Assembly: GCF_026157105.1 (NCBI RefSeq)
Contig: NZ_JANPVQ010000001.1
Location: forward strand, 1,419,501-1,483,500
Length of the DNA stretch: 64,000 nt
Reading direction: 5' to 3'
DNA from: Sphingomicrobium marinum
GTDB taxonomy: Bacteria; Pseudomonadota; Alphaproteobacteria; Sphingomonadales; Sphingomonadaceae
Numbering within the stretch: the stretch's first letter is position 1; each line of letters begins with the position of its first letter. This document shows, piece after piece, positions 1-64,000 of the stretch. The position numbers were made by a program, and so were the translations under genes. The notes beneath the pieces were generated by a model. It ran no database searches. It saw nothing but the letters and a program-made list of their open reading frames with translations, and was not told where the DNA came from.

Positions 1-176
1 AGTTGCTGGCGAAGGTCGGGCCCACAATCGACCAGCAATGTCTCGCCGCCGCTGTCGATCAGGATTGACGAGCGCGTACGCCGGTTACGTGGTTCATTGG
101 GATCGCATCGTCCCCAATCGTTTCCGATCCGCGGCACGCCCGACGACGTCCCGCACCCCAGAACACGAACCTTCAC
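1..176 (-). CDS. MBL-fold metallo-hydrolase, N-terminal part only
   Basis: Only the first 58 or so codons lie in the window; the gene continues past base 1. Translation from a GTG at 176 reads VKVRVLGCGTSSGVPRIGND, and further on LLVDCGPDLR. This is the N-terminal beta-sandwich edge of the COG1235 (PhnP/YycJ-like) metallo-beta-lactamase-fold hydrolases. The metal-binding HxHxDH motif would lie outside the window, so activity cannot be judged. The GTG overlaps the tatD stop as GTGA, so the gene is almost certainly translationally coupled to tatD, an arrangement common in sphingomonads. The substrate is unknown; phosphodiesterase-type activity is the family expectation. Confidence 0.8.
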   Translation of the reverse strand, partial: MKVRVLGCGTSSGVPRIGNDWGRCDPNEPRNRRTRSSILIDSGGETLLVDCGPDLRQQ

Positions 177-952
177 GCTGTTGCTTTATCAAACAGTCTG
201 AAGAAGTTGGCAGTGCTCTTTGACTTTACTTCTTCGATAGTTTCGCCGCGCAGATCCGCCACGAAAGCCGCGGTATCGGCGACAAAAGCGGGCTCGCACG
301 TCTTGCCGCGATTGGGCACCGGGGCAAGGAACGGGCTGTCGGTTTCGACCAGAAAGCGATCGTCTGGAAGAGTCTTTGCCGTTTCCCGCAGATCCTTGGC
401 GTTCTTGAAGGTCACGATTCCGCTCAGCGAAATGTAAAATCCGAATGCCAGCGCTTGGTCGGCCAGCCACTGCGAACTGGTAAAGCAATGCAGCACGCCG
501 CGCACGCCGCCTTTCTCGACAGCACGCGACAGGATCTCGGCCGTGTCTTCTTCGGCATCGCGCGTATGCACAACGAGGGGCAGCCCGGTGCGCCGCGAAG
601 CTTCGATATGCGCCGCAAACCGCTCTTTTTGCGCCTCGCGGTCCGACTTGTCGTAATAATAGTCGAGGCCGCATTCGCCAATCGCGATGACTTTGGGGTG
701 TTGCGCCGCCTCGACCAGCGCTTCGACCCCAAGATCGGGGTGGTTGTCGGCCTCGTGCGGATGAACGCCGATGGTCGCCCAGACATCATCGTTGCGTTCC
801 GCCGTCGCGATAATATCGCCCCATTCGCTCTGGCGCGTCGAGATATTGAGCATGCCGGTGACGCCGCGGGCGCGTGCGTTGGCGAGAACCTCGTCCTGGC
901 GCTCGACCAGGCCTTCATAGTTCAGATGGCAATGGCTATCGATCAGGCTCAT
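173..952 (-). CDS. tatD: TatD family metal-dependent deoxyribonuclease
   Basis: The protein is 259 residues long, normal for TatD. It begins MSLIDSHCHLNYEGL, giving the HxH metal ligands at residues 6-8. Other family motifs follow: IGECGLDYYY, the VVHTRDA histidine, LHCFT, and ETDSPFLAP with the acidic ligand. The family consists of TIM-barrel 3'-5' exonucleases or D-aminoacyl-tRNA deacylase-like hydrolases used in DNA quality control. The reading frame stays open upstream to 1213, but that part is only the antisense-like shadow of metG. The ATG at 952 overlaps the metG stop as ATGA, which fixes the start. The next gene overlaps the tatD stop in turn, so metG, tatD and the MBL gene form one unit. 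Confidence 0.95.
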   Translation of the reverse strand: MSLIDSHCHLNYEGLVERQDEVLANARARGVTGMLNISTRQSEWGDIIATAERNDDVWATIGVHPHEADNHPDLGVEALVEAAQHPKVIAIGECGLDYYYDKSDREAQKERFAAHIEASRRTGLPLVVHTRDAEEDTAEILSRAVEKGGVRGVLHCFTSSQWLADQALAFGFYISLSGIVTFKNAKDLRETAKTLPDDRFLVETDSPFLAPVPNRGKTCEPAFVADTAAFVADLRGETIEEVKSKSTANFFRLFDKATA

Positions 953-2448
953 TCGCCGTCCTCCGCCGCAAGCTCGAGCCGCGGGAAGGCGGGGGTCGGT
1001 TTGTCGATGGCCTGCCCCTCCCCTTGCCCCAACTGGTCGAGGATCGACTGCGCACCCGTCGGCACGACAGGAAGGATCGCTTGCGCCAACGGCTTCAACG
1101 CGGCCGCCAGCGTACCAAGCACCTCGGCCATGCGATCGGGATCGGTTTTCTTCAACGCCCATGGTGCCATCGCATCGACATAGGCATTGCAGGCATAGAC
1201 CGCATTCATCCAAGCCTCGATGCCCTGCGAAAAGGCCCAGCGATCGAAGGCGGCGGGAAGCTTTTCGGTCGATGACGTCGTGACGTCATCTAGTAACGCC
1301 TTGTCTTCGCTCAAATTTCCGGCAGCAGGGATCACGCCGTCGCAATTCTTATGGATCATCGAAAGCGTGCGCTGCGCCAGATTGCCGAAGCTGTTAGCGA
1401 GTTCGGCGTTGACGCGCGTCACCAGCGCTTCTTCGCCCACCGCACCGTCCTGGCCATAGGTGACCTCACGCAGCAGGAAGTATCGCAGCGCATCGACGCC
1501 GTAGCGTTCGACCATGACCTGCGGATCGACCACGTTGCCGAGGCTCTTCGACATCTTGACCCCGCCTTCGCCAAGCAAGTGGCCATGGGCGTAAACTTGC
1601 TTGGGGAGCGCAATCCCCGCGCTCATCAGGAAGGCCGGCCAATAGACCGCGTGGAAGCGGATGATGTCCTTGCCGATCAGGTGAACATCGGCGGGCCAAT
1701 ATCTGTTCCACGTCGCGCCGCCATCGGGGTAGCCGACGCCGGTGATATAGTTGGTCAGCGCATCGACCCACACATACATGACGTGATCGGGGCTACCGGG
1801 CACTTGTACGCCCCAGTCGAAACTGGTGCGGGAAACGCTGAGATCGCGCAGGCCGCCCTCGATGAAGCGCATCACTTCGTTGCGGCGGCTATCGGGCTGG
1901 ATGAAATCGGGATTGGCCGCGATGTGATCGAGCAGAGGCTGCTGGTAGGCCGAAAGTTTAAAGAACCAGGTCTCCTCGACCGTCCATTCGACCGGCGTGC
2001 CTTCGGGCGACAGTTTTTCGCCGCCCTCCCCTTGGGTCAGCTCCTTTTCATCGTAGAACGCTTCGTCGCGAACCGAATACCAGCCTTCATAGCGCCCCAG
2101 ATACAGGTCGCCATTGGCTTCCATGGCTTGCCAAATTGCCTTCGAGGCGTTGTGATGATCCTCGTCCGTGGTTCGGATGAATCGATCATATGTGACGCCA
2201 AGTGTGTCGCACATGTCAATGAAAAGCTGCGACATTTCCGATGCCAGCTCGGCGGGCGTCTTGCCAAGCTCACGCGCCGTCTGCGCCATCTTCAAGCCAT
2301 GTTCGTCGGTTCCGGTCTGAAAGTAGACATCCTCGCCCTGGGCGCGCTTGAACCGCGCCATGACATCGGCGGAAATGGCTTCATAGGCATGCCCGATATG
2401 GGGTTTGCCGTTGGGGTAGCTGATGGCCGTGGTGAGATAATAAGACAT
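949..2448 (-). CDS. metG: Methionine--tRNA ligase
   Basis: This cytosolic class I synthetase charges tRNA-Met. The N-terminus is MSYYLTTAISYPNGKPHIGH, so the HIGH signature lies at residues 17-20. KMSKSLGN follows near residue 300. At 499 residues it is the short form, without the C-terminal tRNA-binding dimerisation domain found in E. coli MetG. The frame extends 12 codons upstream to a TTG at 2484 that overlaps the holB stop. The ATG at 2448 is preferred because family proteins start exactly here. It sits between holB and tatD in an unbroken minus-strand operon. Confidence 0.97.
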   Translation of the reverse strand: MSYYLTTAISYPNGKPHIGHAYEAISADVMARFKRAQGEDVYFQTGTDEHGLKMAQTARELGKTPAELASEMSQLFIDMCDTLGVTYDRFIRTTDEDHHNASKAIWQAMEANGDLYLGRYEGWYSVRDEAFYDEKELTQGEGGEKLSPEGTPVEWTVEETWFFKLSAYQQPLLDHIAANPDFIQPDSRRNEVMRFIEGGLRDLSVSRTSFDWGVQVPGSPDHVMYVWVDALTNYITGVGYPDGGATWNRYWPADVHLIGKDIIRFHAVYWPAFLMSAGIALPKQVYAHGHLLGEGGVKMSKSLGNVVDPQVMVERYGVDALRYFLLREVTYGQDGAVGEEALVTRVNAELANSFGNLAQRTLSMIHKNCDGVIPAAGNLSEDKALLDDVTTSSTEKLPAAFDRWAFSQGIEAWMNAVYACNAYVDAMAPWALKKTDPDRMAEVLGTLAAALKPLAQAILPVVPTGAQSILDQLGQGEGQAIDKPTPAFPRLELAAEDGE

Positions 2449-2480
2449 TGCGCCCCGCCTAGCCGTGGCGGGCGCCGCGT

Positions 2481-3437
2481 TCAAGCGGGCTCGGCAACGC
2501 TCGCCAGCATGCCGCCGAGGCGGAACGCCGTCGCGGCGGCATCGAGCGACAGGCGCGGTGCAATCGCCACAACCTCGCGCACTTGCCCATAGGCTGCCAA
2601 CGCGCGTTCGCGGCGCGCGCCTTCGGCCCCCCTCGCCTCGTCTGCAACGATGCCCGGAACGAGTTCGAGGAAGCGCGCATATTTGTCGGCATTGGCCTTG
2701 GTCGACAGTGACTTGGCGAGCGCCGAGCGGCGCGCGTTGGTGGGATCGCCTTCGCGCATGATGGTGCGCGCATCGTCGGCCAGCTGTGCCAGACCGAGTT
2801 CGGCAATCGCCAGCGCGCGGCCGATCGATCCTTGCGCCAGCGACACCAGGGTCGCATCGGACGCGCCGATGCGTTCTTCGAGCACAGAGGCCATGACGTC
2901 ACGCCCAAGTGGTTGAAAATCAAGCCTCCTGCAGCGCGATCTTATTGTCGGCAACAGTCGGCCTGGCGCATGGGCCACCAGGAAGAAAAGCGTCTTCGCG
3001 GGTGGCTCTTCCAGCATCTTTAGCAGCGCATTGGCGCCGCCGGCTTCAAGATCGTCCGCGCTATCGATTACCACGACGCGCCAATCGGCCATCGATGGGG
3101 CGATCGACAAAAGCTGCGCGATGGCGCGCACCTGTTCGACCTTGATGTTGCGATTGAGGTTGGTGCCCGACTTGTTCAGCTGGCGCTCGAGCAGGCGGTA
3201 ATCGGGATGCGATCCGGCTGCGAGCAGCCGCGCCGTTGGATGATCGTCCTCCAGATCCATGCCCGGCGCAGTCGGCGGCGGGCCGGCGGCTTCTGCCAGG
3301 ACGCGCCCGGCAGCCGCCTTGGCGAAGGTCGCCTTGCCGACCCCGCGCGGCCCCGCAAGGAGCCACGCATGATGCGGCGTGCCCGATTTCCAGGCCTTGG
3401 CGAACGCCTCGACCGCGCGATCCTGCCCCTTGATCAT
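2481..3437 (-). CDS. holB: DNA polymerase III subunit delta' (clamp loader)
   Basis: The 318-residue protein begins MIKGQDRAVEAFAKAW and carries a Walker A-like P-loop, GPRGVGKAT, near residue 29. It also has ALLKMLEEPPAKTLFFLVAH and a TIRSRCRRLDF sensor (SRC) motif. These identify the AAA+ delta' subunit of the sliding-clamp loader, which helps load the beta clamp onto primed DNA. The ATG at 3437 overlaps the tmk stop as ATGA. The tmk-holB pairing is widely conserved and supports the assignment. Confidence 0.93.
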   Translation of the reverse strand: MIKGQDRAVEAFAKAWKSGTPHHAWLLAGPRGVGKATFAKAAAGRVLAEAAGPPPTAPGMDLEDDHPTARLLAAGSHPDYRLLERQLNKSGTNLNRNIKVEQVRAIAQLLSIAPSMADWRVVVIDSADDLEAGGANALLKMLEEPPAKTLFFLVAHAPGRLLPTIRSRCRRLDFQPLGRDVMASVLEERIGASDATLVSLAQGSIGRALAIAELGLAQLADDARTIMREGDPTNARRSALAKSLSTKANADKYARFLELVPGIVADEARGAEGARRERALAAYGQVREVVAIAPRLSLDAAATAFRLGGMLASVAEPA

Positions 3438-4060
3438 GGGAGCAGGTCGCCAAGCGCATAAAGAAGGCGTGCAGTCACCGTTTCCGCGCTGCCCGATGCA
3501 TCGATCAGCTTCACGCGCTGCGGCTCCTTTTCGGCCATGGTGGCAAAGCCTTTGTCGACGGACGCATGATAGGCTGGGGGCCGCGACCCGATACGATCGC
3601 CTTCGTCACCATCGCGGTGCTTGGCGCGTAGGCCGCCCTCGCCTACCGGCAATTGCAGCACCAAGGTGCGGTCGGGCAGGAAATCCAGACTGCCGAAGCG
3701 ATGCAGGTCGCGCACGGCCTCGATGCCCAGGCCCCCCGCTTCGCCCTGGTAGGCCAGCGAGCTATCGAGAAAGCGGTCGGATAGCACCCATGTGCCGTTG
3801 GCGAGCGCGGGCTTGATCGTCTTTTCGATATGATCGGCGCGCGCCGCTGCGAACAACAATGCTTCGGCGCGCGGGCTCCAGCGCTTTTCCTCGCCTTCGA
3901 GCAACAATTTGCGGATTGCTTCCGCCCCGGCGCTGCCGCCGGGTTCGCGCGTCACCTTGACCTCGAGCCCGCGCCCTTCGAGCGCCTTGGCTAATGCGTC
4001 GAGCTGGGTCGATTTGCCGACCCCCTCCCCGCCTTCGAGGCTGATGAAGCGTCCTGCCAT
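3434..4060 (-). CDS. tmk: Thymidylate kinase
   Basis: Phosphorylates dTMP to dTDP in dTTP synthesis. The 208-residue protein starts MAGRFISLEGGEGVGKSTQ, with the P-loop GGEGVGKST at about residues 10-18. A TREPGGSAGAE motif follows near residue 40 and SDRFLDSSLAYQG lies mid-protein; both are typical of bacterial TMPK. A TTG three bases upstream of the ATG is also in frame, but the ATG at 4060 overlaps the carboxypeptidase stop by one base (TGATG) and matches the family N-terminus. The gene is coupled to holB downstream. Confidence 0.96.
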   Translation of the reverse strand: MAGRFISLEGGEGVGKSTQLDALAKALEGRGLEVKVTREPGGSAGAEAIRKLLLEGEEKRWSPRAEALLFAAARADHIEKTIKPALANGTWVLSDRFLDSSLAYQGEAGGLGIEAVRDLHRFGSLDFLPDRTLVLQLPVGEGGLRAKHRDGDEGDRIGSRPPAYHASVDKGFATMAEKEPQRVKLIDASGSAETVTARLLYALGDLLP

Positions 4061-5208
4061 CAAGCCATGCCGAGCAATTGCTTGAATCCGATCCAGGCGC
4101 GGCGGAAGAAGCCCGCTTCCTCGACCGCTTCAGCCGCCACCAGCGGCAACACCGCCTCGTCACCGTCGGTGGTCACGACGAGCTGGGCAACCTGCTGGCC
4201 TTTTTCGATCGGTGCCATGATCGGCCCGTCATAACGGATCTTCACGCTGGGCGTCGCAAAAGCATTGGCCGGGAAGGTCACCGCTAGGTCGCGCGGCGCC
4301 ACCAGCGCGACACTATCCGCGCTGCCCATCTGCACCCGCGCGCTGCCGACCGTTGCACCCTTGGCATAGAGCGAACGCGCGCTCCAGTTGTTGAAGCCCC
4401 ATTCGATCAGTCGCACCGATTCCTGGGTACGTGCCGACTGGCTGTCGAGCCCGGCAACGACCATGACCAATCGACGCCCATCACGTTCGGCCGAACCGGT
4501 GAAGCCGTAGCCCGCTTCTTCGGTGTGACCGGTCTTGAGACCATCCGCGCCTTCTACGCGCCCGAACAGCGGATTGCGGTTGGGCTGCGTGATTGGCTCG
4601 CCGCCCTGCGTTTCGCCCCAGGTGAATTCGCGCTTGCCATAATATTTGGCGTAGAGCTCGGGATGGTTGTCGATCCCGGCGCGGGCCAGCGTGGCCAGGT
4701 CGCGCGCCGTCACCACCGTACGGCCTTCATCGGGCCACCCGTTGACGTTGCCGAAGCGACTATTCTTGAGGCCAAGCTCGCTGGCGAGCTTATTCATCTG
4801 CTCGACATAGGCCTGCTCGGTCCCGGCGACACATTCGGCCAGCACGACCGATGCGTCGTTGCCCGACAAGGTGACGATACCGTTGAGAAGGTTTTCGATG
4901 CTGACCTGCTCGTTGACCTTGAGGAACATGGTCGAACCCGCATTGCTCCACTGCCGCCACGTCTCGGGACGCACGGTGCACATCTTCTGCTCGTCCAGCT
5001 TGCCTTCGGCGATCAGTTTGAAAGCCAGTTCAGTGGTCATCATCTTGGCCATCGACGCCGGCGGAATCTGCCGGTCAGCGTCCTTTTCCAAAAGAACGCG
5101 GCCTGACGACAGGTCGATCAAATAGGCGATCGGCGCTTCGGTTTCGAACGTCGGAGACGCGATTGCCACGGCGGGCAGCGCAAGGGCGGCAAGAAATAGC
5201 GGACGCAT
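4060..5208 (-). CDS. D-alanyl-D-alanine carboxypeptidase (PBP5/6 family, S11)
   Basis: A periplasmic penicillin-binding protein that trims the terminal D-Ala from peptidoglycan pentapeptides. It has an N-terminal signal peptide (MRPLFLAALALPAVAIAS). The three active-site motifs are present: SMAK (Ser52, Lys55), SGN in LSGNDASV, and KTG in GLKTGHTEEAGY. A C-terminal beta-domain and an amphipathic tail (FFRRAWIGFKQLLGMA) suit membrane association, as in DacA/DacC. The ATG at 5208 is chosen over the GTG at 5214 because GGAG lies about five bases upstream of the ATG. The length of 382 residues is normal. It sits beside another wall enzyme (5275-6378). Confidence 0.93.
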   Translation of the reverse strand: MRPLFLAALALPAVAIASPTFETEAPIAYLIDLSSGRVLLEKDADRQIPPASMAKMMTTELAFKLIAEGKLDEQKMCTVRPETWRQWSNAGSTMFLKVNEQVSIENLLNGIVTLSGNDASVVLAECVAGTEQAYVEQMNKLASELGLKNSRFGNVNGWPDEGRTVVTARDLATLARAGIDNHPELYAKYYGKREFTWGETQGGEPITQPNRNPLFGRVEGADGLKTGHTEEAGYGFTGSAERDGRRLVMVVAGLDSQSARTQESVRLIEWGFNNWSARSLYAKGATVGSARVQMGSADSVALVAPRDLAVTFPANAFATPSVKIRYDGPIMAPIEKGQQVAQLVVTTDGDEAVLPLVAAEAVEEAGFFRRAWIGFKQLLGMA

Positions 5209-5274
5209 GGTCACTCCATCAGGTGAGGTTTTCCGGCACGATAGAGCGCATTGGCACGCTGCGCCAAGAGAAGA

Positions 5275-6378
5275 TTATCGCTCGATTGCGTCCGCCACGA
5301 GACCGATGGTCAGCGCGTAGAAATTGGAGCAGTTGTAATCGAGGATCATGTCGTAGTTTCGCGTGACCAGATAGGCCGTCTCGCCCGGACCGTCGGGCTC
5401 GAACAGCTTGAGTTCGACACCATCGCTAAAGCTGCTGCCGACCGGCGTGATCCCCAGTGCGCGCCATTGGGCCATGGTGAGCCAGCGGCTGTGGCGGTTG
5501 AACACGCGCGGGCAGCGCTCGGGCTCGGTCAAGCGACGCACGCTGTTGCGGTCGAAATTATAAGGGACGTTGACGGGGATGCCCCAGTCGATCCCGCGGA
5601 TCCAGCCCTTCTGGACGAGGTAATTGGCAATCGAGGCAAAGGCGTCGGGCTCCGAATTCCAGATATCGGCATGACCGTCGCCGTCACCATCGGCGGCAAG
5701 CGCCAGGATGTTGGTCGGCATGAACTGTGTCTTTCCCGCAGCGCCAGCCCAGCTGCCCTTGAGGTGCGAGCGGGTATAGCCCTTGTCGAGCAGCTTCAAC
5801 GCGGCAATGAACTCACTTTCGAACAGGTCGCGGCGACGGCCTTCCCAAGCCAGGGTGCCCAGCGCCTCGAACAGGTCGAAATTACCGGTGATCCGACCGT
5901 AGCTGGTTTCCTTGCCGTAAATGGCGAGGATGACGTCCTTGTCGACACCGTAGCGATCCTGGATCTCGTGCAGCTTGGTCCAGTGCTGGCGCGCTTCGGC
6001 CTTCCCGCGCTCGATGATGTCGCGGGTGACATGGCGGCGCTGGTAGGGCGCGTATGGCGGGATGGTGTTGTCGCCCGGCGTGCCGCCCGGCTGGCTGCGG
6101 TCGAGGCGGATCACGCGGTCGTTGGGCTGGAGCGAGGGCAATACCGCACTGATGGCGCGCTGGCTGACACCCTCGGCAGCCGCGCGTCGCGCGAGGTGGT
6201 TCTTGTAGTCCGTCCAGCCAATGTTGCCGGTGGGCACCGCGATCGTCGCGGTCGATGCGATCGTCTCACCCTCGTCCAGCGGCGCCAACGGGTCGGTGGC
6301 ATCCTGCCCGCAGGCAGGCAGCGCGAACAGAAAACTGGCAGAGACAAGAAAAGAACGCATCAAAAAAGAAACAGTCAT
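5275..6378 (-). CDS. Lytic murein transglycosylase (MltB-type, SLT_2)
   Basis: Cleaves peptidoglycan glycan strands with formation of 1,6-anhydro ends. The protein begins MTVSFLMRSFLVSASFLF and then has LPACG, a lipobox, so it is probably an outer-membrane or periplasmic lipoprotein. The catalytic glutamate is in the YGKETSYGRITG motif. The family motifs LGTLAWEGRRRDLFE, GAAGKTQFMPTN and a Dx(D/N)GD run (DGDGDGHADIW) are clear. No strong ribosome binding site separates the ATG at 6378 from a second ATG at 6360; the shorter start would give a more compact signal sequence. Transcription is divergent from the tRNA-Ser gene. Confidence 0.9.
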   Translation of the reverse strand: MTVSFLMRSFLVSASFLFALPACGQDATDPLAPLDEGETIASTATIAVPTGNIGWTDYKNHLARRAAAEGVSQRAISAVLPSLQPNDRVIRLDRSQPGGTPGDNTIPPYAPYQRRHVTRDIIERGKAEARQHWTKLHEIQDRYGVDKDVILAIYGKETSYGRITGNFDLFEALGTLAWEGRRRDLFESEFIAALKLLDKGYTRSHLKGSWAGAAGKTQFMPTNILALAADGDGDGHADIWNSEPDAFASIANYLVQKGWIRGIDWGIPVNVPYNFDRNSVRRLTEPERCPRVFNRHSRWLTMAQWRALGITPVGSSFSDGVELKLFEPDGPGETAYLVTRNYDMILDYNCSNFYALTIGLVADAIER

Positions 6379-6473
6379 GGCGGTGATACTATCCCATCCT
6401 GCCCGCGAAACCACCATTGGTCGTCGCAACGCTTGCACGATTGAGCCTTTACCCTTAGCGCCTCATGAACAGC

Positions 6474-6563
<90 letters not shown>

Positions 6564-6591
6564 ACGACCTAGAAGTTGCCCGGGAGCGTCG

Positions 6592-7059
6592 ATGGCACAG
6601 GTGAAGAAAAGCGGTGTCGTCGGCTGGCGGGAATGGGCGCAATTGCCGGACCTTGGAGTGAGCGCCATCAAGGTAAAGGTCGATACGGGCGCGCGCACTT
6701 CCGCCATCCACGCCTATGACGTCCACCATTTCGAACGCGACGGTACGGAATGGGTGCGGTTCAAGTTGCACCCCGAGCAGAAACGCCGCCTTCCCGAAAT
6801 ACCCTGTGAAGCACCACTCGCTGGCATCAAGAGGGTCACCAGTTCCAACGGTCAAACGCAGAAGCGTTTTTTCATCAAGACACGGATCAAGGTGGGCAAG
6901 AAGACCTTCCCCATTCAATTGACGCTCACCAACCGAGATGACATGGGCTTTCGTATGCTACTTGGCAGGACAGCGCTCAGACGGCGTTTTCTCGTAGACT
7001 GCAGCAAGAGCTACATCCAGGGCAAGGATCGCCCCGACACAGCCGGAGAGACATCGTGA
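6592..7059 (+). CDS. RimB-like retropepsin-type protease (PF05618, 'ATP-dependent zinc protease')
   Basis: A 155-residue protein starting [20 protein letters not shown]. It carries [13 protein letters not shown] at about residues 29-41. DTGA-(R/K)-TS is the hallmark of this family and resembles the aspartic-protease DTGA motif of retropepsins; [14 protein letters not shown] is the conserved C-terminal motif. Family members are encoded next to RimK; in Pseudomonas the equivalent RimB modulates RimK-driven glutamylation of ribosomal protein S6. Here the stop overlaps the rimK start as GTGA, so the two are coupled. The zinc-protease label in databases is not supported by any visible HExxH motif; an aspartic mechanism is the better inference. 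Confidence 0.85.
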
Positions 7060-7961
7060 AACTAGCCCTGATGAGCCGCAGCTCCAAAATCTATTCGACC
7101 GGGCGGCTGGTCGAAGCGGCCAAGGAGCGCGGCCACGACATCGACGTAATCGATCACCTGCGGTGTTATATCAACATCACCTCGAACCGCCCCTCGATCC
7201 GCTATCAGGGCGAAAACCTGCCCAAATATGACGCGGTCATTCCGCGCATCGGCGCGAGCGTCACCTTCTACGGCACCGCCGTGCTTCGCCAGTTCGAGAT
7301 GATGGGCGTCTATCCCTTGAACGAAAGCGTGGCGATCAGCCGCAGCCGCGACAAGTTGCGTTCGATGCAGCTGTTGGCGCGCAAGGGCGTCGGCCTCCCT
7401 GTGACGGTGTTCGCGCACAAGACGAGCCGCGCCGATGAAATTATCAAGATGGCAGGCGGCGCGCCGGTCGTGATCAAGCTGCTCGAAGGCACGCAGGGTA
7501 TCGGGGTGGTGCTCGGCGAAACGCAAAAAGCGGCGGAATCGATCATTCAGGCCTTTGGCGGTGTCGGCTCGAACATCCTTACCCAACAGTTCATCAAGGA
7601 AGCTGGCGGCAGTGACATTCGCTGTCTCGTCATCGGCGACAAGGTCGTTGCCGCGATGAAGCGCACAGGCAAGGAAGGCGACTTTCGCTCGAACCTCCAC
7701 CGCGGCGGTACGGCCGAACAGGTCAAGATCAGCCCCATCGAACGCAAGACCGCCACGCTCGCGGCCAAGACGATGGGCCTGAAGGTTTGCGGTGTCGACT
7801 TGCTGCGCGGCAATCAGGGACCGGTGGTGATGGAGGTCAACTCCTCGCCCGGCCTCGAAGGCATCGAAAAGTCCACCGGCAAGGATATTGCCGGAATGAT
7901 CATCGAATTCCTCGAAAAGGAAGCCAAGCCCGGCAAGACCCGGACGCGCGGCAAGGGCTAG
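7056..7961 (+). CDS. rimK: RimK family ATP-grasp ligase (S6 glutamylation)
   Basis: The 301-residue protein begins [18 protein letters not shown]. It contains the RimK N-terminal domain ([19 protein letters not shown], about residues 65-83) followed by an ATP-grasp domain. Key stretches include [16 protein letters not shown] (nucleotide-binding lysine), [17 protein letters not shown], and [14 protein letters not shown] with the metal-binding Glu and Asn. RimK adds glutamate residues to the C-terminus of ribosomal protein S6. The start is a GTG overlapping the protease stop, with GGAGAG about seven bases upstream. The basic C-terminal tail ([11 protein letters not shown]) is unremarkable. Confidence 0.93.
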
Positions 7962-7965
7962 GCGC

Positions 7966-8628
7966 CTAGCTGACCTTCGCCGGGAATAATCGGACGAGCG
8001 CGCGCACTTTGGGCGCGTCGTGCTGCACAATGTACGGATGGTTCGGGTTCTTCACCATGAAGTCCTGATGATAATTCTCGGCATTGTGAAAGCCGCGATA
8101 TTTCTCGATCCGTGTGACGATCGGTTTGTTATAGATGCCTGCAGCGCCCAGTTGGCGGATATAGGCCCGCGCAACCTTGTCTTGCGCCTTGTTCATCGGG
8201 AAGAAGGCGGTGCGGTAATGTTCGCCAACGTCCGGGCCCTGGCGGTTGAGCTGGGTCGGATCGGCGATGACCGAGAAATAGACCTGTAATAGCTCGGCAT
8301 AGGACACGACGCGCGGATCGAAGATGACGCGCACGGCCTCGGCATGACCGGTGCCACCACGGGTGACCTGCCGATAGCTGGGGTTGATCACATGGCCGCC
8401 GGCAAAACCGGAAACCGCTGATTTGACGCCTTTTACGCGTTCGAACACGGCCTCGACGCCCCAGAAGCACCCACCAGCAAAGACAGCAGTCTCGACCGTG
8501 GCGTCATTGGCGATGTCGAGACGTGCCGCCGGTACGCGCTCATAATTTCCCGCCTCAACGGCGGGCGCAGCAAAAAACAGCGACACCCCGGCGGTCGCGG
8601 CAAGGGCTATAGCGGCTAGGCTTTTCAT
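7966..8628 (-). CDS. msrA: Peptide-methionine (S)-S-oxide reductase, exported
   Basis: Reduces methionine-S-sulfoxide in oxidised proteins. The catalytic motif GGCFWGVEAVFERVKGV is intact, as are GHAEAVRVIFDP and YRTAFFP. The N-terminus MKSLAAIALAATAGVSLFF ends in FAAPAVEAG, a signal peptide, so this copy probably acts in the periplasm. The open frame continues upstream to 8907 within crtZ, but the ATG at 8628 overlaps the crtZ stop as ATGA and starts the signal peptide. No second resolving Cys-rich tail or MsrB domain is fused. The length of 220 residues fits an exported MsrA. Confidence 0.93.
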   Translation of the reverse strand: MKSLAAIALAATAGVSLFFAAPAVEAGNYERVPAARLDIANDATVETAVFAGGCFWGVEAVFERVKGVKSAVSGFAGGHVINPSYRQVTRGGTGHAEAVRVIFDPRVVSYAELLQVYFSVIADPTQLNRQGPDVGEHYRTAFFPMNKAQDKVARAYIRQLGAAGIYNKPIVTRIEKYRGFHNAENYHQDFMVKNPNHPYIVQHDAPKVRALVRLFPAKVS

Positions 8629-9158
8629 GCCTGGATATTCGTGCGCGCGGACCGGTCGGTTACAGCCGCGTTGCGCTTGAGCTGGTCTTTCAGCACGCGG
8701 ATCGGCGGCGCGTAGATAAAGCCGAACGAGACGCAGCCCTCGCGCCCGTCGACAGCGTGGTGCAGGCGATGCGCCTGATAAAGCCGCTGCATATAGCCGC
8801 CCTTGGGGACAATGCGGAACGGCCAGCGCTGGTGGACGAGCCCATCGTGCGCGATGAAATAGAGTATGCCGTAGAGCGTGATGCCAACGGCGATCCAGAA
8901 TAGCCAACCGATCTGCGCGAACGTTGCGCCTGCAAAAAGGCTAATCGCTAATCCAGCGAAAACAACGGCATAGAGGTCGTTCTTTTCGAAGAGTCCAAGA
9001 CGTTCCTGGTGATGACTTTCGTGCCAACCCCAGCCCAGCGGGCCGTGCATTACCCAGCGGTGCGTGGCATAGGCAGTGATTTCCATCAGCGCGACGACGC
9101 CGAGCGCGATCACGATACCCAGCCACAGCGGGAATTCCGTCAGATAATCCAAACTCAT
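8625..9158 (-). CDS. crtZ: Beta-carotene hydroxylase (fatty acid hydroxylase superfamily)
   Basis: A di-iron membrane hydroxylase that adds 3-hydroxyl groups to the beta-ionone rings of carotenoids, giving zeaxanthin-type pigments. The histidine boxes are HRWVMH (about residues 33-38), HESHH, HDGLVH and HRLHH, spaced as in CrtZ. Four hydrophobic segments are visible, the first near residues 10-25. At 177 residues it is the usual CrtZ size. Other carotenoid genes are not in the window, so this is an unlinked copy. The start is the ATG at 9158, and the stop overlaps msrA. Confidence 0.93.
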   Translation of the reverse strand: MSLDYLTEFPLWLGIVIALGVVALMEITAYATHRWVMHGPLGWGWHESHHQERLGLFEKNDLYAVVFAGLAISLFAGATFAQIGWLFWIAVGITLYGILYFIAHDGLVHQRWPFRIVPKGGYMQRLYQAHRLHHAVDGREGCVSFGFIYAPPIRVLKDQLKRNAAVTDRSARTNIQA

Positions 9159-9208
9159 AAGCGGTACTTATACTCTTTCATCCGGTCGCTGACAGGTGGA
9201 AAAAGGGC

Positions 9209-10693
9209 CTAGCTTTGTCGCGCTGGAGCAGGATGCAATTCATCCATCGGTCGCGACAGACCGTCGGGGCACACGATGCGGACATGATGCCGTTTGAGCC
9301 CGCGCGGTGAATGGACGCCGCAGCTATGCGCGATGGTCCCGACTTCCGTGCGCATATTGTCGACGAAATTGGCGACCTTGTCGGCTTTTTCTTCGGGCAC
9401 CAGGCCACGCTGCAGGCGTTTGTCGTGCGTGGTTACGCCGGTGGGGCAGCGGTTGGTGTTGCACTTCATCGCCTGGATACAGCCGATCGAGAACATGAAG
9501 CCGCGCGCCGAATTCACGAAGTCCGCCCCCGTCGCGAGCGCCCACGCGACATCGCCGGGCGTCACCATCTTGCCCGATGCGACGATCCGAATGCGGTCCT
9601 TGAGGCCAAACTGGTTACGCAGGTCGACGACCATCGGCAGGCTTTCGCGGATCGTCAGCCCGACATTGTCCATGAGCGGCATCGGCGCGGCGCCCGTCCC
9701 GCCGTCTCCGCTGTCGACCGTGATGAAGTCGGGCGCATCATTGGGATACCCCTTTGAGATATGCTCGAAATAGCTGAGCAGCCAGCCATAGGCGCCGACG
9801 ACGAACTTGATGCCGACGGGCTTGCCGGTGACGTCGCGCAGTCGCTGGATCATCGCACTAAGGTCTTCGATCGAATCAATTTCAGGATGCCGATTGGGCG
9901 AGATCGAGGCTTCGTGCGGGCGAATGCCCCTGATGTTCGCAATCTCCTCGTTGACCTTTTCCGCCGGCAGGATTCCGCCTTTTCCCGGTTTTGCGCCCTG
10001 GCTCAGCTTGAGTTCGAACATCCGGACCTGCGGATGGGCAGCCACTTCCTTCAGCTTCTCGTCCGAAAGCTCTCCATCTTCGGTGCGCACGCCATATTTG
10101 GCCGTCCCGATCTGGAATATGACGTCGCAATCGCCCTCGAGATGATAGGGTGCGAGGCCCCCTTCGCCGGTATTGAGCCAGCAGCCGGCCTTGGCCGCGC
10201 CGAGCGACAATGCCCGGATCGCCGGTTTGGACAGCGAGCCGTAGCTCATCGCCGAGATGTTGAAATAAGACGGCGCCAGATATGGGATACGTGAGCCCTC
10301 GCCGATCATCAGCGCGTCGGCTTCGACGGCATCTTCGTCCAGTGTCGGCCACGCACAATTGACGAAAATCGGCGTGCCTACAGGTTGCAGGTTCTTGGTC
10401 GATCCGAAGGCGAGCGTGTTGCCCTTACCACTGGCCGCGCGGTCAACCCATTCGCGCTGGGCCCGATTAAAGGGCATCTCCTCGCGGTCCATCGCGAAGA
10501 AGTATTGGCGGAAAAACTCGCCGAGTTCGGAAAAGATGTGGCGGAAGCGTCCGATGACGGGATAGTTGCGCCGCACCGCGTCCCTGGTCTGGGTGATATC
10601 GATGACAAACAGCACCACCCCGAGCAGCAGCAGCAGCCCTACAACCCAGATGAAGATGACAGCCAGCGTCTCCGCTACGTTGCTCATTCCCAC
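9209..10693 (-). CDS. Membrane-anchored FMN-binding glutamate synthase-like protein
   Basis: A 494-residue protein with one N-terminal transmembrane helix (IFIWVVGLLLLLGVVLFVI, about residues 13-31) followed by a complete GltB central/FMN-type domain. Family landmarks are YFNISAMSYGSLSKPAIRAL, NTGEGGLAPYHL, KLSQGAKPGKGG, ITVDSGDGGTGAAP, RGFMFSIGCIQAMKC and NTNRCPTGV. The last two contain the cysteines that in glutamate synthase bind the 3Fe-4S cluster. There is no amidotransferase (GATase) domain and no GltD partner nearby, so it is not a standard glutamate synthase; the substrate is unknown. A GTG at 10693 has GGGAG at ideal spacing; an ATG at 10687 is the alternative. Confidence 0.88.
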   Translation of the reverse strand: MGMSNVAETLAVIFIWVVGLLLLLGVVLFVIDITQTRDAVRRNYPVIGRFRHIFSELGEFFRQYFFAMDREEMPFNRAQREWVDRAASGKGNTLAFGSTKNLQPVGTPIFVNCAWPTLDEDAVEADALMIGEGSRIPYLAPSYFNISAMSYGSLSKPAIRALSLGAAKAGCWLNTGEGGLAPYHLEGDCDVIFQIGTAKYGVRTEDGELSDEKLKEVAAHPQVRMFELKLSQGAKPGKGGILPAEKVNEEIANIRGIRPHEASISPNRHPEIDSIEDLSAMIQRLRDVTGKPVGIKFVVGAYGWLLSYFEHISKGYPNDAPDFITVDSGDGGTGAAPMPLMDNVGLTIRESLPMVVDLRNQFGLKDRIRIVASGKMVTPGDVAWALATGADFVNSARGFMFSIGCIQAMKCNTNRCPTGVTTHDKRLQRGLVPEEKADKVANFVDNMRTEVGTIAHSCGVHSPRGLKRHHVRIVCPDGLSRPMDELHPAPARQS

Positions 10694-10739
10694 GCTATTG
10701 CTCCCTTCAGGCCGCTCCTTGCTAGCAATTCGAAGCCAG

Positions 10740-10767
10740 TTGGCAAAAAGCTACTTCATTCTATGAT
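10740..10767 (+). promoter_or_regulatory. Candidate sigma70-type promoter of the TIR-TPR gene
   Basis: TTGGCA (10740-10745) and TATGAT (10762-10767) each match the consensus at five of six positions and are separated by 16 bases. Transcription would begin about 33 bases before the ATG at 10807. This is pattern recognition only. Confidence 0.5.
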
Positions 10768-10806
10768 GGCGGTTTGTCGCGTCTTCACCATGATCGATAG
10801 GGGGCA

Positions 10807-12747
10807 ATGATCGAAGACGACTGCCACGATGATGAAGCGCAGAAGGGCGCGGAAAGCGTCTTCGTCAGCTATAGCCGCGAAAACGAAGACGCGGCACAGC
10901 GGATCGTGCGCCTGCTCGAAGCGCAGGGCTTCGACGTGTGGTGGGATGCGCTCATCCAGGGCGGCAATCGTTTTGCCGATCTTATCGAGGCCAAGCTCGA
11001 CCAGTCGGACAAGGTGGTGGTGCTGTGGTCATCGAGCGCGGTGCGCTCGGAATGGGTGACCGACGAAGCCACGAAGGGCCGCGACGCGGGCAAGCTTATC
11101 CCCGTCACGCTCGATGGCACCCAACCCCCAATGGGCTTTCGCCAGCACCAAATGATCGATGCAAGCCAGTCCGATTTCACGGCTGGAGACACCGCGATGC
11201 AGGCGCTCATCAAGGCGCTGTGGGCGGAGGGTGTGTCCGAATGGGCGGGCGACCTTCCGCCGGGCGAGACACGCGTTTCGCGCCGCAGCTTGCTGATTGG
11301 CGGCGGCGTGGTAAGCGCGCTGGTCGCAGGCGGCGGCCTTGTCGCCTTTGGGGACAAGATATTCGGCCCCGGTCCGAACGATCGCAGCATCGCCGTGCTC
11401 CCGTTCAGCAATCTGAACGAGGATAGCGAACAGGCCTATTTCTCGACCGGGCTCGCAGAAGAATTGCGCACCCGGCTTGGGCTGCACCCCGATATCCTGG
11501 TCGCCGCGCAGACCAGTTCGGAAACGGTGGCAGAGCTCCAGTTGGATGCCCAGCAGATCGCATCGCGTCTGAAAGTCGCCAACGTCCTCGAAGGCAGCGT
11601 TCGACGCGGTGACGGGCTCGTGCGCGTAGTCTTGCGCCTGGTAGACGGCCGTGACGGGTTCGAACGCTGGAGCGATAGTCTTGACCGGCCTTTCGACGCC
11701 CTACTCGAACTGCAGCAGGACATTGCCGACCTCGTCGCCGACCAACTGGCGGTGCAGCTCGCCAAATCCAGTGCGGGCGATGCGACGGGCGGGACGCGGT
11801 CGGCACAGGCGCTCGATGCGTATCTGGAGGGAGCGGAACTCTATCGCCAGGCTGTCGATGAAAGCACCGATCGCCGCGCCCTGGCCTTGTATGGCAAGGC
11901 GCTCGAACTCGATCCGGAATATGCGGCAGCGCACGCCGCACGCGCCCGCGCACTCACGGTTATCGCAAGCAATTATTCGCGCGGCGAGGAACTGGCGCCG
12001 CTATATGCGGAAGCGCTGGTCGCGGCGCGTCGGTCGGTCGAGATCGCACCGCAATTTAGCACCGGCCACAGCGCGCTCGGTTTCGTGCTGGCCAACGGCA
12101 TGCTCGACATTCGCGGTGCGCGCGCCGCCTATCTCGAAAGCTATCGGACCGGCTTCGGCAATGCCGACATCCTGTCCGGGTTCGCCAATTTCGGTGCGCG
12201 TGCCGGCGATCTCGAAGAGGCGCGCGACGCCGTTTTTCGAGCCAAGCAGCTCGATCCGCTCAACGCCCAGCACTGGCGCAATGCCGCCTTGATCGAAATG
12301 AATGCCGGCGACTTCGCTGCCGCCCGCGAACAATGCCGCCAAGCGCTGGCAATCAACGACGATGCGCGTAGCGTTATGGGGTTCCTCGGCACCATGGCAC
12401 TGCTCGAAGGGGCCGTGGAAACCGCCAAGGAATATTTCGAAAAGGAGCCTAGCGGACTGACCAGAAATCGCGGTTTAGCGATTGTAGCGGCGCGCGAGGG
12501 CAATGACGCGGAAAGCGCCGTCTATCGTCAGAACCTGGAGCGCGAATATGGCGATAATGCGCTCTACCAACTCGCGCAGGTCGATGCGCAGACCGGGGCG
12601 CCCGAAGCAGCGCTCGACAAGCTGGAGCGCGCTTACGAGGCCGGCGATAGCGGGCTGGTGCAGTCCTATCTCGATCCACTCTTGGAGCCAATCCGTAGCC
12701 AAGAGCGATTTCAGGCCTTAATGGAGAAGCTCGGTTTCGAAGCCTGA
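10807..12747 (+). CDS. TIR domain-transmembrane-TolB-like-TPR protein
   Basis: The 646-residue protein has four parts. A cytosolic TIR domain spans about residues 17-145: it begins SVFVSYSRENEDAA, has GFDVWWDALIQGGNRF, and has SSSAVRSEWVTDE, whose Glu87 aligns with the catalytic glutamate of NAD-cleaving TIRs. A single transmembrane helix follows at about 158-180 (SLLIGGGVVSALVAGGGLVAF). Next comes a TolB-like/FlgO-like segment beginning SIAVLPFSNLNEDSE. The C-terminal half is TPR repeats, for example ALALYGKALELDPEYAAAHAARARAL. Similar TM-IAVLPF-TPR backbones are fused to cyclase, HTH or kinase domains in other proteobacteria, suggesting a sensor with an interchangeable output. NADase activity or adaptor function is inference. 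The small lipoprotein at 12769 follows closely. Confidence 0.88.
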   Translation: MIEDDCHDDEAQKGAESVFVSYSRENEDAAQRIVRLLEAQGFDVWWDALIQGGNRFADLIEAKLDQSDKVVVLWSSSAVRSEWVTDEATKGRDAGKLIPVTLDGTQPPMGFRQHQMIDASQSDFTAGDTAMQALIKALWAEGVSEWAGDLPPGETRVSRRSLLIGGGVVSALVAGGGLVAFGDKIFGPGPNDRSIAVLPFSNLNEDSEQAYFSTGLAEELRTRLGLHPDILVAAQTSSETVAELQLDAQQIASRLKVANVLEGSVRRGDGLVRVVLRLVDGRDGFERWSDSLDRPFDALLELQQDIADLVADQLAVQLAKSSAGDATGGTRSAQALDAYLEGAELYRQAVDESTDRRALALYGKALELDPEYAAAHAARARALTVIASNYSRGEELAPLYAEALVAARRSVEIAPQFSTGHSALGFVLANGMLDIRGARAAYLESYRTGFGNADILSGFANFGARAGDLEEARDAVFRAKQLDPLNAQHWRNAALIEMNAGDFAAAREQCRQALAINDDARSVMGFLGTMALLEGAVETAKEYFEKEPSGLTRNRGLAIVAAREGNDAESAVYRQNLEREYGDNALYQLAQVDAQTGAPEAALDKLERAYEAGDSGLVQSYLDPLLEPIRSQERFQALMEKLGFEA

Positions 12748-12768
12748 CGAAACCAACAAAGGGGACCA

Positions 12769-12987
12769 ATGATGAAAAAGACCATGATCACTGCCATCCT
12801 GGCGTCTAGCGCACTGGGCCTCGCGGCCTGCGCATCGCCCGAAGAGGAAACCGCGACCGAGGAAGCAACCGAAGAGGTGGTTGACGATACAGCGATGGAA
12901 GAAGAGCCGATGGACGTCGGCAATGAATTGGGCAACGAGACCGATGACGACGATCGCGGCGGCGACGACGATCGTACTGTCGAGTAG
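12769..12987 (+). CDS. Small acidic lipoprotein, function unknown
   Basis: A 72-residue protein starting MMKKTMITAILASSALGLAA, with the lipobox LAAC and the mature part starting at Cys. After the cysteine almost every third residue is Asp or Glu (for example PEEETATEEATEEVVDD, and a DDDDRGGDDDR tail), so the mature chain is highly acidic and probably unstructured. Ribosome binding site GGGG lies four bases upstream. It follows the TIR-TPR gene by 21 bases and is closed by a hairpin terminator, so the two may be co-transcribed. No domain is recognisable. Very acidic short lipoproteins recur in Sphingomonadales, but no function is known to me. Confidence 0.75.
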   Translation: MMKKTMITAILASSALGLAACASPEEETATEEATEEVVDDTAMEEEPMDVGNELGNETDDDDRGGDDDRTVE

Positions 12988-13009
12988 TTTCCCTCTAGGC
13001 ATAATTATC

Positions 13010-13044
13010 GGGCGGCGGCGCATTTGCGGTGCCGCCCGTTCTCT
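13010..13044 (+). terminator. Hairpin terminator after the acidic lipoprotein gene
   Basis: GGGCGGC (13010-13016) pairs with GCCGCCC (13031-13037), with further G-C pairs inside, and GTTCTCTT follows. The stem is strong; the U-tract is imperfect. Confidence 0.6.
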
Positions 13045-13100
13045 TGTCGATTGACCGCTTTTGGCTAGCGCCCCTCTCCTTGCGGCGCTAAAGCGCGCCC

Positions 13101-14300
13101 ATGCTACAGAAATCTTCCAAGACAATCGTCCCGTTTGATTGGACCGACCCGTTCGACCTTGAAAGCCAGCTCAGCGATGAGGAGCGCATGGTTCGCGACA
13201 CCGCGCATGCCTTCGCGCAGGAACAATTGCTGCCCAACGTCAAGCAGGCCTTCATGGATGATGCCTTCGACCCCGACATCATGCCCAAGATGGGCGAACT
13301 TGGCCTCTTGGGAGCGACGGTGGACGAGGAATATGGCGGCGCCGGGCTCGGCTATGTCAGCTACGGCCTGATCGCACGCGAGATCGAGCGCGTGGACAGC
13401 GGCTATCGCAGCGCCTGTTCAGTCCAGTCGAGCCTCGTGATGCACCCGATCAACGCCTACGGATCGGAAGAGCAAAAGAAAAAGTGGCTGCCGCAGCTGG
13501 CTGCGGGCACCAAGGTCGGCTGTTTTGGCCTCACCGAACCTGATGCGGGTTCCGACCCCGGCGGCATGCGCACCCGCGCCAAGAAGGTCGATGGCGGCTA
13601 TGTCCTCAATGGCGCCAAGATGTGGATCACCAACTCGCCGATCGCCGATGTCTTCGTGGTCTGGGCGAAATCGGATGCGCATGACGGCAAAATCCGCGGC
13701 TTCCTGCTCGAAAAGGGTATGAAGGGCCTGTCCGCGCCCAAGGTGAAGGACAAGCTGAGCCTGCGCGCCTCGATCACTGGCGAAATCGTGATGGACAATG
13801 TCGAAGTCGGCGAAGACGCGCTGCTTCCCAATGTCGAAGGGCTGAAAGGCCCGTTCGGATGCCTCAACGTCGCGCGCTATGGCATCAGCTGGGGCGCCAT
13901 GGGTGCTGCCGAAGCATGCTTCGCTGCCGCGCGCGACTATATGCTCGAGCGCAAGCAATTCGATCGCCCGCTCGCCGCCAACCAGATACCGCAATTGAAG
14001 TTTGCCAACATGCTCACCGAGATCGCGCTTGGCCTGCAGGCTAGCCTGCGCGTCGGTCGTCGGCTCGAGGCGGGCGAGCTCGATCCGGTCGCGATCAGCG
14101 TGATCAAGCGCAACAATTGCGGCAAGGCGCTGGATATCGCCCGCACCGCGCGCGACATGCTCGGCGGTAACGGCATTTCGGCCGAATATCCGGTGATGCG
14201 CCACGCGCTCAATCTCGAAACGGTCAACACCTATGAAGGTACGCACGATGTGCATGCGCTCATCATCGGGCGCGCCATCACCGGGATTTCGGCTTTTTAG
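13101..14300 (+). CDS. gcdH: Glutaryl-CoA dehydrogenase
   Basis: A FAD-dependent acyl-CoA dehydrogenase that oxidises and decarboxylates glutaryl-CoA to crotonyl-CoA in lysine/tryptophan breakdown. Among acyl-CoA dehydrogenases, the stretches [15 protein letters not shown] (with the substrate-binding Arg), [40 protein letters not shown]-like [16 protein letters not shown] and [18 protein letters not shown] match the glutaryl-CoA-specific subfamily, including the human enzyme. The Glu in YEGTHD is the catalytic base. At 399 residues it is full length and without a targeting peptide. It is a single gene with its own upstream region; no glutarate transport or crotonase gene adjoins it. Confidence 0.95.
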
Positions 14301-14350
14301 ATTAACCTTTCCGCGCTAGGCTCTCCCCCAAGCATCTGTGGGGGAGTTTC

Positions 14351-14908
14351 ATGACGCTGATCATCACCTTGGTCGTTCTGGCTGTCATCGCGTTCGCGGT
14401 GATCGCAATCTATAACAACCTGGTGCGCCTGCGCGCGCTGGTGCGCGAGGCCTTCAGCGGGATCACCGTGCAGCTGCGCCGTCGCGCCGACCTCATCCCC
14501 AACCTCGTCAAGACCGTGGAAGGCTATGCCACCCACGAAAAGGACACGCTTGAGAAAGTCATCGCGCAGCGCGGCAACGCGGCGGCAGCCAAGGGCGTCG
14601 AGGCAACGGCGCAGGCCGACAGCCTGATGAGCGGCCTGATCGGTCGCTTGCTGGCGGTCGCCGAGGATTATCCCGAGCTCAAGGCCGACGAAAACTTCCA
14701 GATGCTGCAGAACGAGCTGTCGGCAATCGAAGGCGAGCTGCAGGCCACGCGCCGCTATTACAACGCCACCGCGCGCGATCTCAACACGCGGGTGCAAAGC
14801 TTCCCCGATGTCGTGGTCGCTGGACCGTTCGGCTTTAGTACCGAGCCATATTACGAAGATCCCGACGAAAGCATCCAGACCGCGCCAAAGGTCGAGTTCA
14901 ACAACTGA
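14351..14908 (+). CDS. lemA: LemA family protein
   Basis: A 185-residue inner-membrane protein. An N-terminal transmembrane helix (MTLIITLVVLAVIAFAVIAI) is followed by a helical bundle. The LemA signature is present: YNNLVRLRALVREAFSGI, RRADLIPNLVKTVEGYA, and later YPELKADENFQMLQNEL and RYYNATARDLN. The role is unknown, although the family is widespread and usually paired with TPM or DUF2207 membrane proteins, as here: its stop shares a base with the next start (TGATG). GGGGAG sits about five bases before the ATG. Confidence 0.95.
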   Translation: MTLIITLVVLAVIAFAVIAIYNNLVRLRALVREAFSGITVQLRRRADLIPNLVKTVEGYATHEKDTLEKVIAQRGNAAAAKGVEATAQADSLMSGLIGRLLAVAEDYPELKADENFQMLQNELSAIEGELQATRRYYNATARDLNTRVQSFPDVVVAGPFGFSTEPYYEDPDESIQTAPKVEFNN

Positions 14909-16836
14909 TGCGTGCGCCGGGCGCACTTCTCGCCCTTTTCCTGGCCTTGTTCGCCTTTGCCGCCCCGGCAGCGGCGGACGAGCGCATCCTGGCATGGCAC
15001 AGCGATTTCTTCATCGCCGAAAATGGCGTGATGACCGTGACCGAACGCATTCGTGTGCGATCGGAAAACAACCGTATCCGGCGCGGCATTTTTCGCGATC
15101 TGCCCACCCGCTACGCCACCGATCATGGCGGTACCATCAAGGTCGGCTTTGAGTTCATCGGTGCCGAGCGTAACGGCCGCGCCGAAAGCTACAGTCTCGA
15201 TCGCATGTCCAACGGACTACGTATCAAGATCGGCGACCCAGACGTCTTTATCGGCGCGGGCGAGCACGAATATGTGCTGCGCTATCGCATCAAGCGCGCG
15301 GTTGGCTTTTTCGACGGCTTCGACGAACTGTACTGGAACGTAACCGGCACCGGATGGGCGTTTCCCATCGATAGTGCCCGCGCCACCGTTCGGCTGCCCG
15401 AACCGGTCGAGTTTGGCCAGGCCGCTGTCTATACGGGTCGCCGAGGGTCGAGCGCCAGCAACGCCGAGGTGACGGCGCGCGAACCCGGTATCATCCGCTT
15501 TGCCACGACGCGTGGCCTCGCGCCGGGCGAAGGGCTCACGATCGCGGTCGCCTTTCCGAAGGGTGTCGTGGCCCCGCCGACCGAAGCCGAACTGCAGGTT
15601 CGTCGCATAGCGCAGCTCGCCGCGCCAATTGGCGCCATTCTCGGCATCCTCCTCATCTTCGGCTATTATTATGTTGCCTGGAAGAAAGCCGGCCGCGATC
15701 CCAGGCCCGGCACCGTCGTACCGCTATTCGCGCCGCCCGATGACATGAGCCCTGCCGCCATGCGGTACGTCACCAAGCAGCGCATGGATAATCGCGGTTT
15801 CGCCGCCGCGATGGTCAATGCCGCGGTCAAGGGCCATGTCCGCCTCGTCGAAGAGGGCGGCAGTTTCTTCGGCCTCGCCAAGGGCAAGACGCATATCGAA
15901 CGGCTCGAGGGGCCTGCAGCCCGCCCGCTCGAAGAGGGTGAGCGGCGCATGCTCGACCGGTTGGTGCCGATCGGCGACTCCATCACGATAGACCAAGAAC
16001 ATCACGCGGACTTCCGTGCCGCGATGAAGAAGCTCGGCAAGCCACACGAAAAACGTTTCGATGGCGCCGCCTTCAATCGCAATATCGGCTGGGCGGTGGC
16101 GGGGCTTGCCTTCGTGCTGCTCGGTGCCTGGATGGGCGCGGCCGGCACCGTTTGGGCCGAAGACGCGGCAAGCCCGCTTTATCTTCTGCTGACGGTCAGC
16201 GGCATGGCGATCACCGGGCTGCTATTCTTCTCGGTGCCGGAAAAAGGGTCGGGGCTGCGCTGGCCGATCATTTTCCTCGCCAGTGCCACGGGGATTGCGA
16301 CAACGCTTGGCGCGCTGCCGATGTTGCCGCTTGCCCTGTCGACCGGAAACGCCCTTCCGGTGCTCGCCCCGCTTTTCATTGGCGGTTTGATGTGGCTCGG
16401 CGGTTTTTTCTGGATGTCGGCCCCTACCGTGGAAGGGCGCGCTCTCCTCGACAGGATAGCCGGCTTCAAACGCTATCTGTCGACGACCGAGCAGGAACGG
16501 TTTGACCGCATGCAGCCGGCGAACGAGGATCTGCAATTGTTCGAGCGCTATCTGCCCTACGCGATCGCGCTCGGCGTTGAGAATAAGTGGGCCAAGCGCT
16601 TCGAAAGCAAGCTGTTGGCCGCCGCCAACGACCCGGGCCGCGTCGATCGTGGCTTCTACTGGTATTCAGGCTCGCAAAACGTCTGGGACAATCCGACCAA
16701 GTTCGCGACCGCGATTGGCTCCTCGATGGCATCTTCAATCGCCAGCGCATCGACTGCTCCCGGATCGTCGAGCGGATCGGGCGGCGGCGGGTTTTCCGGC
16801 GGTGGCGGTGGCGGTGGTGGTGGCGGTGGCTGGTAA
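14908..16836 (+). CDS. DUF2207 domain membrane protein
   Basis: The 642-residue protein begins with a signal peptide (MRAPGALLALFLALFAF, cleavage near AAADE). The N-terminal extracytoplasmic DUF2207 region includes RIRVRSENNRIRRGIFRDLP and the W in DELYWNVTGTGWAFPI. A transmembrane segment (LAAPIGAILGILLIFGYYYVAW) follows, then a cytosolic helical part. Several further helices lie around residues 390-515. The C-terminus is a glycine-rich tail ending SGGGGGGGGGGGW, a feature seen in many members of this family. Function is unknown; it is coupled to LemA. Such LemA-DUF2207 pairs are inferred to take part in envelope protein handling. Confidence 0.88.
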   Translation: MRAPGALLALFLALFAFAAPAAADERILAWHSDFFIAENGVMTVTERIRVRSENNRIRRGIFRDLPTRYATDHGGTIKVGFEFIGAERNGRAESYSLDRMSNGLRIKIGDPDVFIGAGEHEYVLRYRIKRAVGFFDGFDELYWNVTGTGWAFPIDSARATVRLPEPVEFGQAAVYTGRRGSSASNAEVTAREPGIIRFATTRGLAPGEGLTIAVAFPKGVVAPPTEAELQVRRIAQLAAPIGAILGILLIFGYYYVAWKKAGRDPRPGTVVPLFAPPDDMSPAAMRYVTKQRMDNRGFAAAMVNAAVKGHVRLVEEGGSFFGLAKGKTHIERLEGPAARPLEEGERRMLDRLVPIGDSITIDQEHHADFRAAMKKLGKPHEKRFDGAAFNRNIGWAVAGLAFVLLGAWMGAAGTVWAEDAASPLYLLLTVSGMAITGLLFFSVPEKGSGLRWPIIFLASATGIATTLGALPMLPLALSTGNALPVLAPLFIGGLMWLGGFFWMSAPTVEGRALLDRIAGFKRYLSTTEQERFDRMQPANEDLQLFERYLPYAIALGVENKWAKRFESKLLAAANDPGRVDRGFYWYSGSQNVWDNPTKFATAIGSSMASSIASASTAPGSSSGSGGGGFSGGGGGGGGGGGW

Positions 16837-16837
16837 G

Positions 16838-17362
16838 CTACCAGGCCGGGCGTTTGAGCACGATGATCATTTCATCGTTGAGTTCGCTCACCGAATGACG
16901 TTCGAACCCTAATTTGTTCGCCAGCTTGAAGGACGGCTCATGCCCTTCTTCGATGATCGCCCAGATCGGCGTGGGTTCGAGATTGGCCTCGGCCCACTCG
17001 AGCGCCGCGCTGCAAGCCTCGTAGGCATAGCCCTGCCCGTGGACATCGCTATCCAGCACCCAGCCCATTTCCGGTTGGCCGTCGAAGCCCAATCCGCGCT
17101 GCGCATCGAAAAGTCCAAGATCGCCGAGTAAACGTTCGTCCTCGCGGCGCAGCACCATCCATCCGCCGTAGCCGCGCACGATCCATTGACCGACGCCGCT
17201 GACAACGCGGCGCCAATGTTCGGACCATGTCAGCGGCGGCCCGAGATGCGCGTGCACATCGGGCTTTTGCAGGATCGCGTGCTTGGCAGGAAAATCCTCC
17301 GCGACGAAGCCGCGAAGGATGAGCCGTTCCGTGTGAAGCACGGGCGCGGGATGCGCGCCCAT
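16838..17362 (-). CDS. GNAT family N-acetyltransferase (RimJ/RimL type)
   Basis: A 174-residue protein beginning MGAHPAPVLHTERLILRGF; TERLxLR is the standard opening of the RimJ/RimL-like acetyltransferase subgroup. The acetyl-CoA site appears as the helix after MGWVLDSDVHGQGYAYEAC (a relaxed Q/RxxGxG/A), followed by EEGHEPSFKLANKLGFER, the canonical NxxSxxxxxKxGF motif. The acceptor (a ribosomal protein N-terminus, an amino acid or an antibiotic) cannot be predicted. It lies three bases downstream of rpmE on the same strand and may be co-transcribed with it. Confidence 0.9.
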   Translation of the reverse strand: MGAHPAPVLHTERLILRGFVAEDFPAKHAILQKPDVHAHLGPPLTWSEHWRRVVSGVGQWIVRGYGGWMVLRREDERLLGDLGLFDAQRGLGFDGQPEMGWVLDSDVHGQGYAYEACSAALEWAEANLEPTPIWAIIEEGHEPSFKLANKLGFERHSVSELNDEMIIVLKRPAW

Positions 17363-17365
17363 GGC

Positions 17366-17596
17366 CTACTTCTTGGTCGAGAGCGACAGACCGCCGAACC
17401 GCTTGTTGAACTTGTCAACGCGGCCACCTTCGGCGGCACGACGCGAACCACCGGTCCAGGCCGGGTGCGTCTTGGGGTCGATGTCGAGGTGCAGCGTGTC
17501 GCCTTCCGAGCCCCAGGTGGAGCGCGTTTCGAACACGGTACCGTCGGTCATTTCGACCTTGATCATGTGGTAGTCGGGATGCGTATCGTTTTTCAC
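17366..17596 (-). CDS. rpmE: 50S ribosomal protein L31
   Basis: A 76-residue ribosomal protein. Translation from the GTG at 17596 reads [20 protein letters not shown], followed by [21 protein letters not shown] and a basic C-terminus. It belongs to the cysteine-free (zinc-independent) L31 form usual in alphaproteobacteria. An open frame extends upstream to 17680, but the GTG is preferred: family proteins start there and AAGGAAAAA lies just upstream. It is transcribed away from the cobalamin riboswitch. Confidence 0.95.
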
Positions 17597-17945
17597 TTGT
17601 TTTTCCTTGGTTTGCGCTGGTTTCCGACCAGCCCTTTGGAAAGGTCGCGCGTCCCTAACGAACTTGACGCAGCTTGACAAGGAAAAGCCGCGCCGCCAAT
17701 CGCTGCTGCCAGGCGAAGGGTTTCGCTCCTGTAATGGGGGCGGCGAAGAGGGAAGCCGGTGACAATCCGGCGCTGTGCCCGCAACTGTGAGCCTCCCATG
17801 AAGGGTGGCGAGCCAGATACCGACCTTTCAATGCCGTCGTCCGTCTTCGTTGCCGGGGTCAGCGATGAGGCGTGGATAAGCGCGCGCGCTCGACAGCCCG
17901 CCGTCTTTTCCGCCGTGACGACTTTGTCATGGAAAGGAAAAGACC
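17597..17945. other. Divergent intergenic region rpmE / cobalamin receptor gene
   Basis: A 349-base gene-free stretch. On the plus strand it holds two -35-like hexamers, TTGACG (17664-17669) and TTGACA (17674-17679), neither with a convincing -10, followed by the cobalamin riboswitch (17711-17826). About 120 bases of leader follow, ending in GGAAAGGAAAAG before the receptor start. Small open frames across it (for example from 17759) overlap the riboswitch and are not credible genes. The rpmE promoter must also lie here, but I cannot place it. Confidence 0.7.
17711..17826 (+). promoter_or_regulatory. Cobalamin (B12) riboswitch
   Basis: The core matches the B12-box consensus well: GAAGAGGGAAGCCGGTG (17744-17760), AATCCGG, then GCCCGCAACTGTGA (17777-17790), and finally GGCGAGCCAGATACCGACC (17807-17825). 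The pairing CCGG(TG)...AATCCGG is conserved. It precedes a TonB-dependent receptor and BtuF/C/D genes, so adenosylcobalamin or a related corrinoid is the expected ligand, repressing the operon when bound. The outer ends are estimates. Confidence 0.92.
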
Positions 17946-19838
17946 GTGTTGTTTCAAGATTTGCCACCGCCCGAGCCGACGCGCGATGAAGTTGTTGTTG
18001 CCGACTACACGCTAGGCGATGAAATCATCACCGTCGCTGCATCGCTCGAACCTGTAGCGACGTCGGAGGCTTCTGATAGCTTGACGATCTTCGATCGCGA
18101 AACGATCGAAGCCCTCGGCGATGATCGGGCCGCGGATCTCCTGCGCCTGGCGCCCTCTGTCTCGCTCTCGGAAACAGGCCCTGATAGCACGCAGGCACAA
18201 CTGCGTATCCGCGGAGCCGAGGCGAGCCACACCCTGCTCTTTATTGACGGCATCAAGGCCAACGATCCTGCCGCAGGCAACGAAGCACGCTTCGAATTGC
18301 TATCCTTCAATAGCTACGACGTTGTCGAGCTCGTGCGCGGGCCACAGTCCGCATTATGGGGAAGCGAAGCCATAGGGGGCGTCGTTGCGCTGCGTAGCAG
18401 CAATCCCAATTATGGTGGTGTCCAGACCAACGCATTTGGCGAAGTCGGCACTGACGATTTCTACCGCTTTTCCGGCAGTACGCAGATAGACGGTAGCGGC
18501 GATTTCCACCTGAACGCCAATATCGGGTTCCAAGGCTCCGGGGGGATCGACAGTTTTGGCGATGATGGCGAACGTGATGGCTACCGCAACGCGACATTCC
18601 GAATAGCGGGTGCCGTCGACGTAGCAGACACGATCACCCTCCTTGCGTCCGGTTTCGCTATCGATGCGCGCAGCGAATTTGACGGCTTTGACCCTTTCAC
18701 CTTCCAGCGCGCCGATACGCTCGACGAGACCGACAATCGCCTTGGCGCTGGCCGCGTTGTGGCGCGGCATGACGATGGCAGATTGACGATTGAAGGCAAC
18801 GCCAGCTTGCTTGGTTCCTCCAATGTCAACTTCCTCGACGATGCTGAACAAAATCGCACCAGCGCCGAGCGGCTCAACCTGCGGGCGTTGGCCAGCTACA
18901 CTTTTCAGACCCGACAAATTGATCACCGTTTCAGCGCCGCAGTCGAGAAAGAAGGCGAAAATTTCAGCGCTGACGACATCGCCTTTGGCGGTTTCACTGC
19001 ACAAGATGTCGATCGTTCCCGCACCGCGTTTATCGCCGAATATCGGCTCGATGCCGCCGCCATCATCCTCGATGCTGCCATTCGGCACGATGACTTCAGC
19101 CATTTCAACGATGCGACGAGTTTTTCGGCCGGCGCACTCGTTCCGCTGGGCGATATCACCCTCACCGCCAATTATGGCGAAGGCATTGCCCAGCCCAGCT
19201 TCTACGACCTGTTTGGCTTCTTCCCGGGAAGTTTTGTGGGCAATCCTGACGTAACGCCAGAACGATCGCGCGGCGGGGACATCGGCATCCGCTATGATGC
19301 AGACCATTTCGGTCTTGGTCTCACCTTCTTCACGCAGAACCTGACCGACGAGATTGTCTCCACATTCGATGTCATTACCTTCCTGTCCTCGGTCGAGAAT
19401 GGCGACGGCAAGAGCCAAAGGCGCGGCATCGAAGCCGAGGCCAGCTATTCATTTGGCGAGGCGCTGGAGATCAGTGCCAACTACAGCCACCTCGACGCGA
19501 CTGATCCCGAATTGCCGGGCGGCAGCACGCTCGCCGAAGTGCGCCGCCCCAGCCATCGGGGCGCCATCATCCTCACGGGCCGTAGCGGCGGTTTCACCTA
19601 TGGCGGCAGCCTCGCCATCGTCAGCGAGCGGTTCGACACTGATTTCGATGTCTTTCCCGCCGAGCGCGTGACGCTGGGCACCTATGCCCTCGCCTCGGCG
19701 CGCATCGCCTATGCAGTGAACGACACGATCGAAATCAGCGTTCGCGGCTCCAATCTGTTCGACGCCGATTACCAGGACGTGATCGGTTACAACACGCAAG
19801 GGAGGGCCGTCTTTGTCGGGCTTCGCTTCACTCCTTAG
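17946..19838 (+). CDS. btuB: TonB-dependent vitamin B12 receptor (BtuB-like)
   Basis: An outer-membrane gated barrel importing cobalamin with TonB energy. The plug domain is clear: SDSLTIFDRETIEALGDDRA, AQLRIRGAEASHTLLFIDGI, and VELVRGPQSALWGSEAIGGV. The C-terminal barrel ends with a terminal aromatic strand (GRAVFVGLRFTP). The 630-residue length is normal for BtuB minus a signal. The oddity is the N-terminus: the frame opens after a TGA at 17916, and the only usable start is a GTG at 17946 (MLFQDLPPPEPTRDEVVV) with GGAAAGGAAAAG upstream. No signal peptide or clear TonB box precedes the plug. A frameshift, an assembly error or an unusual export route is possible. Riboswitch context supports the B12 role. 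Confidence 0.9.
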   Translation: MLFQDLPPPEPTRDEVVVADYTLGDEIITVAASLEPVATSEASDSLTIFDRETIEALGDDRAADLLRLAPSVSLSETGPDSTQAQLRIRGAEASHTLLFIDGIKANDPAAGNEARFELLSFNSYDVVELVRGPQSALWGSEAIGGVVALRSSNPNYGGVQTNAFGEVGTDDFYRFSGSTQIDGSGDFHLNANIGFQGSGGIDSFGDDGERDGYRNATFRIAGAVDVADTITLLASGFAIDARSEFDGFDPFTFQRADTLDETDNRLGAGRVVARHDDGRLTIEGNASLLGSSNVNFLDDAEQNRTSAERLNLRALASYTFQTRQIDHRFSAAVEKEGENFSADDIAFGGFTAQDVDRSRTAFIAEYRLDAAAIILDAAIRHDDFSHFNDATSFSAGALVPLGDITLTANYGEGIAQPSFYDLFGFFPGSFVGNPDVTPERSRGGDIGIRYDADHFGLGLTFFTQNLTDEIVSTFDVITFLSSVENGDGKSQRRGIEAEASYSFGEALEISANYSHLDATDPELPGGSTLAEVRRPSHRGAIILTGRSGGFTYGGSLAIVSERFDTDFDVFPAERVTLGTYALASARIAYAVNDTIEISVRGSNLFDADYQDVIGYNTQGRAVFVGLRFTP

Positions 19839-20550
19839 CAGCAGTCTCAAGATCGCCTCGCTCGACCTGTGCGCGGACGAATATCTGCTGATGTTCGCCG
19901 CGCCCGACCAGGTCGCGAGCGTCAGCTTCCTGTCGCGCGACGAAGCCGAAAGCCCGCTTGCCGCCAAGGCGCAGGCCTTCCCCGCCAATGACGGCACGGT
20001 GGAAAGTGTCGTCCGCCACCGCCCCGATATCTTTTTGACGACGCGGTCGCTTGGTGGTGCCCCAGCGCAGATCGCCGACCGGATGGGAATGCGGGTCGTT
20101 ACCCTGCCTTATGCCGACAGCCCTCGAGCAGTGGCCAAAAACGTGCGCATGGTGACCAGTCTCACCGGCCGGCATAACGCTGCGAGCCAATGGCAGCAGC
20201 GGCTGAGCCGGCTGGTCACAAACGCCCCATCCCAGCGTCGGTCCACGCTGGTGATCAGCGCAGGTGGCCTCGGCGTGGGGCCTGCGACCGATAGTTGGCT
20301 CGGCTATGCCGGTCTCGACGCGATTGCTTCTAGGCCGGGCCTTAGCTTTGTCGAACAGATCGCGTTGGCACGGCCCGACATCATCCTCCAAAGCCGGTAT
20401 CGCGCAGACCAATATAGCCGCAACACCGAATGGCAGCGCCATCCCCTCACCCGCCGTCTGGCGGGCCAGCGCATCACCGTAGACGGCCGCGCGTGGACCT
20501 GCTCGGGCCCACTGATGCTCGGCGAGATCGAGAGGCTGCAGCAGCGATGA
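19813..20550 (+). CDS. btuF: Cobalamin ABC transporter substrate-binding protein (BtuF-like)
   Basis: A helical-backbone (cluster A-II) binding protein that should deliver cobalamin to BtuCD in the periplasm. SLKIASLDLCADEYLLMFA and VESVVRHRPDIFLTTRSL are typical BtuF/FepB stretches, and the C-terminal ARPDIILQSRYRAD supports the fold. The start is a TTG at 19813 inside the last 26 bases of the receptor gene, with a strong GGGAGGG six to seven bases upstream. This gives MSGFASLLSSSLKIASLDL, which is not a convincing signal peptide: it has no basic n-region and no cleavage motif. Length is 245 residues. The stop overlaps the permease start. Confidence 0.85.
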   Translation: MSGFASLLSSSLKIASLDLCADEYLLMFAAPDQVASVSFLSRDEAESPLAAKAQAFPANDGTVESVVRHRPDIFLTTRSLGGAPAQIADRMGMRVVTLPYADSPRAVAKNVRMVTSLTGRHNAASQWQQRLSRLVTNAPSQRRSTLVISAGGLGVGPATDSWLGYAGLDAIASRPGLSFVEQIALARPDIILQSRYRADQYSRNTEWQRHPLTRRLAGQRITVDGRAWTCSGPLMLGEIERLQQR

Positions 20551-21497
20551 GTCGGGTCCTGCTCTTGCTGAGTCTGATCGCGTTGGCGGGTCTTCACCTC
20601 GCGCTCCCGCTTGATATCGTCGCGGCAGTCGACCGCGAGACCGCGCACCTCATCCTGACCGAACTGCGCGCGCCGCGAACGCTGCTCGCATTAACCTACG
20701 GCGCTGCGCTGGGGGTCACCGGCGCGGCGCTGCAGGCGGTCTTCGCTAATCCCCTCGCCTCGCCGGACATCACCGGCGCGGCATCGGGGGGCGCACTTGG
20801 CGCGGTTGGCACGGCGCATTTCATCGGGTTTGCCACCCCCATAGCGATGGCTATCGGCGGTGCCGCGGGTGCCGGGTTGGCGCTGATCGCCCTGTTCGCG
20901 ATCGCCGGGCGCGGCGCGGATCCGGCGCGGCTGTTGCTGGCAGGCCTTGCCATAGCGCTGGCAGCAGGAGCCGCGACCTCTTTGCTCCTCGCGCTGGCAC
21001 CGAGCCCTTACGCATTCTACGACCAGTGGCGCTGGCTGATGGGCAGCTTCGTCGATCGTAGCTGGCCGCAAGCCATCGCCGCCGCCCTCCCCGCTGCCGC
21101 CGCCTGCCTGGCCATCTGGCATTGGCGCCGCGCCTACGACCTGCTTGCGCTTGGCGAAGACGTGGCGGCCTCGCTCGGCATCAGCCCGCGCGCGCTTGCC
21201 CAGCGTACCATCTTGCTGTCCGCCATCGCGGTGGGCGCCTGCGTCGCGATGGCGGGCGCGATCGGCTTTGTCGGGCTCATCGCGCCCATCGCCGCGCGCG
21301 CACTGGTGAAGGGGCAACCCGGGCGCGCAATCGGCCTTTCCGCAATCGTTGGCGCCAGCGTGATGCTCGCCGCCGATTTGCTCGTTCGCTATGGCCCTGA
21401 TGGCCGCACCATTCCCGTCGGCGTCATCACAGCGATTATCGGCACGCCGCTATTTATCGCGCTGCTCTTGTCGCTCAAGCCGAGGAGGATGGCATGA
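20547..21497 (+). CDS. btuC: FecCD/BtuC family ABC transporter permease
   Basis: A polytopic inner-membrane permease of 316 residues. Hydrophobic helices run through the whole chain, starting MSRVLLLLSLIALAGLHLAL. Family motifs are present: ELRAPRTLLALTYGAALGVTGAALQAVFANPLASPDITG, best read as the conserved RxPR and GxxLQxxxxNPLAxPxxxG elements, and the C-terminal GAIGFVGLIAPIAAR that contacts the ATPase. The ATG at 20547 overlaps the btuF stop (ATGA); upstream in-frame sequence is a shadow of btuF. It works with the ATPase at 21494 and, from context, imports corrinoids. Confidence 0.93.
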   Translation: MSRVLLLLSLIALAGLHLALPLDIVAAVDRETAHLILTELRAPRTLLALTYGAALGVTGAALQAVFANPLASPDITGAASGGALGAVGTAHFIGFATPIAMAIGGAAGAGLALIALFAIAGRGADPARLLLAGLAIALAAGAATSLLLALAPSPYAFYDQWRWLMGSFVDRSWPQAIAAALPAAAACLAIWHWRRAYDLLALGEDVAASLGISPRALAQRTILLSAIAVGACVAMAGAIGFVGLIAPIAARALVKGQPGRAIGLSAIVGASVMLAADLLVRYGPDGRTIPVGVITAIIGTPLFIALLLSLKPRRMA

Positions 21498-22189
21498 CGT
21501 TGATCGTCAAAGGTGCCCGCCTCATAGGTCGCCTCCAATGGACCGATCTGACGCTGCAGCCCGGCGAAAAAACCGCGTTGGTCGGGCCCAACGGATCCGG
21601 AAAGACCAGCCTGATGCGCACCCTCGCCGGTGTCGCGGGTGAATATCGCAGCTGGTCGCTCGGCGGTCGGATGTTAGACAGCAACGCGCCTGCTGCCCGC
21701 GCGCGCATGCTGGGGTACCTGCCCGCGTCTCGCCAGCTCGACTGGCCCATTCCGGTGCGCGATTTCCTGCGCCTGTCGCCGGCGCCGGTCGACGAGGACG
21801 TCGTGACGTCACTGGTAGACCAGCTCGAACTGACGCCCTTTCTCGATCGCCCCAGCAATGCGCTCAGCACTGGCGAGCGCGCGCGGCTGCTGATCGCGCG
21901 GACGCTTGCCACGCGGCCGCAGCTCCTCTTGCTCGACGAGCCGATGGCCAATCTCGATCCCTACTGGGTGCTGCGCATTGCCGATCTTCTCGACGCCGAG
22001 GCGTGGCGCGGCGCGACCGTCCTCACTGCGCTGCACGATCTGACGCTGATCGAGCGCTTCGATCGATTGCTCCTGATGGACGGGTGCAAGGTGGTCGCCG
22101 ACGGGCCCGCCGCGGCGATGCCGCGCGAGCAAATATTTGGCGATACGTTCAGGCTGAAACCGGCGCCGGGCGGGCGCTGGCAAATCTAG
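21494..22189 (+). CDS. btuD: ABC transporter ATP-binding protein (BtuD-like)
   Basis: The 231-residue ATPase of the import complex. It shows Walker A GPNGSGKTS (about residues 32-40), a degenerate signature ALSTGERARLLIARTLA (LSTGE in place of LSGGQ), Walker B LLLLDEPMANLDP, and the switch histidine in TALHDL. The ATG at 21494 overlaps the permease stop as ATGA. The final base is only five bases from the stop of the convergent fabZ gene, with no visible terminator hairpin between them. Confidence 0.92.
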   Translation: MTLIVKGARLIGRLQWTDLTLQPGEKTALVGPNGSGKTSLMRTLAGVAGEYRSWSLGGRMLDSNAPAARARMLGYLPASRQLDWPIPVRDFLRLSPAPVDEDVVTSLVDQLELTPFLDRPSNALSTGERARLLIARTLATRPQLLLLDEPMANLDPYWVLRIADLLDAEAWRGATVLTALHDLTLIERFDRLLLMDGCKVVADGPAAAMPREQIFGDTFRLKPAPGGRWQI

Positions 22190-22194
22190 ACCGC

Positions 22195-22659
22195 TCAGTC
22201 TTCGGGCGCGTCCGCGATCATTGCGGTAAAGCTGACCTCGCAGATCGTGTCGCCATCGACCGATGCCTTGCCGGTAAACTTGCAGATATTGCGGCGCATC
22301 TGGACGATCTCGACGTCGAGCTTGAGCAGGCACCCGGGCTCCACGGGCTTGCGGAACTTGGCGCCTTCGATGGCCATGAAATAGACGAGCTTGCCCGATC
22401 CGGCGAGATCGAGGCTTTCGACCGCCAGCACGCCCGCGGCCTGCGCCAGCGCTTCTACCTGCAGCACGCCCGGCATGATGGGGCGGCCCGGAAAGTGGCC
22501 CTGGAAGAATTGCTCGTTCATCGACACCGCCTTGATGGCAGTGATCGACCTGTCCTTCTCGAGCCGCTCCACACGGTCGACGAGCAGTAAAGGATAGCGA
22601 TGCGGCAGCGCCGCCATCACCCGGCGAATATCGAGGGCTCCGGCGGCGCTGTCCGTCAT
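22195..22659 (-). CDS. fabZ: 3-hydroxyacyl-ACP dehydratase
   Basis: Dehydrates (3R)-hydroxyacyl-ACP in type II fatty-acid synthesis. The 154-residue hot-dog protein has [20 protein letters not shown] and the catalytic region [20 protein letters not shown], which includes the active-site His and Glu. Translation begins at the ATG at 22659, one base after the ompH stop. It is the last gene of the long minus-strand cluster. In most proteobacteria lpxD precedes and lpxA follows fabZ; both are missing here. Confidence 0.96.
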
Positions 22660-22660
22660 G

Positions 22661-23263
22661 TTAGCGACCGTCGGTCGGCGTCGTCGGCTGCGCGGCGGGC
22701 TGCTGCGGTGCCGGCGCAACGGTTGCGACCGTCGTCAGCGTCCGGTTGAGCTGCGCGATGACGTCATTGGTGACGTCGACTGCCGAGGAATGCGCCATCA
22801 CCGAGCTCTTGGGCAGGATGAGGTGCGCGCGGCGGGCGGTCAGCACGGCGGTGTAAGCCGGCTCGAGCTGCGCGCTGATCTGCTGCAGGACGTAATTCTG
22901 GTTACGCTGCAGCGTGGCACGACGCTGCTGGATCTGCTGCGCGGCCTGCTGGCGACGCTGATCGAATGCCGCCGCACGCTGCTGCAGCGCTTCGCCGGGC
23001 TGCGCGCCGTTGAGCGCACGGATTTCGGCCTGGATCTGCTGGCCTTCGGTCTGCAGCGGCGTGGACACCTGCTGTTCGAAGGCCTGCGCCTGCTGGACCT
23101 GCTGTTCGATGTTGGCCCATGCCACGGCACAAGCGGTGCAAGTGCGCGCTGCGGTTTCGACGTCGACGACGGCTACCTTGGCATCGGGAAGCTGCTGGGC
23201 GGAGGCAGTGGCGGGCAGCATGGCAGCTGCGGCGGCCAGCGCCGGTGCGAAAAATTTGGTCAT
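22661..23263 (-). CDS. OmpH/Skp family periplasmic chaperone
   Basis: A 200-residue secreted protein with a signal peptide ([20 protein letters not shown], cleavage before QQLPDAK). The mature part begins [10 protein letters not shown] and then has long Gln- and Ala-rich helices ([39 protein letters not shown]) that would form the tentacle-like coiled coils of Skp. The C-terminus is rich in Pro, Gln and Thr. Skp holds unfolded outer-membrane proteins before BamA inserts them. The start shares one base with the bamA stop (TAATG), matching that partnership. Confidence 0.9.
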
Positions 23264-25893
23264 TAGAACTGGGTTCCTACGTTGAAGGAAAAGAGACGGG
23301 TATCGTCACCCTCTTGCTTGAGAAGTGCGTGCGCCAGATCGAGGCGCAGCGGGCCGAAGGGCGATACCCAGTTCACGCCGATGCCGACCGACAGGCGGGG
23401 CTCCGGCGAGTTACCGCGGAAGAATTCCGCGAAACCGTTGGACCGGACAAATCCGGTCTGACACTGCTCGCCGGGCGCCGTGATCTCATAGGCATCGCCC
23501 AGGTTGGCATCGGTTGGCGAACAGGTCGCAATAATGTTGGTGAGTTCGGGGGCGGTCAGGCTCCAGACCGAACCGACGTCGACGAAGGCCGACGGCCGCA
23601 GGCCGAGGTTGCGGATACTGGCACCCACAGGGATGTCGAGTTCGGCGCGACCGAAGTAATAAGCGCGGCCGCCGAGCGCGTTGGACACGAGGCGGTCCTC
23701 GTTATCGATGATCAATTCGCCATTGCCGTCGTAGGGCACACGTTCGACACGCGGCCCGACACCGCGAATATCAAACCCGCGGAAGGTCTGCGGGCCGAAG
23801 AAACGGTCGGTCAGGCGGATGGCATCGCGGAACTCGCTGTCTTCCTCTTCGAGCGGGAAAATGTAGCCGCCTTCGGCCGAAATCGAGAGGATGAAGTCGG
23901 CCGGCAGGCGGAAGAACTTGGCGGCATTCGCGGTGCTGCGCAGATATTTCACATCGCCGCCCAAGCCGGCAAAATCCTGCCCGACGCTGAAGCGCTGACC
24001 GCGCGTCGCGCGGACACCATCGGTGTCGTTATACGCAAGCGTGTAGCCGATTGCCGACGTCACCCGCGTACCAAGCTCGTCGCAAAGATAGCGACCGGCG
24101 AGCAGCGGATCGCACTCGTCGTCATCGACGGTGCCATTGCCGTCGAGATCGCTGAAGAAGATGTTGCGCGCGAGGTCGATATTGTCGTTAACGAGGCGAT
24201 AGCGCGTCCCGAACGAAAGATATTCGGTCACCGGGAAGCCCAGTCGCAGACCGCCGCCGGTCGAAACCTGGCTGTAGGTCGTGTTGCGCTCGTTCCCGAT
24301 AAAGTTAAAGCTTGAAAAATCGCGGTGATAGATGTCGCCGCCAAGCAGGATCTGGCGCCCGAGGAAATAGGGTTCGACGAAGCCAAGCTGCACCGACTGC
24401 GAATAGCGCGACCAGTTTACCCCGGCCGAGAGCTGCTGGCCCTTGCCCATGAAGTTGGTCTGCGCGATCGAGGCGGACAGCAGGAAGCTTTCGAGGCTGG
24501 AGAAGCCCGCCGACAACTGGATCTGTCCGGTCGAGCGCTCTTCGACATCGAGGTTGAGCGCGACGCGGTCGTTACCGATCTGCTCCTGTTCGATCGCCAA
24601 TTCTTCCTGAAAGAAGCCAAGGCTCTTCACACGGTCTTCGGAGCGGCGGATGGCCGCGGCGTTGAAGGCATCACCTTCGGCGATACGGAACTCGCGGCGG
24701 ATAACCTTGTCGCGCGTCACCGTGTTGCCGTTGATGTTGATGCGGTCGACATAGACGCGCGGCGTCTCGCCGACGCGGAACGTCAGGTCGATGGTGCGTT
24801 CTTCGGCGTTGCGGAAGTAACGCGGGCTGACGTCGGCGAACGCATAACCAAGAAGACCGGCCACCTGGTTGAGACGGTCGATATTCTCTTCGTTGCGCTC
24901 GGCGTTGAACCAGTCGCCTTCCTTGATGTCGATCGCCTCGAGAACACGCTCATTGGGGAAGTCGCGCAGCGCACTATCGGCATCGACGACGCCGACCTTG
25001 TAGCGCGGGCCTTCCTCGACCACGTAGGTGATGACGAAGTTTTCACGGTCCGGCGTCAATTCCGCCAGCGCCGACACGACGCGGAAATCTGCATAGCCCT
25101 GCGTCAGGTAGAAGGCGCGCAGCACCTGCTGGTCGGCCGCAAGGCGATCGGGATCATAGGTATCGTTCGACTTGAGGAAGCCGAGGAACCCGCCTGCTTC
25201 GCGGCTGAACATTTCCTTGATCAGCTTGCCATCGGAAAACTGCTCGTTGCCGATGATGTTGATCGAACGGATCTTGGACTGGTTGCCTTCGCTGATCTCG
25301 AAGATGAGATCGACGCGGTTCTGGTCGAGCTCGACAATCTGCGGCTCGACGACGGCGGCAAAGCGGCCTTCGCGCTTGTAGAGTTCGATGATGCGGTTGA
25401 CGTCGGCGCGGACACCTTCGCGGGTGAAGATCTGGCGCGGCGCGCTGCGGATTTCCGGCGCGATCTTGTCATCCTTCAGGCGGCGATTTCCCTCGAGGAT
25501 GATGCGGTTGATGACCGGATTTTCCTGAATCTGGATCAGCAGGCGGCCGGTATCGGCACCGGTGATGATGACATCGCGGAACAGGTCGGTGTCGTAAAGC
25601 GCCCGAAGCGCGACATCGAGCGTTTCCGCCGTATATTCATCGCCCGGACGCAGCCCCGAATAGGCGATGACCGTTTCCGGTTCGATACGCGACACGCCGG
25701 TCACCTGGATCGAACGGATCATCCCGACTTCCTGCTCGATCTCGCCGAGCTGGATGTTCTGCGGAGTCGGCTGCGGCGCGAGCGGATCGGCGTCCTGCGC
25801 GAAAGCGGGGCTTGCGAGCATCGTACCGACCATCAGGGCCGACGTCATACGCTTTGCGAAACGAGTGTGAAGCTGAACCAAAATCCCCGCCAT
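23263..25893 (-). CDS. bamA: Outer membrane protein assembly factor BamA
   Basis: The core Omp85 insertase of the BAM complex. An N-terminal signal sequence (region TSALMVGTMLASPAFAQD) is followed by five POTRA repeats, beginning at IRSIQVTGVSRIEPETV, and a C-terminal 16-strand barrel. The conserved VRGF-like segment appears as FRGFDIRGVGPR and the C-terminal strand is LFSFNVGTQF. Length is 876 residues from the ATG at 25893; an ATG at 25848 would start directly at the signal core, and the longer frame to 25968 lacks support. It lies downstream of rseP, as in most proteobacteria. Confidence 0.95.
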   Translation of the reverse strand: MAGILVQLHTRFAKRMTSALMVGTMLASPAFAQDADPLAPQPTPQNIQLGEIEQEVGMIRSIQVTGVSRIEPETVIAYSGLRPGDEYTAETLDVALRALYDTDLFRDVIITGADTGRLLIQIQENPVINRIILEGNRRLKDDKIAPEIRSAPRQIFTREGVRADVNRIIELYKREGRFAAVVEPQIVELDQNRVDLIFEISEGNQSKIRSINIIGNEQFSDGKLIKEMFSREAGGFLGFLKSNDTYDPDRLAADQQVLRAFYLTQGYADFRVVSALAELTPDRENFVITYVVEEGPRYKVGVVDADSALRDFPNERVLEAIDIKEGDWFNAERNEENIDRLNQVAGLLGYAFADVSPRYFRNAEERTIDLTFRVGETPRVYVDRININGNTVTRDKVIRREFRIAEGDAFNAAAIRRSEDRVKSLGFFQEELAIEQEQIGNDRVALNLDVEERSTGQIQLSAGFSSLESFLLSASIAQTNFMGKGQQLSAGVNWSRYSQSVQLGFVEPYFLGRQILLGGDIYHRDFSSFNFIGNERNTTYSQVSTGGGLRLGFPVTEYLSFGTRYRLVNDNIDLARNIFFSDLDGNGTVDDDECDPLLAGRYLCDELGTRVTSAIGYTLAYNDTDGVRATRGQRFSVGQDFAGLGGDVKYLRSTANAAKFFRLPADFILSISAEGGYIFPLEEEDSEFRDAIRLTDRFFGPQTFRGFDIRGVGPRVERVPYDGNGELIIDNEDRLVSNALGGRAYYFGRAELDIPVGASIRNLGLRPSAFVDVGSVWSLTAPELTNIIATCSPTDANLGDAYEITAPGEQCQTGFVRSNGFAEFFRGNSPEPRLSVGIGVNWVSPFGPLRLDLAHALLKQEGDDTRLFSFNVGTQF

Positions 25894-25960
25894 CCTTCTT
25901 GTTCGGCCGCCGTTTCCGCGCGGCCTGTAATTCACGTTGCGCCCCCCTGCCTCAAGCAGG

Positions 25961-27082
25961 CTAACCAATCAAGCGTTCGAGACGATCAACCACCCCTACC
26001 GACACCAGATCGTTGAGGGTGAGGAAGAGGAATAGAGCGAGAAGGACGGCAAGCCCACCCCGAAAAGCCCATTCCTGCGCGCGCTCCGATACCGGGCTGC
26101 GCTTGATCGCTTCGATCGTGTAAAAGACAAGATGACCGCCATCGAGCATCGGCACTGGCAAGAGGTTGATGAATCCCAGATTAATTGACAGCATCGCTGC
26201 CAGAAAGACGAAGCTGTAAAGACCGAGCACCCACATCTGTCCGCTGATTTGCGCCATTTTTATCGGACCGCCCAAATCGCGGACCGAACGCCTGCCGGTG
26301 ACGATCTGGACCACGCCGTCCCAGATGAATCGGGTGAAGCCGACGGTCCGCCGGGCCCCCTCGCCCACGGCCGCGACCGGTCCCAGCCGGTCGAATTGCG
26401 CTTCTGCCGAGGCCACGCCAAGGCGACCGATGATCGCTTTCTGCCCGAAATCGTCGGTCTGCTCGACAGCGCCCAACTGCCCTTCGAGCACGACCTGCCG
26501 TTCGTCGCGCTCGACCACCACTTCGACGGTTTCTTCGGGTCGCAGCACCACGATGCGCGTGACATCGTCGAATTGGCGCGTGGCCTGCCCGTCGATCGAG
26601 ACGATGCGGTCGCCCGACCGGATGCCCATGTCGGCAGCCGCGCTTTCGTCGACTACCTCGCCCACCACGGTGCTCGTCTGCGCCACGCCGACGATCGAAA
26701 ACAGCGCCGCGAAGATCAGGATCGCGAGGATGAAGTTGGCCACCGGACCGGCGAGTACGATCAGGAAACGTTCGTGCACAGGCCGGTTATGGAAATGGCT
26801 CGGATCGCTGTCATCGTCCTCGCCATGCGTGCTGACCGCATCGGCATCGCCGGCGAACTTCACATAGCCCCCAAGCGGTAGCGCACCGACCTTCCAGCGG
26901 GTGCCACGCTTGTCGGTCCAGCCGAACACTTCCTTGCCGAAGCCGATCGAGAAGCTTTCCGCGGGCACCTTGAACAGGCGCGCCACGCCATAATGGCCCA
27001 GCTCATGAAAAAAGATCAGCGGGCCAAGCGCGGCAATGAAGGCAATGATGATCAGCCAGATCGGCGGTTGGTCGAGGATCAT
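25961..27082 (-). CDS. rseP: RIP metalloprotease RseP (M50 site-2 protease)
   Basis: An intramembrane zinc protease that cleaves anti-sigma factors and leftover signal peptides. FFHELGHYGVARLF holds the HExxH site (about residues 25-29). LLPVPMLDGGHLVFY near residue 320 holds the second catalytic element. A single PDZ domain lies between (GEVVDESAAADMGIRSGDRIVSIDG). Four hydrophobic segments are visible. The length of 373 residues is short compared with E. coli RseP (about 450), which has two PDZ domains. The ATG at 27082 overlaps the dxr stop as ATGA. Confidence 0.95.
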   Translation of the reverse strand: MILDQPPIWLIIIAFIAALGPLIFFHELGHYGVARLFKVPAESFSIGFGKEVFGWTDKRGTRWKVGALPLGGYVKFAGDADAVSTHGEDDDSDPSHFHNRPVHERFLIVLAGPVANFILAILIFAALFSIVGVAQTSTVVGEVVDESAAADMGIRSGDRIVSIDGQATRQFDDVTRIVVLRPEETVEVVVERDERQVVLEGQLGAVEQTDDFGQKAIIGRLGVASAEAQFDRLGPVAAVGEGARRTVGFTRFIWDGVVQIVTGRRSVRDLGGPIKMAQISGQMWVLGLYSFVFLAAMLSINLGFINLLPVPMLDGGHLVFYTIEAIKRSPVSERAQEWAFRGGLAVLLALFLFLTLNDLVSVGVVDRLERLIG

Positions 27083-28224
27083 GCGACGATCCTTTCGCTC
27101 GTGCGCGCGCGCGTCTCCGCATCGATCGCGATTACGTCGTCGATGCTGCCGGGCGCGGCGACGTCAATCTTTTCAAGCGCATCTTCGACCCGCGCAGCGA
27201 TCTCGGCGAATCCGATCTTGCCGTCGAGGAACGATGCGACCGCAACCTCGTTGGCCGCGTTCAGCACGATCGGGCGCGATGCATCGGCTTCGAGCGCGGC
27301 GCGCGCCAGCCGCAACGCCGGAAAACGCTCGGGGTCGGGTGCTTCGAAGGTCAATTCGCCAACCTTTGCCAGGTCAAGGCGCTCGCATGGCGTCTCCATG
27401 CGATCGGGATAGGCCAGCGCATGCGCAATCGGGATGCGCATGTCCGAAGGCCCCAGCTGCGCCAGTTGCGACCCGTCGATGAATTCGACGAGGCTGTGCA
27501 CGATCGATTGTGGGTGGACGACGATGTCGATCTGCTCGGATGGCAGGCCATAGAGGTGGTGTGCCTCGATCAGTTCCAGACCCTTGTTCATCATCGTTGC
27601 GCTATCGACCGAGATCTTGGCACCCATCGACCAGTTGGGGTGCGCGACCGCCTGCGCGGGTGACATGGCCGCCATTTCTTCGGCACTCTTGGTGCGGAAC
27701 GGTCCCCCGCTCGCGGTGAGGATAAGCCGAGCCACGTCATCGCAGTCGCGGCCGCCAAGGCATTGGAAAATCGCATTATGCTCACTGTCGACCGGCAGGA
27801 TGGCAACATTGCGGCGACGCGCCTCGTCCATCATCAGCCTGCCTGCCGTGACCAGCGACTCCTTGTTGGCGAGCGCGACCGTGACGCCCGCCTTGATCGC
27901 GGACATCACCGGCTTCATCCCCGCCGTGCCGACGATGGCCGCCATGACCAGGTCGGCCATGCAGGCCGCTTCATCTTGCGCGTCATCGCCCGTTGCCGCC
28001 CGGCAGTCGGTGCCGGCTAGCGCGGCCTCGAGTGCAGGCAGCTTGCCCGCATCGGCAATCACCGCCAATTCGGCATTGGTCCGGCGCGCGGCATCGGCCA
28101 GCGCTTCGACATTGCTCGCGGCGGTGACCGCGACCACCTTGAAGCGATCAGGTTCGCGCTCGACCAGGTCGAGCGTCGAGGTTCCCACCGAACCCGTCGC
28201 GCCCAAAATCGCGATCCGCTTCAT
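27079..28224 (-). CDS. dxr: 1-deoxy-D-xylulose 5-phosphate reductoisomerase
   Basis: The second enzyme of the non-mevalonate isoprenoid pathway, making 2-C-methyl-D-erythritol 4-phosphate. The 381-residue protein begins MKRIAILGATGSVGTSTLDL, an NADPH-binding Rossmann motif. It has ALANKESLVTAG, PVDSEHNAIFQCL (metal and substrate residues), LTASGGPFR and MSMGAKISVDSATMMNKGLE-type motifs. The frame is open upstream within cdsA, but the ATG at 28224 overlaps the cdsA stop and matches the family N-terminus. It feeds UppS (28850) in the same cluster. Confidence 0.96.
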   Translation of the reverse strand: MKRIAILGATGSVGTSTLDLVEREPDRFKVVAVTAASNVEALADAARRTNAELAVIADAGKLPALEAALAGTDCRAATGDDAQDEAACMADLVMAAIVGTAGMKPVMSAIKAGVTVALANKESLVTAGRLMMDEARRRNVAILPVDSEHNAIFQCLGGRDCDDVARLILTASGGPFRTKSAEEMAAMSPAQAVAHPNWSMGAKISVDSATMMNKGLELIEAHHLYGLPSEQIDIVVHPQSIVHSLVEFIDGSQLAQLGPSDMRIPIAHALAYPDRMETPCERLDLAKVGELTFEAPDPERFPALRLARAALEADASRPIVLNAANEVAVASFLDGKIGFAEIAARVEDALEKIDVAAPGSIDDVIAIDAETRARTSERIVA

Positions 28225-28853
28225 ACCCAGTTCCACATCACCAACAGTGCCGTCAGCGTAGCAACTATGAGGAGACCGTCCACCCGGTCGAAAACACCGC
28301 CATGGCCGGGGATGAGGTTGCTGCTGTCCTTGATCCCTGCCTTGCGCTTCAAGCCGCTTTCGAACAGGTCGCCGATCTGCGCACCCAGTGCAAAGAGCGC
28401 GCCCAACCAGAACAGATGCGCGCTCAGATCGTTGAGATCGGCCCACAGCGCACCGAAAAAGCCGGCCATCGCCATCGCGCCGATCAGACCGGCCCACGTC
28501 TTGTTAGGGCTTAAAGCCGGCGCCAGCTTGGGCCCGCCGATCATCTTGCCCGACGCGTAGCCGCCAATGTCGGTGCCCCACGTGACCAGGTAGACCCAGA
28601 TGACAAGATCGAAACCATCGGGAACCTGTTCACGGACGTAAAGGAGCGCGACGGCCGGGATGAGGGCATAGAAGAAACCACCGACTTTCCACAGCCCGTT
28701 CCAGCCGCGCACCATGCGCCACCATTCCCAATAGACCGCGGTAGCAACGGCAGCCACGAAGACGGCAAAAAGCATCCCGCCCTGCCACGTCGCGGCGAGC
28801 GCCACGCCCACCATCACGATGGCGGACAGGATCCGAATGGTAAGATTGTTCAC
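28221..28853 (-). CDS. cdsA: Phosphatidate cytidylyltransferase
   Basis: Makes CDP-diacylglycerol, the precursor for PssA (33306) and other phospholipid enzymes. The 210-residue protein is polytopic. Its C-terminal signature GLKRKAGIKDSSNLIPGHGG, followed by FDRVDGLL, is the CdsA family motif. The start is a GTG at 28853 overlapping the uppS stop as GTGA, with AGGAGG about ten bases upstream; the frame upstream belongs to uppS shadow. It is a little shorter than E. coli CdsA, as is common in alphaproteobacteria. Confidence 0.94.
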   Translation of the reverse strand: MNNLTIRILSAIVMVGVALAATWQGGMLFAVFVAAVATAVYWEWWRMVRGWNGLWKVGGFFYALIPAVALLYVREQVPDGFDLVIWVYLVTWGTDIGGYASGKMIGGPKLAPALSPNKTWAGLIGAMAMAGFFGALWADLNDLSAHLFWLGALFALGAQIGDLFESGLKRKAGIKDSSNLIPGHGGVFDRVDGLLIVATLTALLVMWNWV

Positions 28854-29602
28854 CGGCCGCCAAACCTCCTCTGGCGACGGCCGTAGGCGGCGATCGCATC
28901 GTGGAAGGCGGCCTCGTCGAAATCGGGCCAGTACATGTCGAGGAACAGCAGTTCGGCATAGGCCGCTTGCCACAGGAGAAAGTTCGACAGTCGCACTTCG
29001 CCTGACGTCCTGATGAGAAGGTCGAGCTCGGGAAGGTGATGCGACTGTAGCGCAAGATCAAAGCTGGCTTCGTCGATCGAATTCGGGTCGCGCTTGCCCG
29101 CCGCAACCTCTTGCGCCAATTTGCGCGCAGCGCCGACAATCTCATCACGACTGCCATAGCTGAGCGCCACCACCAGATGCAGCTTGTCATTCTTCGCCGT
29201 TCGCTCGGAAGCCGCCTGGAGCTTTCCCCACAGTTCCTCGCCGAAGCGGCTGGGGTTGCCGATGAAGGACAGCCGCACGCCTTCGCGTTCAAGTTCGTCG
29301 AGTTCGCGCTCGAGATAATAGCGCATCAATCCCTTGAGATCGCTGACCTCTTCTTCCGAACGCCGCCAATTTTCGGAACTGAAGGCGTAGAGCGTCAGGC
29401 ATTCGACACCTGCCTCCACGGCGGCACGCAGCGTCTTGCGCACGGCTTCGGCGCCCTGCCGGTGCCCTGCGACACGTGGCAAGCCCTTTTTCTTGGCCCA
29501 GCGCCCGTTGCCATCCATGATGATGGCGACGTGGCGAGGCGTGACACCCGCACCCGTCTCAACGGCCTCAGCGCCTTTGTCATCGGCGCTCAGCGCACTC
29601 AC
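28850..29602 (-). CDS. uppS: Undecaprenyl diphosphate synthase (cis-prenyltransferase)
   Basis: Produces the C55 lipid carrier for cell-wall and polysaccharide assembly. The 250-residue protein has HVAIIMDGNGRWAKKKG (substrate-binding Asp and Asn), then HRQGAEAVRKTL, YAFSSENWRR and LDLLIRTSGEVRLSNFLLWQ, all standard cis-prenyltransferase regions. It starts at a GTG (29602) that overlaps the frr stop as GTGA. The first 20 residues are a poorly conserved leader. Confidence 0.96.
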   Translation of the reverse strand: MSALSADDKGAEAVETGAGVTPRHVAIIMDGNGRWAKKKGLPRVAGHRQGAEAVRKTLRAAVEAGVECLTLYAFSSENWRRSEEEVSDLKGLMRYYLERELDELEREGVRLSFIGNPSRFGEELWGKLQAASERTAKNDKLHLVVALSYGSRDEIVGAARKLAQEVAAGKRDPNSIDEASFDLALQSHHLPELDLLIRTSGEVRLSNFLLWQAAYAELLFLDMYWPDFDEAAFHDAIAAYGRRQRRFGGR

Positions 29603-30153
29603 GTCGTCATGATTTCCTGTTCTTTGGCCTCGACCAGCTTGTCGATCTGGGCGACCTTGTCGTCGGTGAGCTTCTGCACTTCGGCCTCGAGGCGCTTGCG
29701 CTCGTCTTCACCGAATTCTCCGGCCTTTTCATCGGCCTTGATGTGATCGTTACCATCCTTGCGCACGTTGCGCACGGCGATCTTCGCCTTTTCGCCATAC
29801 TGGCTGACCAGCTTGGCGAGCTCGCGGCGGCGTTCCTCGGTAAGATCGGGGATCGGCAGGCGCAGCAATTGCCCGTCGGCGACCGGGTTCAGGCCGAGCC
29901 CTGCATTGCGGATCGCCTTTTCGACCGGTCCGATATTGCTCTTGTCCCACACCTGCACCGAGATGAGGCGCGGTTCGGGCACCGACACCGTCGCCACCTG
30001 GTTCAGCGGCATCATCGCGCCGTAGACTTCCACCTGGACAGGATCGAGCATCGCCGTCGACGCGCGACCCGTGCGCAGGCCCGCAAGGTCGTGCCTTAGC
30101 GATTCCACCGCCCCATCCATGCGGCGCGAAATGTCGGATTTGTCGTAAGCCAT
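29599..30153 (-). CDS. frr: Ribosome recycling factor
   Basis: Acts with EF-G to split post-termination ribosomes. The 184-residue protein begins MAYDKSDISRRMDGAVESL and contains the RRF core LRTGRASTAMLDPVQVEVYG and LPIPDLTEERRRELAKLV, plus a helical C-terminus (GEDERKRLEAEVQKLTDD). Length is normal. It lies six bases after pyrH and overlaps uppS, so these genes are translationally linked. Confidence 0.97.
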   Translation of the reverse strand: MAYDKSDISRRMDGAVESLRHDLAGLRTGRASTAMLDPVQVEVYGAMMPLNQVATVSVPEPRLISVQVWDKSNIGPVEKAIRNAGLGLNPVADGQLLRLPIPDLTEERRRELAKLVSQYGEKAKIAVRNVRKDGNDHIKADEKAGEFGEDERKRLEAEVQKLTDDKVAQIDKLVEAKEQEIMTT

Positions 30154-30159
30154 ATGCCC

Positions 30160-30882
30160 CTACTCCTTGTTCTTGACGATCGTCGCGGTGCCTTCGCCGC
30201 CGAGGACATCGGCCATGTTGCCTTGCTCGCGGATGTTGAAGACGACGATCGGGATATTGTTGTCACGGCACAGCGCCACGGCGGCGGCATCCATGACTTT
30301 CAGATTGTTCGACAGCACGTCGCCGAAAGTGACGCTGTCATAACGCGTGGCGTCGGGATCGGTTTTGGGATCGGCGCTGTAGACGCCGTCGACACTGGTA
30401 CCCTTGAATAGCGCGTTGCACCCCATTTCAGCAGCACGTAGCGCGGCTGCCGTGTCGGTGGTGAAATAGGGATTGCCCGTACCCGCGGCGAAGATGACGA
30501 TGCGCCCCTTCTCCATATGCCGCACGGCGCGGCGGCGAATGTAAGGTTCGCACACGCTCGCCATCGGGATCGCCGACTGGACCCGTGTGTCGACGCCAAT
30601 CTTCTCGAGCGCGTTTTGCAGCGCGAGCGCATTCATCACGGTGGCGAGCATGCCCATGTAATCGGCGCTCGCGCGGTCGAAGCCCTTGGCCGCGCCGGCG
30701 ATGCCGCGAAAGATGTTGCCGCCCCCGACGACGATGCAAAGTTCATGCCCCGCATTCTTTGCGTCGGCGATTTCCTGCGCCATGCGGCCGACCATGTCGG
30801 GATCGATGCCGAATTCGCCCTTGCCCATCAGCACTTCGCCAGAGAGCTTCAGAAGGATGCGATCGAAATGGGGGCGCGTCAT
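30160..30882 (-). CDS. pyrH: Uridylate kinase
   Basis: Converts UMP to UDP, an amino-acid-kinase-fold hexamer typical of bacteria. The 240-residue protein has [12 protein letters not shown] (P-loop-like start), [30 protein letters not shown] and [15 protein letters not shown], all PyrH signatures. It stands in the classic rpsB-tsf-pyrH-frr order, but a 142-base gap with a terminator-like hairpin separates it from tsf, so it may also have its own promoter. Confidence 0.97.
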
Positions 30883-30962
30883 GAAATCTCCGTGTCGGAC
30901 TGGGAAAGCTGTTTAGGGCCGCCCTGCCCTACTGCCAAGGGCGGATGGCCAAGTAATCTCAC

Positions 30963-31005
30963 AAAAAAGGGACGCATCCCGATGCCGGAACACGCCCCCT
31001 TTTTT
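30963..31005 (-). terminator. Rho-independent terminator downstream of tsf
   Basis: A-run plus GGG (30963-30971) and CCC plus T-run (30997-31005) are complementary, so the hairpin is A/T-flanked on both sides; an inner GCATC/GATGC hairpin (30974-30985) lies in its loop. On the minus strand it starts about 20 bases after the tsf stop and ends in CCCTTTTTTG, a proper U-tract. The symmetry means it could also act in the other direction. Confidence 0.8.
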
Positions 31006-31024
31006 GTTTCGCGAAGGAAAAGCC

Positions 31025-31945
31025 TTACTGGCCAGCGGCTGCGGCCACCTCGGCAGCAAAGTCGCTTTCTTCCTTCTCGATGCCTTCACCGAGCTGGAAG
31101 CGCTCGTAGGCGGTCAGCTTGATTTCAGCGCCCGCATCCTTGCCGGCGGCCGCAATCACGTCGGCGACCGGCGTCTTGCCGTCGATCACGAACAGCTGCG
31201 AGAGAAGTGCGTTTTCCTTCTTGAACTTGGCGATGCCGCCTTCAACCATCTTCTCGGCGATGTTTTCGGGCTTGCCGCTTTCGATCGCCTTTGCCTTGGC
31301 GATCTCACGCTCGCGCGCGATCAGCTCGGGGTCGAGGCCATCGGCGTCGAGCGCCTGCGGGTTGGCAGCAGCGATGTGCATCGCGATCTGCTTGCCCAGC
31401 GCTTCGAGCGCCGCGCTGTCGGCACTGCTTTCAAGCGCGACCAGCACCCCGATCTTGCCCATGTTGGTGGCGACGGCATTATGCACGTAGCTGACGATGA
31501 CGCCTTCGTTCACCGCAACGGTGACGGTGCGGCGCAGCGACTGATTCTCGCCGATCGTCGCAATGTTGTCGGTAAGCACCTCTTCGACCGAACCGCCCGA
31601 GGCCATCTGCATGCCCTTGAGCTTTTCGATGTCGCCATCGGCCTGGAGCGCCAGTTCAGCGACCTGGCCGACAAATTCCTGGAACTTCTCGTTCTTGGCG
31701 ACGAAGTCGGTTTCCGAGTTGACCTCGACGACCGCACCCTTGGTGCCGTCGACCGCAACACCGACAAGACCTTCGGCCGCGGTACGGCCCGACTTCTTGG
31801 CGGCAGCAGCGAGACCCTTGGTACGCAGCCAGTCGACCGCGGCTTCAATGTCACCGTCGGTTTCGGCGAGCGCCTTCTTGCAGTCCATCATGCCCGCGCC
31901 CGAACGGTCGCGCAGTTCTTTCACCTGAGCGGCAGAGATTGCCAT
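31025..31945 (-). CDS. tsf: Translation elongation factor Ts
   Basis: Guanine-nucleotide exchange factor for EF-Tu. The 306-residue protein begins [20 protein letters not shown], followed by [20 protein letters not shown]. It contains the signature [16 protein letters not shown], whose TDFVxxN element contacts EF-Tu. Length and domain order are normal for the long bacterial form. It lies 141 bases after rpsB and is followed by a strong terminator. Confidence 0.97.
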
Positions 31946-32011
31946 GTCGCTATTCCTTTCATCGCCCCGCCTTCATCGTGCGAGGTCTTCTGGGGAGTTT
32001 TTACGGGAAAG

Positions 32012-32074
32012 GGCCGACGCCAATCATGGCGCCGACCGTTACCCTATAAATGGTGTCGTCCATACCGGACGACA
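32012..32074 (-). promoter_or_regulatory. Two hairpins between rpsB and tsf
   Basis: GGCCGACGCCAA (32012-32023) pairs, with G-U wobbles on the minus-strand RNA, with TGGCGCCGACC (32027-32037); the loop is only three or four bases. A second perfect stem, TGTCGTC (32054-32060) with GACGACA (32068-32074), lies between it and the rpsB stop. The first hairpin is followed by CTTTCCC on the minus strand, a poor U-tract, so partial termination or transcript stabilisation is the likeliest role. Confidence 0.45.
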
Positions 32075-32086
32075 AGACCGTCCGTT

Positions 32087-32839
32087 TTAGGCGGTCGCTG
32101 CTTCGGCCGGCGGATTTTCCATCGCGCCAATGTCTTCGCCCGAAGCAGCCGCCTGATCGCCGCGGCCGATCTTCACGGCATTGGCGATAGCGTCGCTGTA
32201 AAGGCGGATGGCGCGGCTGGCGTCGTCATTGCCGGGTACCGGGAAGGCGATGCCGTTGGGATCCGAGTTCGAATCGAGCACCGCGATGACCGGAATACCA
32301 AGCACGTTGGCTTCCTTGACGGCCAGTTCTTCCTTGTTGGTGTCGATGACGAACATGACATCGGGCAGGCCGCCCATGTCGCGAATGCCGCCAAGGCTCT
32401 TCTCGAGCTTGTCGCGCTCACGCGTCAGCTGGAGTACTTCCTTTTTGGTCAGGCCGGCAGTGTCGCCCGACAGCTGCTCTTCGAGCGTCTTCAGGCGCTT
32501 GATCGAGTTCGAGATCGTCTTCCAGTTGGTCAGCATGCCGCCGAGCCAGCGGTGGTTGACGTAATACTGGCCGCAGCTGGCCGCTGCTTCAGCGACGGCT
32601 TCCGACGCCTGGCGCTTGGTGCCGACGAACAGGACCTTGCCGCCGCGTGCCGTGGTCTGCTGCACGAAATCGAGCGCACGCGCGAAAAGCGGCACGGTCT
32701 GCGACAGGTCGATGATGTGGACGCCGTTGCGTGCGCCGAAGATGTACGGCTTCATGCGCGGGTTCCAACGGTGGGTCTGGTGGCCGAAATGCGATCCGGC
32801 TTCTAGCAATTGCTGCATCGTGACGACATTGGTCGCCAT
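32087..32839 (-). CDS. rpsB: 30S ribosomal protein S2
   Basis: The 250-residue protein has the S2 signatures: [20 protein letters not shown], the family-typical [45 protein letters not shown] and [20 protein letters not shown]. The C-terminal tail is acidic and alanine-rich ([13 protein letters not shown]). It is the first gene of the minus-strand cluster that runs to fabZ. The 264-base region upstream, shared with the divergent SOS-type gene, must hold its promoter and leader. Confidence 0.97.
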
Positions 32840-33024
32840 AGTCTTTCTCCTTCCGGTTCAACCTCGACAGTGCCTGTAACCTCCCTTGCGGAAAGCACCG
32901 GTATGGTGGCTCTGTCTGCGAGATGGGCGCGCGTCTAACGCGTAAGAGCGCCCGTTACAAGCCCATAATCACCCGCAAAATCTCGCGCCCGCTCAGGCGC
33001 TTACCTCCATTTTGGAGAAGGCGC

Positions 33025-33053
33025 TTGACAAGATGAGAACAAAAGTGGAACTA
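33025..33053 (+). promoter_or_regulatory. Promoter of the small SOS-type gene
   Basis: A perfect -35 TTGACA (33025-33030) is followed after 17 bases by GAACTA (33048-33053), a weak -10. The proximal LexA box covers this -10 and half of the spacer, the geometry expected for a repressed but intrinsically strong promoter. Transcription would begin near 33060, about 44 bases before the ATG. Confidence 0.65.
33037..33051 (+). promoter_or_regulatory. LexA (SOS) box 1, GAAC-N7-GAAC
   Basis: GAAC (33037-33040), seven bases, GAAC (33048-33051). This is the reverse complement of GTTC-N7-GTTC, the direct-repeat LexA operator of alphaproteobacteria. It overlaps the -10 element of the promoter starting at 33025. 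Confidence 0.75.
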
Positions 33054-33061
33054 AGGCACGA

Positions 33062-33076
33062 GAACAAAGACAGAAC
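33062..33076 (+). promoter_or_regulatory. LexA (SOS) box 2, GAAC-N7-GAAC
   Basis: GAAC (33062-33065), seven bases, GAAC (33073-33076). It lies 25 bases from box 1, in the same orientation, at about +2 to +17 relative to the predicted transcript start. Two boxes in 40 bases argue against chance. Confidence 0.75.
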
Positions 33077-33103
33077 GACAACGACAAACTCTTGGAGACA
33101 CCG

Positions 33104-33343
33104 ATGATCGCCAGCCTGCTGTTCGCCGCCATATCCCTCGGCCTGACTGTCCTTTTTGCTCATATCTGGCGCCATGACGGAGCCAAGATCCGGGCTGCGC
33201 TCCAAGGTCGGTCGTTAAAGGCTGCGGGTCAACATGCCCCCGTTGCGGTGACGGTGCGCTGGCTGCCGCGGGCGGGTGCATCCCCCGCCCCGCTCGCGGC
33301 CAATCTCAACCCGCGGAAAGGCGATCTGCGCGCCGCCGCTTGA
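33104..33343 (+). CDS. Small single-pass membrane protein, probably SOS-induced
   Basis: A 79-residue protein with an N-terminal hydrophobic helix (MIASLLFAAISLGLTVLFAH, residues 1-20), then a basic, probably cytosolic stretch (IWRHDGAKIRAALQGRSLK) and a Pro/Ala-rich tail ending [17 protein letters not shown] eight to nine bases upstream selects the ATG at 33104; the TTG at 33092 lies within that site. I recognise no domain. The promoter carries two LexA boxes, so induction by DNA damage is the main clue. By analogy with the SOS-induced inner-membrane division inhibitor SidA of Caulobacter, a checkpoint role is a reasonable inference, not a demonstrated one. Its last 38 bases overlap the convergent pssA 3' end. 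Confidence 0.7.
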   Translation: MIASLLFAAISLGLTVLFAHIWRHDGAKIRAALQGRSLKAAGQHAPVAVTVRWLPRAGASPAPLAANLNPRKGDLRAAA

Positions 33344-34088
33344 CCCGGCCGTAACTAGCAATGCTGAATGGCAGCAGCGCGAGGTAAAGCGCACTGATCG
33401 CAAGCAGCGTCAGCCACGGGGCGGTGATCAGCGCGCCAACCAGGAGCCCGACCCCCGCCAGCGCCGGAATGCGCCATGATCGGCGCAAGCGCAGCGAAGT
33501 CCAGCTGAACGTCGGGATCGAACTGATCATCAGCAGCGCGACGAACAGCACCCAGGGCATCACGACGAACCAATCGCGAAAGATATCCTGCTCGGTCAGG
33601 AGCCACAGATACATTGGCACGAAAGCCAGCCCTGCGCCGGTCGGGGCAGGAACGCCTGTATTGAACCCCGCCGACTTGTGCGGCTGGTCATCGGCGTCGA
33701 TGCGCGCATTAAAGCGCGCCAGCCTGAGCGCACAGGTGACCGCCAGCGCGAGGCTCGCGATCCACCCGAACTTGGGCGCATATTGCAGCGACCAGAGAAA
33801 CAGGATCAGCGCCGGTGCAACGCCGAACGCGATATTGTCCGACAGGCTATCGAGCTCGGCGCCGAAACGGCTGGCGGCGCGCAGCAATCGCGCAATCCGG
33901 CCATCGAGACCGTCGAGAACGCCGGCGCCGATGATGCAGTAGAGTGTCACTTCCCAATTGCCGTCGACCGCAAAGCGGATGCCCGTCAGGCCGAGACATA
34001 GCGCCGCGGCGGTAATCGCATTTGGCGCCACGGCCCGAAACGGTAGCCCGCGTCCCGGTTTAATGTCGACGGCGGCGGGATCGCTCAC
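33306..34088 (-). CDS. pssA: CDP-diacylglycerol--serine O-phosphatidyltransferase
   Basis: Makes phosphatidylserine from CDP-diacylglycerol and serine in the inner membrane. The CDP-alcohol phosphotransferase motif DG-x2-DGR-x8-G-x3-D-x3-D is present as [20 protein letters not shown] followed by ELDSLSD, within about residues 58-85. Multiple transmembrane helices run to the basic C-terminus ([13 protein letters not shown]). The 260-residue protein starts at a GTG (34088) overlapping the psd stop. Its product is the substrate of Psd immediately upstream. Confidence 0.94.
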
Positions 34089-34819
34089 GCGCTACGCCCC
34101 GGAAGCGCCTTGTCCAGGCCCAATTCCGCGATCACTGTCTCACCCGCGATCGTGCGCTGGCCAAGCAACACGCGGCTGCCCGTCCCCATCGGAAGGTAAA
34201 CGTCGACGCGGCTTCCGAACCTGATAAGGCCGACGCGTTCGCCCGCTTCCACGATGTCGCCTTCCTTGCGATCGGTCAGGATGCGGCGCGCGATTAGGCC
34301 TGCGATCTGGGTAAAGCCGACCTTCACGCCGTCCTCGCGCTCGACGAGAAAATGCTGGCGTTCGTTATCCTCGCTCGCCTTGTCGAGATCGGCGTTGAGG
34401 AACGCCCCCGGAATATAGGCGATCTTGCGGATCGTACCGGCGATCGGCGAGCGATTGATGTGCACATCGAACACGCTCATGAAAATTGAAACGCGCGTAT
34501 ATTCGGGATCGGTCAGGCCGCCCTCTTCTGCCAGTTCGGGCGGCGGCGGCACCTTGGTGATCATCGTGACCAATCCGTCAGCGGGCGCAATCACGACCTT
34601 GGGGCCAAGCGGTGTCGTGCGCATCGGATCGCGGAAGAAGGCCGCGACCCAGATGGTGATGCCGACAAACAGCCACCCGAACAGATCGGGCAGCAGCCAG
34701 AACAGGAGCAGCGTGATCGCCGCCGAGATGATGACGAATTTGCGACCTTCGGGGTGGACCGAGGGGAAGCGCCACTTGACGGCGGTCAGATGGCTATCGG
34801 GGTCTTTGAGTTCGGACAT
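34085..34819 (-). CDS. psd: Phosphatidylserine decarboxylase, short form
   Basis: Decarboxylates phosphatidylserine to phosphatidylethanolamine. This is the short (about 240-residue) Psd type with one N-terminal membrane region ([20 protein letters not shown]). It has the family blocks [30 protein letters not shown] and IGLIARRI-like [10 protein letters not shown]. The self-cleavage site that creates the pyruvoyl cofactor is the GS in [12 protein letters not shown]. It forms a two-gene phosphatidylethanolamine operon with pssA, joined by a GTGA overlap. Confidence 0.95.
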
Positions 34820-34952
34820 TAGCGCTCCTTAGGGCGCGAAAAGCGTAGAAACAATCACCTGTTCAATGATCGAGTCCCCGAGCGGTTGCGAAAAACCCCG
34901 CGCAGCCTTAAGCGACACGCCAACATTCACTTTCGAACCAGCAGGAATCATC

Positions 34953-36173
34953 ATGGAAAAGATCAAGGTCAAAAATCCCGTCGTCGAATTGAACGGAGAT
35001 GAAATGACCCGCATCATCTGGGACTGGATCAAGGACCGGCTGATTGCTCCCTATCTCGATATCGATCTCATCAGCTACGATCTCTCGATCGAAAGCCGCG
35101 ACGAGACGGACGACCAGATCACCATCGATGCCGCCGAAGCGATCAAGAAGCATGGCGTCGGCGTCAAATGCGCCACCATCACCCCCGATGAACAGCGCGT
35201 CGAAGAATTCGACCTCAAGAAAATGTGGCGCTCGCCCAACGGCACGATCCGCAACATTCTTGGCGGCGTGGTCTTCCGCGAGCCGATCGTCATCGACAAC
35301 GTCCCGCGCCTCGTGCCGGGCTGGACCGATCCCATCGTGGTTGGTCGTCACGCCTTTGGCGACCAGTATCGCGCCACCGATTTCCTCGTCCCGGGCCCCG
35401 GCACGCTGACGATGAAGTTCGTCGGCGAAGACGGCGAAGTCATCGAAAAGGAAGTCCACAACTTCCCCGAAAGCGGCGTCGCCATGGGGATGTACAACCA
35501 TGACGACAGCATCCGCGATTTCGCCCGCGCCTGCATGAACTACGGCCTCGACCGCAAATGGCCGGTCTACCTGTCGACCAAGAATACAATCCTCAAGGCC
35601 TATGACGGCCGCTTCAAGGACCTGTTCCAGGAAGTATTCGACAGCGAATTCAAGGAGAAGTTCGAAGAAGCAGGCATCGAATATCAGCACCGCCTGATCG
35701 ATGACATGGTCGCGTCGGCATTGAAGTGGAACGGCAAGTTCATCTGGGCCTGCAAGAATTATGACGGCGATGTGCAATCGGACACCGTCGCGCAGGGCTT
35801 TGGCTCGCTCGGCCTCATGACCAGCGTCCTGATGACGCCCGATGGCAAGACGGTCGAAGCCGAAGCCGCGCACGGCACCGTCACGCGCCACTATCGCCAG
35901 CACCAGGCGGGCAAGGCGACCTCGACCAACCCGATCGCCTCGATCTTCGCGTGGACCCGCGGGCTCATGTATCGCGGCAAGTTCGACGACACGCCCGATG
36001 TCATCCGTTTTGCCGAAACGCTTGAAGACGTCATCATCAAGACCGTCGAAAGTGGCCAGATGACCAAGGATCTCGCGATCCTCATCGGCCCCGACCAAGC
36101 GTGGATGACGACCGAGCAATTCTTCGAAGCGATCGTTCAGAACTTCGAAAAGCGTATGGCCAACTGGTCGTAG
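34953..36173 (+). CDS. icd: Isocitrate dehydrogenase, NADP-dependent (eukaryotic-type dimer)
   Basis: Oxidatively decarboxylates isocitrate to 2-oxoglutarate in the TCA cycle. The 406-residue protein begins [20 protein letters not shown], very close to mitochondrial IDH2 and unlike E. coli Icd. Landmarks are [20 protein letters not shown] (substrate Ser and Arg), [16 protein letters not shown] (metal Asp), and [12 protein letters not shown] with the NADP-binding His and Arg. AGGA about eight bases before the ATG at 34953 selects this start over in-frame codons from 34866. An inverted repeat lies right after its stop. Confidence 0.97.
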
Positions 36174-36181
36174 TAGAACAG

Positions 36182-36226
36182 TCGAGGCGGGCCGATGGTT
36201 AGCCAAAAATCGAAAGCCCGCCTCGA
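36182..36226 (+). repeat. 11-base inverted repeat spanning the start of the GNAT-nitrilase gene
   Basis: TCGAGGCGGGC (36182-36192) and GCCCGCCTCGA (36216-36226) are perfect complements with a 23-base loop that contains the ATG (36195). The left arm contains the likely ribosome binding site, GAGGCGG. In RNA this would form a GC-rich stem hiding the Shine-Dalgarno sequence, or act as a terminator for icd without a U-tract. It is also part of codons 8-11 of the downstream gene. Confidence 0.6.
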
Positions 36227-37805
36227 TGTCCGACAGGCTAGGCGCTCGGACATTTCCGGGATCGTTGCACTTACGACCCGCGTCTACGAAGATTTCGTCC
36301 CCTATTCGCGCGGCGAAATCCAGGGCCAGCTCAACAATTATCCCGAAGGCTGCTTCGTCGCCGTCCTCGACGACGACATCGTCGGCTATGCCGCCTCGAT
36401 GCGCATCGGCGGCGCCATCGCGCTCGAACAGCATACGTGGCGCGAAATTACCGGTGGTGGCTATGGCAGCCGCCACGATCCCACCGGCGACTGGCTTTAC
36501 GGCTACGAACTGTGCGTCTCGCCCGACGTGCGCGGGACCCGCATCGGTCGCCGTCTCTATGAGGCACGCCGCAAGTTAGCAGAAGAGCTCGAACTGACCG
36601 GCATTTCCTTTGGCGGACGCATGCCGCGCTACCGCCGTTCGCGCCGTCGTGTTTCGGGTCCGCAGGACTATCTCGACAAGGTCATCGCGGGCGAGATCCA
36701 CGATCCCGTCATCCGTTTCCAGCTGGCCAACGGGTTCGAACCGCAAGGCGTGCTCAAGGCCTATCTGCGCGAAGACGAAGCGTCGATGGGGCACGCCGTC
36801 CACATGGTCTGGCGCAACCCCTATGTCGACCGCGAAAGCCCCAAGAAATTCCGCTTGCCGCGGGGTGTCGAGAGCGTGCGCATCGCCACCTGCCAACTCC
36901 AGGCGCGCAGCGTCGAGAACTTCGAAGAATTTATCGACAATGTCCGCTATTTCGTTGATGTTGCTTCGGATTATGAAAGCGACTTCATCCTTTTTCCCGA
37001 GCTGTTCACGCTCATGCTTCTGTCCTACGAACAGGAAGAATTGAGCCCGCAAAAAGCGATTGAACGGCTATCAGAGTATACGCCGCAGATCCGCGACGCC
37101 TTCACCGAGATGGCGATGAAGTACAACATCAACATCATCGGCGGATCGCACCCCACGCGCACCGACGACGGCGATATCCAGAATGTCGCATTCGTCTGCC
37201 TGCGCGATGGCGCGGTGCACGAACAGGAGAAGATCCACCCCACCCCCAACGAGCGCTACTGGTGGAACATCAAGGGCGGCGACGGGATCGACGCCATTCC
37301 CACCGATTGCGGCCCGATTGGCGTGCTCATTTGCTACGACAGCGAGTTTCCCGAACTCGCCCGCCGCCTGGTCGATGAAGGCGCGCGCATCATTTTCACC
37401 CCGTTCTGCACCGACAGCCGCCAGGGATATCTTCGGGTGCGCTATTGCTGCCAGGCGCGCGCCATCGAAAACCAGTGCTTCGTGGTGATGAGCGGCAATG
37501 TGGGCAACCTGCCCAACGTCCACAACATGGACATCCAATATGCACAAAGCTGCATCCTGACGCCGTGCGATTTCCCCTTCGCGCGCGACGGCATTGCTGC
37601 CGAAGCCACCGAAAATGTGGAGACGCTCACCATCAGTGACGTCAATCTCGCCGATCTCAGCTGGGCGCGCGCCGAAGGCACGGTCCGCAACCTCGCCGAC
37701 CGCCGCTTCGACCTTTACGACATCAAGTGGGATCCGAAGGGCGCGCACGGCAAAACCGCGCCCCGCAAGGATCCGCTGGGTACCTCGGCCCCGGGCGGCG
37801 GTTGA
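36195..37805 (+). CDS. GNAT acetyltransferase fused to carbon-nitrogen hydrolase (nitrilase superfamily)
   Basis: A 536-residue two-domain enzyme. Residues about 10-205 form a GNAT fold (RQARRSDISGIVALTTRVYE, ELCVSPDVRGTRIGRRLYEA with the acetyl-CoA-binding RxxxxGRRL). Residues about 225-500 form a nitrilase-like amidase with the catalytic triad Glu in LFPELF, Lys in QEKIHPTPNE and Cys in ICYDSEFPE. The linker GGRMPRYRRSRRRVSGPQDY is very basic. This fusion is conserved in many bacteria, but its substrate is unknown; amide hydrolysis coupled to N-acylation is inference. The start lies in the loop of a strong hairpin. It lies 21 bases after icd. Confidence 0.9.
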   Translation: MVSQKSKARLDVRQARRSDISGIVALTTRVYEDFVPYSRGEIQGQLNNYPEGCFVAVLDDDIVGYAASMRIGGAIALEQHTWREITGGGYGSRHDPTGDWLYGYELCVSPDVRGTRIGRRLYEARRKLAEELELTGISFGGRMPRYRRSRRRVSGPQDYLDKVIAGEIHDPVIRFQLANGFEPQGVLKAYLREDEASMGHAVHMVWRNPYVDRESPKKFRLPRGVESVRIATCQLQARSVENFEEFIDNVRYFVDVASDYESDFILFPELFTLMLLSYEQEELSPQKAIERLSEYTPQIRDAFTEMAMKYNINIIGGSHPTRTDDGDIQNVAFVCLRDGAVHEQEKIHPTPNERYWWNIKGGDGIDAIPTDCGPIGVLICYDSEFPELARRLVDEGARIIFTPFCTDSRQGYLRVRYCCQARAIENQCFVVMSGNVGNLPNVHNMDIQYAQSCILTPCDFPFARDGIAAEATENVETLTISDVNLADLSWARAEGTVRNLADRRFDLYDIKWDPKGAHGKTAPRKDPLGTSAPGGG

Positions 37806-37819
37806 TTTGGTGAAAATCA

Positions 37820-37834
37820 GGCGGTGACACCGCC
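37820..37834 (+). repeat. Short palindrome between the fusion gene and the antiporter gene
   Basis: GGCGGTGACACCGCC is a perfect 15-base palindrome with one central base, 14 bases after the stop of the GNAT-nitrilase gene and 24 bases before the antiporter ATG. No U-tract follows. It may be an operator or an mRNA-stabilising hairpin. Confidence 0.4.
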
Positions 37835-37858
37835 CCTCGCCCACGGCAAAAGGGAGCC

Positions 37859-41939
<4,081 letters not shown>

Positions 41940-41980
41940 GAGGCTGCATCATGTCCTTAGCTGCAATTGGGGAGTCAATC

Positions 41981-42961
41981 ATGGAATTAGTGCTGGCCGT
42001 CCTGGTCTTCTTCGTCGTTCTCTATGTCGCATCGTCGATCAAGATCGTGCGCCAGGGCTATCGCTACACGATCGAACATTTCGGGCGGTTCACCCGAACG
42101 GCCGAGCCCGGCTTTCACTTTGTTCCGCCTATCGTCCAGCGCGTTGGTCATAAAATCAACATGATGGAGCAGGTTGTTGATATCCCGGGTCAAGAAATCA
42201 TCACCCGTGACAACGCCATGGTGTCGGTCGACGGCGTGGTCTTTTTCCAGGTGCTCGAAGCGAGCAAGGCCGCCTACGAAGTCTCCGACCTCTACAGTTC
42301 GCTCATGGCGCTTTCGACCACCAACCTTCGCACCGTGATGGGGTCGATGGATCTCGACGAGACGCTGTCCAAGCGCGACGAGATCAACGCTCGCCTCCTC
42401 TCGGTGGTCGACCAGGCAACCGAAGCGTGGGGCGTCAAGATTACCCGCGTCGAGATCAAGGATATTCGCCCGCCCTCCGATATCGTCAACGCAATGACGC
42501 GGCAGATGAAGGCCGAGCGCGAAAAACGCGCCGCCATTCTCGAGGCCGAAGGTGACCGCCAAAGCGAAATTCTGCGTGCCGAGGGCGAAAAGCAGGGGCA
42601 GATCCTTGAGGCCGAAGGCGAACGCGAAGCCGCCTTCGCCGAAGCAGAAGCCCGCATCCGCCTTGCCGAGGCAGAGGCCAAGGCGACCGAACTCGTATCC
42701 AACGCGATCGCCCAGGGCGATGCACAGGCGATCAACTACTTCGTCGCCCAGAAATATGTCGAAGCGATCAGCAAATTTGCCAGCTCCCCCAACGCCAAGA
42801 CCATCCTGTTCCCGGTCGAAGCCACGCAGCTCATTGGCTCGCTCGGCGGGATCGGCGAGATCGCCAAGGAGGCGCTTGGCGACCACGTGGTCAAGGCCAG
42901 CGCGGTCGGTAGCGAACCCACGCCGCGCCGCGTTCCACGAGTGCGCGGAGACAAGGAATAA
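41981..42961 (+). CDS. SPFH/Band 7 membrane protein (QmcA/stomatin-like)
   Basis: A 326-residue protein with one N-terminal transmembrane helix (MELVLAVLVFFVVLYVASSI), an SPFH domain (SIKIVRQGYRYTIEHFGRFT, EITRDNAMVSVDGVVFFQV-type strands), and a long charged coiled coil (residues about 175-240). The coil has repeated Ala-Glu-Gly-Glu units (LEAEGDRQSEILRAEGEKQG). Family members assemble into large membrane cages or microdomains that control proteolysis. GGGGAG six bases before the ATG at 41981 decides this start over the ATG at 41951. The paired NfeD gene follows with a one-base overlap, the usual arrangement. Confidence 0.94.
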   Translation: MELVLAVLVFFVVLYVASSIKIVRQGYRYTIEHFGRFTRTAEPGFHFVPPIVQRVGHKINMMEQVVDIPGQEIITRDNAMVSVDGVVFFQVLEASKAAYEVSDLYSSLMALSTTNLRTVMGSMDLDETLSKRDEINARLLSVVDQATEAWGVKITRVEIKDIRPPSDIVNAMTRQMKAEREKRAAILEAEGDRQSEILRAEGEKQGQILEAEGEREAAFAEAEARIRLAEAEAKATELVSNAIAQGDAQAINYFVAQKYVEAISKFASSPNAKTILFPVEATQLIGSLGGIGEIAKEALGDHVVKASAVGSEPTPRRVPRVRGDKE

Positions 42962-43425
42962 TGGGCGGCCTCGACTCGCTTCCACCGGGCGGATGGTGGC
43001 TGGTCGGCGGCCTGCTGCTATTGGCGCTCGAACTCATGGCGCCGGGCGTGTTCCTCGTCTTTCTTGGTGCCGCCGCCATCGCCACCGGCGCTTTTACGCT
43101 GATCTTCGATCTCGGCATGCCGGCACAGCTCGGTCTGTTCGCGATCTACAGCGTGGTATCTGTGCTCGTCGGAAAGCGCATCTATGCCCGTCCGGTCGTC
43201 AGCGAGGATGACGGCACGCTCAACGAGCGTTCGCGCCAACTGATCGGTCGCAAAGTCACGGTCACGCGCGCCATCGTCGACGGTGATGGGCGCGTGAAGC
43301 TTGGCGATGGGGAGTGGACAGCAAGCGGCGATTTCAATGCCAGCGAAGGCGAACGACTGATCGTTACAGGCGTGCGCGGCAATCGCCTGATTGTCGAACG
43401 GCCCGACGCCCTGCCGCCGCGCTGA
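42961..43425 (+). CDS. NfeD family membrane protein
   Basis: The 154-residue short NfeD type. Two or three transmembrane helices (GGWWLVGGLLLLALELMAPG, VFLVFLGAAAIATGAFTLIF) are followed by a C-terminal OB-fold (NERSRQLIGRKVTVTRAIVD, GEWTASGDFNASEGERLIVT). NfeD proteins partner the SPFH protein encoded immediately upstream in membrane-domain organisation. The start shares one base with the upstream stop (TAATG). Confidence 0.93.
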   Translation: MGGLDSLPPGGWWLVGGLLLLALELMAPGVFLVFLGAAAIATGAFTLIFDLGMPAQLGLFAIYSVVSVLVGKRIYARPVVSEDDGTLNERSRQLIGRKVTVTRAIVDGDGRVKLGDGEWTASGDFNASEGERLIVTGVRGNRLIVERPDALPPR

Positions 43426-43545
43426 AGCGAGCGGCAGTGCGGCTGACTGTGCCACCAATCGACAGGTTCGTGCGTTGAACTCCTGAACCCGTGCGCCCGG
43501 AGAGCTGAAATATTCCTCCGCCGCGCCACAACAGGAGAAAGCACT

Positions 43546-43923
43546 ATGGGCATATTCAGCAAGATCAAGGACGCGATTTTCGGTCGTAAAGCGGAAGCGC
43601 AAGACGCACCGAAAGCCAATCCCACACCCATCACGCGCGACAAGGACGGCGATGTCACGCTCGCTCCGCAGATAGTCGACATCGAGAATGTTCTCGAAAT
43701 GCGCTCGAAGGGTGTCGAGCAAGAACTCAACTGGCGCACCTCGATCGTCGACCTGATGAAGCTGGTCAACCTCGATCCCAGCTACGAAAATCGCAAGGAA
43801 CTCGCCCAGGAAATGGGCCGCACCGACTATTCCGGCACGGCGGAAGACAATATTTGGCTCCACAAGCGAGTGATGCAGGAACTCGCCGAAAACGGTGGCC
43901 GGGTGCCCAAGGAACTGATGTAG
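43546..43923 (+). CDS. DUF3597 domain protein
   Basis: A 125-residue soluble protein beginning MGIFSKIKDAIFGRKAEAQD, followed by a disordered linker and a small helical DUF3597 domain (VEQELNWRTSIVDLMKLVNL, RKELAQEMGRTDYSGTAEDN). The MGIFSKIKxxIFG opening is a family hallmark and could be an amphipathic membrane-binding helix. LysM-bearing members exist; this one has none. Function is unknown. AGGAG lies about eight bases upstream of the ATG. Confidence 0.88.
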   Translation: MGIFSKIKDAIFGRKAEAQDAPKANPTPITRDKDGDVTLAPQIVDIENVLEMRSKGVEQELNWRTSIVDLMKLVNLDPSYENRKELAQEMGRTDYSGTAEDNIWLHKRVMQELAENGGRVPKELM

Positions 43924-43924
43924 C

Positions 43925-44371
43925 TCACGGCAGCGGTTTGAGGTCCGGCGCAATGAAGCTGCGCCGCGCCTCGACCGAGAAGAGCCGGTCCTTCGAATAG
44001 AATTGCAAGGGCCAGTCGCGCCGGCCGACGGGCGACATGAGAAGGGCGTTCACGCAGGTCGTGAGCGCCTCTTCTTTTGGTCGCTTTGCCAGAAACGCAC
44101 GCACGCCTGCGAGATAGGCCATGGTGACCGTATCGTGGTAGCCCTGCGTGTCGTCGTTGATGCCCCCGACGCTTTCGTTGAAGCGCCGGATCAGGCCCGG
44201 CATTTCCTCATCGAGATCGACGTCCGGTCGCCGCAAAAGCAGGTAGGCCGTCGCCCCCAGGTGCGCTTCGTGCGTCCATTCCGGCCGCGTCAGGCTGCAC
44301 GCGAGCAATCCCTCGCCCAGATGGACGATGTCCTCGTCGCGCTCGAATAGTCTTACGGGGTAGGTGGTCAT
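43925..44371 (-). CDS. Conserved hypothetical protein with WTHEAHL and GYHDTVT motifs
   Basis: A 148-residue cytosolic, largely helical protein. Two histidine-bearing motifs stand out: RPEWTHEAHLGATAYLL (His-x2-His, about residue 33) and DTQGYHDTVTMAYLAGV. Together they could form a metal or substrate site. Proteins with this WxHxAHL...GYHxT pattern occur singly in many bacteria without an assigned function. It sits between DUF3597 (convergent, one base apart) and pckA; the 41-base gap to pckA suggests co-transcription. No catalytic function is claimed. Confidence 0.75.
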   Translation of the reverse strand: MTTYPVRLFERDEDIVHLGEGLLACSLTRPEWTHEAHLGATAYLLLRRPDVDLDEEMPGLIRRFNESVGGINDDTQGYHDTVTMAYLAGVRAFLAKRPKEEALTTCVNALLMSPVGRRDWPLQFYSKDRLFSVEARRSFIAPDLKPLP

Positions 44372-44412
44372 CGACCGGGTCCTCTCCTAAGCCCCGGCCG
44401 ATGACCGACCGG

Positions 44413-46023
44413 TTACGCGTTTGCGGGTTGGCCTACGGGGCCGGCTTCGCGCACCCCCTGGTCCACGTGATCCGCAAAAATCGCGAAATTCTCATTGAAC
44501 AGGTCGACCAGCTTGGCCGCCGTGGCGTCGTAGGCATCCTTGTCGTCCCACGTCTCGCGCGGTTCGAGAATGCTGTCATCGACGTCGGGGACCGATACCG
44601 GAACTTCGAAGCCAAAGTTCGGATCCTTGCGGAATTCGACATCGTTGAGACTGCCGTCGAGCGCGGCGTTGAGCAGCGCGCGGGTCGCCCTGATCGGCAT
44701 GCGGTGGCCAACGCCATACTTGCCGCCGGTCCAACCCGTGTTGACCAGCCATACGGTCACGCCGCCCTTGGCGATACGCTCCTTGAGCAGATTGCCGTAG
44801 ACCGTCGGATGGCGCGGCATGAAGGGCGCGCCGAAACAGGTCGAGAAAGTGGCTTCGGGCTCGGTCACGCCGATCTCGGTACCCGCGACCTTGGCGGTGT
44901 AACCGGACAGGAAATGATACATCGCCTGGTCGGGCGTCAGCCGCGCAATCGGCGGCAGCACGCCAAAGGCATCGGCGGTCAGCATGATGATCGTCTTGGG
45001 CACGGGGCCCAGATTATCCTCAGAGGTGTTCGGAATATAATCGATCGGATAGGCGCCGCGGCTGTTTTCGGCGAGTGACGCATCGTCGAAGTCGAGCTCG
45101 CGCGTTACCGGGTCCATCACGACGTTTTCTAGGATGGTGCCGAACTTGCGGGTGGTCCCGTAGATCTCAGGCTCGGCTTCTTCCGACAGGCGGATCATCT
45201 TGGCGTAGCAACCGCCTTCGAAGTTGAAGACTGCGCTGTCCGACCAGCCATGCTCGTCATCGCCGATGAGCGTGCGATTGGGATCGGCCGAAAGCGTCGT
45301 CTTGCCGGTGCCCGACAGTCCGAAGAAGATCGCGGTGTCGCCATCCTTTCCGATATTGGCCGAACAGTGCATCGGCATAATGCCCTTTTCCGGAAGCAGG
45401 AAATTGAGGAGACCGAAGACCGACTTCTTCATCTCGCCGCCATATTCGGTACCGCCGATCAGGATCAGCTTTTCCTTGAGCGAAACAGCGATCACGGTTT
45501 CGCTGCGCGTGCCATGACGCTCGCGATCGGCGCGGAAGCTGGGCAGGTCGATGATCGTATATTCGGGCATGAAGCCCGCGAGATCCGCGGCGTCGGGACG
45601 CACCAGCATCGTGCGGATGAACAGGTTATGCCACGCATATTCGTTGACCACGCGAACCTTGACGCGATGTTCGGGCTGCGATCCGCCATAAAGATCGGCG
45701 ACGAACAGCGTGTCCTTGTCCTTCAGCGCGTCCATGAAATCGGCGCGCAGATTGGCGAAATGCTCTTCGGACATGGGAACGTTGGTCTTGCCCCACCATA
45801 CGGTGTTCTCGCTCACGCTGTCCTTGACGGTGAACTTGTCTTTAGCGCTGCGACCGGTGTGCTTGCCGGTCTTGACGACGATCGGGCCGTGCTTGGCCAG
45901 CTGGCCCTCGCCGCGCTGGATGGCGGTTTCCACCAACGGCGCGCGTTCAAGATTCCAGTGGATGTCGGCAGAAGTGGAGATGCCCTGCTGGTCCAGACCA
46001 TAGGCAGGCGTCCGCTCGGTCAC
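44413..46023 (-). CDS. pckA: Phosphoenolpyruvate carboxykinase (ATP)
   Basis: Converts oxaloacetate to phosphoenolpyruvate, the gateway to gluconeogenesis. The 536-residue protein has [37 protein letters not shown], the kinase-1a P-loop [11 protein letters not shown], and [20 protein letters not shown], followed by [10 protein letters not shown]. The start is a GTG at 46023 with AAGGAA six bases upstream; an in-frame upstream extension to 46134 has no support. It is divergent from chvI, as in many alphaproteobacteria, and the ChvG/ChvI system is known to affect pckA in some of them. Confidence 0.96.
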
Positions 46024-46201
46024 GCAAAATTCCTTTCGATTGTCCGTACTCCGACGGCCCATTGGCAAAGGCAGGCGGAGCATACGTATGCATGAGCGGG
46101 CTATAGCGAGGCCCCACACCCTCGTCAAAAGCATGTCGCATTCTTGCTAAACAAACTGCCGTGCGGCTACACCGTTTGGGCCTGAACCAAGAGGAAAAGC
46201 G

Positions 46202-46924
46202 TTGAGCGACACGATCGCGTTGGTCGATGACGACCGCAATATCCTGACCTCCGTGTCGATCGCCTTGCAAGCCGAAGGGTTCGTCACCCGCGTCTACAGC
46301 GACGGTGATTCGGCCTTGAAAGCGCTGCGGGACAATGCGCCCGACCTTGCGGTCTTCGATATCAAGATGCCGGGCATGGATGGCCTCCAGTTGCTCGAAA
46401 AAGTCCGCGAGGCCGGCGGCGCGCTCGGCACGTTGCCCGTCATTTTCCTTACCTCGAAGGATGAGGAGACCGACGAAGCGCTGGGGCTGGCGATGGGCGC
46501 CGACGATTATATCACCAAGCCCTTTTCGCAGCGCCTCCTGATCGCGCGCATCAAGGCGATCCTGCGCCGACAGAAGCTCGCCGCCGAACGCAGCAATGGC
46601 GATGAGGAGGAAGAACGCGTGCCCCTGCTGGAGCGCGGTCGGCTGTCGATGGATCCCGCGCGTCACCGCATCAAATGGGATGACAAAAACGTCACCCTGA
46701 CAGTCACAGAATTCATGATCCTCGAAGCCCTCGCGCAGCGTCCCGGCGTCGTGAAGTCGCGCAACCAGCTGCTCGATGTTGCCTACAAGGATGATGTTTA
46801 CGTCGATGATCGTACGATCGACAGTCATATCAAGCGCATCCGCAAGAAGTTTCGCGCCGTCGATGGCGACTTCGACATGATCGAGACGCTGTACGGCGTC
46901 GGCTACCGCTTCGGCGAAGAATGA
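46202..46924 (+). CDS. chvI: Response regulator ChvI (OmpR family)
   Basis: A 240-residue transcription factor. The receiver domain starts [20 protein letters not shown], with the phospho-acceptor Asp in [12 protein letters not shown] and Lys in [11 protein letters not shown]. The C-terminal winged helix carries the signature [20 protein letters not shown]. ChvI controls envelope-acid stress and metabolism genes in alphaproteobacteria. Translation appears to start at a TTG (46202) with GAGGAAAAG upstream. The stop overlaps chvG as ATGA. The 178-base region before it, divergent with pckA, has no promoter I can name confidently. Confidence 0.95.
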
Positions 46925-48480
46925 ACCCGCGCCGGACAGACGAGGACGTGGGCAAGCTGCGATGGTCGCGGCGCTTCACCCTTGTCCACCGTATCCTGGC
47001 GCTCAACCTGTTCACGCTCCTCACGCTCGCGCTGACCGTGATCTGGCTCGACACTTATCGAAATCAGCTGCGCGACGAACGCGTCGGCCAACTGGCCAAC
47101 AAGGCGCAATCGGCGGCCGAGGCAAGCGTTCGCGTTCCCGAAGAAGAGCGCGAGTCGCTGCTGGCCGCGATTGGCGCCGCCAACGGGACCCGGCTAAGAC
47201 TGTACGGGCCAGACGGCGAGAAACTGGCGGATAGCTGGAACGTGGTGGGGCCGACGTACCGGCTGCGCGATCCTGCCGAACAACCCTGGACGCTCGACGC
47301 CGCACGCATCATCGACCGCGCCTTCAATGCTGTCGTTGGGGCCGATCCGATCGAGCGCTTCGCCGAGCCTGAAGAGGACGTGGCGGCATCGTGGCCCGAA
47401 ATCGCGGCATCGCGCGAAAGCGGAATCGCGACTTACGAACGCGAGGCGCCCGAACGCACCCCAGTCTTCTCGGCGGCGGCGCGGACCAACGATGACACTG
47501 TTGTCCTGGCGACGATCAACGATCGTGACTACACCGACATCGTTCGCCGTGAGCGCGCCAGCCTGGCGTTGGCCTTGCTCGCGGCAACGATCCTTTCGGT
47601 CCTGCTCAGCCTCTTCCTCGCCCGCACCATTGCCCGGCCCCTGCGGCATATCGCGGTCGCAGCGCACCGCGTCCGGCTAGGCCGCGCACGCGAGGTCAAG
47701 GTGCCGCGTCTGCCTTCGCGCCGCGACGAAATCGGCCAGCTGGCAAGATCGATCAGCGACATGAGCCAGTCGCTCTCGGCGCGGATCGACCAGATGGACG
47801 CCTTTGCCGCCGACGTGGCGCACGAACTCAAGAACCCCCTCGCCTCGCTGCGAAGCGCTGTCGACGGTCTCGACAATATCGAGGATCCGGCCTTGCGTAA
47901 GCAGTTGCTCGACGTTGTGCGGCAGGATGTCGTGCGGCTCGATCGACTGGTCGGCGACATCGCCGAGGCGGCGCGCACCGATGCCGACATGGCGCGTGCG
48001 CAGTTCGAGAAAGTCGATTTGGGCATGATCGCCTGCCAGATGGTGGCAAGCTGGCAGGAGCGGCGCGGACTTGGCGACATCACACTGACCTGCAACCGTC
48101 CCGAGGCGGGCTCGCTGATGGTGGCCGGCGACGAGAGTCGTCTTGCCCGCGTGATCGACAACCTCATCGACAACGCGCTTTCCTTTGCGCCGCCCAAAAG
48201 TGAGGTCAGCGTGGAAGTGAAACGCATCGGCAACGAAATCCGGGTTGCGGTTGCCGACGAGGGGCCCGGGGTCCCGGACGACGAGCGCGAGGCGATTTTC
48301 AAGCGTTTTCATTCACGCCGTCCCGAAACGGAAGACTTCGGACGTCACTCCGGGCTTGGGCTTGCTATCGCTGCCGCCATCGTGAAAGCCCATGAAGGTC
48401 GGATCGGGATCATGGATCGCACCGACGGAAAGCCGGGCGCCATTTTCGCATTGCGCCTGCCCGCCTGGGGGAGCGAATGA
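46921..48480 (+). CDS. chvG: Sensor histidine kinase ChvG
   Basis: The 519-residue inner-membrane sensor has a first transmembrane helix ([20 protein letters not shown], about residues 24-43), a periplasmic domain of roughly 170 residues, and a second helix ([20 protein letters not shown]). HAMP, HisKA ([20 protein letters not shown], with the phosphorylated His) and HATPase ([42 protein letters not shown]) follow. In relatives the periplasmic protein ExoR represses it; no exoR-like gene is in the window. It is coupled to chvI and to hprK. Confidence 0.95.
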
Positions 48481-48911
48481 CGCGACTGTCCACCGAACTG
48501 ATGCACGCGACATGCGTAGGACGCGGTGGACGCGCTTTGCTGCTTTCGGGTCCGTCAGGCTCGGGCAAGTCCGACCTGGCACTGCGACTGATCGACAGCG
48601 ATTTCGAGCTTGTCAGCGATGACCAGGTCCTCCTTTCGGTTAAGGACGAACAGTTGATCGCGGCACCGCCGCCGTCGATTGCGGGAAAGATGGAGGTCCG
48701 CGGCCTCGGCATCATCGAACTCGCGCACCGCCCCGATATGCCCGTCGCCTTGTTCGTCGACTTGTCGGAAAAGCCGCTGCGTATGCCCGACGAGGACGAT
48801 CGCATGACCATCCTCGGTATATCGCTGCCGCGCATCGCGCTGGTGGCCAGCGACGCTTCGGCGGCGGCCAAAACCAGGATCGCGCTCGATAAAATCGGGC
48901 TCCAGTTTTAG
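48477..48911 (+). CDS. hprK: HPr kinase/phosphatase, truncated alphaproteobacterial form
   Basis: A 144-residue protein equal to the C-terminal catalytic domain of Gram-positive HPrK. The P-loop LLLSGPSGSGKSDLALRLID lies at about residues 22-41, and the signature GKMEVRGLGIIELAHRP follows. The N-terminal domain of the roughly 310-residue Bacillus enzyme is missing, which is normal in alphaproteobacteria. It should phosphorylate HPr (50237) at its regulatory serine. The ATGA overlap with chvG ties sensing to PTS control. Confidence 0.95.
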   Translation: MTRLSTELMHATCVGRGGRALLLSGPSGSGKSDLALRLIDSDFELVSDDQVLLSVKDEQLIAAPPPSIAGKMEVRGLGIIELAHRPDMPVALFVDLSEKPLRMPDEDDRMTILGISLPRIALVASDASAAAKTRIALDKIGLQF

Positions 48912-48915
48912 CGCT

Positions 48916-49836
48916 ATGGCGACGCCCCGCTTCCTCCTCGTCACCGGAATGTCGGGCGCCGGCAAAAGCTCGGTTCTCGATGCGCTCGAGGATTGGGGAT
49001 GGGACGTGGTCGACAACCTGCCGCTGGGGCTGCTGAAGCGCTACGTGTCGGGTACCGATTTTCGCGGCGACGATATCAGCCCGATGGCAGTTGGCATGGA
49101 TGTCCGCTCGCGCGGGTTCAATCCGGACAAGCTGGTCGGCAAGATCGCGAGCCTTGCGGGGGTGACGCCGGAAATCCTTTACCTGGACTGTGCCGGCACC
49201 GAACTCATTCGTCGCTATGACGAGACGCGGCGGCGGCATCCCATGGCGCAGGATCGTCCTGCCGAAGACGGCATTGCGCTTGAACGCACGTTGACCGCGC
49301 CGCTCAGGCAGGCGGCCGACCAGATTATCGACACGACCGACATGAAACCCGCAGAGCTGCGTGACGAGCTGAAACGCCGCTACGCCAGCGCCAATACCGA
49401 TCCCGTCGTCACCATCGGCAGCTTCGGTTTTGCGCGCGGCGCTTCGCGCACGGCGGACCTGATGTTTGACATGCGCTTCATTGATAACCCGCATTGGGTC
49501 GAGGAACTCCGACCGTTAACCGGACTCGACGCGCCGGTTCAGGCGCATGTCAGCAAAGATCCGGCATGGTCACAAACCCTTGACCGAATAGAGGAGTTGG
49601 TCTTGGACCTCATTCCGCGCTATGGCGCCGCCGGAAAACATTACCTAACGGTGGCATTCGGCTGTACCGGCGGACGCCACCGTTCGGTTGCAGCCGCCGC
49701 GGAAATGGCTGAAAGGCTGCAAAAATCGGGACTGACGGTCAATGTCCGCCATCGCGATTTGAAATCGGCGCCGAGTGATAGCATCGAGTCGATGCCCGGC
49801 GCAGGAATGGATGGATTGACGGATAATATCTTATGA
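48916..49836 (+). CDS. rapZ: RNase adapter protein RapZ
   Basis: The 306-residue P-loop protein begins MATPRFLLVTGMSGAGKSSV. It has GWDVVDNLPLGLL, LYLDCAGTELIRRYDETRRR (DECxxxxL-type motif), and the C-terminal RNA-binding region YLTVAFGCTGGRHRSVAAAA, which is diagnostic. In enterobacteria RapZ directs RNase E to the GlmZ sRNA; the role in alphaproteobacteria is less clear. It lies in the usual hprK-rapZ-EIIA order, four bases after hprK and overlapping EIIA. Confidence 0.95.
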   Translation: MATPRFLLVTGMSGAGKSSVLDALEDWGWDVVDNLPLGLLKRYVSGTDFRGDDISPMAVGMDVRSRGFNPDKLVGKIASLAGVTPEILYLDCAGTELIRRYDETRRRHPMAQDRPAEDGIALERTLTAPLRQAADQIIDTTDMKPAELRDELKRRYASANTDPVVTIGSFGFARGASRTADLMFDMRFIDNPHWVEELRPLTGLDAPVQAHVSKDPAWSQTLDRIEELVLDLIPRYGAAGKHYLTVAFGCTGGRHRSVAAAAEMAERLQKSGLTVNVRHRDLKSAPSDSIESMPGAGMDGLTDNIL

Positions 49837-50240
49837 TCGGATTGGTTTTGGTCACCCACGGTCAGCTTGCGACCGAGTTCATCACCGCGATGGAACATGT
49901 GGTTGGCCCGCAAGATGCAATCGAAGGTGTTTGCATCGGCCCCGATGACGACATGGAAGCCCGCCGTGCCGATATCGCGACCGCGATCAAGGCTGTCGAC
50001 AAAGGCGAAGGCGTCATCATCCTCACCGACCTGTTCGGGGGCACCCCGTCCAATCTCGCCATCAGCCTTATGGAAGGCGACGACATCGAAGTCATTGCCG
50101 GGATAAACCTTCCCATGCTCATCCGTCTTGAGGGTGCACGAAAATCGATGGGCGTCCACGAGGCCGTCGCGGCCGCGCGCGAAGCCGGTCGCAAATATAT
50201 CTCGGTGGCTTCTGAAGTATTGGGCGAGGCTGCAGCTTGA
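49833..50240 (+). CDS. PTS EIIA component, mannose-type fold
   Basis: A 135-residue soluble phosphocarrier. MIGLVLVTHGQLATEFITAM holds the phospho-accepting His (His9), and VIILTDLFGGTPSNLAISLM is the family motif. In alphaproteobacteria the equivalent protein (EIIA-Ntr-like regulatory PTS member, often called ManX or PtsM) has no sugar permease and acts in regulation; no EIIB, EIIC or EI gene is in the window. The ATG overlaps the rapZ stop, and the stop overlaps HPr. Confidence 0.93.
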   Translation: MIGLVLVTHGQLATEFITAMEHVVGPQDAIEGVCIGPDDDMEARRADIATAIKAVDKGEGVIILTDLFGGTPSNLAISLMEGDDIEVIAGINLPMLIRLEGARKSMGVHEAVAAAREAGRKYISVASEVLGEAAA

Positions 50241-50518
50241 GCGCGCACAAAGCAAAGACTGTCAAAGTTACCAATCGTCGCGGGCTTCACGCCCGGGCGA
50301 GCGCCAAGCTCGTCAATCTCGTGCACGAGATCGGCGAGGACTATACGATCGAGGTCGAGAAGGATGGTAATCGTGTCCCCGGCACGTCGATCATGGGCAT
50401 TATGATGCTGGGCGCTGCCAAGGGCGATAAGGTGACGCTGCACGTGACGGGCGACGAGCCCGTCCCGCAATTGCGGCAGCTCTTGCGACTGTTCGAGGAC
50501 AGGTTCGGGGAGGACTGA
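50237..50518 (+). CDS. ptsH: Phosphocarrier protein HPr
   Basis: A 93-residue protein. The EI-dependent histidine is in RRGLHARASAKLVNL, and the region VPGTSIMGIMMLGAAKGDKV contains the HprK target serine (IMGIMMLG). The start is a TTG at 50237, overlapping the EIIA stop (TTGA), with GAGG about eight bases upstream. The start is therefore unusual but well supported. It closes the ChvIG-HprK-RapZ-EIIA-HPr unit. Confidence 0.93.
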   Translation: MSAHKAKTVKVTNRRGLHARASAKLVNLVHEIGEDYTIEVEKDGNRVPGTSIMGIMMLGAAKGDKVTLHVTGDEPVPQLRQLLRLFEDRFGED

Positions 50519-50575
50519 GCCACTGCGGCCATCCGGGGGATGGTCGAATGGCGAAGCGATCACTAAGACGCCGTC

Positions 50576-51379
50576 ATGCCCCGCGAAGTCACCTCTTTTT
50601 CCAACGATACCGTCAAGCGCATCCGGGCGCTGCGCGACAAGAAGGCGCGCCGTGCGGAAGGGTTGTTTCTCGCGGAGGGGCTTCGCATCATCGCGGAAGC
50701 GCGCGATGAAGGCCGCCTCCCCGAACTGATCGCTTTTGCGCCCAAAGGTGCCGAGCACCCGCTCGCGGCCGAAATCATCGCAGCAACCGAAGCGACCGGC
50801 GGCGATGCCATTCTCACGACGCCCGACATCCTCACCAAGATGACGGGCAAAGATAATCCGCAGGGTCTTGTCGCCGCCTACAAGCAGCCGGACACCAACC
50901 TCGCCGCGATCGACCGGAATAAGGCCGATATCTGGTTCGTCGGCGAGCGCATCCGCGATCCCGGCAATATCGGCACCATGCTGCGCACCGCCGATGCGGT
51001 CGGCGCGGGCGGCTTGATCCTGGTCGACGATAGCGCCGACCCCTTCAGCGTGGAGGCGGTGCGCGCGTCGATGGGCGCCCTCTTCACGAGCCAGATCGCG
51101 CTGGGCAGTTGGAAAGAATTCCTGCCCTGGCTACGCAGCGGCCCCGGCCAACTGGTGGGGACCAGCCTGCAGACCGATCATGACTATCTCGACGCGCCCT
51201 ATGCCGCGCCCTGTTTCCTGCTGGTCGGCAATGAGAGCCAAGGTTTGCCCGAGGCCTATGAGGCCGAATGCGACCTGCTCGTGAAAATACCGATGACGGG
51301 GCGGGCGGATAGCCTCAATGCAGCAGTGGCCACGGCGGTCACGGCTTTCCAGATCCGCGCGAGCTGGCGGAACCGCTAA
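50576..51379 (+). CDS. TrmH family (SpoU) RNA methyltransferase
   Basis: A 267-residue SPOUT-fold methyltransferase. An N-terminal substrate-binding domain (KRIRALRDKKARRAEGLFLA) is followed by the knotted catalytic domain. Its three motifs are RIRDPGNIGTMLRTADAVGA (motif 1), LLVGNESQGLPEAYEAE (motif 2) and IPMTGRADSLNAAVATAV (motif 3), which together bind S-adenosylmethionine. Members 2'-O-methylate ribose in rRNA or tRNA; the target is not predictable. It lies 57 bases after HPr. Confidence 0.92.
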   Translation: MPREVTSFSNDTVKRIRALRDKKARRAEGLFLAEGLRIIAEARDEGRLPELIAFAPKGAEHPLAAEIIAATEATGGDAILTTPDILTKMTGKDNPQGLVAAYKQPDTNLAAIDRNKADIWFVGERIRDPGNIGTMLRTADAVGAGGLILVDDSADPFSVEAVRASMGALFTSQIALGSWKEFLPWLRSGPGQLVGTSLQTDHDYLDAPYAAPCFLLVGNESQGLPEAYEAECDLLVKIPMTGRADSLNAAVATAVTAFQIRASWRNR

Positions 51380-51402
51380 ACGCCGACAATCGTTTCGGCG
51401 GC

Positions 51403-51813
51403 ATGAAGAAACTTGCCCTCCTCGCGCCGCTCGCGCTCACCGCCTGCATGACCAATGCGTATGATGAAGACCCCTATGACGGGCCCGACAGCGTCATGGA
51501 CGGCGCGTATCGCGCTATCGGCAACGAACCTTTCTGGTCGCTCGACATCTCCGATGGTCGAATGAGCTTCCGCAATGCCGACGGCTATGCCGCTTCGGAG
51601 AGCAACTTTGCCTTCACGCCCGATCCGCGCCTTGGAGACGTGTACCAAGGCCAACGCATTCGCGCGACGGTCATCGATCGCAGGTGCAGCGACGGCATGA
51701 GCGATCGCACCTATCCCGATACGGTCACCGTCGAAATCGGGACGCAGGTATGGCGCGGCTGCGGTGCGCCCCTGCGCTTCTTCGAAACCACGGACGAGCG
51801 CGGCGAACAATGA
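51403..51813 (+). CDS. COG3650-type lipoprotein
   Basis: A 136-residue exported protein with a lipoprotein signal (MKKLALLAPLALTACM, lipobox LTAC). The mature part begins TNAYDEDPYDGPDSV, then the conserved YRAIGNEPFWSLDISDGRMS stretch of a heat-shock-protein-HslJ/COG3650-like beta fold. Two cysteines (DRRCSDGM and WRGCGAPLR) could form a disulfide. RAIGNEPFWxL is widely conserved in small alphaproteobacterial membrane-anchored proteins of unknown function. The gene is 23 bases from the methyltransferase stop and may be in its operon. Confidence 0.82.
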   Translation: MKKLALLAPLALTACMTNAYDEDPYDGPDSVMDGAYRAIGNEPFWSLDISDGRMSFRNADGYAASESNFAFTPDPRLGDVYQGQRIRATVIDRRCSDGMSDRTYPDTVTVEIGTQVWRGCGAPLRFFETTDERGEQ

Positions 51814-51829
51814 CGGCGGTCAAAACCTA

Positions 51830-53173
51830 CTAGGCCGCGTCTTCGCCATCATTGGCGCCTTTTGGCGGCGGCGACAATTTGGTTAGTGGCCGCGGACTCG
51901 CTTCGACCACCCCCGGTTCCGCGATTTCCTTCGCGCTCCCCGACCCAAGCTCCTCGAACCGCCGCGCTTGCGTGAACACCTGGCTTTCCATGCTGCCCAC
52001 CATCTTGTTGTAACTGTCATTGGCGCGCGACAAGTGGGTGCCCATCTTGAGGACATGATCGGCCATCGTGGCGATCCGGCTATGCAATTCCTTGCCAAGC
52101 GCTTCGATGTCCTTGGCATTCTCCTTGAGGCGTTCCTGGTTCCATACGCTGGCTACGGTTCGAGCGATGGCAACAAGGTTCGTGGGGGTCGCGAGCAGCA
52201 CTTTCTTTTCGAACGCCCAATCCCAAAGGCCCGAGTCCTTTTCGAGAGCGGCCGTGAGAAAATGTTCGCCCGGAACGAACATCACCACATAATCGGCCGC
52301 GTCGTCGAATTGCGCCCAGTAGCTTTTCGACCCAAGTTGCTGGGCGTGGTTTTTCATCGAGGCGAGATGCTGTGACAGATAGCGATCGCGCGCGTCGTCA
52401 TCGACCTCGTCGGTTGCGTCCAGATAGGCATTGAGCGAGCACTTGGCGTCGATCACCAGCTTGCGCCCGCCGGGAAGATTGACCACCGCGTCAGGCCGCA
52501 GTCGGCCATCTTCGCCATCGACCGACACCTCGGTAAGGTAATCGATATGTTCCGAAAGCCCTGCCTGCTGCAGCACGTTTTCGAGCGTCTTTTCACCCCA
52601 TCGTCCCCGCGCCTTGGGCGATGAACGCAGCGCATTGACGAGATTGCGCGTTTCATCGCGCACCTGCCCCTGCCCTCTCTTGACCTCGTCGACGACGGCC
52701 TTGAGCCCCGAATAGGCGCTTACCCGGTCCTTCTCGACCGCGTCGATCTTGGCCTTCTGTTCGGCGAGCAATTTCTGGATCGGATCGACCAGCCCCTTGA
52801 GCTGCGCCTCCGATTTCTGGTCGGCCTCGCTGAACCGCGCACCGGCTTTCTCGAGAAAATCCTTTTGCGCCTTGTCGAGCAACCGGTCGGCCGCTTCGCG
52901 AAACTGGTTGAGCTGCGCGTCTTTCTGCTCGTGAAAATCCTTGAGCCTTTGGTCGAATGTCGCCTTTTCAGCCTTGAGCGCTGCGAGTTCGTCTTGCGCT
53001 GCATCGATGCGCGTGCGCGCCTCGTCCCGCTCTTCGCGCACGCTATCGAGCTGCATCCGCAAATTCTCGACCTGCGCCTCGCTTTTGCCCGATTGTAGCT
53101 TCGCGATGAGAAAGCCGATTACACCGCCGATTACGGCGCCGATGATCAATCCAACCAGTATATTCACGTCCAT
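51830..53173 (-). CDS. rmuC: DNA recombination protein RmuC
   Basis: The 447-residue protein has an N-terminal transmembrane helix (MDVNILVGLIIGAVIGGVIG), a long coiled coil (about residues 30-165), and a PD-(D/E)XK nuclease-like domain. Diagnostic stretches are SSPKARGRWGEKTLENVLQQ, RPDAVVNLPGGRKLVIDAKC (putative nuclease Asp-Glu/Lys region) and KVLLATPTNLVAIARTVASV. RmuC limits inversions at short repeats in E. coli. The tail is Pro-rich. A LexA-type GTTC-N7-GTTC box lies 22-36 bases upstream of the ATG, suggesting SOS control. Confidence 0.94.
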   Translation of the reverse strand: MDVNILVGLIIGAVIGGVIGFLIAKLQSGKSEAQVENLRMQLDSVREERDEARTRIDAAQDELAALKAEKATFDQRLKDFHEQKDAQLNQFREAADRLLDKAQKDFLEKAGARFSEADQKSEAQLKGLVDPIQKLLAEQKAKIDAVEKDRVSAYSGLKAVVDEVKRGQGQVRDETRNLVNALRSSPKARGRWGEKTLENVLQQAGLSEHIDYLTEVSVDGEDGRLRPDAVVNLPGGRKLVIDAKCSLNAYLDATDEVDDDARDRYLSQHLASMKNHAQQLGSKSYWAQFDDAADYVVMFVPGEHFLTAALEKDSGLWDWAFEKKVLLATPTNLVAIARTVASVWNQERLKENAKDIEALGKELHSRIATMADHVLKMGTHLSRANDSYNKMVGSMESQVFTQARRFEELGSGSAKEIAEPGVVEASPRPLTKLSPPPKGANDGEDAA

Positions 53174-53194
53174 TCGCCTACCCTAAGGGCAGGC

Positions 53195-53209
53195 GAACGA
53201 AACGGGAAC
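53195..53209 (-). promoter_or_regulatory. LexA (SOS) box upstream of rmuC
   Basis: On the minus strand the sequence is GTTC, CCGTTTC, GTTC, matching GTTC-N7-GTTC exactly. It lies in the 47-base gap between the upstream coiled-coil gene and the rmuC start at 53173, so it could control an rmuC promoter here. No clear -35/-10 pair was found in this short gap. Confidence 0.6.
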
Positions 53210-53220
53210 TATTTTTTGCG

Positions 53221-53940
53221 TTAGAAGCCGTAGCCGCCCGACGCGAAGTGCTGGTGATGCGGTAGCTGGTGATCGGGGTCTCCACCTTCGTCTTCGGCCG
53301 CGGCCTGCGCTTCTGCTGACTCGTCGATTGGCTCGCCGACTTCATCCAGGGCCGGCACTGTCGATGGATCGAAATTTGGCGCCGGTGCAGGTGCCGGGGC
53401 GGCGACAGGCTCGGGATCACTATGCACCTCAGGCGGGGTCGTCGCTGCGACCTCAGGCTTCGTTTCGGGCGCCGTCATAGCCGTGGTTGTCGTCTCGGGA
53501 TGCGCCTGTGCCGTGCGTACGCCGTTGGCAGCGAAGAAATCGCGGCAGCGGGCGAGAAACTGCTCCTGCGCGCGGTCGAGCATCTTGTCGCCGACATCCT
53601 GGAACAGCACCGCAAGATCCTTGCGCATATTTTCGACGTCGCGCATGCGTTTTTCGAAATTGCGCTCGTCGGCTTCCATCGCCGCCTTATCGCGCAGCGC
53701 TGCATCGCGTTCTGCCGTGACCGCTTCGAGCATCTTCTTGAGTTCGTCGGCGCGCGCCGCCCGCTCGTTTGCGGCGGCCAGTTCGCGTTCCTTGTCGGAC
53801 CCGCGGGCGCGCTGGAAATCAGCTTCGTCCTTGTAGCCCTGCACGCCTTTTTCGTGCGCCTTAGTCGCGGCGAAAAAGCCTGCACCCAAGCCCACCGTCA
53901 ATACCGCTACCACCAGTACGATGGTCATCATCGGATCCAT
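53221..53940 (-). CDS. Membrane-anchored coiled-coil protein, unknown
   Basis: A 239-residue protein. An N-terminal helix (MTIVLVVAVLTVGLGAGFFA, about residues 5-24) anchors a charged coiled coil (residues about 40-125, for example ERAARADELKKMLEAVTAER and EADERNFEKRMRDVENMRKD). The rest is low complexity: Thr/Glu-Pro repeats, PVAAPAPAPAPNFDPS, then acidic sequence ending in HHQHFASGGYGF. The GGGGAG eight to nine bases before ATG 53940 selects this start over 53970. The layout (anchor then coil) resembles the N-terminus of its neighbour RmuC, but the nuclease domain is absent. I recognise no function. Confidence 0.72.
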   Translation of the reverse strand: MDPMMTIVLVVAVLTVGLGAGFFAATKAHEKGVQGYKDEADFQRARGSDKERELAAANERAARADELKKMLEAVTAERDAALRDKAAMEADERNFEKRMRDVENMRKDLAVLFQDVGDKMLDRAQEQFLARCRDFFAANGVRTAQAHPETTTTAMTAPETKPEVAATTPPEVHSDPEPVAAPAPAPAPNFDPSTVPALDEVGEPIDESAEAQAAAEDEGGDPDHQLPHHQHFASGGYGF

Positions 53941-53990
53941 GTTTACGCTCCCCAATCTTGCGTATGGCAAAGGAGCCTACAGCCAAAAGA

Positions 53991-54016
53991 TTGACAGGTT
54001 CTTGCCAAAGGGAACC
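53991..54016 (+). promoter_or_regulatory. TTGACA plus palindrome upstream of the copper-storage gene
   Basis: TTGACA (53991-53996) is followed directly by GGTTC (53997-54001), ten bases, and GAACC (54012-54016), an inverted repeat. A dyad just behind a -35 element resembles MerR/CueR-type metal-responsive promoters, but the expected -10 is not seen, so this is only a candidate. Confidence 0.35.
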
Positions 54017-54060
54017 GGCGCGGCCCCCAAGCGCTCACCTTCCAAAGAGGGAGAAATTTC

Positions 54061-54453
54061 ATGTCCATTCGCAAGATGATCAGCCTGCACCCCGACGTCG
54101 ACGGCCATCAGAACCAGCCTCTGGCCGATGCTGTCCATCACGCCATGTATTGCGCGAAAATGTGCATGAGCTGCGCCGATGCCTGCCTCGCCGAGGACAT
54201 GGACATGACCCAGTGCATCCGCACCTGTTCGGATTGCAGCGACATTTGCGAAGCCACATCGCGCATCGGGGCACGCCGCTCGGGCGACAACGAAGCCGTG
54301 CTGAAAGACGTCCTCGAGCTATGCGCACGCATTTGCGATGCCTGCGCCAGCGAATGCGAGAAGCACGATCACGAACATTGCAAGCTGTGCGCGCAGATCT
54401 GCCGCGAGTGCGCTGAGGATTGCCGCAACGCGGCAGCGACGATTACACCTTAA
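54061..54453 (+). CDS. Four-helix-bundle copper-storage protein (Csp3-like)
   Basis: A 130-residue Cys-rich protein with about 17 cysteines in the CxxxC-rich pattern of Csp/DUF326 four-helix bundles: AMYCAKMCMSCADACLA, CIRTCSDCSDICEA, LCARICDACASECEK and CKLCAQICRECAEDC. Bundles of this type line their core with Cys thiolates and store many Cu(I) ions. No signal peptide precedes it, so it is cytosolic, like Csp3 and unlike Csp1. Two His clusters (VHHAM, KHDHEHCK) may help at the bundle mouth. No copper exporter or regulator gene adjoins it. The 3' end overlaps the convergent def stop by four bases. Confidence 0.9.
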   Translation: MSIRKMISLHPDVDGHQNQPLADAVHHAMYCAKMCMSCADACLAEDMDMTQCIRTCSDCSDICEATSRIGARRSGDNEAVLKDVLELCARICDACASECEKHDHEHCKLCAQICRECAEDCRNAAATITP

Positions 54454-54986
54454 GCCGCCTTGCGGCGCTGCTTGGCCAGCTTCTTGAGCACCATATCGCG
54501 CTTGAGCTTCGACAGGTGGTCGATGAAGAGCACGCCTTCGAGATGATCCATCTCGTGCTGCAGGCAGACCGCGAGTAGCCCGTCGATTTCCTTTTCGTGC
54601 TGCTCGCCATTTTCGTCGAGCCAGCGCGCCTTGATGCGATCGGGGCGCATGACGTCGGCATACTGGTCGGGGACCGACAGGCAGCCTTCGGTATAGGGCA
54701 CCTCGTGATCGGACGTCTCGAGGATTTCGGGATTGATGAAGACCCTGGGGTCCTTGATGACCTTGCTTTCGGGATCGTCCGGATTTTCGGGCTCCTGAAG
54801 GTCGATTACGAGCAGGCGGATGGGCTCACCCACCTGCACCGCGGCAAGCCCGATGCCCGGCGCGGCGTACATCGTTTCGAACATGTCCTTGATAAGCTGG
54901 CGGTGCCAGTCCGTCACTTCTTCGACGGGCTTGCTGATTTGCCGCAGGACATCGTCCGGGGTCTCGTAGATCTTCAAAATGGCCAT
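54450..54986 (-). CDS. def: Peptide deformylase
   Basis: Removes the N-formyl group from nascent proteins. The three motifs of the metal site are present: GIGLAAVQVG (GxGLAAxQ), EGCLSVPDQ (with the metal Cys) and QHEMDHLEG (HExxH). The protein begins MAILKIYETPDDVLRQISKP; an ATG nine bases upstream (54995) would add three residues and cannot be excluded. Length is 178 residues. It usually pairs with fmt, which lies nearby but on the opposite strand beyond recR. Confidence 0.95.
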   Translation of the reverse strand: MAILKIYETPDDVLRQISKPVEEVTDWHRQLIKDMFETMYAAPGIGLAAVQVGEPIRLLVIDLQEPENPDDPESKVIKDPRVFINPEILETSDHEVPYTEGCLSVPDQYADVMRPDRIKARWLDENGEQHEKEIDGLLAVCLQHEMDHLEGVLFIDHLSKLKRDMVLKKLAKQRRKAA

Positions 54987-55017
54987 GCGCGCCATTTAGG
55001 CGCTCGGGCCCCGCGAT

Positions 55018-55614
55018 TCAACCTACCGGGCGACGCGCCCTGAGCGCCTGCGCCAGCGTACCTTCATCGAGATAATCGAGCTCGCCCCCCACCGGCAATC
55101 CGTGAGCAAGCTGTGTCAGGCGCACTGGGAATTTCTCAAGCCTTTCCGAGAGATAATGCGCGGTCGTCTGCCCCTCGAGCGTGGCGTTCATTGCCAGCAC
55201 CACCTCGTCGATGCCGCCCGCCTCCACGCGGTTCAGCAACGCCTCGATCGACAGATCTTCGGGCCTCACCCCGTCGAGCGCGCTCAATCGCCCGCCGAGC
55301 ACGTGGAAACGCCCCGGGAACAGCCGCGATCTGTTCAGTGCCCACAGGTCGGAGACTTCCTCGACGACGCACAGCAGCCGATCGTCGCGCTTCGGGTCTT
55401 TGCACACGCCGCACGGATCGCTGGTATCGACATTGCCGCAGATCGAACAGGTCGACAGCTGCTCCGAAACCTCGGCGAGCGCGGTAAGCAGCGGCTCGAG
55501 CACCCCATCGCGCTTCTTGATGAGATGCAGCACCGCGCGCCGCGCCGAGCGCGGTCCAAGCCCAGGCAAACGGGATAGCGCCTGCGTCAGCGCCTCGAGT
55601 TCGGAAGAAGCCAT
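55018..55614 (-). CDS. recR: Recombination mediator RecR
   Basis: With RecF/RecO loads RecA onto gapped DNA. The 198-residue protein has an N-terminal helix-hairpin-helix ([20 protein letters not shown]), a zinc finger ([16 protein letters not shown], four Cys), a Toprim domain ([17 protein letters not shown]) and a C-terminal Walker-like region ([20 protein letters not shown]). The ATG at 55614 is the family start; the frame open to 55740 overlaps fmt on the other strand and has no support. It is 31 bases from def on the same strand. Confidence 0.95.
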
Positions 55615-55660
55615 GAAAAGCACATAGGAATTCGCGCCGATTTCCGCCATAGGGCGCGTC

Positions 55661-56572
55661 ATGCGTGTCATCATGATGGGAAGCCCCGAATTTGCCGTGC
55701 CAACGCTCGATGCTCTCGTCGAGGCAGGGCATGAGGTCATCGCCGCTTATTCGCAGCCGCCCCGCCCCGCCGGCCGCGGCAAGAAGCTCCAACCGACGCC
55801 TATCGAAAAACGGGCACGAGAGCTCGGCATCGAGGTGCGCACGCCCAAGTCGCTCAAGGACACGACCGCGCAGCAAGACTTCGCAGCGCTGGACGCCGAT
55901 GTTGCGGTCGTTGCCGCCTACGGCCTGATACTCCCGCAAGCGATCCTCGATGCCCCGCGCCTGGGTTGCATCAACGTCCACGCATCGCTGCTGCCGCGCT
56001 GGCGGGGTGCAGCGCCCGTCCACCGCGCTATCATGGCGGGTGACAAGGAAACGGGCGTGACGATCATGCAGATGGAAGCAGGGCTGGATACAGGCCCCAT
56101 GCTTCTCGAAGGATCGACGCCAATCGGTGACAAGAATACCGGAGAACTTACTGAAGAACTTGCCGATATGGGTGGCAGGCTGATTGTCGAATACCTGTCC
56201 GATCCCGAGGCGCACACACCGCGTGAACAAGCTGAAAGCGGCGTCACCTATGCTCACAAGATCGACAAGGAGGAGGCCCGCATCGACTGGTACCGCGATG
56301 CCCGCGAATTGCAGCGCCATATCCAGGGCTTGGCGCCATGGCCGGGTGCCTGGACGACCGCCAAGGGTGAACGGCTGAAGATCCTCGCCGCCGAATGCTG
56401 CAAGAACAAGGGCGCCGGGCAGGCGGGCGAAGTCCTCGATGACCAGTTGACCGTCGGATGCGGGATCGATGCGCTGCGCATCACGCGTGTGCAGCGCGCG
56501 GGCAAAGCAGCGTGTAGCACCGAAGACCTTCTGCGCGGCTTCGCTATTGAGCCCGGCACAATCCTGTCATGA
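55661..56572 (+). CDS. fmt: Methionyl-tRNA formyltransferase
   Basis: Formylates Met-tRNA(fMet) for initiation. The 303-residue protein begins [20 protein letters not shown] and carries the formyltransferase signature [20 protein letters not shown], followed by [18 protein letters not shown] with the catalytic Asp. The C-terminal OB-fold is at residues about 205-300. It is divergent from recR and coupled to truA by an ATGA overlap. Confidence 0.96.
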
Positions 56573-57312
56573 CGCGCTGGCGCCTTACGGTCGAATTCGA
56601 TGGCACGCCCTTCATGGGGTGGCAGCGACAGGAGCACGGCCCGTCGGTCCAGCAGGCGATCGAAGAAGCGATCGAGCGGATGACGGGCGAAGAAGCGCGC
56701 CTTCACTGCGCGGGTCGTACCGATAGCGGCGTGCATGCGCTGGCGATGACGGCGCACGCCGATATCGAGAAGCAACTGGACGGCCACCAGCTGCGCGAAG
56801 GGCTCAACGCGCTCCTTCGCCCCGATCCGGTTGCCATCGTATCTGCCGAACCGGTCGACGAGGAATTTCACGCGCGTTTTTCGTGTGTTGGACGGCGTTA
56901 TTTATATCGAATCCTCAATCGACGAGCGCCCCCGACGCTGCTGCGCAACCGCGTCTGGCATATCCCGCAAGATCTGGACGTCGACGCCATGGCGCGCGCC
57001 GCGACCTATCTCGAGGGACGCCACGACTTCACGACCTTTCGCTCGGTGAACTGCCAGGCGAAGAGCCCCGAAAAGACGCTCGATATCCTCACCGTCCAGC
57101 GCGAGGGCGATGAAATCCAAATCCGCGCGGCGGCGCGCAGCTTTCTGCACCACCAGGTCCGCTCGATGGTGGGTACGCTCAGCCTCGTCGGCCGGGGCCA
57201 GTGGACGCCCGAACAGGTGAAAGAGGCGCTGGAAGCGAGGGATCGCCAGGCGCTGGGCCTCAACGCGCCGCCAGAGGGCCTCTATTTCGTGAAAGCTGTC
57301 TACGAGGACTAG
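56569..57312 (+). CDS. truA: tRNA pseudouridine(38-40) synthase
   Basis: Isomerises uridines 38-40 in the anticodon arm. The 247-residue protein has [20 protein letters not shown], the catalytic Asp in [17 protein letters not shown], and [16 protein letters not shown], followed by [15 protein letters not shown]. All are TruA hallmarks. The start overlaps fmt (ATGA); the stop overlaps the convergent decarboxylase stop by four bases. Confidence 0.96.
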
Positions 57313-58523
57313 GCTAGATGCTCGCGCGCCTTTGGTTGCGACAGGAAGTCGTTGGGGCTTGCCGTGAGCCCGTAGGCCCCCTGGCAAAACAAAGCGATGA
57401 CGTCACCGACCTGCGTATCCGCCAGCATCACCTCGTCCCCGAGCAGGTCAAGCGGCGTGCACAACCGCCCGACAACGCTGGCTTCCAGCGTGGGTTCGTC
57501 GGCAAAGCGCGAGGCATTAGTGATCGGGTAGTTGCGGCGTAGGAACTGGCCGAGATTGCCCGATGCAGCGAGCACGTGGTGCATGCCGCCATCGGTCGTC
57601 AGGAAGGTCTCGCCGTGGCTTTGCTTACGATCGAGCACGCGGGTGAGGTAGACCCCCGCCTCTCCCACCAGCCAACGACCGAGTTCTAGGATGAACTTCG
57701 TCTCGGAAAGCGCCGGCCGATCCTGCAATCGTTTACCAATGGCGTCGCCGATTACGCTGATATCAAGCGGTTTTTCATTCGCAAAGTAAGGGATGCCAAA
57801 GCCGCCGCCCAAGTTGACTTCCCTAGGCACGATACCGGTTTCCGCAACGAGTTTTTCGGTCAGGTCAATGGTGGCGAGCTGGCTTTCCGCAATGGCTTCC
57901 GCCGATAATGACTGCGATCCGGCGTAAAGATGATATCCTTGGAAATCGGCCCCGGCATCGACGAGGCGGAGCGCGAGCGGTCCGACGCGCTCCGCATCGA
58001 TGCCGAACTGGCTGGCCAGCCCGCCCATCTTCATGCCCGCACCCTTGAGGATGAAGGGCGGGTTGATGCGGATAGCGAGCCTGGGGGTAGTGCCTTGCGC
58101 TTCCGCCACGGCAAGCGCGCGATCGGCCTCGCCCTCGCTTTCGAGGTGAATGGTCACGCCCTTCTGCAGCGCAGCCGCGATGTCGGCGTCGCTCTTGCCA
58201 GGCCCAGCTATGCTGAGCGGCAAGTCGAGTCCGTCGACGCGTTCCAGCTCCCCGCGCGAAGCCAAGTCGAACCCGTCGACCTTCTTCGCCATATGTTCGA
58301 GCAGTGGCCCGTAAGAATTTGCTTTTACGGCATAATGCAGCGCCACGCGATCCGGCATGGCGGCGCGAAATTCTGCGACCTTCGCTTCGATGATGGCCTT
58401 GTCATACACGAATGCAGGCGCGTCAGCCTCGTCGAGCCAGGCGCTTGCGGGTTTGCCGGCGATGACGAGTTCACCGTCGCTGCCAGCCTCGAAGAAAGGC
58501 GGGATCGGGCCCATCGGTTTCAT
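57309..58523 (-). CDS. PLP-dependent decarboxylase, exosortase A system-associated
   Basis: A 404-residue fold-type III PLP enzyme resembling diaminopimelate/ornithine decarboxylases. [15 protein letters not shown] and [20 protein letters not shown] contain the PLP lysine. [13 protein letters not shown] and the C-terminal [15 protein letters not shown] match the subgroup encoded beside exosortase-A loci. The association with an acyl-CoA ligase (overlapping ATGA) and an ACP (60056) identifies this trio. Its role in extracellular polysaccharide/PEP-CTERM export is inferred from context; the exact product is unknown. No exosortase gene lies in the window. Confidence 0.88.
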
Positions 58524-59971
58524 GTTGCCATCTCCGCCAGCTTGTTGCGATCGGTCTTGCCTGTCACGGTGCGCGGAAGGCTTTCATGCCACATGATGCG
58601 CTGCGGCATGAACCAGCTCGGCGCATTCAGGCGGAAATGGCGTAAGATGGCGGCGTCGTCACCCTTGCCGGCAAGATGCAGCACGATCGCCGCGCCCAAG
58701 GCTTCATCGGGTTCGGTGGTGACAGCGGCCTCGTGCACTTCGTCTATCTGCTCTGCAACGCGCGTGATTTCATCGGGGCTGATGCGATTGCCGGAGACCT
58801 TGATCATCGCGTCCGCGCGCGCACGGAAGTGCAACAGCCCCTCTTCATCGCGCACAAAGCGGTCGCCCGACCACACCGCGGTGCCGCCATAGTCGCTGTG
58901 CGCGGGGGCGGGGCGGAAGCGGGCGGCGGTCTTCTCGGGCATATTCCAGTAGCCTTGCGAGACCAGCGGGCCGGCCTGCACCAGCTCGCCTTCCTCGCCG
59001 GGATCGCAGGCGCGCCCATCCTCGCGCACGACCATCAGCTCGCTATGCGGGATTGCCTTGCCGACGCTGGTGGGGTGCGTATCGGCGTGCGCGGGGTCGA
59101 GACTGGCGGCGCGAAAGGCTTCGGTAAGGCCGTACATCAGGTGGATGTCGAGATCGCCGAACGCGCCGCGCAATTTGCCCAGCAGCGCCTCGGTCATCGC
59201 GCCGCCGGTGTTGGTGAGCGTGGCGAGGCTAGCCCCCTCCCCGCCCGACCAGTCGAGGCGGACGAGCTGGTGCCAGAGCGGCGGGATGCCGGCGAGATAG
59301 GTGATCTTGTGCCTAGCCACTGACTTCTTGACGTCATTGGGCAAAAGATAGTCGAAAGCAATGACTTGCCCGCCCCCACGCCATGTCGCGAGCAGCTGGT
59401 TCTGGCCGTAATCGAAGGCCAGCGGCATCACGGCGAGATTGCGCGTTTCGGGCGTGATATTCGTATAATCCGCGACTGCATCGGCGCCGTAGGCCAGGTT
59501 GGCGTGGCTCAGCATGACGCCCTTGGGTTTGCCGGTGGAGCCGGAGGTGTAGAGCAGCGCCACAAGGGTTTTGGGGTCATGATTGGACGGCGGGAGCGGA
59601 TCGACTTCCAGCGCCGCCGGATCGACATTGAGCCAGCGCCCTGCCCAGCCGTCAGGCGCGCCGCGCGGCGAGACCATCGTCGCCTCGCAATCCTCGACGA
59701 TGCCCTGCATCTGCGCGGCCTTGAGCGCGGGATTGACCGGCACATGCACCAGCCCCGCGCGCGCCGCCGCCAGCGGCATCAGGCAGGTGGTGAGCGTCTT
59801 GGGTTCCCACGTCGCCACGCGGTCGCCTTTGGCAAAGCCCTGGTCCAGCAGCCACGCCGCCAGCCGCCCGACCATCGCGTCCAATTCGGCATAGGTCAGC
59901 GTGTCGTCTTTGACCGTGAGCGCGGGTGCTTTTGGCTTGCCAAACGTCGTGAGGTGATCGAGCGGGTGCAT
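58520..59971 (-). CDS. AMP-dependent acyl-CoA/ACP ligase, exosortase A system-associated
   Basis: A 483-residue adenylating enzyme. The P-loop-like TLVALLYTSGSTGKPKGVML is complete, as are YGLTEAF, the C-terminal hinge FVRDEEGLLHFRARADAMIK and RTVTGKTDRNKLAEM with the catalytic Lys. The length is short for the family (about 520), but all core motifs remain. It should activate a carboxylate for transfer to the ACP at 60056, from which it is divergent by 84 bases. The genomic pairing with the PLP enzyme is the strongest clue to its role. Confidence 0.9.
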   Translation of the reverse strand: MHPLDHLTTFGKPKAPALTVKDDTLTYAELDAMVGRLAAWLLDQGFAKGDRVATWEPKTLTTCLMPLAAARAGLVHVPVNPALKAAQMQGIVEDCEATMVSPRGAPDGWAGRWLNVDPAALEVDPLPPSNHDPKTLVALLYTSGSTGKPKGVMLSHANLAYGADAVADYTNITPETRNLAVMPLAFDYGQNQLLATWRGGGQVIAFDYLLPNDVKKSVARHKITYLAGIPPLWHQLVRLDWSGGEGASLATLTNTGGAMTEALLGKLRGAFGDLDIHLMYGLTEAFRAASLDPAHADTHPTSVGKAIPHSELMVVREDGRACDPGEEGELVQAGPLVSQGYWNMPEKTAARFRPAPAHSDYGGTAVWSGDRFVRDEEGLLHFRARADAMIKVSGNRISPDEITRVAEQIDEVHEAAVTTEPDEALGAAIVLHLAGKGDDAAILRHFRLNAPSWFMPQRIMWHESLPRTVTGKTDRNKLAEMAT

Positions 59972-60055
59972 TCCCCCTCGCCTAGCGCCCCCGGCCCTTG
60001 CGCGAAAGCCCAGCTTTTTCTAGGGGCGTTGGCTCTACTCAGGAGTTTTCATCAC

Positions 60056-60328
60056 TTGATCGACAGCGACATCGGAATTGTCGACGCGGGGCTCAAGGAC
60101 CTGCTCGCCGAAACGCTCGGCCTCGAACGCGACGCCGTGGCGGAATTCGAGGAAAATACCGAACTGTTCGGCGCGCTACCCGAATTCGATTCGATGGCCG
60201 TCGCGCACTTGCTGACCGCGCTCGAAGAACGGCTCGGCATCGAGATCGAGGATGACGCGGTGGAAGCCGAGGACTTCATGACCTTCGGCCGCCTGACCGC
60301 GATGGCGCGTCGGTTGGCGCTGGGTTAG
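60056..60328 (+). CDS. Acyl carrier protein, exosortase A system-associated
   Basis: A 90-residue carrier protein. The phosphopantetheine serine is in LPEFDSMAVAHLLTALEERL, and helices 2-4 follow (IEIEDDAVEAEDFMTFGRLT). The chain is acidic, as usual. No ATG or GTG is available in frame near the N-terminus; a TTG at 60056 with CAGGAG ten bases upstream gives MIDSDIGIVDAGLKDLLAET. The long open frame upstream (from 59366) is only the antisense shadow of the ligase. It is the partner of the ligase/decarboxylase pair. Confidence 0.85.
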   Translation: MIDSDIGIVDAGLKDLLAETLGLERDAVAEFEENTELFGALPEFDSMAVAHLLTALEERLGIEIEDDAVEAEDFMTFGRLTAMARRLALG

Positions 60329-60346
60329 GACCCCTAGTGGCGGGAC

Positions 60347-60625
60347 CTAAGGTTTCGGATAGCCTTTAATATTCGAGACATCGACGGTGCGAGCCCCAAG
60401 ATGCTGTTCGAATAAACCAGAAATGAGCTGTATTTGGCGTTCTTCCTCACGAGGCGAATACCTCAGGTCCATTTCTTCGGCCTCAAGCACCATACTTGCG
60501 AAATCTTTAGCTGCTAGCGGACCTGTTTCGGGCAGAAAGTCATTGATGTGCTTGCGCCCGCCACAATGGCCGTGATTCACACACAGATCGTGCATCAGGC
60601 CATTCCAACTATTTGGACGCGCCAC
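60347..60625 (-). CDS. Small conserved hypothetical protein
   Basis: A 92-residue protein starting at a GTG (60625) with MARPNSWNGLMHDLCVNHGH and then CGGRKHINDFLPETGPLAAK. The two Cys and the H-x2-CGG pattern (HGHCGGRKHINDF) suggest a small metal or nucleic-acid binding fold, but I recognise no family with certainty. The coding sequence looks less GC-rich than its neighbours, hinting at later acquisition. It is only four bases after trxB, so it may be translated from the trxB message. Confidence 0.55.
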   Translation of the reverse strand: MARPNSWNGLMHDLCVNHGHCGGRKHINDFLPETGPLAAKDFASMVLEAEEMDLRYSPREEERQIQLISGLFEQHLGARTVDVSNIKGYPKP

Positions 60626-60629
60626 AAAT

Positions 60630-63256
<2,627 letters not shown>

Positions 63257-63316
63257 TTAGGGTCGGGCCGCCCTGTTTGGCAACCCGCTATATCGCATCG
63301 GAGTGATTTTTTCGGC

Positions 63317-63664
63317 TTATTCGGCGATCGGTGCCGCGTCGTCGCTAGGCGCCTCGGACGGGACCGGCTCGACCGGCTGCACCGGCGCAGCGGGCGCGAA
63401 CTCGTTGACGAGGCTGGTATCGATCGACACTTCGCGCTCGGACGAGCCGGCAATCGCCGCCAGCGTGATCGAGAGCGCAACGAACAGCGTCGCGAGGATC
63501 GCGGTCGCACGCGTCAGAAAATCGGCCTGGCCGCGCGCGGTCATGAAGCCCGATGACGAACCGCCAACGCCAAGACCGCCGCCTTCCGACTTTTGCATCA
63601 GGATGGAGCCAACGAGCGCAGCCGCAACGAGGCCCTGAACGACAAGAAGGAAGGTGAACAGCAT
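63317..63664 (-). CDS. secG: Preprotein translocase subunit SecG
   Basis: A 115-residue translocon subunit with two transmembrane helices (MLFTFLLVVQGLVAAALVGS and ATAILATLFVALSITLAAIA) around the conserved ILMQKSEGGGLGVGGSSSGF loop. The C-terminal tail is Ala/Pro-rich and acidic (PVEPVPSEAPSDDAAPIAE). It is the typical partner of SecYE and is followed by pyrG, a common alphaproteobacterial order. A strong terminator upstream separates it from the gene at 63790. Confidence 0.94.
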   Translation of the reverse strand: MLFTFLLVVQGLVAAALVGSILMQKSEGGGLGVGGSSSGFMTARGQADFLTRATAILATLFVALSITLAAIAGSSEREVSIDTSLVNEFAPAAPVQPVEPVPSEAPSDDAAPIAE

Positions 63665-63730
63665 GGAGATAGGTCTTTCGGTCTTGGGTATGCGGCGGCG
63701 ATGTAACGGCAGCGCCCGCGCTTTTCAAGC

Positions 63731-63767
63731 AAAAGGGCCGGAGCGCAATGATTGCACCCCGGCCCTT
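63731..63767 (-). terminator. Rho-independent terminator of the gene at 63790
   Basis: On the minus strand, GGGCCGG and CCGGCCC (63735-63741 and 63759-63765) form a perfect seven-base stem extended by further pairs (GTGCAAT/ATTGCGC), followed by TTTT at 63734-63731. It is the strongest terminator in the window. Confidence 0.85.
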
Positions 63768-63789
63768 GTTGCTCTGTCAGGAGGTCGTT

Positions 63790-64000
63790 TTAGAGCTCGT
63801 CGCCCTCAACCTCGGCTTCGACTTCGGCGGTCGCTTCGCCTTCAGCCGGAATGGCGTCGGCGGGGACCTGTGCGAGCAGTTCCTCAGCGGTCAAGCCGAC
63901 GACGAGGCCGTTGGCCGAGGCTGCGGTACCCGAACGCGGAATCTGCACCTTGGCGCCGTTCTCAAGCACCACAGTGACGAGTTCTTCGTCGATAGTGTCG
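63790..64000 (-). CDS. Unknown protein, C-terminal part (runs off window)
   Basis: About 69 codons of a C-terminus are visible: it includes VTVVLENGAKVQIPRSGTAA, then NGLVVGLTAEELLAQVPADA, and ends in an acidic Ala/Glu tail (AEGEATAEVEAEVEGDEL). The frame is open to base 64000, so the start lies outside. In many alphaproteobacteria tpiA or a peptidyl-prolyl isomerase gene precedes secG, but this tail matches neither that I can recognise. A strong terminator follows, so it is the last gene of its unit. Confidence 0.6.
   Translation of the reverse strand, partial: DTIDEELVTVVLENGAKVQIPRSGTAASANGLVVGLTAEELLAQVPADAIPAEGEATAEVEAEVEGDEL

Follow-up and report, generated by a model that had tools for sequence, protein, structure and literature searches.

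A gene in the window (the whole 64,000-nucleotide stretch of DNA analysed here) that joins a TIR domain to a membrane helix and a TPR region may encode the receptor in an envelope signalling module of three parts, the other two being a small lipoprotein or peptide and an exported protease, a reading to which we give even chances. Across orthologous loci the pocket of the protease covaries with the tail of the peptide, and receptor and protease occur together, including in genomes where their genes are unlinked.

Architecture of the proposed TIR receptor

The first-pass annotation had described a TIR domain joined through a membrane helix to an IAVLPF-type segment and TPR repeats, with a glutamate (Glu87) at the position used by NAD-cleaving TIRs; a 646-aa reading frame lies exactly where it had placed the gene, its residue numbering was right and each of these elements was recovered (Table 1). 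The TIR domain scored 80 bits against a Pfam TIR_2 cut-off of 28 and the TPRs also exceeded their Pfam cut-off; approximately residues 190-320, the IAVLPF domain, had no Pfam match. In the AlphaFold2 model of the window protein (five sequences) the TPR superhelix was confident, with the alpha/beta domain carrying the IAVLPF strand less certain. The hydrophobic membrane helix (approximately residues 162-180) is preceded by a twin arginine that is kept in 44-45 of 45 orthologues, and charge rules (positive-inside) together with these arginines predict that the TIR domain lies in the cytoplasm and the TolB/TPR part outside the membrane. The possibility that the twin arginine is peculiar to the protease-linked group was rejected, as four controls on the tree carry it too.

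Table 1 Features of the receptor gene and the adjacent small gene, in window coordinates
Feature	Position	Strand	Basis
TIR-membrane helix-TolB_N/FlgO-like-TPR receptor gene, 646 aa	10807..12747	+	ORF, profile search and model
TIR domain, residues 18-125	10858..11181	+	PF13676, E 2.4e-22; model and Foldseek
WxxxE motif W83-E87, with predicted NADase catalytic glutamate E87	11053..11067	+	Aligned with AbTIR/BtTIR; orthologue conservation
Twin arginine R159 R160, then single membrane helix	11281..11346	+	Topology from positive-inside rule
IAVLPF (TolB_N/FlgO-like) alpha/beta domain, ~residues 190-320	11374..11766	+	Model secondary structure, moderate confidence
TPR superhelix, ~residues 332-642	11800..12732	+	Pfam and model
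Small acidic lipoprotein, 72 aa, lipobox LAAC, tail ...TDDDDRGGDDDRTVE	12769-12987	+	AGGGG ribosome-binding-like site upstream

Because a full-length Foldseek search was swamped by the TPRs, the TIR domain was folded by itself (pLDDT 79.5), and the isolated model matched SPARTA TIR-APAZ (E 5.7e-6), AbTIR (1.7e-5) and SARM1 (3.2e-5). The motif around Glu87, W83-V-T-D-E87, pairs with the WxxxE of AbTIR in the sequence-search alignment, placing E87 opposite Glu208, the catalytic residue of AbTIR (PMC10022894). E87 was kept in all 45 orthologues having this column filled and W83 in 43 of the 45. From the conserved glutamate and the fold, the window TIR is predicted to be an NADase. The same structural search also returned MyD88 and TLR TIRs, as might be expected of a non-enzymatic scaffold for protein-protein interaction (some TIR domains, MyD88-like, merely assemble), but the invariance of E87 in 45 orthologues, the retention of W83 in 43 and the presence of NAD-cleaving TIRs among the top structural matches make such a scaffold quite improbable and favour the enzymatic reading.

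Distribution and genomic context

The named relatives are sphingomonads (a Sphingomonas MAG at 92%, Parerythrobacter and Erythrobacter) and one xanthomonad. We split orthologues from paralogues by score (at least 664 bits in the order, the next at 613 or below), and the 46 orthologous loci compared below are from Sphingomonadaceae and one xanthomonad. The orthologue was present in 16 of the 61 genomes from the genus and in 35 of the 301 from the order, and a class sample (289 genomes, E 1e-100) had matches only in the window's own genome and in G043, of the same family. An orthologue at 42% in Pseudoxanthomonas gei, a member of the Gammaproteobacteria, makes it likely that the gene has moved between classes. 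The position of the window locus is common only to G151 and G168, the remaining orthologues with compared flanks sitting elsewhere; several adjoin a tRNA gene, either tRNA-Arg-CCG (L018, L104) or tRNA-Gly-CCC (L020, L084, L088, L100). Such patchiness and relocation are what one would expect of an accessory system, and the patchy, mostly non-syntenic occurrence would be compatible with an anti-phage role.

The first-pass annotation had also stated that no defence genes neighbour the receptor. This holds for the long flanking genes, which by inspection encode an FMN-dependent glutamate-synthase-like protein, an acyl-CoA dehydrogenase, LemA and a DUF2207-like protein; a defence island at the window locus was rejected, the long neighbours being of housekeeping type and syntenic in G151 and G168 only, and a search with PADLOC for anti-phage systems gave weak matches only. 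It does not hold for the picture of an isolated protein: a lipoprotein gene, absent from that annotation, begins 21 nt downstream, a protease gene is adjacent in 36 of the 46 orthologous loci and SLOG-type genes are often nearby.

That annotation likewise lacked the protease partner and the 13 further TIR_2 proteins in the window's genome (G000, 2.24 Mb), whose total of 14 is the most among the 151 family genomes sampled (range in same-genus genomes, 0 to 18). Twelve of the 14 are TIR-TolB_N-TPR-like or near (9 with and 3 without a membrane helix), one is TIR-FHA-like and one TIR-TPR. Apart from window position 10807, the sites on its contig C1 are 434173, 951897-957368, 996403-1000364, 1003071, 1030407, 1689220, 1816381-1819883, 1854577 and 2049604, and several of the genes are tandem copies that abut or overlap. 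One tandem copy (L009 4437-6397; C1:951436-953396), of 499 aa with an out-of-family tail, looks frame-broken, its absent C-terminal part being found in another frame (4437-4958). At C1:2049604-2050452 (L015 6605-7453) a TIR domain is followed by an apparent FHA domain, and a similar domain pair occurs at L089 9613-10521.

A small lipoprotein or repeat peptide follows the receptor gene

Downstream of the TIR gene, 44 of the 46 orthologous loci encode a small lipoprotein or a leaderless repeat peptide, on the same strand and, in the loci measured, with a start ~20-130 nt past the TIR stop; L080 had no downstream peptide gene. Thirty-four of these 44 partners are lipoproteins with a signal peptide, a lipobox and an acidic or Ala/Asn-rich stalk (L091 tallied here by reading), and 10 are leaderless peptides. 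The 72-aa lipoprotein of the window, a candidate protease substrate or ligand precursor, differs from its counterpart at L017 by 4/4/24 changes at the three codon positions over 50 codons. A 135-aa antisense ORF (window 12718-13125, minus strand) overlies the lipoprotein gene and probably just reflects coding on the opposite strand.

Eight repeat arrays were compared unit by unit, among them (GSGDDR)5 at L082, (SSGDGR)5 at L085 and (TNPDDR)5 at L081. Differences between units fall 4/4/230 on codon positions 1/2/3; the arrays are thus coding, and non-coding tandem repeats or terminators were rejected on these counts. Arrays end with an Arg immediately before the stop codon in L081, L082, L085, L087, L088, L090, L092 and L100. 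The leaderless repeat peptides (L082, L084, L085, L087, L088, L090, L100, L103, L107 and L110) fall in two clades. Upstream frames of several were read for a signal peptide that a mistaken start might have missed, and none was found.

Co-occurrence with a chymotrypsin-type protease

A chymotrypsin-type S1 protease was encoded in 41 of the 46 orthologue genomes, and in 36 its gene adjoined the TIR locus; none was found in the orthologue genomes G206, G334, G075, G331 and G005. Where read, the N-termini of the partner proteases are signal-peptide-like. In the window's genome the partner (C1:1810243-1811244) is unlinked to the TIR gene and matches PF00089 at E 6.4e-45. The Ser195 motif GDSGGP, the His57 motif TAAHC and the Asp189 of trypsin specificity, read from sequence, likewise place the partner protease in the S1 chymotrypsin family. 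A divergent gene beside the protease gene of the window's genome (both within C1:1808146-1811244; L097 6147-9245) has a signal-peptide-like start, a caspase domain (PF00656, E 7.6e-25) and a Sel1 repeat, and such a caspase-domain gene adjoins the protease in G151 and G168 too.

The protease was present in the genomes of 34/34 lipoprotein-type loci versus 6/10 leaderless ones (p=0.0015), the leaderless loci for which no chymotrypsin-type protease was found being L084, L103, L107 and L110. Closely similar paralogues lacked these partners: no lipoprotein, repeat peptide or protease was seen at 10 paralogous TIR control loci (L093-L096, L132-L135, L137, L138), and no chymotrypsin-type protease at the paralogue loci L009-L014 of the window's own genome. 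Within the genus, 15 genomes had both the TIR orthologue and a strong chymotrypsin-type match, 1 had the TIR gene only, 0 the protease only and 44 neither (Fisher 3e-13, leaving out G160, whose genes are broken). This co-occurrence is more telling because the protease is unlinked to the TIR gene in G000, G151 and G168. Both genes are frame-broken in G160, but its assembly is 86% complete and in two contigs, and we did not use this apparent joint pseudogenisation because sequencing error is as likely a cause.

Covariation of protease pocket and peptide tail

Residue 189 forms the bottom of the S1 pocket of such proteases, and Asp189 prefers Arg or Lys, with cleavage after Arg. The pocket of the partner protease covaries with the tail of the peptide. 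Where the protease has Asp189 (assigned by reading in L128), Arg lies within the last 25 peptide residues in 18/18 cases, compared with 2/22 for other residues (p=3.4e-9); Phe189 accompanies a D-Q or D-H tail end of the GS(T/N)D(Q/H) type in 6/6 cases, compared with 0/34 (p=2.6e-7); and Gln189 accompanies NP(I/V/L) in the tail in 10/10, compared with 4/30 (p=1.2e-6), all three p-values being descriptive and not tests of a prior prediction because the motif classes were named after the data had been seen. L082 (Asp189), L108 (Phe189) and L122 (Gln189) each exemplify one of these pocket classes. The clearest case of covariation is a pair of sister loci that switch together, L109 with Gly189 and a tail ending ...GNPIGE versus L120 with Asp189 and ...GNPIDR. 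Changes mapped on the TIR tree numbered 6 for the Asp189 trait and 7 for the Arg trait, and in a tree-aware test the two traits agreed in 4.6 of 5 independent pairs on average, with almost none opposite (minimum possible p=0.0625).

The same covariation is predicted if the lipoprotein or peptide is a substrate-like inhibitor or guard of the protease, held at the membrane by its lipid anchor, with the receptor monitoring the protease, either on its own or bound to the inhibitor, as might happen if an invader took the inhibitor away. The tails are low in complexity and in several lineages consist of many identical copies ending at an Arg-stop, features expected more of a substrate cut at many sites than of a folded inhibitor, and we consider an inhibitor or guard role unlikely.

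Exchangeable outputs and a SLOG-type companion

The first-pass annotation had named cyclase and HTH outputs on this backbone, and TolB_N/TPR proteins of other bacteria do carry different N-termini: cyclase (L023, L026), winged-helix (L022, L031) or kinase (L029). Its view of the protein as a membrane-spanning signalling protein of modular build, with TIR as the output, is supported by these swaps as well as by profile, alignment and fold. In G040 the receptor is TIR-less, with an N-terminal membrane segment, and a lipoprotein with an Arg-containing tail and an Asp189 protease are adjacent. Since this TIR-less version keeps its partners, the lipoprotein and protease seem to be part of the sensing half. 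Such a TIR-less receptor, in which an N-terminal membrane segment replaces the TIR and the lipoprotein and protease neighbours are kept, was seen at L136 (4862-6679 and neighbours) and in G074.

The G040 arrangement could also be read as that of a plain envelope stress or integrity sensor, whose ectodomain binds envelope components and whose protease and lipoprotein are periplasmic-pathway neighbours instead of a ligand source; the housekeeping genes alongside and the synteny kept within the subclade to which the window belongs would agree with this too. Co-occurrence without linkage, and the absence of lipoprotein and protease from closely similar paralogues, point instead to a specific functional link, and we give the plain sensor little credence compared with a receptor that has dedicated partners.

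A protein with a SLOG-like N-terminal and a membrane C-terminal part was encoded within the flanks of 21 of 29 further orthologue loci fetched, and of L018, a Parerythrobacter lutipelagi locus where the SLOG gene forms one contiguous run with the genes for receptor, peptide and protease; such a gene lies near about half of the orthologous loci. The SLOG/SLATT label rests on reading and weak scores, since neither Pfam nor PADLOC gave a family match and SLATT matched weakly. In the genus, the family was present in 44/61 genomes irrespective of the TIR orthologue, often beside other small TIR genes. An obligate partnership was rejected on this independence, and because the gene is present regardless of the orthologue, we treat it as a frequent, optional companion. 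In the window's genome the SLOG-type gene (436711-438516) lacks SIR2 and adjoins the gene of a different TIR protein: the pair (C1:434173-438516; L016 6174-10517) consists of a TIR-TPR gene that scores 41.5 bits for ThsB_TIR, above the cut-off, then the SLOG-like membrane protein. Such TIR and SLOG pairs recur across the genus.

Proposed mechanism

In the module as we propose it, the receptor would have its TIR NADase at the N-terminus, in the cytoplasm, then a single helix preceded by the twin arginine and, outside the membrane, a TolB_N-like and TPR domain. The second part would be the lipoprotein, or in some lineages the leaderless peptide, whose stalk is low in complexity and whose C-terminus carries a short motif or motif repeats. 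The third would be an exported chymotrypsin-fold serine protease, mostly encoded next door. The protease may cut the tail motif to give short peptides, such as GSGDDR hexapeptides ending in Arg, and the TPR/TolB ectodomain may sense the peptide, the tail or its cleavage state. With the signal running inwards, cytoplasmic assembly of TIR domains would follow and with it NAD+ cleavage, leading to depletion or to a cyclic ADP-ribose-type signal that the SLOG-type membrane protein could read. Multimerisation activates NAD+ cleavage in the TIR family. Standing against the module are the five orthologue genomes in which no chymotrypsin-type protease was found, the missing peptide gene at L080 and the 10 loci whose peptides have no signal peptide, although the protease appears to be exported; speculatively, release of such leaderless precursors upon lysis of kin cells would fit, the peptide then acting as a danger signal.

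The repeat arrays, the TPR ectodomain, the dedicated protease and the diversification of sequence between lineages would also suit cell-cell communication, in which repeat precursors release identical peptides for the TPR domains of neighbours to sense and the TIR domain drives an ordinary developmental or stress output; in Firmicutes, short peptides are recognised by the TPR receptors of the RRNPPA family (PMC9765709). Most precursors here are lipoproteins, however, and would remain membrane-bound, TIR NADases mostly serve cell death or immunity, and the module has no regulator gene, all of which leaves communication distinctly unlikely as the role of the envelope module.

Comparison with known systems

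Thoeris pairs a ThsB TIR with a SLOG-containing ThsA, and the present loci resemble it in having a TIR enzyme with a catalytic Glu and, at about half of them, a SLOG-type protein nearby. Thoeris TIRs, in contrast, stand outside membrane TolB/TPR receptors and, as far as known, have no peptide or protease partners, and the SLOG proteins here lack SIR2. Membership was rejected on scores (ThcB4 of type III, the best NCBIfam match, 38 bits against a cut-off of 220; ThsB_TIR 19.6 bits against 21.2), and no adjacent ThsA effector (SIR2-SLOG or macro-TM) was found at the window locus.

The RRNPPA receptors (Rap, PlcR, PrgX; PMC9765709) likewise use TPR domains to sense short peptides that proteases free from small precursors, but they are cytoplasmic, from Firmicutes, and have HTH or phosphatase outputs, whereas the TPR domain here is predicted to be extracytoplasmic, in Proteobacteria, with a TIR output; membership is rejected by that output and by the membrane helix. 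Tuck et al. described protease-activated pro-nucleases (PMC12799240), and their Hachiman/AVAST nuclease-protease pairs and caspase-nuclease loci are similar in that a trypsin-like protease co-evolves with the partner it activates in bacterial immunity. In those systems the protease, as a fusion with immune proteins, switches on a pro-nuclease; the protease of the present loci is separate, exported and accompanied by a lipoprotein or peptide. Kaur et al. listed trypsin- and TIR-containing conflict systems, with no receptor-peptide-protease module among them in the sections available (PMC7159879).

Proteins that join a cyclase, a CadC-type HTH or a kinase to TolB_N-TPR share the backbone and its swappable N-terminal output; the present group differs in its TIR output, and its peptide and protease partners are specific to one orthologue group. 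No description of the receptor-peptide-protease combination was found in the open-licence papers searched. The parts of the module are of known kinds, and the combination would be categorically new only if the functional link between them is real.

The bacterial TIR systems known to us sense infection within the cell, and the module, if true, would place TIR signalling at the cell envelope. In the Toll/Spaetzle pathway of animals, a secreted chymotrypsin-fold protease cleaves a ligand precursor, and a single-pass receptor carries a cytoplasmic TIR domain. On paper the proposed bacterial logic is the same (protease, precursor, single-pass TIR receptor), although here the TIR is N-terminal, the opposite order, TPRs take the place of LRRs and short peptides that of a cystine-knot ligand; we draw an analogy only and claim no homology of the pathways. 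Because the protease pocket of the TIR receptor's own partner changes with the peptide, a receptor pathway set off by a protease, similar to Toll, may exist in bacteria. In its full form, a Toll-like envelope pathway in which the protease makes peptide ligands, the TIR receptor responds, an NAD-derived signal opens the SLOG effector and protease and ligand co-diversify is a tentative proposal, well short of an even chance. Bacteria would then have a counterpart of the Toll signalling that a protease triggers, and the pocket/tail covariation makes its cleavage step directly testable.

Follow-up and report, generated by a model that had tools for sequence, protein, structure and literature searches.

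In Caulobacter, SidA is an SOS division inhibitor that binds FtsW (PMC4211646). SidA resembles the small protein from Sphingomicrobium marinum described here in that both are LexA-controlled, very short, alphaproteobacterial inner-membrane proteins with a GTTC-N7-GTTC operator (PMC4211646, PMC12700426). By length and description the two are nevertheless set apart, since SidA has 29 aa as compared to 79 aa here (mostly 67-111 aa among the orthologues), and the small protein has a juxtamembrane motif, a basic tail and a C-terminal Ala-Ala. DidA of Caulobacter, which binds FtsN and is induced by DNA damage, is similar to the small protein in having one transmembrane helix and 71 aa (PMC4211646), but it is SOS-independent and activated by DriD, whereas the small gene is located under LexA boxes. 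The SOS-induced membrane proteins YneA and SosA block division in Gram-positive bacteria (PMC13396833, PMC6051672, PMC6851548). YneA of Bacillus is cleared by proteolysis and binds FtsW through its transmembrane segment (PMC13396833, PMC6051672), and its authors suggest that FtsW is a common target of such inhibitors (PMC13396833). The LysM domain of YneA is extracellular and required, whereas the tail of the small protein is predicted to be cytosolic and has no recognised domain. SulA in E. coli is an SOS division brake that is cleared by a cytosolic ATP-dependent protease (PMC6051672), to which we liken the clearance proposed below, but SulA is soluble, binds FtsZ and is without a membrane helix, which the small protein has.

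The small gene sits between the divergent rpsB and the convergent pssA in the window, by which we mean the whole stretch of 64,000 nucleotides that was analysed (Table 1). A sequence-only reading had placed a TTGACA element, two GAAC-N7-GAAC boxes and an ORF for 79 aa at this locus, all of which were recovered at the same positions. An alternative in-frame start codon, TTG at 33092, would yield a protein of 83 aa, but the ATG is preferred because of its spacing to the Shine-Dalgarno sequence. With a spacer of 17 nt from TTGACA, the second half-site of box 1 becomes part of the -10 element.

Table 1. Features of the small-gene locus, in positions of the window.
Feature	Position	Strand	Basis
-35 element, TTGACA	33025..33030	+	Sequence
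LexA box 1, GAACAAAAGTGGAAC (GAAC-N7-GAAC), between -35 and -10	33037..33051	+	Sequence
Probable -10 element, GAACTA	33048..33053	+	Sequence; inferred from spacing
LexA box 2, GAACAAAGACAGAAC (GAAC-N7-GAAC), about the +1 region	33062..33076	+	Sequence
Shine-Dalgarno, GGAG, 6 nt 5' of ATG	33094..33097	+	Sequence
Small membrane protein gene, ATG 33104 to TGA 33343, 79 aa	33104..33343	+	ORF, conservation, synonymous/non-synonymous counts
N-terminal transmembrane helix, residues 2 to about 24 (helix runs on to 33)	33107..33175	+	AlphaFold
Conserved juxtamembrane motif DGAKIRAALQGRS, residues 25-37, G-x-K-I-x-A-A-L-x-G	33176..33214	+	Alignments
C-terminal R-A-A-A, candidate ClpXP-type degron	33329..33340	+	Orthologue C-termini
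38-nt antisense overlap of the 3' ends of the small gene and pssA	33306..33343	.	ORF coordinates
rpsB (30S ribosomal protein S2), divergent neighbour and conserved synteny anchor	32087..32839	-	Family search
pssA (CDP-diacylglycerol-serine O-phosphatidyltransferase family), convergent neighbour	33306..34088	-	Best family, score below the TIGR00473 cut-off
psd (phosphatidylserine decarboxylase), upstream of pssA in an apparent operon	34085..34819	-	Family search

Taken alone, the bare GAAC-N7-GAAC motif is weak evidence against chance, with 4 matches in the window as compared to 1.9 expected, and 48 sites in the whole genome (2.24 Mb), no more than for the reversed control pattern. One of the matches in the window, at 15325-15339, lies inside an ORF of 642 aa (14908-16836) and is probably a chance match. 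The two boxes of the small gene are the only close pair on the same strand in the genome, and nowhere else in the genome is a box preceded by TTGAC at promoter spacing. In the same genome, lexA, recA, radA, pdeM, an rmuC-like gene (as read from the sequence) and a gene for a DNA cytosine methyltransferase are each preceded by a box, and the operator is considered valid in this genome because boxes precede lexA, recA, radA, pdeM and the methyltransferase gene. The box upstream of the RmuC-like gene (51830-53173, minus strand) is GAACGAAACGGGAAC on the plus strand at 53195-53209 in the window, and boxes were also seen before rmuC-like genes adjoining pssA in genus g32 (L158, L159). The methyltransferase, which may be SOS-controlled, has the box GAACATAAATAGAAC 66 bp 5' of its gene (L088, G000:C1:630128), and another box, GAACATAACATGAAC, is located 60 bp 5' of a gene that appears ribonucleotide reductase-like from its sequence only (L083, G000:C1:540861). 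The locus shows the traits of an alphaproteobacterial LexA regulon member, with a GTTC-N7-GTTC operator over the promoter, the same operator before lexA and recA, and conservation of the operator at orthologues. LexA control of the small gene is predicted with near-certainty.

Codon comparisons point to strong purifying selection on the reading frame. Compared with its nearest relative, to which it has 97% protein identity, the small gene shows 12 synonymous and 2 non-synonymous codon changes, the non-overlapping part having about 56 sites of the synonymous and 142 of the non-synonymous class, and in the same pair TTGACA and both boxes are unchanged. A search with the single sequence recovered the small gene from 15 of 61 genomes, and a contig scan with that sequence recovered it from the nearest MAG only, such that synteny with rpsB and pssA was needed. 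With a profile built from those 15, matches were obtained in 33 of 401 genomes of the order, of which 25 were from the same genus (out of 27 genomes) and the other 8 from elsewhere in the family. All profile matches that were fetched have one or more exact LexA boxes immediately 5' of the gene and, within the limits of the contigs, adjoin rpsB and/or pssA. A class-wide profile search gave one weak match outside the family (E 5.7e-4), with no LexA box and an implausible Arg-rich frame, which we attribute to chance. The sequence-only reading had made its proposal dependent on conservation of the boxes and of the reading frame in orthologues; the boxes were present at all fetched profile-found orthologues, and both the alignments and the codon changes given above show a conserved frame.

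The promoters of the orthologues are nearly always of the form TTGAC-N6/7-LexA-box. At the 65 orthologue loci, TTGAC was found 9-12 nt before a box 58 times, while the distance from the box to the ATG ranges from about 20 to 190 nt. Since the spacing between TTGAC and the box is fixed and that to the start codon is variable, the box belongs with the small gene's promoter. About 97% of SOS promoters in Caulobacter have one box (PMC12700426). The tandem boxes seen here are thus unusual and would fit a product that is costly when its expression is leaky, but since two or more boxes were found in 21 of the 65 orthologues, about a third, they do not constitute a rule for the family.

Because the small protein diverges fast, we surveyed the rpsB slot in 39 Sphingomonadaceae genomes, mostly picked regardless of the small gene, and in 19 genomes from other families of the order. 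In 37 of the 39 genomes, a LexA box was identified ahead of a gene for a small protein with an N-terminal transmembrane segment, either in the rpsB slot, a few kb off, or beside a pssA gene located elsewhere; the box has one mismatch in one of the 37. No such combination was found in the remaining two (G090, G096), and none of the 19 rpsB loci from other families had a box in the region read. Over all loci of the family, 92 boxes were counted in 47.2 kb of slot as compared to only 6 in 470.8 kb of strand elsewhere, an enrichment of about 150-fold, and boxes were also seen in genera where synteny alone identifies the small gene. The small gene is present in essentially every Sphingomonadaceae genome examined. 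In one genome of genus g32 (L050, L149), the small protein is duplicated in tandem 5' of rpsB; each copy terminates in EAA, and only the second has an exact box. A possible distant counterpart was seen in family f2 (L169, G037), where a box precedes by 32 bp an ORF for a 60-aa protein with a single transmembrane segment, which ends in VAAE and is located about 1 kb from pssA.

AlphaFold predicts a single helix from residue 2 to 33 (pLDDT 96-97 for residues 1-20), followed by an unstructured tail of low confidence. The pI is 12.0, with 10 K/R versus 2 D/E, in agreement with the earlier description of one membrane helix and a basic tail. Alignments within the genus and with near relatives display a hydrophobic N-terminal helix, the motif G-x-K-I-x-A-A-L-x-G-x-S, a basic tail with RPVTVR, and a terminal R-A-A-A. 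In 62 of 65 orthologues, K/R residues are more numerous on the C-terminal side of the helix than on its N-terminal side (median pI 11.8), and according to the positive-inside rule the protein is therefore predicted to have its N-terminus outside and its tail in the cytosol. No relative of the small protein was found in searches of Pfam, NCBIfam, PHROGs, PDB and plasmids. The disordered tail, predicted to be cytosolic and without a Pfam match, differs from the extracytoplasmic LysM domain of YneA, and a SulA domain was matched in neither Pfam nor NCBIfam for this protein with its membrane helix. The single transmembrane helix and small size are those of SOS-induced small membrane division inhibitors. 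Genus g49 (L162, G190) has a protein of 35 aa, MALVSITALLLLAGLAAGMLGRRRALLLSVLEGRG, on the minus strand near 2390-2543, beside pssA and preceded by TTGAC and a LexA box; it is of the size of SidA and consists of the transmembrane segment only, without the tail and without Ala-Ala. As only this form is found under the same promoter in one genus, the transmembrane part may be the active core. Overall, the proposal of an SOS- and LexA-controlled small membrane protein is strongly supported across the Sphingomonadaceae by the conserved frame, the boxes, the promoter geometry and the synteny.

Known SOS-induced small membrane proteins of such shape (SidA, YneA, SosA) inhibit division, and by this analogy division inhibition is our best functional guess for the small protein, with somewhat better than even chances that it is encoded by a LexA-repressed checkpoint gene of the Sphingomonadaceae. 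In the proposed mechanism, LexA bound to box 1, which shares bases with the -10 element, and to box 2 near the start site would block RNA polymerase. RecA filaments on damaged DNA would induce self-cleavage of LexA, upon which the strong promoter would fire. The protein would insert into the inner membrane such that the short N-terminus faces outward and the basic tail lies in the cytosol, and its helix would most likely bind a membrane component of the divisome (FtsW, FtsI or FtsN), as in the known inhibitors, and delay septation. Once LexA represses again, ClpXP or a similar protease might recognise the Ala-Ala end and clear the protein, so that division resumes. Against division inhibition stand the lack of detectable similarity to any named family and the basic tail, predicted to be cytosolic, unlike YneA, in which LysM acts outside the membrane. 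Against the degron step, most genomes have an Ala-Ala end that cannot be fully separated from the overlap with pssA.

The C-terminal Ala-Ala is probably a degron of the ClpXP type. The protein ends in Ala-Ala, as expected of an ssrA- or CtrA-like C-terminal degron, in 61 of 65 orthologues and in Ala-Ala-Ala in 42 of 65, as compared to AA in 3 of 58 large ORFs in the window, and the tmRNA tag of the genome, ANDNEALAIAA, likewise ends in AA. In Caulobacter, replacement of the terminal alanines of CtrA by aspartates stabilises the protein (PMC4433202); our literature search on a ClpXP/RecN degron yielded no paper. The AAA-stop of the small gene is antisense to V-K-R-R in PssA, and this overlap confounds the conservation of Ala-Ala. 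AA is, however, kept in six copies without pssA overlap (two in L050, and L143, L174, L175 and L124). Where the genes overlap, only R, Q, L and P occur at the two PssA positions facing the alanines (62 of 62 for both positions), substitutions that leave Ala unaltered, whereas PssA tails without overlap mostly have K, A or H at these positions. The latter comparison is indirect and partly circular, as conservation of Ala implies it, the point being that PssA has changed non-conservatively and Ala has not. Since the six overlap-free copies keep AA and the PssA residues vary only in ways silent for Ala, the Ala end itself seems to be selected, and on the same grounds we largely reject R-A-A-A as a mere shadow of the PssA tail.

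Other functions were weighed against division inhibition. An SOS-induced membrane adaptor outside division control, whose target would be a membrane protease such as FtsH, a transporter or envelope synthesis, is a less likely alternative: small single-helix proteins often work in this manner and the sequence has no feature that points to the divisome in particular, and no specific evidence counts against it other than that the common precedents for SOS-induced small membrane proteins are division inhibitors (PMC13396833, PMC4211646).

TisB of E. coli is a LexA-controlled small membrane protein, and the small protein is likewise hydrophobic and basic and encoded under tandem boxes. TisB has been described as a dormancy-inducing membrane toxin (PMC11575346). 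A factor of this kind would depolarise or perturb the inner membrane and slow growth, with any cell lengthening being secondary. We consider this unlikely: TisB is shorter and has an RNA antitoxin, whereas neither an antitoxin RNA nor a second gene was recognised at this locus, with no Rfam match in 31800-34200, and most toxin loci are not conserved almost universally at a single chromosomal position, as this one is. The conserved juxtamembrane motif, the tail and the degron-like end instead suggest a specific partner and rapid clearance.

In almost every genome the small gene overlaps the 3' end of pssA in antisense, and in some genomes it stays with pssA where the latter is located away from rpsB. 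This could point to interference with pssA, in which the synthesis of phosphatidylserine and phosphatidylethanolamine would be lowered by the protein itself or by convergent transcription under SOS control; such a role is improbable, since several genomes have pssA elsewhere and yet retain the small gene with its LexA promoter, and the frame is under selection. Although rpsB diverges from the same intergenic region, the idea that the boxes regulate rpsB-tsf or are chance matches can practically be dismissed, because they stand at fixed spacing to a -35 element that faces the small ORF, they accompany the small gene where it is kilobases away from rpsB or next to a relocated pssA, and their enrichment is far beyond chance.

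Returning to division inhibition, the full proposal is that the Sphingomonadaceae as a family have a single, independent SOS division checkpoint protein, which evolves fast, is not related to SulA, SidA or YneA, and limits itself through a C-terminal Ala-Ala degron that in most genomes is encoded antisense within the final codons of pssA; in its entirety we put this forward tentatively, at slightly less than even chances. The literature searches, with most subscription papers outside their scope, found no description of the small gene, and one elsewhere is possible. An RNA-seq study of Sphingopyxis TFA under anoxia gives lexA, recA, radA, dinG, imuAB-dnaE2 and SRAP/alkB genes as the SOS set, and the small gene is unmentioned in the passages covered (PMC6472365). 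That the protein is undescribed, as first suggested, is strongly supported within the literature covered, with no named family and no describing paper found. In our view the protein represents a new family of a functional kind that is already known, and the family would still be new if its function differs.

Similarity searches miss such genes because the sequence diverges rapidly while the genomic place stays fixed. Sphingomonads are abundant environmental bacteria, and in our literature searches we came across no account of how their division is halted after DNA damage. The small gene provides a defined, almost universal candidate with a readable promoter and putative degron, which can be tested in laboratory sphingomonads. 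If the proposal is true, it would add an independent family to the SOS-induced small membrane proteins that seemingly converge on the divisome.
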